Source: a virus | DNA length: 43,911 nt | Strand: one strand, 5' to 3' | IMG/VR virus record: IMGVR_UViG_3300042884_001048 | Span: 1 to 43,911 of that record | In this document: in pieces, positions 1 through 43,911 of the stretch | How the letters are laid out: each line of letters begins with the position of its first letter | Position numbering within the stretch: position 1 is the stretch's first letter | Notes under the pieces: model-generated | What the model saw: only the letters and a program-made list of their open reading frames with translations | The model's database searches: none | Told to the model about the DNA's origin: nothing | Translations under genes and position numbers: made by a program

Positions 1-82
1 GAATATCACCGTCAATTTCCTTAATAACTCTTCTAATTAATTTAGATAAATCAGCTTCGGTTAATCTTATTGTTTTTTTCAT
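1..82 (-). CDS. Partial small protein with conserved MKKTIRLTE leader
   Basis: This is the first 27 codons of a minus-strand gene running off the left edge. It starts at the ATG at 80-82. The visible protein begins MKKTIRLTEADLSKLIRR and continues VIKEIDGDI. This leader is nearly identical to that of the complete gene at 129-449, and the DNA upstream is also duplicated, so the two are tandem paralogs. L7-T-E9 and I20-K-E22 fit the (L/I)-x-E cleavage consensus of the T4 prohead protease gp21, so a capsid-targeting leader is possible. That role is inference, because the body of the protein lies outside the window. Confidence 0.7.
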   Translation of the reverse strand, partial: MKKTIRLTEADLSKLIRRVIKEIDGDI

Positions 83-98
83 AATATATTTGTTTTTT

Positions 99-107
99 TA
101 TAAATAT
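99..107 (-). promoter_or_regulatory. Candidate late-promoter box ATATTTATA
   Basis: On the minus strand ATATTTATA ends 16 nt before the ATG at 82. The same box at the same 16-nt spacing precedes the paralog at 449. It belongs to a recurrent element found before most structural genes here. Confidence 0.45.
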
Positions 108-128
108 AACGACAATTGTAAAAAATTT

Positions 129-449
129 TTATTTATTATAAATACACTTTGCTGTTTCAGTTGTAAGATTTGTATAATATCTAGCTTTATCAAAAAAGTC
201 CATGTTTTTAGTTTTTTCGTCTATTATACTTTTAGCCCCTGCAAGACAACTTTTAAGATTTGTCATTGTTTGTCCTGATTCTGTATTTAATGTTTTACAA
301 GAACTAATTTTTTCAAGGTCAGTTAACTTTAATTGTGATGCTGTTGCAACACACGATAAAACACCACCAATCTTTGAATTTTCTTCTCTTATTACTCGTC
401 TAACAATACGAGCTAAATCAGATTCCGTTAATCTTATTGTTTTTTTCAT
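129..449 (-). CDS. Small protein with conserved leader, possible internal virion protein
   Basis: This 106-aa protein of unknown function has its start set at the ATG at 447-449. An in-frame ATG 12 codons upstream is less likely, because the chosen start aligns exactly with the paralog at 82 and leaves the promoter-like box intergenic. Residues 1-22 form a basic amphipathic leader (MKKTIRLTESDLARIVRR, then VIRE). L7-T-E9 and I20-R-E22 match the (L/I)-x-E consensus cut by T4 gp21. The remaining 84 residues are polar with four cysteines (C33, C51, C68, C102), which could form two disulfides. It is probably co-oriented with the SNF2 gene upstream. A capsid-packaged internal protein is one interpretation; it could equally be a minor structural protein. 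Confidence 0.75.
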   Translation of the reverse strand: MKKTIRLTESDLARIVRRVIREENSKIGGVLSCVATASQLKLTDLEKISSCKTLNTESGQTMTNLKSCLAGAKSIIDEKTKNMDFFDKARYYTNLTTETAKCIYNK

Positions 450-465
450 AATATATTTATTTTTA

Positions 466-474
466 TATAAATAT
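466..474 (-). promoter_or_regulatory. Candidate late-promoter box ATATTTATA
   Basis: On the minus strand ATATTTATA ends 16 nt before the ATG at 449, between the SNF2 gene stop (491) and the small gene. The flanking bases are nearly the same as those before the paralog at 82. Confidence 0.45.
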
Positions 475-490
475 AACAACAACAATAATA

Positions 491-2299
491 TTATCTTTTT
501 TTATTTATAATGTCTAAAATTTCTTCAACAACGTCTCCACTATTCTCAGGATTTTCATCCCCCATTACAGTTCTGATAATTTTTTTTTTACGATTTAGGA
601 TATCATATATTGCTCCTTCAATTGTGTTTTCATATAATGGATAATACACAAGTACATTAGATTTTTGACCATAACGATATGCTCGATCTTCTGCTTGAGC
701 ATGTTCTGCAGGAACAAAAGATAAGTCATTCATAATAACAACCTCAGCGGCGGTCAAAGTTAAACCAACACCTGCAGCTTTTAAGTTACCAACAAATACT
801 CTAATCTTTTCGTTATCTTGAAATTCATCAACAGCATGTTGACGATGAGGTTTAGAACAACTACCATCCAAATAAACCGCTTGTTTACCAAAATGTTGAT
901 AAATCGTTTGTAATGTGTCAGTAAAGTTTGTGAAGATAATAACCTTTTTACCTTGTTCAATAATATTTTCGGCAAACTCGATTGTTTGTTTTGTTTTTTC
1001 GTTTGAAATAACTTTTCTAACTTTCATTAATTTAGAAAATTGAACAGTAAGAGAAGACGATTCATCTTTTTTATTATCAAACCAATTATAATATTCCCCC
1101 ATCAGTTCTTCATATTCTTTTGATTTCAAACGAAGATATACAGGAGAAATAATTTTATCAGGAAGATCCAACACATCTTCTTTTAACCTACGAAGAATTT
1201 GTTTTGAAGTTCTATCTCTTAATTCCTCCAAATTAGATGCTCCCGTTACATTCCAAACTTTTCTTCTACCTGCCATAAATTGATATCCTTGACAATAACG
1301 AATAGCGTAAGCCATCCAATTTTGAGCAACAGGAGATTCAATAATATTTAATAGGTTATAATAGTTCATTGGTCTAGAAGTCATTGGAGTTCCCGTTAAT
1401 AACCAAACCCTTTTAATGTTTTTAACAAAATGATTTATGATTTTTGTTCTTTGTGCTTGAGGATTTGAGATCATGTGAGCTTCATCTAAAATAACAAGGT
1501 CAAAATTTGATTGATCTAATAAAGACTTATTTTTATCCGTTGTATTGTGAAAATTTTTTAGGATATCATAATTAACAATAACAAAATCAGATTCAGTTGA
1601 AAATTTCTTACCTTCCGAGATATAAACAGGTCTATCTGAATAATTTTCAATTTCACGTTGCCAGTTAATCTTTAATGATGCGGGACATATAATTAATATT
1701 TTTTTCGCACCAGTCTCTAACGCAGCAATGATTGTACAAGTTGTTTTACCCAACCCCATATCATCAGCAAGAATAAATCTTCTTGATCCTGCTAATTTTT
1801 CTATTGCTTCTTTTTGATGTTGTAGTGGGGGTCTATGACTGTATTTAGAATAATCTACCTCAACTACCTCAACATTGTGAGTCTTTATTAATGATGATTT
1901 AGGAACCCAAAATTCTGTTAAAGGATCATTTTCAAAGAACTTACCCCAAATATGATACGATTTTTCTTTCTCAACTAATAATTTCTCAATGTAAATTTTT
2001 TCAGGAGTTTCCATAAAATATCTTTCCTCAGCAAACTTCTTCGCAAAATAAGTATCAAGATCAACCCACTTACGAGCAACCTTAGGAACTGTGTCAAAAT
2101 AATTTATAATGTAATCTGATTGAGTTCTTGTTGGGTAAAACTTTTTATTATTCTCTTTTTTGGTTTTTAGATACAATATATGATTATTGGCCCCCGAGTA
2201 TGAGTCTAATAATTCTAACGCTTTATGTTCTATCAATGATTGATTAATATCCAAAATTCTCTTTTTATTAAAAATAACAATAAAAAAGATATTTATCAA
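491..2299 (-). CDS. SNF2-family (SMARCAL1/HARP-like) DNA helicase
   Basis: An SF2 ATPase of up to 602 aa, probably acting in DNA remodelling or replication-fork repair. Motif I is DDMGLGKTT with the Walker lysine at about residue 185. Motif II is DEAH at 272-275, followed by LLTGTP (motif III). The C-terminal RecA lobe carries VIIFTNF, GVGLTLTAA and the arginine-finger motif DRAYRYGQ near residue 540. The roughly 150-residue N-terminal part has no domain I can name. The start is unresolved because there is no ATG near the 5' end. The longest form uses TTG at 2297-2299; a TTG at 2252-2254, preceded by AATAAAAAGAGAATT, is at least as plausible and would leave the divergent promoter box at 2289-2297 intergenic. 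It is divergent from the neck gene at 2314. It is SNF2-like and distinct in motifs from T4 UvsW. Confidence 0.9.
   Translation of the reverse strand: MINIFFIVIFNKKRILDINQSLIEHKALELLDSYSGANNHILYLKTKKENNKKFYPTRTQSDYIINYFDTVPKVARKWVDLDTYFAKKFAEERYFMETPEKIYIEKLLVEKEKSYHIWGKFFENDPLTEFWVPKSSLIKTHNVEVVEVDYSKYSHRPPLQHQKEAIEKLAGSRRFILADDMGLGKTTCTIIAALETGAKKILIICPASLKINWQREIENYSDRPVYISEGKKFSTESDFVIVNYDILKNFHNTTDKNKSLLDQSNFDLVILDEAHMISNPQAQRTKIINHFVKNIKRVWLLTGTPMTSRPMNYYNLLNIIESPVAQNWMAYAIRYCQGYQFMAGRRKVWNVTGASNLEELRDRTSKQILRRLKEDVLDLPDKIISPVYLRLKSKEYEELMGEYYNWFDNKKDESSSLTVQFSKLMKVRKVISNEKTKQTIEFAENIIEQGKKVIIFTNFTDTLQTIYQHFGKQAVYLDGSCSKPHRQHAVDEFQDNEKIRVFVGNLKAAGVGLTLTAAEVVIMNDLSFVPAEHAQAEDRAYRYGQKSNVLVYYPLYENTIEGAIYDILNRKKKIIRTVMGDENPENSGDVVEEILDIINKKR
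2289..2297 (+). promoter_or_regulatory. Candidate late-promoter box ATATTTATC
   Basis: A plus-strand ATATTTATC lies 16 nt upstream of the ATG at 2314. It overlaps the extreme 5' end of the longest version of the SNF2 gene on the other strand. Confidence 0.4.
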
Positions 2300-2313
2300 T
2301 AAAAACCGTAATT

Positions 2314-2826
2314 ATGGCTAATAAAATTCCTATTACAAGATTGGGTAAATTTTTCGGAGAGAACGATTTTGACCTTGATATTTCAATGGGAGAAGAGTGG
2401 TTGATTGGTGATATGAATTTCACTTGTGTGTTATATCGTATAGATAGGCAAAAGACAAAAACAGATGATGTCTATGGTGAAACCGTTTCGGACGGTATTA
2501 AATTTTTACCTCCAATTGAATTTAATGCGTTTGTTCAAGTATCGGCACCTGAAAATAAAATGATGGGGTCAACAAGAATGGATCAAATGGAGCCAGGGAA
2601 TATTAGAGTTTCTGTTTATCAAAAAACTTTAGATAATTTAAATGTTGATATAAATTTTGGGGATTACATTGGTTACTATGAAACTGAAACTTTGGTAAGG
2701 TACTATACGGTTAATAATGATGGTCGTGTTGTGTCAGATAATAAACATACCTATGCAGGATATAAACCATTTTATCGTACAATAAGTGCGTCTCCTGTTG
2801 GGCCAAATGAATTTAAAGGATTATGA
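2314..2826 (+). CDS. Neck protein, gp14-like (putative)
   Basis: This 170-aa protein is probably part of the head-tail neck. The central segment (DDVYGE at about 49-54, then IEFNAFVQV, then IRVSVYQKT and a GDYIGYYET segment) follows the layout I know from T4 gp14-type neck proteins. In those, a (L/Y)-x-GE motif precedes an aliphatic strand and a late membrane-free beta region. It is shorter than T4 gp14 (256 aa). It is the first gene of a plus-strand cluster ending in a gp15-like tail terminator, and T4 places gp13, gp14 and gp15 together. The stop overlaps the next start as ATGA. The gp14 assignment is by pattern and position, not by full alignment. Confidence 0.55.
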   Translation: MANKIPITRLGKFFGENDFDLDISMGEEWLIGDMNFTCVLYRIDRQKTKTDDVYGETVSDGIKFLPPIEFNAFVQVSAPENKMMGSTRMDQMEPGNIRVSVYQKTLDNLNVDINFGDYIGYYETETLVRYYTVNNDGRVVSDNKHTYAGYKPFYRTISASPVGPNEFKGL

Positions 2827-3263
2827 AAATACTATTAAAAGAATCACAAACTAATGAATTAATATCTTTTATAAAAAAAGACCCTAATTTATTAATAAAA
2901 AAACAAGTTAAAGTTTATTATGATATTACAAGACATATGTTTTCTGTTACATTTTCTGGTATTGTTGTATTAAAGGCAGATTACGTTAGATTAAAAAATG
3001 TTAAATTTTTAGTGGGGGAAAAGGGAAAAGAAAAAGTTAGGTCAGTAAAACAAAAAAATGTTCATGCTTATGTTACTGGAACATTGATTGATTATTGTGA
3101 ATATCCTTGTGAGGATATACCAAGTCCTGAAGGAAATGTTGTTATTAAATATAATCCTTATTTTGACGACTCATTTCTCATAAAAAAAACAAAAGAACCA
3201 ATTTTTAGTGCTGATGAGGTTGAAATGATAAATTTAGATGATAAAATATTTTTAGTTAATTAA
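2823..3263 (+). CDS. Hypothetical protein in neck operon
   Basis: A 146-aa protein I do not recognise. Its ATG overlaps the stop of the preceding gene (ATGA) and it ends 2 nt before the gp15-like gene, so it is translationally coupled within the neck operon. The N-terminus MKILLKESQTNELISFIKK loosely recalls the leader of the small genes at the left edge (MK, aliphatic-rich, then x-ES). The rest is predicted mostly beta: YYDITRHMFSVTFSGIVV, then LKNVKFLVG, then VVIKYNP. There is no signal peptide and no membrane segment. A minor neck or head-completion protein is possible from position alone. Confidence 0.7.
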   Translation: MKILLKESQTNELISFIKKDPNLLIKKQVKVYYDITRHMFSVTFSGIVVLKADYVRLKNVKFLVGEKGKEKVRSVKQKNVHAYVTGTLIDYCEYPCEDIPSPEGNVVIKYNPYFDDSFLIKKTKEPIFSADEVEMINLDDKIFLVN

Positions 3264-3265
3264 TT

Positions 3266-4327
3266 ATGGGATTTCCAAAACAAATAAAAAAGACAATTCC
3301 TCTTATTAATAAAAAAATCTTGACACCAAGAAGACATGAGATTGCGGAGATGATTTCAGAGGATGGAACCTACCTTCCAAAATCTTTGTTACATGCAGAT
3401 TTAGATCGTGGATTTTTAGATTTTGTTAGAGATGAATTAAGATGTGTTGTTGATGGAAAAGTTATTCCCGCAATTGATATTTTAATTACAACACAAAATT
3501 GGTCTCAGTTTGTTGAAACTTGGGATTTCCAAAATATTGATAAAAACGCAGAACCCCCCTTTATAACAACAATTAGAACCCCTGAAGTTAAGTTTGGTAC
3601 AAATCCGGCATTAAGGTACAATATACCAAATAGGAAACAATATTATTATGCTAAGGTTCCAACATGGGATGGACAAAGACATGGTATGGACATTTATAAA
3701 ATACCACAACCTGTTCCTGTTGATATAACATATACAGTAGTTATACTATGTAACAGAATGAGAGAATTGAATAAATTAAATCAAATTATTCTTGAAAAAT
3801 TTTCTTCTCGTCAAGCGTATCAAGTAATTAAAGGTCATTATATTCCAATTGTTATGAACGATATTACTGATGAATCAACATTAGATTTAGAAAAAAGAAA
3901 GGTTTATATCCAAAAATACACATTTACTTTATTGGGATTTCTTATTGATGAAGATCAATTTGAAATATCTCCAGCAATTACAAGAGTTTTTCAAATATAT
4001 GAAACCGATGTAAAAATAAAAAAGAAAAAACAAAAAAAGGAAACCCCTAATCCACCATCAGTAAAAAGATATGATTTTGCCACAGGTATTACATCAAACG
4101 AAGTCACTGAAGTTTTTGATTACACTGTTAATTTAAAATTTGTTGATAGTGATAACGTATCAAACGGAACTCCTCCGTCAGGATATGACGTTTATATAAA
4201 TGGTCTTTATTATGGTAATGATGTAAGAGAGATACAAATTAATACTGGAGATACACTAAAAATAATTATTTATAAACAATTCCCAAATGATACATCGTTT
4301 TTAATTTTTAATCAGGAATTACTATAA
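3266..4327 (+). CDS. gp15: Tail terminator / sheath stabiliser, gp15-like
   Basis: This 353-aa protein probably caps the tail tube and sheath and joins the tail to the head neck. Residues about 75-235 match the plan of T4 gp15: a segment naming expected ligands (FITTIRTPEVKFGTNPA), a beta strand VPVDITYTVVILCNRM, a helix LNKLNQIILEKFSSRQAY, then IPIVMNDITDESTLDLEKRK and YIQKYTFTLLGFLID. In T4 gp15 the corresponding C-terminal block has the same helix/strand order and an acidic-to-RRR turn. A C-terminal extension of about 100 residues (from about 250) starts with a lysine-rich linker and looks like an extra beta domain; T4 gp15 is 272 aa. It lies directly upstream of the sheath gene apart from the antisense regulator. 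Confidence 0.75.
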   Translation: MGFPKQIKKTIPLINKKILTPRRHEIAEMISEDGTYLPKSLLHADLDRGFLDFVRDELRCVVDGKVIPAIDILITTQNWSQFVETWDFQNIDKNAEPPFITTIRTPEVKFGTNPALRYNIPNRKQYYYAKVPTWDGQRHGMDIYKIPQPVPVDITYTVVILCNRMRELNKLNQIILEKFSSRQAYQVIKGHYIPIVMNDITDESTLDLEKRKVYIQKYTFTLLGFLIDEDQFEISPAITRVFQIYETDVKIKKKKQKKETPNPPSVKRYDFATGITSNEVTEVFDYTVNLKFVDSDNVSNGTPPSGYDVYINGLYYGNDVREIQINTGDTLKIIIYKQFPNDTSFLIFNQELL

Positions 4328-4492
4328 TTAGTCTTCACCGTATACATCTTTTTTTTCTTTACATTTTTCCATAATTAAATTTTCTAAAAATCGATACATT
4401 TTTATTCCTCGTTTATCACAATATTTTTTTAACACATTGTGGACCTCGGGGGAAATCTTTAAATTTTTTATCTTCTTAGTGTCATTATCCAT
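4328..4492 (-). CDS. Small ribbon-helix-helix-like regulator (54 aa)
   Basis: A 54-aa minus-strand gene, from ATG at 4490-4492 to TAA at 4328-4330, directly abutting the stop of the gp15-like gene (4325-4327). The sequence is KNLKISPEVHNVLKKYC at 9-25, then DKRGIKMYRFLENLIMEKC. This is a short basic beta strand, a helix, a turn and a second helix, as in Arc/MetJ/CopG-type ribbon-helix-helix DNA-binding proteins. The strand KIKNLKIS would contact the DNA major groove. The tail is charged (KEKKDVYGED). It sits in a 283-bp gap between two tail genes, on the opposite strand, with its own promoter-like box at 4526-4534 and a tandem 11-bp repeat in the leader. Autoregulation, or control of the tail operon, is inference. 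The family call rests on length and pattern only. Confidence 0.75.
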   Translation of the reverse strand: MDNDTKKIKNLKISPEVHNVLKKYCDKRGIKMYRFLENLIMEKCKEKKDVYGED

Positions 4493-4493
4493 A

Positions 4494-4515
4494 GGTAGAA
4501 TAAAGGTAGAATAAA
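4494..4515. repeat. Tandem 11-bp direct repeat in the regulator leader
   Basis: GGTAGAATAAA occurs twice back to back (4494-4504, 4505-4515), one base upstream of the regulator start codon on the minus strand. The 11-bp period is about one helical turn, as expected for two adjacent binding sites of a dimeric ribbon-helix-helix protein. The operator function is inferred. Confidence 0.6.
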
Positions 4516-4525
4516 ATCATACCAA

Positions 4526-4534
4526 TTATAAATA
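4526..4534 (-). promoter_or_regulatory. Candidate promoter box TATTTATAA for the regulator
   Basis: The minus strand reads CTATTTATAATTGG here. The box is about 33 nt before the start at 4492, with the tandem repeat between box and start. Confidence 0.4.
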
Positions 4535-4569
4535 GTTTCAAAGAAGTAAAGTTTTTGCGAAAAAAACTA

Positions 4570-4578
4570 ATATTTATA
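4570..4578 (+). promoter_or_regulatory. Candidate late-promoter box ATATTTATA before sheath
   Basis: A plus-strand ATATTTATA lies 32 nt upstream of the sheath ATG at 4611. The leader between them is A-rich (AAATAAAAAAAGACA before the ATG) with no Shine-Dalgarno sequence. Confidence 0.5.
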
Positions 4579-4610
4579 TAGAAAATAAAATAACTAAATA
4601 AAAAAAGACA

Positions 4611-7600
4611 ATGGCAAACAGTAAAGTATTTGTATCGCCGGGAGTATACACTTCTGAAGTAGATTTAAGTTTCGTAGCACAAAGTGTTGGTGTTACAACC
4701 TTAGGTATTGCGGGAGAAACATTAAAAGGACCCGCTTTTGAACCAATTTTTGTAAGAAATTACGATGAATTTCAAAACTATTTTGGGGGTACTTCACCCG
4801 AAAAATTTATTAACACACAAATCCCTAAATATGAGGCGGCATACATTGCGAAATCATATTTACAACAATCTAATCAATTATTTGTAACAAGAATTTTAGG
4901 TCTTTCAGGTTATGATGCTGGACCATCTTGGTCAATCTTAACTGAAGCAAATGTTAATTGTTCAACAATTGATGTTAATTGTTTTAGTTCAGTGACCGTA
5001 AATTGTGAACAACAATGTGTTATTCCTTTGGAGTTACCATATTCTGTTGATTTTACGGGATGTACGGATTCAACTTCTAGTATTGAATATATGACACACT
5101 TCCCTCAGGAAATATTGGATTTATTGGATGTGAGTTATGAAACTCCACAAGGAGGAACATCAACTTTGGATAGTAATATAAAAGAATTAATTTTTAATGT
5201 AATAACAAATTCAAACCCATTAATTGCGGAAGACCAATATATTAGTTATTTTGGTAGTGTTGATGATAATGATTATAATGCGTTAACGGTTAATGGATCA
5301 TACACCGCAACAACAAACGTTTATGGTGTACCGTCAATACCTTTTAGTGGAAATAATTTATGTGATGGAGCAAACACATCGTGGTATTATTCATTATTTG
5401 ATAATGTTGGTGGCGGAAGTTATACAGGATTCTCATTTTGGTCAATTGTTACTGGTGTAACTAATATTACTCCAATTACAACAACCACAACCGCACCAAC
5501 AACAACATCAACAACAACCGACCCTTGTGTTATTCCTGTTCCAACAACAACAACAACAACAACAAGTCCTATTCCTGTTGAGTGTTTTTCAGGATCAGTA
5601 ATGGGCGTAATTTATTATTATACAGGAACATCATATACAGAATATGATGATATGGTTGTGGCAACATTTAGATCAAGAGGTATATCAACATATTCAAATG
5701 GTAATAACCCAATTTATGAAGTATCTAATTTGGCAGACGTAGTTTTAGATATGACAGGACAATATTCTGGTGTATTACAAAACCCATATCTACCATTTGG
5801 TGTTAATGTTACTAATAAAGATGGTGTTAATTTTAACTTTGAAACGTCTTTTGCAACAAGTGACTCACAATATATAACAAAAGTTTTTGGTACGGATAAT
5901 TTTGGTAAACCAAGAACAGTGGTTCCTTTATTTGTTGAAGAAAGGTTTCAGGCTTTATTAAACTATGGTTGGAGAAAAGGATTTATTAGAGGATTAAATC
6001 CAACATTAGTAGATTTAAATTCTGCACAAAGTAATGCTTCGGATTCTATTGGTTGGTATTTAGATAAATACCAAACACCAAGTTCTCCTTGGGTAGTATC
6101 TGAACTTAGGGGTACAAAAGTTTATAACCTATTTAAATTTTACACAATTTCAGATGGTGATTCAGCTAATTATGAAATAAAAATATCAATTGGTAATATT
6201 TCGTTTTCAAATCAAACATTTGATGTGTTTATTCGTGATTATTATGATACGGATTCAAATCCAGTTGTGATTGAGAAATTTACTAACTGTAGTATGGATC
6301 CAAGTCAAAATAATTTTATTGCAAAAAAGACAGGTTCATTAGATGGTGAATACCAACTTAATTCTAAATATGTTATGGTAGAAATGAATGAAGATGCTCC
6401 TGTTGATGCACTTCCTTGTGGTTTTGATGGGTTTAATTTTAGAACTTATGGTACCGCAACATCACCATTTCCTGTTTATAAAACAAAATACGATTTTCCT
6501 GGAGAAGTTATCTTTAATCCTCCATTTGGAACACCAATTCAAAGTGGTGGAGATAATGTTAGAAGAACCTATTTAGGTATTTCTAATAATAATAGTTGGG
6601 ATGGTAATTATTTTGAATATATTGGTAAACGAAATACAATCTCAACTTGTGATATTGAAAGTGTTGATTGGAATTATAAATCAAAAGGTTTCCACATGGA
6701 TAAGGATGCTTCAGGAATAACTATTTCAGATGCCTTTACAACATCAGGAACATCTAAATTTAATGTAGGGTCGGCAAATTTCTCATCTGAACCTAATAAC
6801 CCAACAAGTCCTTATTATAGAATTTATTCAAGAAAATTCACTTTATTAGTACAAGGAGGTTACGATGGTTGGGATATATATCGTGAACATAGAACTAACA
6901 GTGATAGATATGTTTTAGGAAGAACTGGTTATTTAAATGGAGCGTGTCCTGATAACAGATATCCAAATGCAGTTGGTTGGGGAGCATTCAAACAAATTGC
7001 TGTTGGTGATGGTACTCAAGATTTTGCAAATACTGACTACTATGCTTATTTATTAGGAATTCAAACATTCTCTAATCCTGAAGCGGTTAACATTAATGTG
7101 TTTGTTTCACCGGGTATTGATTATGTTAATAATAGTGACTTAGTTGAATCAACAATAGACATGATTGAAAATGAAAGAGCGGACTCACTTTATATTACAA
7201 CAACTCCCGATTATAATATGTTTTTACCAACAACTACAGGTAATGATGGTATTATTTATCCTCAAGAAGCGGTAGATAATTTAGAAACAACAGGAATTGA
7301 TTCTAACTATACCGCAACTTATTATCCTTGGGTGTTAACTCGTGATAGTGTAAACAATACACAAATATATATACCGGCAACTGCTGAGGTAACTAGAAAT
7401 TTAGCCTTAACAGATAATATTGCGTTCCCTTGGTTTGCAGCGGCAGGTTACACAAGAGGTATTGTAAACTCAATTAAAGCACGTAAAAAATTAACTCAAG
7501 AAGATAGAGACACTCTTTACCAAGGAAGAATTAATCCAATTGCAACCTTCTCTGATGTAGGAACCGTAATTTGGGGTAATAAAACTTTACAAGTAAGAGA

Positions 7601-7922
7601 GTCAGCTCTTGATAGAATTAACGTGAGAAGATTGTTATTACAAGCTCGTAAATTAATCTCAGCAGTATCTGTAAGATTATTGTTTGATCAAAATGACGAA
7701 CAAGTTAGACAAGACTTTTTAAACTCCGTAAATCCAATATTAGATGCTATTAGAAGAGATAGAGGTTTATATGATTTCCGAGTTACAGTTTCTTCTGACA
7801 CAGCAGACTTAGATAGAAATCAAATGACAGGTAAAATTTATATTAAACCAACAAGATCCTTAGAATTTATAGATATTACATTCTATATAACACCAACTGG
7901 AGCATCATTTGAAGATATTTAA
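4611..7922 (+). CDS. gp18: Tail sheath protein, enlarged
   Basis: The contractile tail sheath protein, 1103 aa against 659 in T4. The N-terminus (FVSPGVYTSEVDLSF, then TLGIAGETLKGPAFEP and a YLQQSNQLFVTRILG segment, residues 1-105) and the C-terminus are canonical. The C-terminal part, from about residue 905, has YIPATAEVTRNLALTDN, AFPWFAAAGYTRG, a NVRRLLLQARKLI helix and a final FIDITFYITPTGASF strand that makes the handshake with neighbouring subunits. Between them lie about 800 residues of added domains. These include a cysteine-rich stretch (NCSTIDVNC and VNCEQQCVIP, about 124-145) and a Thr-rich stalk at 290-320 around a DPCVIPVP core. The inserted domains probably decorate the sheath exterior. 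A terminator follows at 7943-7973. Confidence 0.95.
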   Translation: MANSKVFVSPGVYTSEVDLSFVAQSVGVTTLGIAGETLKGPAFEPIFVRNYDEFQNYFGGTSPEKFINTQIPKYEAAYIAKSYLQQSNQLFVTRILGLSGYDAGPSWSILTEANVNCSTIDVNCFSSVTVNCEQQCVIPLELPYSVDFTGCTDSTSSIEYMTHFPQEILDLLDVSYETPQGGTSTLDSNIKELIFNVITNSNPLIAEDQYISYFGSVDDNDYNALTVNGSYTATTNVYGVPSIPFSGNNLCDGANTSWYYSLFDNVGGGSYTGFSFWSIVTGVTNITPITTTTTAPTTTSTTTDPCVIPVPTTTTTTTSPIPVECFSGSVMGVIYYYTGTSYTEYDDMVVATFRSRGISTYSNGNNPIYEVSNLADVVLDMTGQYSGVLQNPYLPFGVNVTNKDGVNFNFETSFATSDSQYITKVFGTDNFGKPRTVVPLFVEERFQALLNYGWRKGFIRGLNPTLVDLNSAQSNASDSIGWYLDKYQTPSSPWVVSELRGTKVYNLFKFYTISDGDSANYEIKISIGNISFSNQTFDVFIRDYYDTDSNPVVIEKFTNCSMDPSQNNFIAKKTGSLDGEYQLNSKYVMVEMNEDAPVDALPCGFDGFNFRTYGTATSPFPVYKTKYDFPGEVIFNPPFGTPIQSGGDNVRRTYLGISNNNSWDGNYFEYIGKRNTISTCDIESVDWNYKSKGFHMDKDASGITISDAFTTSGTSKFNVGSANFSSEPNNPTSPYYRIYSRKFTLLVQGGYDGWDIYREHRTNSDRYVLGRTGYLNGACPDNRYPNAVGWGAFKQIAVGDGTQDFANTDYYAYLLGIQTFSNPEAVNINVFVSPGIDYVNNSDLVESTIDMIENERADSLYITTTPDYNMFLPTTTGNDGIIYPQEAVDNLETTGIDSNYTATYYPWVLTRDSVNNTQIYIPATAEVTRNLALTDNIAFPWFAAAGYTRGIVNSIKARKKLTQEDRDTLYQGRINPIATFSDVGTVIWGNKTLQVRESALDRINVRRLLLQARKLISAVSVRLLFDQNDEQVRQDFLNSVNPILDAIRRDRGLYDFRVTVSSDTADLDRNQMTGKIYIKPTRSLEFIDITFYITPTGASFEDI
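5478..5564 (+). repeat. ACA/ACC codon repeat encoding Thr-rich stalks
   Basis: Within the sheath gene, runs of ACA and ACC codons encode T290-T294, T297-T299, T301-T303 and T312-T318, split by DPCVIPVP. The last run is seven uninterrupted ACA codons (5544-5564). Such trinucleotide tracts can change length by slippage without breaking the frame. The likely role is a flexible linker exposing an external domain. Confidence 0.8.
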
Positions 7923-7942
7923 TTATTAAAATGTAAAAAAAT

Positions 7943-7973
7943 AAAAAAAAGGAGGCTAGTTCTCCTTTTTTTT
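7943..7973 (+). terminator. Rho-independent terminator after sheath
   Basis: GGAG (7951-7954) pairs with CTCC (7962-7965) around a 7-nt loop, extended by an A-tract before and eight T after (7966-7973). It lies 20 nt past the sheath stop. The symmetrical A and T tracts lengthen the stem. Confidence 0.8.
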
Positions 7974-7987
7974 ATTACCTTTGTGTT

Positions 7988-7995
7988 TATAAATA
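7988..7995 (+). promoter_or_regulatory. Candidate promoter box TATAAATA
   Basis: TTTATAAATATAAAA lies 14 nt upstream of the ATG at 8010, just after the sheath terminator. It contains TATAAATA on the coding strand, identical to the T4 late promoter sequence as I remember it. Confidence 0.4.
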
Positions 7996-8009
7996 TAAAA
8001 ATAAACACA

Positions 8010-15400: not shown

Positions 15401-17512
15401 TTAGTGGGTAAAAACGGACCATATGAAGATACCGATTGTAGGCAAGACATCAGTAGAACTTCAGGGGGAGAACCAAGTGGAACGGCACAATGGTATTCTA
15501 TTCCTGCAATGTCATGTAGAAGAGTCCGTATTGCAAACATAACCATAGATCCTGCCCCAATAACAACAATAGAAACAACATTAAAAACAATACCCCTAAC
15601 AGAAATTGAAATTACCACCAAAATAACCGAAGATGGTAGTACTAATACCACCAAAATAACCAACAACACACCGCCAGGACCTAAACCACTTAAAAAAGTT
15701 GATCCTCTTAAAACAGTTAAAGAAGGTATTTCTAAAAAAATATTAAGAAGTTTATTTAGTGAGTGTGATTATTTTGAGGTTATTAAAAAAGAAAACCCGA
15801 TGGTTTACGATAGTATTAAAGATAAGATAAAATATTTTAGTCCGGCATTTCACTCAACCACACCTGAAGGATTAAATGCGAGATTAACATTTTTAAATCA
15901 GTGCATGAGACCTGGACAAACAATTCCGGTTATTGATACTGACGGTAGACCAAAATATAATGATGCGTTAAACACTTCATTTGGTGCTCCGCCTGTATTA
16001 GTTTTAAGAATTGGAGATTTTTACCATACTAAAATAATACCAAATCGTCTTGGAATAACTTACGATCCTTTACTTTTTGATATAAATCCAGAAGGAATTG
16101 GTGTACAACCTATGATTGCTAAAATTACTTTATCATTTGATTTTATTGGTGGTAATGGATTAGCCGGACCTGTTGAACAATTACAAAACGCATTATCTTT
16201 TAATTACTACGCAAACACTGAGATCTATGATGAAAGGGCGGTTGCAACAGAAGACACGTCGAAAAGGGATAACGAGATTGTCGGTAAACTTGTTCCTAAT
16301 TCACCTTCTTCTCCAACTGTTGGTGACATACCAAACAATATACCTCAAAAAGGTGGAGAAACAATTGGAAAAATACTTGGAGCAAGTTCCAACGATGATG
16401 GTACTATAGAGACGGGTGAATTAGATTATAGTGGACTTATTAGTGAGTTATCAACATCAACTAAAGATTTCTTTTCAACAATATATAACAAGTTAAAAAG
16501 TATCAATGACATTTCTAATTACGGAATATTACAACTTGTTAATTTTAAAAGAAAATATTTTGATGGAAACATTAGTGAATTTGGAAGCCCGGCTCCATTA
16601 AAAATTTATGGTAAACCTGATGATGTTGAAAAATTAATAAAAAATCTTGTTGACAATGCGGTAAACGATTGTAAAAATGACTTATCTCCCGTTATTAAAG
16701 ATATTGTTAACGATACTGAATACACTAATGCAGCACAAAGACAAGTCAAAAACAAATTAGAGGATATTTTAAAAAATAGAGAAGGTGAAATAAACAATTT
16801 TGTTATTGGGTCAATTAATGAACTCACAAGTTATCAAGAAAATTTAAACTATACTTTTAGAAAAACTGATGTGGTTATATCAAAAATTGATGGAATATTA
16901 TTAGAGACTGGTAAACCAAAAGTTTATATTTTTACAGGATCTAGTGCAACAACTGTATCTGATTCAATACTTAATGTATATAAGACTAATGTTGCATCAG
17001 GAATCACCGAATTTTTTGATGTTATGTTAAACAGATATATAATAGATTCACCCTTATATAGTGAAAATATTAACGTAATGAACTTTCCGGATCTTAGTTG
17101 GTGGTTTAGACCATTTTCAACTCCTGAACAAATAAGATTTTATATGGTAATGTCTGATGTAATGTTAGATGATAACAAATATACTTCTTTTATAGAAAGT
17201 TTAACCTCATTAGAAAAAATAAAATCTAACCCAAAATTAGTGTCTGATTTAAAAAATAGGTTTGACGACTATAGAAAACAATGTAAAACAGAAAAAGAAA
17301 ATGAAAATAGATTATTTAATGATTATGAAAAAAGTCCTGAATATGAAAAGTTTCAAAATTTTGAAATACCCCCTTTTGATGTTAAAGTAGGGTATACTAC
17401 AGACAAAAATGACCCAAGTTATTCAACGTATGAAAAAAGAATATCGGACCTATATAGTAAACAAAACTTAAATACTAATGATAAATATAATGGTAAAATA
17501 AAATTTAATTAA
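12437..17512 (+). CDS. Giant tail/baseplate protein with OmpA-like domain
   Basis: A 1691-aa structural protein at the position of T4 genes 48/54 (tail-tube initiation) just after the tape measure. Residues about 670-700 carry LGRPEPIYTYSNTSRSGS, followed by a beta strand, a motif I associate with tail-tip proteins of similar phages. Residues about 832-1040 resemble the OmpA C-terminal peptidoglycan-binding domain: SFYFDNDYPEG, then IELQGSASAP and YNRSLSKRRIDSVLQWF. Aligned ungapped with E. coli OmpA from memory, R948 corresponds to the DAP-binding Arg286, but Asp271 is replaced by Ser933. The rest is polar, asparagine/serine-rich and unassigned. It is followed after 1 nt by the gp53-like gene. 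A virion role is inferred from context; the OmpA-like call is by motif. Confidence 0.75.
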   Translation: MPESVLSFTSSSSFRDLLISRNLPPYQVEGSFNPPSGNVVYEISPLNDSNVIDSPNNLISTNQLANNLYPLNEWGPDGGFIGKYSVPGAPLPVGSNNGPYDPTDSSLDLINEFYIDAAYIKNIFGPEGGYKDLIIITDLQLSSQYYLPYYNGVPSTFIPSSYTPYSILISNDPSGDMGLLSQDSYIAKTGAGYLKGYFQERIAQEFYQMTLGSINLSTLQDPFSATMLATGQQPFFTKNWKITVPENPLLAAVSFLNRLTGTYFPVSFIPGDYFDDPDPIYSPQTQNALNVVNNLTGGALGSVLNNFRSPSEIFLANTGNGQQSVLFKSLEYNLYRPNYDKPPLQQFTSVISNLFGAGPNGGGGYYVGSEDVEPSLITHPANQVAVNYLGKQQSTLVYGPSELGKLYEGNEGKINFGLQAESYSNQGGINGNFVWTSPKYKENAGWKVGVGGENKIIDEEFNQIQNSYNQNLSTEIEFRGGSILDNTQRIINAADNVGGQARLKHAGNAINQVSKVFNDGYKEMTKGSQVIAYYDSSTGDSTIGVDGTEIGREYCRVFQKDTPYLTYADLQKTDGITESGRKFNNSVLDNTFNLNIAPLRNPGSTNIIDSKVKKYMFSLENLAWRTSDQPGYTYDDLPTCEKGPNGGRIMWFPPYDITFSEDSSANWNPTKFLGRPEPIYTYSNTSRSGSINWKIVVDTPAAMNTIIEKQLSNKSSKEVDSIINSFFAGCVKYDLYDLAIKFNTIPTSDLYTYQQLLNEPRLTEEELGEIYKNVSVDKSTNLSDSDGGADVIITDGKVGEDGTNSTSGSKSSDVEVKLDQESINEFIDYSFYFDNDYPEGYTVPNTTVTATKPYDFWYNQYLSVQGTNYVSQPPVDVYVGTKKYINKSAIPKFFTEVIIGNYNKIQTEFLTKLKEIIIDQNGKVKIELQGSASAPAKIEYNRSLSKRRIDSVLQWFRSKTIGDITVPVLESQGRLTFIENSNGEEITVLVGKNGPYEDTDCRQDISRTSGGEPSGTAQWYSIPAMSCRRVRIANITIDPAPITTIETTLKTIPLTEIEITTKITEDGSTNTTKITNNTPPGPKPLKKVDPLKTVKEGISKKILRSLFSECDYFEVIKKENPMVYDSIKDKIKYFSPAFHSTTPEGLNARLTFLNQCMRPGQTIPVIDTDGRPKYNDALNTSFGAPPVLVLRIGDFYHTKIIPNRLGITYDPLLFDINPEGIGVQPMIAKITLSFDFIGGNGLAGPVEQLQNALSFNYYANTEIYDERAVATEDTSKRDNEIVGKLVPNSPSSPTVGDIPNNIPQKGGETIGKILGASSNDDGTIETGELDYSGLISELSTSTKDFFSTIYNKLKSINDISNYGILQLVNFKRKYFDGNISEFGSPAPLKIYGKPDDVEKLIKNLVDNAVNDCKNDLSPVIKDIVNDTEYTNAAQRQVKNKLEDILKNREGEINNFVIGSINELTSYQENLNYTFRKTDVVISKIDGILLETGKPKVYIFTGSSATTVSDSILNVYKTNVASGITEFFDVMLNRYIIDSPLYSENINVMNFPDLSWWFRPFSTPEQIRFYMVMSDVMLDDNKYTSFIESLTSLEKIKSNPKLVSDLKNRFDDYRKQCKTEKENENRLFNDYEKSPEYEKFQNFEIPPFDVKVGYTTDKNDPSYSTYEKRISDLYSKQNLNTNDKYNGKIKFN

Positions 17513-17513
17513 T

Positions 17514-17837
17514 ATGCAGTTACAGTATTATAATAGATATAATTCATTTTTACTTAACGGAAAACAAACCGTTGTTCCGTATATTAATTTGCCGTCAAAA
17601 TCATCAGATAAAAAATATATTTATAAGGTTGGTACGTCTAGATTAGATAAAGTGTCTCAACAACATTACAATTCACCATTTTTTGGTTGGTTAATTTTAC
17701 AATCAAACCCACAATATACTGGACTTGAATTTAATATTCCTGATGGTGCGGTATTGACAATTCCATATCCGTTGTTAACTTCATTACAGGATTATAAAAA
17801 CGAATTAGATAATCACATATTCTATTATGGTAAATAA
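17514..17837 (+). CDS. LysM-like baseplate wedge protein, gp53-like
   Basis: A 107-aa protein. IYKVGTSRLDKVSQQHYN, then SPFFGWLILQSNPQYTG and LEFNIPDGAVLTIPYP, form a LysM-type unit. This is the same order (strand, helix, W-x-I/L-x-L-x-x-N, loop, hydrophobic I/L-P end) found in the C-terminal part of T4 gp53, where it helps hold wedges around the hub. It is shorter than gp53 (196 aa). It is also similar to small tail-X proteins of P2-like phages, the main alternative. The start is 1 nt after the 1691-aa gene stop, and the stop overlaps the hub gene by 11 nt, so it is translationally coupled to both. Confidence 0.7.
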   Translation: MQLQYYNRYNSFLLNGKQTVVPYINLPSKSSDKKYIYKVGTSRLDKVSQQHYNSPFFGWLILQSNPQYTGLEFNIPDGAVLTIPYPLLTSLQDYKNELDNHIFYYGK

Positions 17838-20800
17838 CGGAGAAAATATATTAGTAGAATTTGATTACCAAAACATATCAGTAATTGACCCAAATAAAAT
17901 AATTGATGAAGAAGGTAGACCAAAAGAAAGACTTATAGATCACGAAAATCTTGTGTTCTACGCTAATTTAGAATGTTCTGTATTACCAAGAACTAAATTA
18001 GCTTTAGGCGTTTCACTAAACGAATCAGTTAAAACTATATCTGTTGGTAAAATTAATTTTTTAAATCCAGGGTTTAAAAAATTTTTAGACAATGGATGGT
18101 CAGATGAAATAACAGGAAAAAATACTTTAACCGGAAAAGGTGTTAACCAACCAAAAAAATCTGTTAGTGTAAATCCTGATAATTCAGCAGACTTTTATTA
18201 TAGTCAAAGTTTAATATCAAATGGGGTACCTGGTGCTGTTGATAATGGATTATTAGGTATAACACAAATAAATTATAGTTGTGGTTTAGATTTTGTACCT
18301 ACTATCGATATTACTCTTGAAGACGTAAAAGGAAGATCGTTGTTTGAAGGTGGTAATAATTCTCCATACGCAGCATTTTTCCAATTCCCATACCCACTTT
18401 TTCATTTAACCATAAAAGGATATTTGGGTAAAGCAATTAGAATACCATTAATGTTAGAAAAATTTGGATCTTCATTTGATCCAAGTTCTGGTAACTTTAG
18501 GGTAAAATTAGAACTGAAAACATATAAATACACAATTATGTCTCATGTTACTTTTGGAGCAATGATGGGAACACCACTAATGTACAAGTCAATTGTTACA
18601 ACAAAACAAATCCAACCAAATAATAGTTCTAATAATTCAACACCTGTTAAAAAAACATTTGCAAGTGAGGGTTATCAAAAAATGAAAGAATTATATTCTG
18701 AATATAAATCAAAAGGATTAATTAATGATAATTTTCCTGAAATAACAATACAACAATTAAAGTACAGGTTAGATAGGTTTATTAAAAATATAATAGATAG
18801 TTTTAAAAAAACTAACTTAAATGTTTTAAATGATTTAACAGATTACACAACCCAACTAACTGAATATGATGGGTATGTTTTTTATTATACTCCCGATTCT
18901 TGGGTAAAACAATATTTAGATGTGAATAATATTTTTGTACTTAAAGATAGTGAAGAAATAATATACCAATGGAAAAAAGAATACAGGGACGATATTACAA
19001 AACAATCCGCACCACTAAATGAACTTGATGGTATAATTAAAAAATTTAATCTTGCTCTTGAAAAGAATAAAACATTAGGTTTAAATCAACCAAATTATAT
19101 TCCGAACAAAATTGAATTAAATACTTGTTACACTAAATCAAAGTTTATTGATGTCAACATTAATAAAACATATTTGTTAAGAACAAATAAAGAATTACCC
19201 GGAATTCCATCCGAAGTTTCCGCTTTTACAAAAACATTAGAAATCGAATTTCAGAAAAATAAAAATTTTCAATTTGATGGTAAAGGTTACTTTTTAAATC
19301 AAACAAAAGTAATGCAACAAAAATATCAAATAAATAGACAAAAAATTGAAGAATCTTTAACTGCACAATTGGCGGATCAAATGAGTAATACATCAACTGG
19401 TATTGGTTTTGAACCAACAATGAGGAATATTTTAGCGGTATTTTTTGCTCAAGGGGAAGCTTTTTTACGTCTGATGGATGATGTACATACAAAGGCTTGG
19501 AATTTAAGAGAAGATAAGTATAGAAAAGATGCCGTATTTGGTAGTAATTCAACGGTCCCTAGTGTTGATATAAAAAACGATGGAGAAGAAAACACCCCAA
19601 TATATCCTTGGCCACAATTAATTGTTGAAAACACAAAAAACGATGGTGGTGAGAAATATGAATTAAAATATCCTGGTGATCCGGTTTTATCGGGAAAAAT
19701 AAACGCTTTTATACCTGAAATATGGCCTGAAGTTGAGTTTGTTGAAGAATTTATAAAGGCATATACAGAAAGAGAACTTCCAATTCCGGATCCTGAATAT
19801 ATTAATAATGGATTAACAAAACCTGAAAGATTAAGTTTTAATGCTATTGAATTTCCAATTAATAATCAAGTATTTCAAAACACAGAAGAAGTAAAATTTT
19901 TTTATGAAATATATGAAAGATTAATGTTAAATTCATTTTATAGTTTAATGTCTAGAGACTCTTCGAAATTATATAATATGGAGTTTTATTCTGCCGAGTC
20001 AGAAGTTATTAACATTATAAAAGCGTTAGGTGATGACAACCCATATCTAACTAAAAAATTAAAAGAATATAATATTAATTCAGGAGTCTATGGAGGATTT
20101 TTAAGACATATCTCAAATCAAGGAGAGGGAATATCTTGGCAAAATTTTATTAGAGGAGAATTTAATACACCATATATTAAAAATGAAACATTAAGTTCAT
20201 TTGATCTTTTAGACGCTAAGATATTAATTAATGAAATATCCCAACCAAATGTTGGAATAGAAAATACGGAATTAGTTGAAAAATATATTGGGATTGACAA
20301 TGTAATTGAAAAATATGACATATGTGATTTGTACCCAATAACTAATTTATCTTGGGACAACAATTATTTGGCAAACGGCACAATAATACAAAAAACAGAA
20401 TTGGTATATAAGACTTCTGATGTTTTAAAATATGATTTAAATAATAAATCAATTGTTAATTTTACTGAAAATAAAATTATAAAACCAATAACTAATTTTA
20501 ATTATACTGATGACATTTTTAATCAATCAATTATAAATGGTAATTTAAAATTATTTTATAAAAATAGACAAATTAAAAATCAATATATAACAGAAGGAAA
20601 TGTTTTTTATAAAAATTATACAGACAATTTAATAGACGAACAAACAACTTCAATGTTGAACACCCCCTATTTTATAAATGCAATTCAAAAAGGAGTTTAT
20701 AATTTTAGATATAATAGTGGAGATTCTTCCCCATATAAATTGGCAGCTTATCTATTTTTAAATAGTTTACCTTTAGCAACATTAAAAGAAAAATACAAAT

Positions 20801-23800
20801 TACTTGATGATACTAATAATTCCACAAATGAATTAAGTTATATTATATCAACAATTAAAAAATTTGGAGCAATACATAGATTACCACACGCTTGGATTTT
20901 AAAATATGGATCACTTTGGCATAGATACAAAACTTGGGTTGAAACTGGAAATGATATTTTAACAGAAGTTTGGAACAATTTTAATTATTCTTATAATTAC
21001 GACCCCGTTAATAGTGCAACAACAAAATCTTATAATGTTACTATTGATGGTTCACCACAAGAAATTATATTAGAGGGTAATATAACAACAAATGTTCTTG
21101 GAATTAATTATGTAAAAACAATTATTAATAATGGTTTTTACCCAAAAACAATAGATGATTTTAATGTTTTTTATCAAGGAAAAGTTGTTTTTGATAGTGT
21201 AGTACCAATTGGAGGTACTTGTGCAATAGTTAATGATAATGAATTAGAAGTACTAACAATAAATGGAGATGAAATTATTAGTGGAATGACACTATCTGGT
21301 ACTTCATTACAATATGGTACAACAATAGTTTCTCAGATAAGTGGAACAACTGGGGGTGTTGGTAGATATATAATAACCCCTAATCAATTACCAAATGGTA
21401 CAACAATTACTTTAGATCTTCTTGGTCCAACATTTAATTTTATTTTGACTAATGTTAACGCTGTTGGATATGTCAGTTCGGAAATACAATCTGCATTAAA
21501 TACAAACTTAGGAATGGTTAAAACAACTGGTTCTTTAATTAATAAATCTAATGGGTTTGATTTTCCTAATGTTACACGTTCATTAACATTAACGCCTTGG
21601 TCTTGTTATGTAAAAACAACTGATCAAACTTCTATTTACCCCCTTCCTTCATTTGGGGGAATAATAAATCAAACTAAAGATGAGTGTTTTAGAATAAATG
21701 GAACTATTAAAACAGAGGTTTCAGGAAATAACTCAATGTATAATGGTTCTGTAAGATTATTTTGGAAAGCACCAAATTATGGGTATTTCAATAATAATAA
21801 AGTCGTTCCCCCAAGTCCTGACAGTTATTTAAAAGAAATTTATAATAGTGGTACAACACAACAAAATTTTTCAATAAATGGGGATATAGGTGATTACTCT
21901 AAATTGGATGAAATGTTTACATCATTTGATAAAAATATTTTGGACATTTTAGAGATAGAGTTTTTAAATTTTGGTAGATCGGTATATGATTATGACACAT
22001 TAATTACATCTGTAACAGGTGAAGAGACAGAAAGTGAAAAAATGTGTAAAAATTTCCAATTGTTAATGAGAACAATGATGAAAATTCCGGTACCAACAGC
22101 AACAAATGGTGACTCCATTGTTTCAGAAATACAAAATAGTCAAATTACCGCATTTAAATCTTATTTAACTAAATTTATGGATTATGAGGTTGTGATGAAA
22201 TATGGTAACCCGTCAAACTTTGATAAAAAATTATTTTATACTTTTTCAAATAAATATATTGAGAATCCATATACATATCAAGGGTATAAACAATCATCAC
22301 CAAACACTTTACCAACTGGATTATTAAGTCCTGTTACTTTATTACAATCAAAAACAAATAATCCAGTTACTTGGAAAGCTTTAGAGACTTATGTTGGGTT
22401 TTCAGAAATACCCGAATTAAAATATAAAAATAATGGATCATATATTACAGATTTTTTTATTGATTTAGATGTTCAATTTAATGAAAAAAATGTTATTCAG
22501 TTTGCTCCGATAATAAAAATTTATGCAACACAGAAACTTAAAAAAAATAATATAACTAAAATTGAGTTTTATACTTTAATGAATGATTATTTAAACAAAA
22601 ATGAAGATTATATTGACACAGTACTTGATTTAGAATTAACAAGATTAAGAAATAAATTACCAAACGTAATAGTTACTCCTGATAGAAATAGTGTTAAATC
22701 TAATTTACAGGGAGAACAAACAAGATATGAAATATGGGACACATTTAAATCTATAAATGACAAATTTATTTCAGGTAATGACTATAAAACAAAAACACTA
22801 TTTGAAGACATTTTATTGTTCGATAGAGCAAGTAGAGATGTTGGTCAAAAAATATATGCTGACATTTTTAAAGTAAAAGAATTAATAGAATATGGTGACC
22901 ATAATAATAAAATGGTGGACATGGTAACAACTATTTTAACTCAAAATAATTTTACATACTTTACTATGCCGGCGTACGCTAATTTTTATAATGTACAAAA
23001 CGTTAGTAAAAACCCAACACCAAATCCGGAAGGGACATTAGAGTTTGCAAATTCCTTATTTGGAACATTTTTAACATTAGATTATCGGGATACAACATCA
23101 AAATTTTTATGTTTATATGCCAATAAACCTAGTGAACATTTAGCCTTAAATGATAATGTGGATTATCGTTTTAGAGATGATGCTTTTGATTTAAGAAGAT
23201 CAAGTGATAATCCATTACTTGACAATTTAAACGGAAAAACAGATTGGGATAAATCAAATAAGGTTGTTGGTTTTAATGTTGATATTGGACCTCAAAACCA
23301 ACAAATATTCAAACAATTTGATATAAGTCAAGACCCTGGACTCCCAACAACAGAAAGTTTAGAAGTGTTAAATCAGATGGCGAATTTAAATAGAAACAGA
23401 AGTGAATCAACACAGAGCGTATCTCTTTATAACTTATATAGAAATAGAAGTTATAAGTGTAGTATTGATATGTTAGGTAATGCAATGATTCAACCAATGA
23501 TGTATTTTAACTTAAGAAACGTACCTATGTTTAGTGGTCCATATATGATTACGAAAGTTAGTCATAGAATAAGTGACAATGGTTTTGATACTGAGTTTGA
23601 AGGACAAAGACAACCATTTTATAGTATTCCGGCAATAGATAAATTTTTACAATCGTTAAGTACCACAATATTATTATCAATTAAAGAACAAATAGAAAAA
23701 GATGAAACCGCTAAACTAGATTCTCCCGAAAATATATTACAAGAACAAAATGATATTATTAACAATACAAATAATGGTAATGGTTCTTTAACCCCAAATC

Positions 23801-24372
23801 AAAATTGTTCGGACAATTTAAATAGTTCTTATACAAACTATACAATTGAAACCCCTACTATTACTAAAATAACATTAAAAAATTCTATTGAATTAATTAA
23901 AAAGGAAATGATAAGTGCTAACATCACGACAGAAAATCAAACTTTAATGTTGGCATTTATATTTTCTGTGATGTATATAAATTCTTATAAATCTGATAAA
24001 TTTGAGGCATATGGTCATAATTACGGATCAATAAGGTTAGATGTTGCTTATGGGGGGTCATCATTTTTGATGGAAAACAAATATTATTGTGTAAACCAAG
24101 GATCAACACAAAATATACCACTTGCAATATTTAGGAGCGATGAGTTCTTCGTAAAATTTGTAATAAGTAAATTTAAAGAAAAACTATCATTTATTTCAAA
24201 TCAACCATTATCAACTACCGACGAACAAATAACAGCTCTTAGTAAAGCATTTATATTAAGATGGCCGGTTAACCAACCTGACAGTGTTTATGATAAAATG
24301 ACTGAACAAAATAAAAAAACAATTGAAAATAAATTTAGAGAGTCATTTAATATTGTTAAATCAATACCTTAA
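17827..24372 (+). CDS. Giant baseplate hub protein, gp27-like, with C-terminal domain
   Basis: A 2181-aa protein. Residues about 150-255 (INYSCGLDFVPTIDITLEDV, YPLFHLTIKGYLGKAIRIP, LKTYKYTIMSHVTFG) resemble the first barrel of a gp27/VgrG-type hub. The matching final part, ending LGNAMIQPMMYFNLRNVPMF and GPYMITKVSHRI, lies only at about 1870-1930. About 1600 residues are therefore inserted between them, largely asparagine-rich and with several predicted helical segments. Residues about 2005-2181 form a separate domain with YGHNYG at 2062-2067, then YYCV and FRSDEFFVKFVISKFKEKL. This is faintly like a peptidoglycan glucosaminidase, with no catalytic residue I can confirm. The hub sits at the tip under the tube, and T4 gp27 carries the lysozyme gp5 there. 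Confidence 0.75.
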   Translation: MVNNGENILVEFDYQNISVIDPNKIIDEEGRPKERLIDHENLVFYANLECSVLPRTKLALGVSLNESVKTISVGKINFLNPGFKKFLDNGWSDEITGKNTLTGKGVNQPKKSVSVNPDNSADFYYSQSLISNGVPGAVDNGLLGITQINYSCGLDFVPTIDITLEDVKGRSLFEGGNNSPYAAFFQFPYPLFHLTIKGYLGKAIRIPLMLEKFGSSFDPSSGNFRVKLELKTYKYTIMSHVTFGAMMGTPLMYKSIVTTKQIQPNNSSNNSTPVKKTFASEGYQKMKELYSEYKSKGLINDNFPEITIQQLKYRLDRFIKNIIDSFKKTNLNVLNDLTDYTTQLTEYDGYVFYYTPDSWVKQYLDVNNIFVLKDSEEIIYQWKKEYRDDITKQSAPLNELDGIIKKFNLALEKNKTLGLNQPNYIPNKIELNTCYTKSKFIDVNINKTYLLRTNKELPGIPSEVSAFTKTLEIEFQKNKNFQFDGKGYFLNQTKVMQQKYQINRQKIEESLTAQLADQMSNTSTGIGFEPTMRNILAVFFAQGEAFLRLMDDVHTKAWNLREDKYRKDAVFGSNSTVPSVDIKNDGEENTPIYPWPQLIVENTKNDGGEKYELKYPGDPVLSGKINAFIPEIWPEVEFVEEFIKAYTERELPIPDPEYINNGLTKPERLSFNAIEFPINNQVFQNTEEVKFFYEIYERLMLNSFYSLMSRDSSKLYNMEFYSAESEVINIIKALGDDNPYLTKKLKEYNINSGVYGGFLRHISNQGEGISWQNFIRGEFNTPYIKNETLSSFDLLDAKILINEISQPNVGIENTELVEKYIGIDNVIEKYDICDLYPITNLSWDNNYLANGTIIQKTELVYKTSDVLKYDLNNKSIVNFTENKIIKPITNFNYTDDIFNQSIINGNLKLFYKNRQIKNQYITEGNVFYKNYTDNLIDEQTTSMLNTPYFINAIQKGVYNFRYNSGDSSPYKLAAYLFLNSLPLATLKEKYKLLDDTNNSTNELSYIISTIKKFGAIHRLPHAWILKYGSLWHRYKTWVETGNDILTEVWNNFNYSYNYDPVNSATTKSYNVTIDGSPQEIILEGNITTNVLGINYVKTIINNGFYPKTIDDFNVFYQGKVVFDSVVPIGGTCAIVNDNELEVLTINGDEIISGMTLSGTSLQYGTTIVSQISGTTGGVGRYIITPNQLPNGTTITLDLLGPTFNFILTNVNAVGYVSSEIQSALNTNLGMVKTTGSLINKSNGFDFPNVTRSLTLTPWSCYVKTTDQTSIYPLPSFGGIINQTKDECFRINGTIKTEVSGNNSMYNGSVRLFWKAPNYGYFNNNKVVPPSPDSYLKEIYNSGTTQQNFSINGDIGDYSKLDEMFTSFDKNILDILEIEFLNFGRSVYDYDTLITSVTGEETESEKMCKNFQLLMRTMMKIPVPTATNGDSIVSEIQNSQITAFKSYLTKFMDYEVVMKYGNPSNFDKKLFYTFSNKYIENPYTYQGYKQSSPNTLPTGLLSPVTLLQSKTNNPVTWKALETYVGFSEIPELKYKNNGSYITDFFIDLDVQFNEKNVIQFAPIIKIYATQKLKKNNITKIEFYTLMNDYLNKNEDYIDTVLDLELTRLRNKLPNVIVTPDRNSVKSNLQGEQTRYEIWDTFKSINDKFISGNDYKTKTLFEDILLFDRASRDVGQKIYADIFKVKELIEYGDHNNKMVDMVTTILTQNNFTYFTMPAYANFYNVQNVSKNPTPNPEGTLEFANSLFGTFLTLDYRDTTSKFLCLYANKPSEHLALNDNVDYRFRDDAFDLRRSSDNPLLDNLNGKTDWDKSNKVVGFNVDIGPQNQQIFKQFDISQDPGLPTTESLEVLNQMANLNRNRSESTQSVSLYNLYRNRSYKCSIDMLGNAMIQPMMYFNLRNVPMFSGPYMITKVSHRISDNGFDTEFEGQRQPFYSIPAIDKFLQSLSTTILLSIKEQIEKDETAKLDSPENILQEQNDIINNTNNGNGSLTPNQNCSDNLNSSYTNYTIETPTITKITLKNSIELIKKEMISANITTENQTLMLAFIFSVMYINSYKSDKFEAYGHNYGSIRLDVAYGGSSFLMENKYYCVNQGSTQNIPLAIFRSDEFFVKFVISKFKEKLSFISNQPLSTTDEQITALSKAFILRWPVNQPDSVYDKMTEQNKKTIENKFRESFNIVKSIP

Positions 24373-24394
24373 AATGTTTTTTTTGTTTTATTAG

Positions 24395-24403
24395 ATATTT
24401 ATA
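24395..24403 (+). promoter_or_regulatory. Candidate late-promoter box ATATTTATA
   Basis: AGATATTTATAATAAAAAAA lies 11 nt upstream of the ATG at 24415, after the hub gene. Confidence 0.45.
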
Positions 24404-24414
24404 ATAAAAAAACT

Positions 24415-24639
24415 ATGAGCACAAAATTAATTTTAGATAACTATCTTGGTAAAAACACAAGAGTAACAGAAAAAGATAATGGTAATGGATTTAAAGAGGT
24501 GTGTGATTTAGATACCGGAGATTGTTACACAATAAGAATGAAGGATGGACTGATTGAACGTGTAGACAATACATTAAACACACATAAAAAAATCCAAGTT
24601 GAAACAAAATCTGGAATAAAACAATTATTAAACGGTTAA
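24415..24639 (+). CDS. Small hypothetical protein (74 aa)
   Basis: A 74-aa protein with no recognised family. It is polar and probably mostly beta: TKLILDNYLG, then FKEVCDLDTGDCYTIRM, then KIQVETKSGIKQLLNG. Two cysteines (C30, C37) flank DLDTGD and might pair. It has its own promoter-like box and is followed one base after its stop by the proline-repeat gene, so the two form a short operon between the hub gene and the replication island. Codon use looks like its neighbours. Confidence 0.65.
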   Translation: MSTKLILDNYLGKNTRVTEKDNGNGFKEVCDLDTGDCYTIRMKDGLIERVDNTLNTHKKIQVETKSGIKQLLNG

Positions 24640-24640
24640 T

Positions 24641-25306
24641 ATGTCAATAGATAAAAAAATATTAGAAGAAATTAGAAGATATAAAAATATCAATAAATAT
24701 ATCTTAGAACAAGAAACACCTCCGGGTGAAGAATTACCCCCACTTCCGGGTGGAGAGGTTGCTCCTCCACCTCCTGGCGGAGAATTACCACCACCTCCGG
24801 GTGGAGAATTGCCACCACCTCCGGGTGGAGAGGTTGCTCCTCCACCTCCAACCGAACCAACACCTCAACCAGTTGATATTAAAAATGATCCTGATGTGGA
24901 AGAAGTTGGAAATGAAACCGAAGAACTTGATATTACCGATTTAATTAACACACAAAAAACATTTGCTGACAAACAAGAAGAATATTTTAATAATTTATTT
25001 AATCAATTAAATACTCTTGAGACTAAATTAGGTGAAATGGATAATTTAGTTAATACGGTAAATAGTTTGGAATCAAAAATTGAAAAAATAAGACCAAAAA
25101 CTCCTGAAGAAAAATTGGAATTAAGAAGTTTAGATTCTGGACCGTTTAATCAAAAATTAAGTGATTTTTTTGATGACAAAATGGGAGAAATGGAAAAATC
25201 TGGAAAAAATGAATATGTTTTAACAACTAATGATGTTGAAGAATTTTCTCCAAATGAAATTAAAGGTAGTTTTAATGACTACGAAGACCAAGATGAAATG
25301 ATGTAA
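24641..25306 (+). CDS. Protein with leader peptide, Pro-Gly-Glu repeats and coiled coil
   Basis: A 221-aa protein in three parts. Residues 1-24 form an amphipathic leader (MSIDKKILEEIRRYKN, then INKYILEQ) with I7-L-E9 and I21-L-E23, both fitting the gp21-type (L/I)-x-E protease motif. Residues 27-77 are a proline-rich repeat, roughly five copies of PPPPGGE-L or PPPPGGE-VA, which would form an extended rod. Residues 90-221 are acidic and helical with heptad-like spacing (FADKQEEYFNNLFNQLNTLE, then LVNTVNSLESKIEKI), probably a coiled coil. A scaffold, internal virion protein or spacer is possible; no function is assigned. The start is 1 nt after the previous stop. Confidence 0.75.
   Translation: MSIDKKILEEIRRYKNINKYILEQETPPGEELPPLPGGEVAPPPPGGELPPPPGGELPPPPGGEVAPPPPTEPTPQPVDIKNDPDVEEVGNETEELDITDLINTQKTFADKQEEYFNNLFNQLNTLETKLGEMDNLVNTVNSLESKIEKIRPKTPEEKLELRSLDSGPFNQKLSDFFDDKMGEMEKSGKNEYVLTTNDVEEFSPNEIKGSFNDYEDQDEMM
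24718..24849 (+). repeat. Tandem 24-27 bp repeat encoding Pro-Gly-Glu units
   Basis: Five imperfect units of the type CTCCGGGTGGAGAATTGCC or CTCCGGGTGGAGAGGTTGCT. The block is much more GC-rich than the rest of the window. Units with near-identical DNA indicate recent expansion by recombination or slippage. Confidence 0.85.
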
Positions 25307-25415
25307 CATGTTAATTATTTAATCAAAATCTCTATATATTTTTACTTACCTTATTGACTACTATTTTTATTTAACTTATACTTTCTATTATAAACTTTTA
25401 AAAAATATATAAACA
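25307..25415 (+). promoter_or_regulatory. Leader and probable promoter region of gp32
   Basis: This 109-bp AT-rich gap precedes gp32 and contains TATACTTTCTATTATAAAC about 20-40 nt upstream of the start. It lacks the exact TATTTATA box of structural genes, consistent with a different (early or middle) promoter class. No Shine-Dalgarno is present; the ATG follows TATATAAACA. Confidence 0.35.
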
Positions 25416-26276
25416 ATGGCGACAAACAATTCCTTTGATGCGGTTTTGGCTCAGTATGAGAGTTCAAAACAAAGTGGTTCTTCTTCCACTTCAAAATTTA
25501 CACAAGAAGAAAGAATGAAAAAGTATTTCGCAGCAATCCTTAAGGATACCGAAAAACAAGGTCAGAGAACAATCCGTATTTTACCTACAACAGATGGGTC
25601 ATCACCTTTTAAAGAGGTATGGTTCCACGAAATTAATGTTGACGGTAAATGGCAAAAGTTCTATGATCCGGCAAAAAATGACAACGAACGTTCACCTTTA
25701 AATGAGGTTTATGAAGAGTTGATTTCAACAGGTCGTGAATCCGACAAACAATTAGCAACACAATACAAATCACGTAAGTTTTATATTGTTAAAGTAATTG
25801 ATCGTGATAACGAATCTGACGGTGTTAAATTTTGGAGATTTAAACACAATTACAAACAAGAAGGAATACTTGATAAAATTATTCCAATTTGGAAGGCAAA
25901 AGGTGATGTTACCGACTCTGATAATGGTCGTGACTTAATCCTTGAACTTACAAAGGCAAAGACTCCAAAAGGAGCAACATATACCGTAATTCAAACGGTT
26001 ATGTATGATGATCCATCACCAACACATACTGATACTGATACATCTAATGATTGGATTAATAATGAGTTAACTTGGGAGGATGTATATTCCAAAAAACCTG
26101 TTGAGTATCTTGAATCAATTGCTAAAGGAGAAACCCCAAGATGGGATACTGATGCGGGAAAATACATTTATTCCAACAGTAGTGTATCTGAAATTTCTTT
26201 GGGTGGATCAAAATCAATTAATCAAGTTGAAGACCCTCAAACAAATAATAACGTTGATGAGGAATTACCATTCTAA
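25416..26276 (+). CDS. 32: Single-stranded DNA-binding protein, gp32-like
   Basis: A 286-aa protein (T4 gp32 is 301 aa) that coats ssDNA during replication and recombination. Features fit the family: an N-terminal basic region (FTQEERMKKYFAAI), an OB core with QGQRTIRILPTTDGSSPFKE and YKSRKFYIVKVIDRDN followed by GVKFWRFKHNYK, and an acidic C-terminal tail. There is no cysteine anywhere, so the zinc site of T4 gp32 (His and three Cys) is lost. The tail ends VDEELPF, like the DDDIPF tip of bacterial SSB that binds host repair and replication partners. It is first in the replication island, with a promoter region upstream and a terminator after the stop. Confidence 0.9.
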   Translation: MATNNSFDAVLAQYESSKQSGSSSTSKFTQEERMKKYFAAILKDTEKQGQRTIRILPTTDGSSPFKEVWFHEINVDGKWQKFYDPAKNDNERSPLNEVYEELISTGRESDKQLATQYKSRKFYIVKVIDRDNESDGVKFWRFKHNYKQEGILDKIIPIWKAKGDVTDSDNGRDLILELTKAKTPKGATYTVIQTVMYDDPSPTHTDTDTSNDWINNELTWEDVYSKKPVEYLESIAKGETPRWDTDAGKYIYSNSSVSEISLGGSKSINQVEDPQTNNNVDEELPF

Positions 26277-26288
26277 TTAAAGTTCGAC

Positions 26289-26324
26289 ATGGGCACTTGG
26301 AAATACTGAGTGTCCATATTTTTT
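26289..26324 (+). terminator. Rho-independent terminator after gp32
   Basis: ATGGGCACT (26289-26297) pairs with AGTGTCCAT (26309-26317) with one G-T pair, followed by a T-run. It allows gp32 to be expressed more strongly than the genes after it. Confidence 0.8.
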
Positions 26325-26347
26325 AAAATCAAAAAAAATCAAAAAAA

Positions 26348-26575
26348 ATGAGTAAAATAGCAGAAAAAATGTATGAGGCATTGTCCTTAAAGTATCGCAG
26401 TGAAATGGCAGAATCAGAAGCGACGTTATTAGTTTATTTAACTTCATCTGTTGGTATTGGTGAACATCCACAACATTTAGAAGAAATGGATAAGTTAGTT
26501 GAAAAATTCGCAAACGCACAAGATAAACTTGAGTCATTGGAAAAAATTCGTAAATATAATTCAGAAATTTTATAA
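26348..26575 (+). CDS. Small helical protein between gp32 and UvsX
   Basis: A 75-aa, almost wholly helical, acidic protein: IAEKMYEALSLKYRSEMAES, then a conserved-looking VGIGEHPQHLEEMDKLVEK, then a helix AQDKLESLEKIRKY. I recall similar short VGIGEHP-containing proteins in other T4-like phages, without known function. The stop is 4 nt before the UvsX start, so the two are coupled. A recombination mediator (like UvsY) is possible from position but is not supported by sequence, since T4 UvsY is 137 aa. Confidence 0.75.
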   Translation: MSKIAEKMYEALSLKYRSEMAESEATLLVYLTSSVGIGEHPQHLEEMDKLVEKFANAQDKLESLEKIRKYNSEIL

Positions 26576-26579
26576 TAAA

Positions 26580-27563
26580 ATGGCGATAAGAAAAAGAGAA
26601 ATATCTTTAGAAACAATTAAAGGTAAATATTCGACAAAAACAAAATACAAACCAGAAAGTTTCTATAATTGTGGAGAAGCTTTTATGGGATCATGTGGAT
26701 TACCTGGCCCTATTATGGGTGGTATAAATATGTTTTTAGGACATTCAAATACCTCAAAAACAACGGCAATGATCCTTGCGGCAGCTGACGCTCAGAAAAA
26801 AGGTCATTTACCTATTCTTATTATTACTGAGAAAAAATGGTCTTGGGAACATGCTATTGAATTGGGATTACAGGCGGAAAAAAACGAACTTGGTGAGTAT
26901 GATGGAATGTTTATTTTTAACGATTCATTTGATGTAATTGAACAAGCAACTGAATTTATTAATGACATTCTTGACGCTCAAGAAAAGGGAGATATTCCTT
27001 ATAGTTTATTATTTTTGTGGGACAGTATTGGAAGTATACCTTGTCAGATGACTTTTGATGGTAAAGGCGGTGGAATGCACAACGCAAAAGTATTAGCGGA
27101 TAAAATTGGTATGGGAATTCATTCAAGAATCTCAAAATCTAAAAAAGAAGACTACCCATATTACAATACTTTAGTAATCTTAAATCAACCTTGGGTGTTA
27201 CTTCCTGATAATCCATTTGGACAACCTGAAATCAAAGCCAAAGGTGGTGAAGCGGTATGGTTGGCATCATCATTAGTGTTTTTATTTGGTAATCAGAAAA
27301 AGGCAGGTATTAGTCACATTGATGCGACTAAGAATGGTAGAAAAGTATCTTTTGCAATTAGAACTAAAATTTCGATATTAAAGAATCACGTTAATGGTCT
27401 TGGGTATAAAGATGGTAAGATAATTGCAGTACCACAAGGTTATATTGCAGACACAAAAGAATCTTTGGATAATTATAAGAAAGACTATTCTGATTATTGG
27501 GAAACAAAATTAGGGTATTCAGATTATTCTTTAGCCGAATCTGATGATGACTCTGACGAGTAA
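26580..27563 (+). CDS. uvsX: RecA-like recombinase UvsX
   Basis: A 327-aa strand-exchange protein (T4 UvsX 391 aa) for recombination-dependent replication. Walker A is GHSNTSKTT at residues 54-62, as in the UvsX-type G-x-S-x-x-x-K-(T/S) loop. Walker B is LLFLWDSIG with D148. The preceding ILIITEKKWSWEHAIELG and the later VILNQPWVLLPDNPFG and SLVFLFGNQKK match the recombinase core. The start was set at the ATG at 26580 (MAIRKREISLET) rather than an in-frame ATG at 26499, which lies inside the small gene. The C-terminus is acidic (ESDDDSDE) and may contact gp32 or DNA-binding partners. Confidence 0.9.
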   Translation: MAIRKREISLETIKGKYSTKTKYKPESFYNCGEAFMGSCGLPGPIMGGINMFLGHSNTSKTTAMILAAADAQKKGHLPILIITEKKWSWEHAIELGLQAEKNELGEYDGMFIFNDSFDVIEQATEFINDILDAQEKGDIPYSLLFLWDSIGSIPCQMTFDGKGGGMHNAKVLADKIGMGIHSRISKSKKEDYPYYNTLVILNQPWVLLPDNPFGQPEIKAKGGEAVWLASSLVFLFGNQKKAGISHIDATKNGRKVSFAIRTKISILKNHVNGLGYKDGKIIAVPQGYIADTKESLDNYKKDYSDYWETKLGYSDYSLAESDDDSDE

Positions 27564-27594
27564 AAAGTATTTTCAAACGACTTAAAAAATTTAA

Positions 27595-28605
27595 ATGGTC
27601 AAAACATTAATTGTTGATGGTAACAATTTATTAAAAATAGGATTTCACGGAGTTAAAGATTTTTATAATAATGGGGAACACATTGGTGGAACTTGGCATT
27701 TTATTAACACAATTCGTAAATTCTTAGAAGAAACCAATTTTAATAAAGTTATGGTCTTTTGGGATAGTGACACAAACTCATCTCAAAGAAAATTAATATA
27801 TCCAAAATATAAGATGAATCGTAAATCTTCTCCTAATGATGTGGAGAAGACAGATTCATTTAACAAACAAAAAACAAGAGTTAAACAATATCTTGAAGAG
27901 ATGTTTATTAGACAATTAGAGATTGAAAATTCGGAAGCCGATGATCTTATTGCGTATTACTGTCAAATCTCTTTAGATGAAGAGAAAACGATATTCTCAA
28001 GTGATAAAGACTTAACTCAATTAATTTCAGAAAAGGTATTAATTTATTCACCAAACTTAAAGTCGTATTATAAATTTGGTGACAACATTAAATTTAAAAA
28101 TTGTTCGATTCCTCATTATAATGTTATGACATTTAAGATCCTTGCTGGTGATACTTCGGATAATATTGATGGAATAAGTTTAATGGGTGAGAAAACTTTA
28201 ATTAAATTTTTTCCTGAAATACTTGATTCAAAGATATATTTAACCGATATTTTAACAAAAGGTGAACAACTATTAAAAGAACAACAAAAAAATGTTGTTT
28301 TAGGAAATTTAATCATTGGAAAAACAAAAGAAGGTATTATGGGTGATGATTTTTTTAGAATCAATAAAAAACTCGTAGATTTATCAGAACCTTTAATTGA
28401 TGAAGATGGTAAAAAAATGGTTAGAGAATATTACTCTGAGTCAATGGATCCTGATGGAAGAGGACATAGAAACCTAATTAGAATGATGATGACCGACGGG
28501 TTCTTCAAGTACCTCCCAAAAGGAGATGATGCATGGATTAATTTTTTAAAACCATTTTTAAAATTATCAAGAAAAGAAAAAACAAAATTTAGAAACAAAA
28601 TTTAG
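27595..28605 (+). CDS. rnh: RNase H / 5'-3' exonuclease (FEN-like)
   Basis: A 336-aa nuclease of the T4 RNase H / FEN-1 family, which removes RNA primers and flaps on the lagging strand. The metal-binding acidic residues are in place: D8 (LIVDGNN), D57 (VFWDSD), E114/D116/D117 (SEADDLIAYY), D137/D139 (SSDKDLTQLI) and D186/D189 (AGDTSDNIDGI) in the helix-hairpin-helix entry. Basic residues in KYKMNRKSS would contact the arch. It is slightly longer than T4 RNase H (305 aa). The last codons and stop lie in a 13-bp tandem repeat. It lies in the replication operon between UvsX and the helicase. Confidence 0.9.
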   Translation: MVKTLIVDGNNLLKIGFHGVKDFYNNGEHIGGTWHFINTIRKFLEETNFNKVMVFWDSDTNSSQRKLIYPKYKMNRKSSPNDVEKTDSFNKQKTRVKQYLEEMFIRQLEIENSEADDLIAYYCQISLDEEKTIFSSDKDLTQLISEKVLIYSPNLKSYYKFGDNIKFKNCSIPHYNVMTFKILAGDTSDNIDGISLMGEKTLIKFFPEILDSKIYLTDILTKGEQLLKEQQKNVVLGNLIIGKTKEGIMGDDFFRINKKLVDLSEPLIDEDGKKMVREYYSESMDPDGRGHRNLIRMMMTDGFFKYLPKGDDAWINFLKPFLKLSRKEKTKFRNKI

Positions 28606-28618
28606 AAACAAAAATTAA
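28580..28618 (+). repeat. 13-bp tandem repeat at the rnh stop
   Basis: AAACAAAATTTAG occurs at 28580-28592 and 28593-28605, with a degenerate third copy to 28618. The stop TAG of rnh is in the second copy, so repeat number changes would alter the C-terminus. Confidence 0.6.
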
Positions 28619-28627
28619 AAAAAAAGT

Positions 28628-29080
28628 ATGAAAGATCAAGATGTAACAAAAGTAGAATTTTTATTAATGTGTAATGACAATATTGTCGTACAAAGATTTT
28701 TTAATGTGAAAGGTTTAAACAAAAACTCTCACAAATCAGTTGAATTTTATGATTATTTTCGTTTATTTACGGATAAATTAAAAAATAATTTAAAAATGAG
28801 GAGTGTTATCTATATGTTAGATAACCAATACGAAATAGGTGTAAATCCTGATATGTTAAACACATCAATTACTGATGGACCTGAAAATTTTAATGTTTAT
28901 GTTAAAATTGGTGATATGACAATATGTCAGAGAACATTTAACGCAAAACATTACCCGCCAAAAATAAGGTATACGGTAGATCTACGACCACAATTAAAAA
29001 GTGTACTTAATGATCTTACTGACATTTTTTCAGGTAAAAATTTTAATTATTATTACCCGAATTTTAATCAAAACCAATAG
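28628..29080 (+). CDS. Hypothetical protein in replication operon
   Basis: A 150-aa protein I do not recognise. It is predicted alpha/beta: VEFLLMCNDNIVVQRFFNV, helix EFYDYFRLFTDKLKNNL, strands RSVIYMLDNQYEIGV and FNVYVKIGDMTICQRTF, then VDLRPQLKSVLNDLTDIF. It starts 22 nt after rnh and precedes the gp41-type helicase by 29 nt. That fits an accessory factor for DNA replication, but no motif links it to a helicase loader (T4 gp59 is 217 aa and helical). It ends in a polar YYYPNFNQNQ tail. Confidence 0.7.
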   Translation: MKDQDVTKVEFLLMCNDNIVVQRFFNVKGLNKNSHKSVEFYDYFRLFTDKLKNNLKMRSVIYMLDNQYEIGVNPDMLNTSITDGPENFNVYVKIGDMTICQRTFNAKHYPPKIRYTVDLRPQLKSVLNDLTDIFSGKNFNYYYPNFNQNQ

Positions 29081-29089
29081 TATTTATCA
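29081..29089 (+). promoter_or_regulatory. Candidate promoter box TATTTATCA before gp41
   Basis: It lies 20 nt upstream of the ATG at 29110. This is the only exact box within the replication island. Confidence 0.35.
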
Positions 29090-29109
29090 TTACTAACAAA
29101 ACAAAAAAC

Positions 29110-30486
29110 ATGGCGACAAACAAAAACTTTGAGTACTTAGGTAATGTATTTCAATTACAATTATTAAACCAAATTATATTAGATAAAGACTTTTCACAGT
29201 CAATTATTGATGTAATAGAAAACAATTATTTTGAAAATAAATACTTTAAAATAATTGTTCAAATGATTAAGGAGTATTATGTAAAATACGATCATACCCC
29301 ATCATTTGAAACATTGGAACAGATTACTAAATCTGAATTACAACAAGAAATTGCGTCTAAAATAGTTTTGGACACAATTAAGAAAATTAAGGATTCACCT
29401 ATTGACGGTGTTAATTTTGTGCAAGAAAAGGCTTTAAAATTCTGTAAACAACAAGAACTTCAAAAAGTTATGAATAAAGCTCAAAAAATAATTGATGGAG
29501 GTGAATTTGAAAATTATGACACTCTTGAAGAGTTAGTTAGAGGAGCATTACAAGTAGGAGAAAAAAATACTAATGCTATGGATGTTTTTTCTAATATTTA
29601 TCAGGTACTTGATGATGATTATAGACATCCAATACCAATGGGAATTCCAGGTATCGATAAACTATTAAAAGGTGGTTTAGCTAGAGGTGAAATTGGTGTT
29701 ATTTTAGCTCCAACAGGAGTGGGTAAATCTACAATCTTAACTAAAATTGCTAACCACGCATTTAACTTAGGAAACAACGTACTTCAGATCTTTTTTGAAG
29801 ATAACCCAAAGGTAATTCAAAGAAAACATTTTACTCTTTGGACAAAAATTCATCCTGACGAATTATCTGAAAAAAGGGATGAGGTAATAGAAAAAGTTAA
29901 AGTTATCGAAGAGTCAATGCCAAATAAGTTAATAATGAATAAATTACCTTCTGACACTGTAACTATTTTACAAATTAAAAATCAAATTAGAAAAATGGTT
30001 GCTGAAGGAACAAAGATTGATATGGTATTATTAGATTATATTGACTGTGTTGTTCCTGAAAAAAATTTGGGTGATGAATGGAAAAGTGAAGGTTCTGTTA
30101 TGAGAGGGTTTGAAGCTATGTGTCATGAACTTAATTTAGTTGGATGGACTGCAACACAAGGTAATAGAAGTTCTATTTCTTCTGAGGTTGTAACAACTGA
30201 TCAAATGGGTGGATCAATTAAAAAAGCACAAGTTGGTCACGTTATTATTACGGTTGCAAAAACACTTCAACAGAAAGAGATGAAATTAGCGACAATAGCA
30301 ATTACAAAATCAAGGGTTGGTGATGACGGTGTAATATTTGAAAATTGTAAATTTGATAATGCAATGTTAGACATTGACACCGAGAGTTCTATGACTTTCT
30401 TAGGTTTAGAAGAAAAACAAGAAGAAAGACAAAGACAAAGAGTAATAGAATTGTTAGAAAAAAGACAAGAAAGACAAAACAATTAA
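29110..30486 (+). CDS. 41: Replicative DNA helicase, DnaB/gp41-like
   Basis: A 458-aa protein (T4 gp41 475 aa), the hexameric 5'-3' helicase that unwinds the fork and binds primase. The N-terminal helical domain (1-160) is followed by the RecA-like ATPase. Walker A is LAPTGVGKST with K206. Walker B is MVLLDYIDCV with D309. GWTATQGNRSS carries the sensor region and ITKSRVGDDG the arginine-finger region. The C-terminus is a highly charged helix EEKQEERQRQRVIELLEKRQ. It has a promoter-like box at 29081. Two short downstream gaps (16 nt each) link it to nrdB and nrdA. Confidence 0.92.
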   Translation: MATNKNFEYLGNVFQLQLLNQIILDKDFSQSIIDVIENNYFENKYFKIIVQMIKEYYVKYDHTPSFETLEQITKSELQQEIASKIVLDTIKKIKDSPIDGVNFVQEKALKFCKQQELQKVMNKAQKIIDGGEFENYDTLEELVRGALQVGEKNTNAMDVFSNIYQVLDDDYRHPIPMGIPGIDKLLKGGLARGEIGVILAPTGVGKSTILTKIANHAFNLGNNVLQIFFEDNPKVIQRKHFTLWTKIHPDELSEKRDEVIEKVKVIEESMPNKLIMNKLPSDTVTILQIKNQIRKMVAEGTKIDMVLLDYIDCVVPEKNLGDEWKSEGSVMRGFEAMCHELNLVGWTATQGNRSSISSEVVTTDQMGGSIKKAQVGHVIITVAKTLQQKEMKLATIAITKSRVGDDGVIFENCKFDNAMLDIDTESSMTFLGLEEKQEERQRQRVIELLEKRQERQNN

Positions 30487-30502
30487 AAAATAATTAAATA
30501 AA

Positions 30503-31450
30503 ATGGAAAAAATATTAATTGAAAACCCCTCAAGATTCGTCATATTCCCAATTGAACATAATGACATATGGGAATTTTATAAACAACATCAAGCAGCATT
30601 TTGGACGGCAGAAGAAGTAGATTTAACAAATGATATTCGTGATTGGGAAAAACTAACGGATAATGAAAAATACTTTGTTAAAAATTTATTATCATTTTTT
30701 GCGGCATCTGATGGTATTGTTAATGAAAACTTAGCGGAAAATTTTTATCGTGAGGTACAATATCCTGAAGCAAAATTCTTTTACGGATTCCAATTAGCAA
30801 TGGAAAACATTCACTCATTGATGTATTCGTTATTGATTGATACCTATATTAGTGATACTAAAGAAAAAGACGAATGTTTTAATGCGATTGATAGACTACC
30901 TGCGGTACAGAAGAAGGCAAAATGGGCATTAAACTGGATTGATAATTCATCTTTCCAAGAAAGGTTAATTGCTTTTGCGGCAGTTGAAGGAATATTCTTT
31001 TCAGGTTCATTCTGTTCTATTTTTTGGTTAAAGTCAAGAGGAATTATGCAAGGACTATGTAACGCTAATTCTCTAATTTTTAAAGATGAAAATCTACATT
31101 GTGATTTTGCAATTCATTTGTTAAATAACCATTGTGAAAATAAACCATCAGAAAAAAGAATTAAAGAAATTTTATTATCCGCACTTGAGATTGAAAAAGA
31201 ATTTATTACCGAATCCTTACCAGTTTCATTGATTGGAATGAACTCAAATTTAATGAAACAATATTTGGAATTTGTTGTAGATGGTCTTTTGGTAAAATTT
31301 GGTTGTAATAAAGAATTTAATGTTGACCAACCATTTAAATTTATGGAACAAATTGCTGTTGAAACAAAAGGTAATTTCTTTGAGTCAAGAACAATGGAAT
31401 ATCAAAAAGCAAAATTAAATGAAAAAATTACGTTTGAAGAAGATTTTTAA
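30503..31450 (+). CDS. nrdB: Ribonucleotide reductase class Ia small subunit
   Basis: A 315-aa R2 protein that houses the diiron-tyrosyl radical for dNTP synthesis. Iron ligands by motif: D40 (EEVDL), E101 and H104 (AMENIHS), E162 (AAVEG), E196 and H199 (KDENLH). The radical tyrosine is Y108 (LMYSLL). [18 protein letters not shown] resembles eukaryotic and eukaryote-like bacterial R2 more than the E. coli version. It is shorter than E. coli NrdB (376 aa). It lies 16 nt before nrdA, the reverse of the usual nrdA-nrdB order. Confidence 0.95.
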
Positions 31451-31466
31451 AAATTAAAAAAATACT

Positions 31467-33896
31467 ATGTCACTTAAAATAATAAAAAGAGATGGGGATA
31501 ATGTAACATTTAACCCACAAAAAATTTACAATCGTGTTAAAAAATCTGCAAAAGGTTTGAGTGTCAATTCAGACGAGATTTTTATCAAGGTTATCACTTC
31601 AGTACCAACTGAAGGTGATATAACAACAAAAGAATTAGATAAATTAATTTATGAGATAGCGGCGTCTTACACTGGAAGTCATCATGATTACTCAAGATTA
31701 GCATCTTCAATTGCAATTTCTTCATACCATAAAGAAACTAACCCAAGTTTTTCAGAAACAATGTTAGAGTTACATTCACATGGAATTATTAATGATGTGT
31801 TAGTGGAAACAATTCAAAAATACGGAGAAAAAAATATTGATGAAATTATAAATCATAATAACGATTATAATTTTGATTATTTTGCTTGGAGATCATTACA
31901 AGAGATGTATTTACTAAAAACACCAGAAGGAAAAGTAATTGAACGACCTCAACACATGTATATGAGGGTATCTATATGGGTTACAGATAATTTTGAAGAC
32001 GCAATTGAATATTATAAATCATTATCAAATCAACTTATTTCTAAAGCAACACCGATAATGATTAATTCTGGTACAAAAGTACCTCAATTAGCTTCTTGTG
32101 TTTTACATTATAATAATTCGGATTCAAGACAAGGATTATTGGACACATTAAACGATATTTCAACTTACTCTTCAGATGCAGCAGGAATTGGATTATCTAT
32201 GTCTAACATTAGAAGTAAGGAAAGTAGAATATCTACATCAGGGGGACACTCGGGTGGGTTGTTGAAGTATTTAAAAATTGTTAACGAATCATTAAGGTTT
32301 TTTAATCAACAAGGTCGTAGACCTGGATCCGCAGCAATTTATTTGGAACCTTGGCATAAAGATATTATAGACTTATTGGAAATTAAAAAAAATACTGGTG
32401 CTGAAGAATTAAGAGCTCGTGATTTATTTACGGCACTTTGGATTCCTGACAACTTTATGAGATCAGTTAAAAATAATGAAGATTGGTATTTGTTATGTCC
32501 TAACGATATAATTAAAGCGGGGATTAAACCATTACAAGAATCATTTGGTAATGAATATGAAGAAAATTACAATAAAGCTGTTTCTTTAGGGTTAGGTAAG
32601 AAAGTTAAGGCACAAGATATATGGTCTAAAATAATCGAATCACAAATTGAAACTGGAATTCCTTATCTATGTTCCAAAGATAATGCAAACAGAAAAACTA
32701 ATCATCAAAATATTGGAGTAATTAAACAATCTAATCTTTGTAATGAGATATATCAGTATACGGATGAAGAAACTACTGCAATTTGTACCCTATCGTCTAT
32801 TGTACTTAAAAACTTTATTATTGGAAATAAATTTGATTTTCAATTATTATTTAATGAAGTTAGAAAAGTTGTGAGAACTTTAAACAAAGTTATCGATATA
32901 AATAGTTACTCAACTAAAAAAGGATTAAAAGGGGGGTTAGAACAAAGAGCAATTGCTATTGGAACACAAGGTTTGGCAGATGTTTTTTATTTACTTGATT
33001 TAATTTTTACTGAAGAAGAGGCAAAATTATTAAACAAACAAATCTTTGAAACGATATATTATGGTGCAATATACGAGAGCAATGATTTATGTAAAAAAAA
33101 TAAATATAAACCATATAAATTCTTTAAAGGATCACCAATGTCGAAAAGAATATTTCAATTTGACATGTGGGGATTAACTGATGATAATTTATCAGGATAT
33201 TGGGATTGGAATACATTAAAAGATGATGTAAAACAGTATGGTGTATGTAATTCATTATTTACCGCACAAATGCCTGTAGCGTCTTCAGCTAAGATTACAG
33301 GTTCATTTGAAATGACAGAACCCGCACATTCAGCATTATTTAATCGACGAGTTGTTGGTGGTGAAATAATGATTGTAAACAAATACTTAATTACTGATTT
33401 TGAAAAAATTGGGATATGGTCTGAAGATTTAAAAAATGAAATTATTATGAATGAAGGATCAATTAAAAATATTAATTTTAATAACTATTTAGATCCTGAT
33501 GACAAAAATTATAATAAAAAAGTTAAAAGAATTGAACATTTAATACCTAAATACAAAACAATTTGGGAGATATCACAAAAAGAATTAATTAATATGGCGG
33601 CAGATAGAGCCCCATTTATTGATCAATCACAATCAATGAACATTTATATGTCAAGTCCTACATTATCTAAAATTACCTCATCACATTTCCATTCTTGGGA
33701 AAAAGGTTTAAAAACCCTTTGTTATTATGTAAGAACAAAAGCAATCTCAACGGGAGCTAAACATTTGGCGTTGGACACAAGTAAAAAAGAAAAAATAAAT
33801 TTTAACTCAGAAGTACCAAAATTTGAACATGTAAATGAAGGTTTACCATTAAAACCGGATAGTTCAGAGTTTGAATGTTTTGGTTGTTCATCTTAA
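31467..33896 (+). CDS. nrdA: Ribonucleotide reductase class Ia large subunit
   Basis: An 809-aa catalytic subunit. An N-terminal ATP-cone (about 1-90; KRDGDNVTFNPQKIYNRV) suggests allosteric dATP control. The active-site cysteines are C211 (LASCVLH) and C440 (AICTLSS), and the thiyl cysteine is C425 within SNLCNE. N423, C425 and E427 match the N-x-C-x-E triad. The C-terminal redox pair is C804/C807 (ECFGCSS). The residues DRAPFIDQSQSMN near 715-727 are canonical. It is the last gene of the island, followed by a strong terminator at 33916-33942. With NrdB it supplies dNTPs for phage DNA; thioredoxin or glutaredoxin would come from host or elsewhere. Confidence 0.95.
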   Translation: MSLKIIKRDGDNVTFNPQKIYNRVKKSAKGLSVNSDEIFIKVITSVPTEGDITTKELDKLIYEIAASYTGSHHDYSRLASSIAISSYHKETNPSFSETMLELHSHGIINDVLVETIQKYGEKNIDEIINHNNDYNFDYFAWRSLQEMYLLKTPEGKVIERPQHMYMRVSIWVTDNFEDAIEYYKSLSNQLISKATPIMINSGTKVPQLASCVLHYNNSDSRQGLLDTLNDISTYSSDAAGIGLSMSNIRSKESRISTSGGHSGGLLKYLKIVNESLRFFNQQGRRPGSAAIYLEPWHKDIIDLLEIKKNTGAEELRARDLFTALWIPDNFMRSVKNNEDWYLLCPNDIIKAGIKPLQESFGNEYEENYNKAVSLGLGKKVKAQDIWSKIIESQIETGIPYLCSKDNANRKTNHQNIGVIKQSNLCNEIYQYTDEETTAICTLSSIVLKNFIIGNKFDFQLLFNEVRKVVRTLNKVIDINSYSTKKGLKGGLEQRAIAIGTQGLADVFYLLDLIFTEEEAKLLNKQIFETIYYGAIYESNDLCKKNKYKPYKFFKGSPMSKRIFQFDMWGLTDDNLSGYWDWNTLKDDVKQYGVCNSLFTAQMPVASSAKITGSFEMTEPAHSALFNRRVVGGEIMIVNKYLITDFEKIGIWSEDLKNEIIMNEGSIKNINFNNYLDPDDKNYNKKVKRIEHLIPKYKTIWEISQKELINMAADRAPFIDQSQSMNIYMSSPTLSKITSSHFHSWEKGLKTLCYYVRTKAISTGAKHLALDTSKKEKINFNSEVPKFEHVNEGLPLKPDSSEFECFGCSS

Positions 33897-33915
33897 AATA
33901 AATCACTATTTAAAT

Positions 33916-33942
33916 AAATCACGGCAAAAGTCGTGATTTTTT
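33916..33942 (+). terminator. Rho-independent terminator after nrdA
   Basis: AAATCACG (33916-33923) pairs with CGTGATTT (33932-33939) around an 8-nt loop, then a T-run. It closes the replication and nucleotide island. Confidence 0.9.
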
Positions 33943-33977
33943 ATTTTATATCTATTTAATCAAAAATTCTTAACCTT

Positions 33978-33986
33978 ATATTTATT
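33978..33986 (+). promoter_or_regulatory. Candidate promoter box ATATTTATT, 4 nt before gp25
   Basis: It ends only 4 nt before the ATG at 33991. If used, the transcript would be leaderless or nearly so. Confidence 0.35.
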
Positions 33987-33990
33987 AGAT

Positions 33991-34449
33991 ATGGCAAATG
34001 GAATAACATATGGTTTAACTTTCCCGTTTAGGGATTCGTTCGTTGGTAGATATTTAGATACCTCTAATGATAGTGATGAAGAAATAAGAAGTAATCTTGT
34101 ACACTTATTATTAAGTAAAAAAGGAACAAGATACTTTTTACCCGATTTTGGGTCTAGATTATACGAATATCTTTTTGAACCTTTAGACGGACCAACATTT
34201 AGTGAAATTGAAAATGAAATAAGGGATTCTGTTAGTAAATATATGCCAGGGATCTTAATAACAAACATTAAGATAACCGACGCATCAACAGAAGACCAAA
34301 ATCAAGGAACATATGTGAATCAATATGGGGAAAAAGAATTTACGGTACCAAATATATCACAGTTAGAACATACCGCAAAAGTTAGAATTGATTACAAAAA
34401 TACTAATAATGCATTTAATTCAAGTGATTTTTTAATTATTAATATTTAA
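33991..34449 (+). CDS. gp25: Baseplate wedge protein gp25
   Basis: A 152-aa protein (T4 gp25 132 aa), the conserved sheath-initiation and wedge protein. It has the classic pattern: helix EEIRSNLVHLLLSKKGTRYF, then LPDFGSRLYEYLFEPLD, then a helix FSEIENEIRDSVSKYMPGI. The GTR-x-x-x-PDFGS-x-L core matches the gp25/lysozyme-like family. In T4 it starts the sheath by handshake with the first sheath ring. It is the first gene of the wedge operon; its stop is 6 nt before the gp6 start. Confidence 0.95.
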   Translation: MANGITYGLTFPFRDSFVGRYLDTSNDSDEEIRSNLVHLLLSKKGTRYFLPDFGSRLYEYLFEPLDGPTFSEIENEIRDSVSKYMPGILITNIKITDASTEDQNQGTYVNQYGEKEFTVPNISQLEHTAKVRIDYKNTNNAFNSSDFLIINI

Positions 34450-34455
34450 TAGTAT

Positions 34456-36294
34456 ATGGCAAATAAAAAAATATCTTACACAACTAGAGACTTCGCAGGA
34501 ATAAGAACTGAATTAATAAACTTTACAAGATCTTATTATCCCGACTTAGTACAAAATTTTAATGATGCGGGAGTATTTTCGGTATTATTAGATTTAAACG
34601 CTGCGGTAACTGATAACTTACAATTTCAGATTGATAGAAGTATACAAGAAACAGTATTACAATACGCACAACAAAAGTCATCTATTTATAATATTGCCAA
34701 AACTTATGGTTTAAAAATACCTGGATCAAGACCTTCGGTTGCGTTAGTAGACTTTTCAATAACAGTTCCGGCTTTTGGGGATAGAGAAGATTTAAGATAT
34801 TGCGGAGTTTTAAGAAGAGGGTCTCAGGTTAATGGGGCTGGACAACCATTTGAAACAGTATATGATATTGATTTTTCATCACCAACAAATGCCGAAGGAT
34901 CACCAAACAGACTAAAAATTCCAAATTTTGATGCAAATAATAATATTACTAATTATACAATAACAAAAAGAGAGGTTATTGTTAATGGTATAACAAAAGT
35001 TTTTAAAAGAGTTATTACACCAAATGATGTAAAACCATTTTTTGAATTATTTTTACCTGAAAAAAATGTTTTAGGTATAACCAGTGTCTTACTTAAAGAC
35101 GGGACACAATATACTTCTCCACCGGAGACACAAGAATTTATATCGTTATTAAATAGATGGTATGAAGTAAAGGCATTGGCGGAAGACAGAGTTTTTGTTG
35201 AAGACCCGACAAAACCATCAGATCAACCTGGAATTAAAGTTGGTAAATACATTGTTACAAATACTAAATTTATTAGTGAGTATACCCCAGAAGGTTATAC
35301 TAAAATGACTTTTGGTGGTGGAAATGTTTCAGCTGATGAACAATTGAGAGAATTTGCAAGAGACGGTGTTGGATTTGATCTTAACAAATATGTTAATAAT
35401 TTAGCTTTAGGTAGTGCATTAAAGCCAAATTCAACATTATTTATACAATATCGTGTTGGGGGAGGACAATCAACCAATTTAGGTGTTAACATTATTACAC
35501 AGATTGGAACAGTTTCGTTTTTTGTTAACGGACCCTCAGAATCAATTAACTCAACGGTAGTTAATTCACTTAGAGTTAATAATGTTACCGCAGCAATTGG
35601 GGGAGCTAATCCACCAACAACTGAGGAAGTAAGACAATATGTATCTTATAATTTTTCCGCACAAAACAGAGCGGTTACAATAAATGATTATGAATCGGTA
35701 TTAAGAACTATGCCGTCTCAATTCGGTGCACCGGGTAAAGTATCTATTGTTGAAGAAAATAATAAAATAAAAATTAAAATGTTATCCTACGACACTAATG
35801 GTAATCTAACAGAAGTTATTTCTAACACACTTAAAAGTAATGTTGCAAACTATCTATCAAATTATAGGATGATAAACGATTACATATCCGTTGAGACAGC
35901 TAATGTAATAGATTTAAGTGTTGATGTAGATGTTGTTTTAGACTCAAGTCAAAATCAAGGGTCAGTTGTTGCTAAAATTATTAATATTGTTACACAATAT
36001 TTTAGTCCAACTGTTAGGGGGTTAGGTCAAAATGTTTATGTTTCTGAAATTAGAAGATTAATACAGAGTGAAAATGGTATTATTTCTGTTTCAGGAATAT
36101 TCATTTATAATAAAGTTGGGGGACAATATTCATCTTCCCAAACTTCACAGGCGTATGAAGACCCATCAACAAAAATGATTAAATTAATTGCCGATACAAT
36201 ATTTGCAGAACCAACTCAAATATATCAAATTAGGTATCCAAACAAAGACATTACCGTTAATGTTCTTAATTTAAAAACAATTAATTTCTCTTGA
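34456..36294 (+). CDS. gp6: Baseplate wedge protein gp6
   Basis: A 612-aa protein (T4 gp6 660 aa), baseplate-J family, forming the inner wedge ring that signals contraction. The N-terminus has the typical TTRDFAGIRTELINFTRSY and DLNAAVTDNLQFQIDRSIQE with YAQQKSSIYNIAKTYG. The core has NRAVTINDYESVLRTMPSQF and later IDLSVDVDVVLD with a TVRGLGQNVYVSEIRRLIQS helix near the C-terminus. There is no insertion. It follows gp25 directly, as in T4-like phages. Confidence 0.95.
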   Translation: MANKKISYTTRDFAGIRTELINFTRSYYPDLVQNFNDAGVFSVLLDLNAAVTDNLQFQIDRSIQETVLQYAQQKSSIYNIAKTYGLKIPGSRPSVALVDFSITVPAFGDREDLRYCGVLRRGSQVNGAGQPFETVYDIDFSSPTNAEGSPNRLKIPNFDANNNITNYTITKREVIVNGITKVFKRVITPNDVKPFFELFLPEKNVLGITSVLLKDGTQYTSPPETQEFISLLNRWYEVKALAEDRVFVEDPTKPSDQPGIKVGKYIVTNTKFISEYTPEGYTKMTFGGGNVSADEQLREFARDGVGFDLNKYVNNLALGSALKPNSTLFIQYRVGGGQSTNLGVNIITQIGTVSFFVNGPSESINSTVVNSLRVNNVTAAIGGANPPTTEEVRQYVSYNFSAQNRAVTINDYESVLRTMPSQFGAPGKVSIVEENNKIKIKMLSYDTNGNLTEVISNTLKSNVANYLSNYRMINDYISVETANVIDLSVDVDVVLDSSQNQGSVVAKIINIVTQYFSPTVRGLGQNVYVSEIRRLIQSENGIISVSGIFIYNKVGGQYSSSQTSQAYEDPSTKMIKLIADTIFAEPTQIYQIRYPNKDITVNVLNLKTINFS

Positions 36295-36298
36295 TAAT

Positions 36299-36330
36299 TT
36301 ATTTTTTGAATAAAAGAATTATTTTTTGAA
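36299..36330 (+). repeat. Direct repeat TTATTTTTTGAA spaced 20 bp
   Basis: TTATTTTTTGAA occurs at 36299-36310 and 36319-36330 in the gap before the 1897-aa gene. The 20-bp spacing is about two helical turns. Confidence 0.6.
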
Positions 36331-36344
36331 AATAGGAAATAAAC

Positions 36345-36353
36345 TATTTATCA
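36345..36353 (+). promoter_or_regulatory. Candidate promoter box TATTTATCA
   Basis: It lies 14 nt upstream of the ATG at 36368, after the direct repeat. Confidence 0.4.
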
Positions 36354-36367
36354 AAAAAGAGTAATTA

Positions 36368-39300
36368 ATGCCAAAATCATATAGAATACGAACTACTCCT
36401 GGTAGTGAAAAAACTATCAACATTCAATTGGAACAGGACTTTGAGTTTTTAGAGATATTATCTTTAAAAATCAATCAAGGCGAAATCTATAATAGAATGT
36501 GCTCCGATTATGGGGTAGTTGTTGGTAGAGTTATTGTTAATAATGGATTTGGAGTTCCAAACGCTAGAGTATCTGTTTTTATTCCTATTAGTGATTTAGA
36601 TTTAGAAAATCCAATAATTTCTGAATTATATCCTTATAAAACAATTTCTGACATAAATGAAGATGGATATAGATATAACTTATTACCAAAAGAACCATCA
36701 TATAATGGACACTCATCAACGGGAAATTTCCCAACAAAAAATGAAATTCTTACAGATCAATCATATGTTGAGGTATACGATAAATACTATAAATTTTCAG
36801 TAAGAACAAATGAAAGTGGTGATTACATGATATTTGGAGTACCAACAGGTACTCAAACAATATTAATGGACGTTGATTTATCTGATATTGGATGTTTTTC
36901 GTTATCACCACAAGATTTAATAGACATTGGTGTTGCGGTAGAGTCACAAGTTAATGGTTCTAGATTTAAAACATCAACAAATTTAAATGAATTACCGCAA
37001 ATTGTTAGTTTAAATAAAATTATTGAGGTATCACCATTATGGGGTGAACCTGAAATTTGTTTATTAGGAATAACTAGATCTGACTTTGATTTGACGGCAA
37101 ATCTAAATATTAATATACAACCAACAGCAGTATTTATGGGGTCATTAATTTCGACTACAAACGATGATGCGGTTAGAGTTAGTTGTACACCAAGAAATAA
37201 TACAGGAAATTTATGTGAATTAGTTTCAGGTCCTGGAGAAATAGTAACAATTAGGCAAACTATTGGAGTTGACCAACTTGGTCGACCAATTCTTGAACCT
37301 TATGCGTTAGTTGAAGGTGGTAAGGTTATTGATTCAGACGGTACATTTTTAGTAAATGTTCCAATGAATTTAAATTATATTATAACCAATGAATTTGGGG
37401 AACAAGTTTTATCTAATGATCCTAATAAAGGTCTACCAACAAAAGGAAAATATAGATTTAAATTTAAATGGCAAAATGAACAAGGTTTACAAAACCCATT
37501 TCAAAGAGGACATTTTCTTGTTCCAAATATTAAAGAACACGGATGGATAACGCCATCAATTGACCCATTGATAAATTACCCAACTACATTACATACAATT
37601 ATAATACCAAATGGTACGGTTACTTTTACATATCCTCTAAATAACACATCAACAGGTGGATTAGCTTTAGATAATAAAATTAACGTTGAAAGTTTTACAA
37701 TTTTATTAAATGGTGTCCTATATTTTGGTGATTTAGAAAGTATTCCAATTACCGTTATTCCTACAATTTTAACAATAAATGTTGTTCCTATAAATCCCGG
37801 CACTCTAACCCAATTTAATTATACGTTTTATCAACAACCAACTTTTGATGCTTTAAGATCTTATGCTTTTAGTGTGGACTGGAATGATTATGGTGATAAT
37901 ACGACTACCACAGGTCAACAAATGATACAAGAGGCGATAGACTGTGAAGATAAGTTTTATGAATTTAATTATAATAAAGTTTATACCACCTCAATGTTTT
38001 TGGATAGGTATAAAAGAGGAGCTGGCAGAGCAAGACATTTAGGGATTAAAGAAATTGACGACAGAAGTTGTAAGTCTACAACTAACACATTTCCAGTTAA
38101 TGATATAATTAAAAATTTTGACCCTTTATTTTTTACGTTTAATATAATACTTAATATATTAGCAATACCACTTATAATCATATTATGGTTGATGCATTTT
38201 ATTGCATTTATTTGGCCTGTTTTAAAATATTTATTAATTGTTTTAGGACTTTATTTTGCTTATGAAGCGATATCAGATGGGATTCAATTAACAAATTGGA
38301 TTATTTCATCGACTTCCACTGTTGCTGTTCCTGGAGGACCTGTATTTAGTGCAGGTGACATATTACAAATTGCTTTGTATTATACAAAACTTCTTTTTAA
38401 ACTAGCCTTATCTTTATCTTTTGTTGCGTTTACCATAATTTATTTAATAAAAATAACGGATTTCCCAAGACTTGGATTACCAATGATGTCTTATCCAGAA
38501 TGTACAAGTTGTGATTGTGATTGCGGAAACGCAGAAATTGATGATGATATTGATGCCAACTCTGTTAATGCTGATATTGCGGCACAACAAAGTGGGTTAG
38601 ATGATTCTGGTTTAGAATATGCGCAGTCAACATCATTTATTGCTCCTATAAATTTATCGGGGTCATATAACGTAATGCACCCAAATTTTGAAAACTATCC
38701 AGAGGAAGACGCGGATGCAAATTCTAAGGGATATTTTTATTGTCCAACAAGTATTGGATTGGGTTTAGGACTGGCCCAATATAAATCATTAATAAATAGA
38801 GTTGTTGATCAACAGATAGATGGTGATGTTGTTTTATCTGCGGTAATTGATTTTAGAAGATTATTTTCAGGTACTGATATAATAACAACAGGAACTACAG
38901 ATTTTAATAAATACCACGCACCACAACCATTCTTATTTGCTGCTGAAGAAAGTGGTGGATCTGATGAAAGATGGTTTGGGTATCCAACAAAAGAAACCTA
39001 CCCACAAAAATTAAATGAGTTTAACACTAGAGATAAATATTTTGATACTACTGGTCCCGGTGGAGGACCAAATATAATAACCACTACGGTAAACCCTCAG
39101 TTGAGTGTTGCCCCATATAATTTAGGGACTCAACAATCATTTACAGATCAAATTATTGTTGTTTTAGCAAATGCCGGAACAGCACAAACTTTAGGAATAG
39201 GAGAACTTGTGACATTTCAGAGTCCTCTATTTAACAATGGACAACTAATCCCAAGAAACATAAATTTAACTGGTGCAACAACAAATATATTTGGTAATAA

Positions 39301-42061
39301 CTCGGTAACAGGAACAACAATATTATCTGCAGCACCAAATACTACATCTAATGTTGTTCCAATTTCAAACACTATTACATATGCTAACCCAACCAACCCA
39401 AGTATGCCACTTTTTTCAACTATCAACATACTTCAAACTGGTGACACAATAACTGATATAAATAAAGATGATTATTTAAAATATCCAACAGATGTGGAGT
39501 ATTTTCAAGTAATAACAGGAATTTCCATTTCTAATTTTAATTTATTAGATAATACTACAAATCCAAATTTATTTCCAAAAAAATATTTAAGACACGAAAT
39601 TCAATATGTTATTGCTGATCCTTGTGATTTAACTTATTTCTTGCCGGTTCCTCCATACGTATTTCCTAGTTTTAATAACTCCAGCCCTATTATCCCACCA
39701 ACTTTTGTTAACGGACAAACCTATAATAATGATAGTGGAATACCTTCGATACAGGCAAATAATTTTGATTGTCTCGCTTCATTATCTAATTCAGCAAATT
39801 ATGAGGTGTTAATGTTTGTTAGAGGTGTTGATCCACATACCGAAAAACAAACAATAGAATATGATATATCAAAAATATTAGGATATACAACACCACAAGC
39901 AAATTTAAAAATAAGAGGTAAATATTATTTAAATCAACCAATAAAACCTGTTGGTCAAACACCATTGACACATAATACACCAACAAATACGTTCACCAAT
40001 TTATATTTTCCTTCATTTACTTTTACAATAAATCCTAGTAATTATACAGGTTTCACGTCTACATTACCGTATTACTATTTATCAACAGATGAGACATCGT
40101 CAAACACATATGTTCCAGTATCAGGATTCCAACAAAAACAAGCTTTAGATATAAATCTTTATTTATTATCACCAATTAGTAATTTTACTTTACCTAGATT
40201 TCAAACAGACTATATAGGTGGAGGTCCTTTTATTGCTGCGTCTTTTAGTTATTCTTATTTTACAAATGGTGTTTTTTTAGGGTCAGTGTCGAATAAGACA
40301 GACTATGGTTGGCCAACTAATAATCTAAACGATCATTTTGCGTTATATTCTCCAGCTTATTTTACAGACCCTTCCTTGTTAGGTGTTAATTTTAATAATT
40401 CAAATAGAATTGTTATGAGAAGTGACAGATTACCTACATCCACTTGTATTGATCCCGCGCCTGGAAATAGAACTGGATATGCTTTACACCAAAACAATAA
40501 GTTCTGTTATTATAAAACTGACGGTGTTGGTGGTCAAAACACAAGTAATTTTGCTAGTATTTATGATGTTTCTGAACTTTTAGATCAATATAGTGGTAAT
40601 ACTGGATTAACTCAAACACTTACTTGTGATGGATTGGTTGCTTTAGATTGTTATTCGGGTAGTGGTACTAATGTGGGGGTAATCCCCGCTAACCAATGTT
40701 CTATTCCTGAAAATAGAGTAACTAAAGGTTGTTATTGTTTATTAAATAAAGATAATAGTGATAATAATAAACATTATTATTTAATAAGAGATGCGTTTAG
40801 AGATGATCGTAGATTGTTTATGGAATGGAAAACAAGATTTACATTAGTATTTGCTCTGTGTAGAGGAGTTTTTGCTCAAACTTTTCAAAATAATTGGATA
40901 AATGGTACATTATACATGCCAACTTTTAACAAAAGATCAATATATCCAACAAGCAACCTTACTAATATAACAACACCTAATTATGTCTATTGTAAAGATA
41001 TTGTTGTTTATAATAATAACAGTAATAATTTCTATTATAGAAGTTCTCCTTGGAGTGATAACAATCAAGAATTTATTGGAAAAGAAATACCACAACCACC
41101 AAATTGGTTAACATTAAATTTTAAACCAGGGTATAATGATAAAAATATAATGTTCCCAACCACAATATTAGATATGGGACCAAGAGATTCATATATAAGT
41201 GAAATTTGTAATGACCCTAATTTTAAAGGGTATATGGCCGACCAGTTCAGATCAACAAGTTACAATGAAAATGGTGATATTATACAAATAGGATTTTTAT
41301 CAAGAATACTAAACGCTAATTTTAGACAAGCACTAATACCTATTAGTACTGGTGGAAATGATAGTGAAGGAAAGGGTCTTATTCAGTTTTTCAATAGCAG
41401 TCGTGGTGGAGATAGAATTGATGGTGATTTTGCTCAATCATTATCTATCAATTCAGAACATAAAATTAATTCATTTATAGACGAAAACTATGGTAATTTG
41501 GATATATTTATTGGCGATGATGGACAGTCTCCTTCACCAAGTAAACCTGTTTTTGGTGTATTTTATAGATCATCCACAATTGAATATTATTACAGAAGAC
41601 AATTAACACCTGGTATTGAAATTTATAACATTTCACCTTTATTACAAGATGCTTATGGTTATCCAAAAACTCAAGAAGTACCGCATTATAAATGGATTTT
41701 ACAACCATCTAGTGTAATTTTTGGGTCGGAATCTAATAATTGGTGGACAAACCCCAATCAAAGTGGTGGGGTTGGATTTTTTAAGAAAGGATATCAAGAT
41801 TTAGATTATAGTGTTGATCCTTATTTTTCAACACCTTCATTAATACCTGGAAATTCTTTACCACTATTACCCCAAGGGTTTATAACTAATTTTAATGCGT
41901 CAACAGGACTTCCGTCACCAATAATACCTGGTCAACCCCTTGCGGTAAACGGTAATCTTTATTTGGTTGGAGCACCTAGTCACTTTTATTTTGGTTTAAA
42001 TAACGGAAAAACTGCGATGAATAGATTTATAAAAAAATATGTTAATTTTACTGAGATATAA
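36368..42061 (+). CDS. Giant baseplate-wedge-position protein with membrane block
   Basis: A 1897-aa protein in the place of T4 gp7 after gp6. The N-terminal about 430 residues are beta-rich with a carboxypeptidase-regulatory-like unit (VVGRVIVNNGFGVPNARVSV at about 51-70, YMIFGVPTGTQTILM at about 155-169). Residues 584-697 are strongly hydrophobic. Segments I593-W607, F611-Y632 and I665-I694 look like transmembrane helices, which is unusual for a T4-like baseplate protein. A cysteine cluster C712-x2-C715-x-C717-x-C719 follows, then an acidic DDDIDANS stretch. The remaining about 1170 residues are asparagine/proline-rich with many paired cysteines and aromatic runs. The stop overlaps the next ATG by one base. 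It is probably virion-associated, with a possible role at the host membrane. Confidence 0.75.
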   Translation: MPKSYRIRTTPGSEKTINIQLEQDFEFLEILSLKINQGEIYNRMCSDYGVVVGRVIVNNGFGVPNARVSVFIPISDLDLENPIISELYPYKTISDINEDGYRYNLLPKEPSYNGHSSTGNFPTKNEILTDQSYVEVYDKYYKFSVRTNESGDYMIFGVPTGTQTILMDVDLSDIGCFSLSPQDLIDIGVAVESQVNGSRFKTSTNLNELPQIVSLNKIIEVSPLWGEPEICLLGITRSDFDLTANLNINIQPTAVFMGSLISTTNDDAVRVSCTPRNNTGNLCELVSGPGEIVTIRQTIGVDQLGRPILEPYALVEGGKVIDSDGTFLVNVPMNLNYIITNEFGEQVLSNDPNKGLPTKGKYRFKFKWQNEQGLQNPFQRGHFLVPNIKEHGWITPSIDPLINYPTTLHTIIIPNGTVTFTYPLNNTSTGGLALDNKINVESFTILLNGVLYFGDLESIPITVIPTILTINVVPINPGTLTQFNYTFYQQPTFDALRSYAFSVDWNDYGDNTTTTGQQMIQEAIDCEDKFYEFNYNKVYTTSMFLDRYKRGAGRARHLGIKEIDDRSCKSTTNTFPVNDIIKNFDPLFFTFNIILNILAIPLIIILWLMHFIAFIWPVLKYLLIVLGLYFAYEAISDGIQLTNWIISSTSTVAVPGGPVFSAGDILQIALYYTKLLFKLALSLSFVAFTIIYLIKITDFPRLGLPMMSYPECTSCDCDCGNAEIDDDIDANSVNADIAAQQSGLDDSGLEYAQSTSFIAPINLSGSYNVMHPNFENYPEEDADANSKGYFYCPTSIGLGLGLAQYKSLINRVVDQQIDGDVVLSAVIDFRRLFSGTDIITTGTTDFNKYHAPQPFLFAAEESGGSDERWFGYPTKETYPQKLNEFNTRDKYFDTTGPGGGPNIITTTVNPQLSVAPYNLGTQQSFTDQIIVVLANAGTAQTLGIGELVTFQSPLFNNGQLIPRNINLTGATTNIFGNNSVTGTTILSAAPNTTSNVVPISNTITYANPTNPSMPLFSTINILQTGDTITDINKDDYLKYPTDVEYFQVITGISISNFNLLDNTTNPNLFPKKYLRHEIQYVIADPCDLTYFLPVPPYVFPSFNNSSPIIPPTFVNGQTYNNDSGIPSIQANNFDCLASLSNSANYEVLMFVRGVDPHTEKQTIEYDISKILGYTTPQANLKIRGKYYLNQPIKPVGQTPLTHNTPTNTFTNLYFPSFTFTINPSNYTGFTSTLPYYYLSTDETSSNTYVPVSGFQQKQALDINLYLLSPISNFTLPRFQTDYIGGGPFIAASFSYSYFTNGVFLGSVSNKTDYGWPTNNLNDHFALYSPAYFTDPSLLGVNFNNSNRIVMRSDRLPTSTCIDPAPGNRTGYALHQNNKFCYYKTDGVGGQNTSNFASIYDVSELLDQYSGNTGLTQTLTCDGLVALDCYSGSGTNVGVIPANQCSIPENRVTKGCYCLLNKDNSDNNKHYYLIRDAFRDDRRLFMEWKTRFTLVFALCRGVFAQTFQNNWINGTLYMPTFNKRSIYPTSNLTNITTPNYVYCKDIVVYNNNSNNFYYRSSPWSDNNQEFIGKEIPQPPNWLTLNFKPGYNDKNIMFPTTILDMGPRDSYISEICNDPNFKGYMADQFRSTSYNENGDIIQIGFLSRILNANFRQALIPISTGGNDSEGKGLIQFFNSSRGGDRIDGDFAQSLSINSEHKINSFIDENYGNLDIFIGDDGQSPSPSKPVFGVFYRSSTIEYYYRRQLTPGIEIYNISPLLQDAYGYPKTQEVPHYKWILQPSSVIFGSESNNWWTNPNQSGGVGFFKKGYQDLDYSVDPYFSTPSLIPGNSLPLLPQGFITNFNASTGLPSPIIPGQPLAVNGNLYLVGAPSHFYFGLNNGKTAMNRFIKKYVNFTEI

Positions 42062-43830
42062 TGGGAGTAAATGATACAACAAAAATAGTTTTAGGTTCGT
42101 TAAGATATAAATCTTCACCAAATTCCGTATTATCGGTAAATGTTGATTTAAATCAAAATGAAAAAGAAATTATTGAATTTGATAGAAATGTAGATTTAGG
42201 TTTACAACAAGTTTTTATTGATGAAAGAGAATCAAGTACAATTTTTAGACCTGTAACAAAATATTCTATTATTTTTAAAAATGAGTATATAGGATCAACA
42301 AATTACGACCCATTTAAAAACAATTTATATTACACTAACTCTATTGAAAATACTTTATTAACATTTCCTGGAGGAAACCAACCACCAGCAATTCCTGTAC
42401 CAAATGTTCCTTGGGACGGTCTTCCACAATACTTTGAATTTGATTTTATTAGAACGGATAATAATGTTGGTGGATATACTTCACCTCCAAATAACCATAT
42501 TAATTTTGTGAATAAAAGTGCTAGTACATATAATTGGACACATTATGTTAGTTATGGATATAAAAATAACTATACTAAACAAATGTATGCTATTGATACA
42601 GAAACAACAGCAAGTTGGGTTTGGATGGTTTCAGATGGAATTCCATTTATAATTAATGTTGGTAATAATAATTTTGGACCAAACATTGAATTTAGATGTC
42701 CTATGAAACATGGGTTAAATGTTGGTGAGTTTGTAAAATTATCTTTAACATACAATGGAACTAATATATTTCAAATTAATAGTTTAGGGGACGGTGGTTT
42801 TGGTAGTGAAGAATTTATATTTAACATTTATAATATTGGTTATGTTGGTACAACATTTAATAACGGAAATACAGGAACATTTAAAAGAGTAATAAATAAA
42901 AGTAATGAAATTGAAACTACTTCAGAATATTATGTTAGGGTTCATAAAATATTAACAAATTCTGAAGACGCTGTAATGGTTAAAGCTGGGTTTGAACAAA
43001 ATATATATAACGCAAAAAGTAAATTTGAAAATGCGGTGTTAACACCAAACAATCTTTCAAGAACATCAATTTTAGAAGGAAGTCAGTCTTATTCATTATC
43101 CTTTAATGTTGATATAGATATTAACCCTTTAAGAGATAATCAAAATAGACCAGTAAGTGAATTATTTTTTACAACTATATGGAAAGGGTATTTTGGGTGG
43201 ACAAAAAAGTTAAAAGAAGGTTGGGATTTTAATTTATATTTAAATAACTCACTACCAAATCCTTGGTGGGATGTTTCCAATCCTTTATCGGAGACTTCAA
43301 TTTTAACTAACACTTATAATAGTCTAACAACACCAATAGTGGGACCGTTTTTATACAATGAAAATCTTAAATCTGAAGATTTAATTGATGGTGATCATTG
43401 TGAATGGAATGATTATGAACAAACTGAAAGAGTAATATCTAAATACAACCATAAAATAACTTACAATCAAGCTTATTTTAGTTTGAATACTAATGCCCCA
43501 CAAAATAATCAATTTGGGTATTTTTATAAACCACATGACCCAATTGTTTTAAGAAAATATTCATCATATGTTGAAGAGGGTGATCCATTAAAGGTAACTA
43601 ACATTCCTGACTATTCATTTTACTCCAATTTATCAAATAGTTTTAGATGGAGAGATTTATATCCGTATGGTTTTATTGATAATGATGGAGTGGGGGTTGA
43701 TTATCCATTTATAAATGGTAAACATTATCCCTTTGTAAATACGATTTTTAGAATAATACCTGAAGGAAGTAATGTTGGAGTTCAGAACATAAACGTAATA
43801 GCACCACCAACTACAGATGATTGTGAATAA
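42061..43830 (+). CDS. Structural protein, gp8 position
   Basis: A 589-aa protein, no recognised family, at the place of T4 gp8 (334 aa) after the gp7-position protein. The N-terminus (KIVLGSLRYKSSPNSVLSVN) and EKEIIEFDRNVDLGLQQVF look like an attachment domain, and the body is beta-rich with many Asn, Tyr and Trp (WTHYVSYGYKNNYTKQM, FEFDFIRTDNNVGGY). It has no coiled coil and no membrane segment. The start shares one base with the previous stop (TAATG), so the two are translationally coupled. Its stop overlaps the next gene by 14 nt. Baseplate wedge or receptor-contact component is a guess from position. Confidence 0.65.
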   Translation: MGVNDTTKIVLGSLRYKSSPNSVLSVNVDLNQNEKEIIEFDRNVDLGLQQVFIDERESSTIFRPVTKYSIIFKNEYIGSTNYDPFKNNLYYTNSIENTLLTFPGGNQPPAIPVPNVPWDGLPQYFEFDFIRTDNNVGGYTSPPNNHINFVNKSASTYNWTHYVSYGYKNNYTKQMYAIDTETTASWVWMVSDGIPFIINVGNNNFGPNIEFRCPMKHGLNVGEFVKLSLTYNGTNIFQINSLGDGGFGSEEFIFNIYNIGYVGTTFNNGNTGTFKRVINKSNEIETTSEYYVRVHKILTNSEDAVMVKAGFEQNIYNAKSKFENAVLTPNNLSRTSILEGSQSYSLSFNVDIDINPLRDNQNRPVSELFFTTIWKGYFGWTKKLKEGWDFNLYLNNSLPNPWWDVSNPLSETSILTNTYNSLTTPIVGPFLYNENLKSEDLIDGDHCEWNDYEQTERVISKYNHKITYNQAYFSLNTNAPQNNQFGYFYKPHDPIVLRKYSSYVEEGDPLKVTNIPDYSFYSNLSNSFRWRDLYPYGFIDNDGVGVDYPFINGKHYPFVNTIFRIIPEGSNVGVQNINVIAPPTTDDCE

Positions 43831-43911
43831 ATATAAAATAGTTTTACCTGAAAATAATCAGTATTTAAATATTCCATTAGAAATGAATTGGGATTTTCTT
43901 GGTAGAGACGA
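43817..43911 (+). CDS. Partial protein at right edge, probable structural gene
   Basis: The ATG at 43817 overlaps the end of the 589-aa gene by 14 nt. The frame continues open to the edge with MIVNKYKIVLPENNQYLNIP, then LEMNWDFLGRD. Short aliphatic-rich starts followed by an acidic turn are common in the tail proteins of similar phages. The protein is cut by the window edge, so no product is assigned. Confidence 0.65.
   Translation, partial: MIVNKYKIVLPENNQYLNIPLEMNWDFLGRD

Follow-up and report, generated by a model that had tools for sequence, protein, structure and literature searches.

Two adjoining genes share a leader peptide and a promoter box

The window analyzed here is a 43.9-kb piece (43,911 nucleotides, 29.6% GC) of a T4-like myovirus, in which tail sheath, tube, baseplate, and replication genes are present. 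At its left end lie two adjoining minus-strand genes that begin with a common 22-residue leader (Table 1). The initial annotation had described this arrangement, and it was borne out: the two leaders are identical at 16 of 22 residues and 52 of 66 nucleotides, and the L/I-x-E motifs claimed for residues 7-9 and 20-22 occur in both. The near-identical promoter boxes said to lie 16 nt from the starts were likewise found, with TTATATTTATA ending at this distance before both ATGs and with 33 positions agreeing, gap-free, within the 40 nt upstream of the two genes. The term paralogs, also used at that stage, is fair but loose, as the bodies are weakly similar (in their Cys pattern) and the proteins match at 37% over their whole length, leader included. 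The statement that nothing is known of the gene 1 body fits our searches, which gave no Pfam match and a marginal PHROGs hit (E 0.046). Relatives of gene 1 were found in seven viral records at 100-79% identity. The AlphaFold model of gene 1, which has a helix at residues 9-22 within the leader, is of low confidence (mean pLDDT 55) and too poor to be a basis for fold search.

In L051, another record of this virus, gene 2 is complete and encodes 117 aa. The region past the left end of the window is also covered by an 88-kb record that matches the whole window at 99.98% identity. There, a protein of 182 aa with a third leader type, MSNSRSQTKIRKTQQVNLLVE/Q..., adjoins gene 2, followed further on by a 364-aa protein and then by a protein homologous to one annotated as a putative head completion protein.

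Table 1. Leader genes and associated features in the window (a slash marks the predicted cut).
Feature	Position	Strand	Basis or remark
Leader gene 1, 106 aa, small Cys-containing body	129..449	-	ORF and leader
Gene 1 leader, 22 residues, MKKTIRLTESDLARIVRRVIRE/E...; LTE at 7-9, IRE at 20-22	384..449	-	Sequence
Gene 1 TATTTAT late-promoter-like box	467..473	-	TTATATTTATA ends 16 nt before ATG
Leader gene 2, cut by the window end, 27 aa visible	1..82	-	ORF; starts at 82
Gene 2 leader, 22 residues, MKKTIRLTEADLSKLIRRVIKE/I...; LTE at 7-9, IKE at 20-22	17..82	-	Sequence
Gene 2 TATTTAT box	100..106	-	Sequence; distance to ATG equals that of gene 1
221-aa protein, start MSIDKKILEEIRRYKNINKYILE/Q, I-x-E at 7-9 and 21-23	24641..25306	+	Orthologues
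146-aa protein starting MKILLKE/SQ	2823..3263	+	Resembles short class-B leader MK(Y/F/I)(I/L)ITE/SQ

The leader heads a large family of proteins with differing bodies

Viral contigs were searched for the leader with a degenerate DNA pattern, which matched at least 119 stretches. The search for further genes with this leader, which the initial annotation had envisaged, thereby yielded at least 174 non-redundant proteins (body identity under 50%) with differing bodies, encoded by uncultured relatives of the Bacteroidetes jumbo phages. The leader consensus, MKK(I/V)IRLTESDLxRIVKRVIxE (class A), is amphipathic. Among the matches listed, 2 to 17 class-A leader proteins were detected per large record, compared with the three internal protein (IP) genes of T4. 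No match to the leader was obtained by tblastn against 50,697 phage records; since a 24-aa positive control worked in this search, the absence is meaningful at that identity. A scan of bacterial genomes returned only seven stretches, in rumen Bacteroidales MAGs and small contigs, and a literature search found no report of the leader string or the leader family.

Leader residues 1-12 were set by the search pattern, and only residues 13-22 are unbiased; the latter are strongly conserved up to Glu22, with conservation at background level from residue 23-24 onward. Glu was present at residue 22 in 135 of 157 sequences, and most exceptions belong to a class with four extra residues. Of 172 sequences, 146 (seven of them with V/L/I-E-E) have an [ILV]-x-E motif whose Glu is residue 22, and in 23 others, which form the longer-helix class, this Glu is residue 26; the chance rate of this motif is 1.2% per position, and a few leaders lack it at the expected place. 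The P3 residue of the leader end site is I or L in 157 of 171 cases and V in about 8%, the latter outside the strict L/I consensus of T4. Q, E, S, N, or D usually follows the predicted cut, whereas the capsid-protein site described below has Ala there. Compared with all other proteins, L/I/V-x-E is modestly enriched at the N-termini, and for this reason the motif alone was not used to call leaders. Synonymous codon choice was found to be nearly as free in the leader as in the bodies, which indicates that the peptide is conserved and the DNA is not.

The bodies matched almost nothing when 134 leader proteins were compared with Pfam, PHROGs, and PADLOC. The Pfam matches fell into six families, each represented once; among them were an alpha/beta hydrolase and a peptidoglycan-binding protein. 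Thioredoxin, esterase-like, Cys-rich, and zinc-ribbon bodies were recognized, and most of the bodies are orphans.

Homologous bodies are joined to unrelated leaders

Leaders of other sequence were detected in the window and in related phages. The start of the 221-aa protein is likely another leader class, as we infer from its orthologues in three large phage records (G001, G002, and G007), which keep the start and mostly both sites. The start of the 146-aa protein may also be a class-B-like leader, although the resemblance is a weak one. The short leader classes MK(Y/F/I)(I/L)ITE/ and MKELIRHIIKE/ were found to be clustered. In the 304-kb record G001, about 50 candidates were counted, composed of 17 class A, 22 class-B-like, and 11 class-D-like starts, with the counts of the last two based on loose patterns. 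Positions 36813-55533 of G001 hold an array of MK(E/D)LI(R/K)(H/Y/Q)I(I/L)(K/R)E/ starts, an expanded short leader class.

In sister phages, homologous bodies were found behind unrelated leaders, with the similarity resuming directly after (I/L/V)-x-E. This is exemplified by (i) the pair VINE/NQEEVDRILDKIS and LIE/NQKYVDSLLDKIS; (ii) a TET... body preceded by VLKE/, VLME/, or ILKE/; (iii) the YMFF family, whose eight proteins have differing leaders that all end in VL-x-E; and (iv) the GRKV family, with three leader classes on three proteins plus a second conserved join, L-x-E/AEY. One body was present at 98% identity behind two different leaders. A complete thioredoxin follows one leader, its homology starting at residue 24 in alignment with the thioredoxin's own Met1, and one 502-aa leader protein is matched in another record by a homologue that bears no leader.

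Proteins in which a leader also occurs internally, or in which the first body is followed by another with its own leader, were observed at L057:4560-5147, L010:6625-7194, and L061:10431-10850, as well as at positions 235738-236826 and 214307-214906 of G011. Such proteins could be polyproteins or gene fusions.

Protease, capsid protein, and promoter boxes in related phages

The large relatives encode homologues of gp20, gp21, and gp23 and a gp22-like protein. A gp21-like protease had been named as a component to be sought, and a gp21-type profile matched 19 of 26 records, among them each of the 11 leader-bearing records that exceed 200 kb. It gave no match in four leader-bearing records of 107-171 kb, nor was the protease found in the window or in its 88-kb extension, the virus's own incomplete record; none of the records missed by the profile reaches 172 kb, and they may be fragments. 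In the relatives' protease, the catalytic motifs NHP (His) and SSRG (Ser) align with those of T4 gp21. In the capsid protein of the relatives, LINE/A or LISE/A aligns with SFLTE/A of T4 gp23, where the cut (FLTE/A) is known from the literature, and this LINE/A end is the same as the leader end VINE/. As a separate observation, the protease ORF of G011 (221939-223093, within L260 = G011:220001-240000) has an insertion directly before the catalytic NHP that begins CYKPDALILTETGWKTLEEVKVGD and ends HNFYVMCNNKTHWTSN; it looks like an intein.

The T4 late promoter has ATAAATA as its core. The reverse complement of this core, TATTTAT, nevertheless precedes structural genes on their coding strand in the window and its relatives. 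When TATTTAT was counted within 60 nt upstream of genes, it was present for 33 of 51 class-A, 28 of 51 class-B, 21 of 43 structural, and 5 of 41 DNA-metabolism genes, and for 20% of the others (Fisher P = 0.0003 for structural versus metabolism genes and 2e-7 for class A versus metabolism genes). The box is common to leader, terminase, protease, sheath, and tube genes. Thus, its upstream presence marks the leader genes as putatively late-type.

Comparison with known systems

The T4 prohead protease gp21 cuts after L/I-x-E, and the T4 IPs are targeted to the core by propeptides of 10-19 residues on diverse bodies (PMC9026906, PMC3012670). In T4, the gp21-cut capsid-targeting sequences (CTS) of IPI, IPII, and IPIII are, as here, short N-terminal peptides on unrelated small proteins, with an L/I-x-E end (e.g., MKTYQEFIAE/A, or the 19 residues of IPI ending in ITE/A), and homologues of T4 gp20, gp21, gp22, and gp23 are all present in the phage group. 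The class-A leader differs from the T4 CTS in its 22 residues and two motif sites, in being one of several leader classes, and in the Bacteroidetes hosts; furthermore, packaging of its proteins is putative. Visual comparison gave no clear sequence match between class A and the T4 CTS, while the short classes MKELIRHIIKE/ and MKYIITE/ resemble T4 MKTYQEFIAE/ and the gp24 start MAKINELLRE/.

The head and ejection proteins of phiKZ and SPN3US, which are likewise jumbo phages, also have N-terminal propeptides with several cut sites and Glu at P1, and SPN3US gp53 and gp54 are paralogues with identical N-termini (PMC5694885). In that system, however, the motif is of the A-x-E type, most propeptides are over 100 residues, and the protease is distantly related; the leaders depart from the A-x-E type, with I, L, or V at P3.

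Because G001, G002, and G007 (the two largest of which are 304-322 kb) have a reverse-strand bS21-like gene in the same head module, we infer that they match the bS21-encoding Bacteroidetes jumbo phages of Chen et al. 2022 (PMC9723584). In G001, this small gene, whose product reads like ribosomal protein bS21, is at 135003-135188 on the minus strand (L219:15003-15188), and equivalents are present in G002 and G007. A search of that paper's main text for leader peptides or internal proteins found neither.

By RecA, the nearest cultured relative is Flavobacterium phage vB_FspM_immuto_2-6A. This phage is without class A and has leader sequences of its own: gp230 and gp083 share the 22-residue leader MKKQILSEQF(K/R)RMQ(F/K)LAGIITE/S, and four more proteins have an FDLKKFLVE/NKLT-type start (NC_055915: 1803, 103806, 117631, and 118632). 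Two of these four lie just upstream of the terminase gene. Since immuto is cultured and has equivalent leaders, the capsid-targeting idea is testable.

The leader as a probable capsid-targeting propeptide

The initial annotation had proposed capsid-delivered proteins with swappable bodies and a T4-like leader. This proposal is partly supported: it fits the sequence tests, namely the extent of the leader, its exact (I/L/V)-x-E end, and the swapping of leaders at the junction, and is further supported by the protease of the relatives, the capsid-protein site, and the late-type boxes; removal of the leader and presence of the proteins in the virion are its predictions. Against it weigh the failure to find the protease in the incomplete record of the virus itself and in the four leader-bearing records of 107-171 kb, the residues that usually follow the predicted cut, V at P3 in some sites, and the few leaders lacking the motif at the expected place. 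We consider it probable that the leader is a capsid-targeting propeptide that works like the CTS of the T4 IPs. A leader that is never cut is unlikely, though its amphipathic character and predicted helix at residues 9 to 22 (in the low-confidence model) would suit a docking helix that tethers various proteins to one phage or host partner (e.g., a scaffold, the nucleoid, RNA polymerase, or the membrane). Glu22 would then be merely the end of the helix, a role that would need no identical P3 and P1 residues, yet wherever unrelated leaders stand on homologous bodies, the junction is preceded by (I/L/V)-x-E, and the longer-helix class shifts the motif to residue 26 and keeps it.

The location of the leader genes, mostly away from head genes, counts against capsid targeting and would suit a processed peptide that serves another place or protease, for instance a compartment built by the phage or a host protease acting in maturation; many of the bodies (e.g., thioredoxin and esterase-like) could also serve inside the infected cell. 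Such a destination is nonetheless decidedly improbable, as the end motif equals the cut site to be expected from the prohead protease and capsid protein of the phage itself, and the upstream box is common to structural genes. That the promoter box and leader travel together, and that tandem copies and leader-body-leader fusions exist, could also reflect a DNA cassette of promoter and gene start, spread by recombination or duplication, in which the leader peptide has no function of its own. This is very improbable indeed, for homologous bodies bear other leader classes of unrelated DNA, and leader residues are kept while synonymous codons vary; on the codon data, a cassette as the only explanation was rejected.

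If the leader is a capsid-targeting propeptide, it would dock the new protein on the prohead core, and the protease would cut after Glu22. A second cut may follow Glu9, or LTE at residues 7-9 may instead be part of the docking surface. The body would stay in the head with the DNA and be injected at infection, the bodies being exchangeable cargo, and several leader classes, unlike in sequence but with the same cut motif, would act in parallel. A broader and more tentative reading is that Bacteroidetes jumbo phages may possess a general addressing system in which several interchangeable N-terminal tags, removed by the protease, would direct some 50 different cargo proteins per genome to the head; leader-body-leader polyproteins, released within the capsid, would be among this cargo, and the injected set of uncultured phages might then be readable from sequence. 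Relative to T4, the scale, the multiple interchangeable leader classes, and the host group would be new.

Phage proteins injected with the DNA decide early takeover and counter-defence. If the leader marks cargo, the proteins that such phages inject into bacteria could be listed, and many orphan proteins would become a named, testable class. As a tag, the leader could also be used to load foreign proteins into the heads of Bacteroidetes phages.
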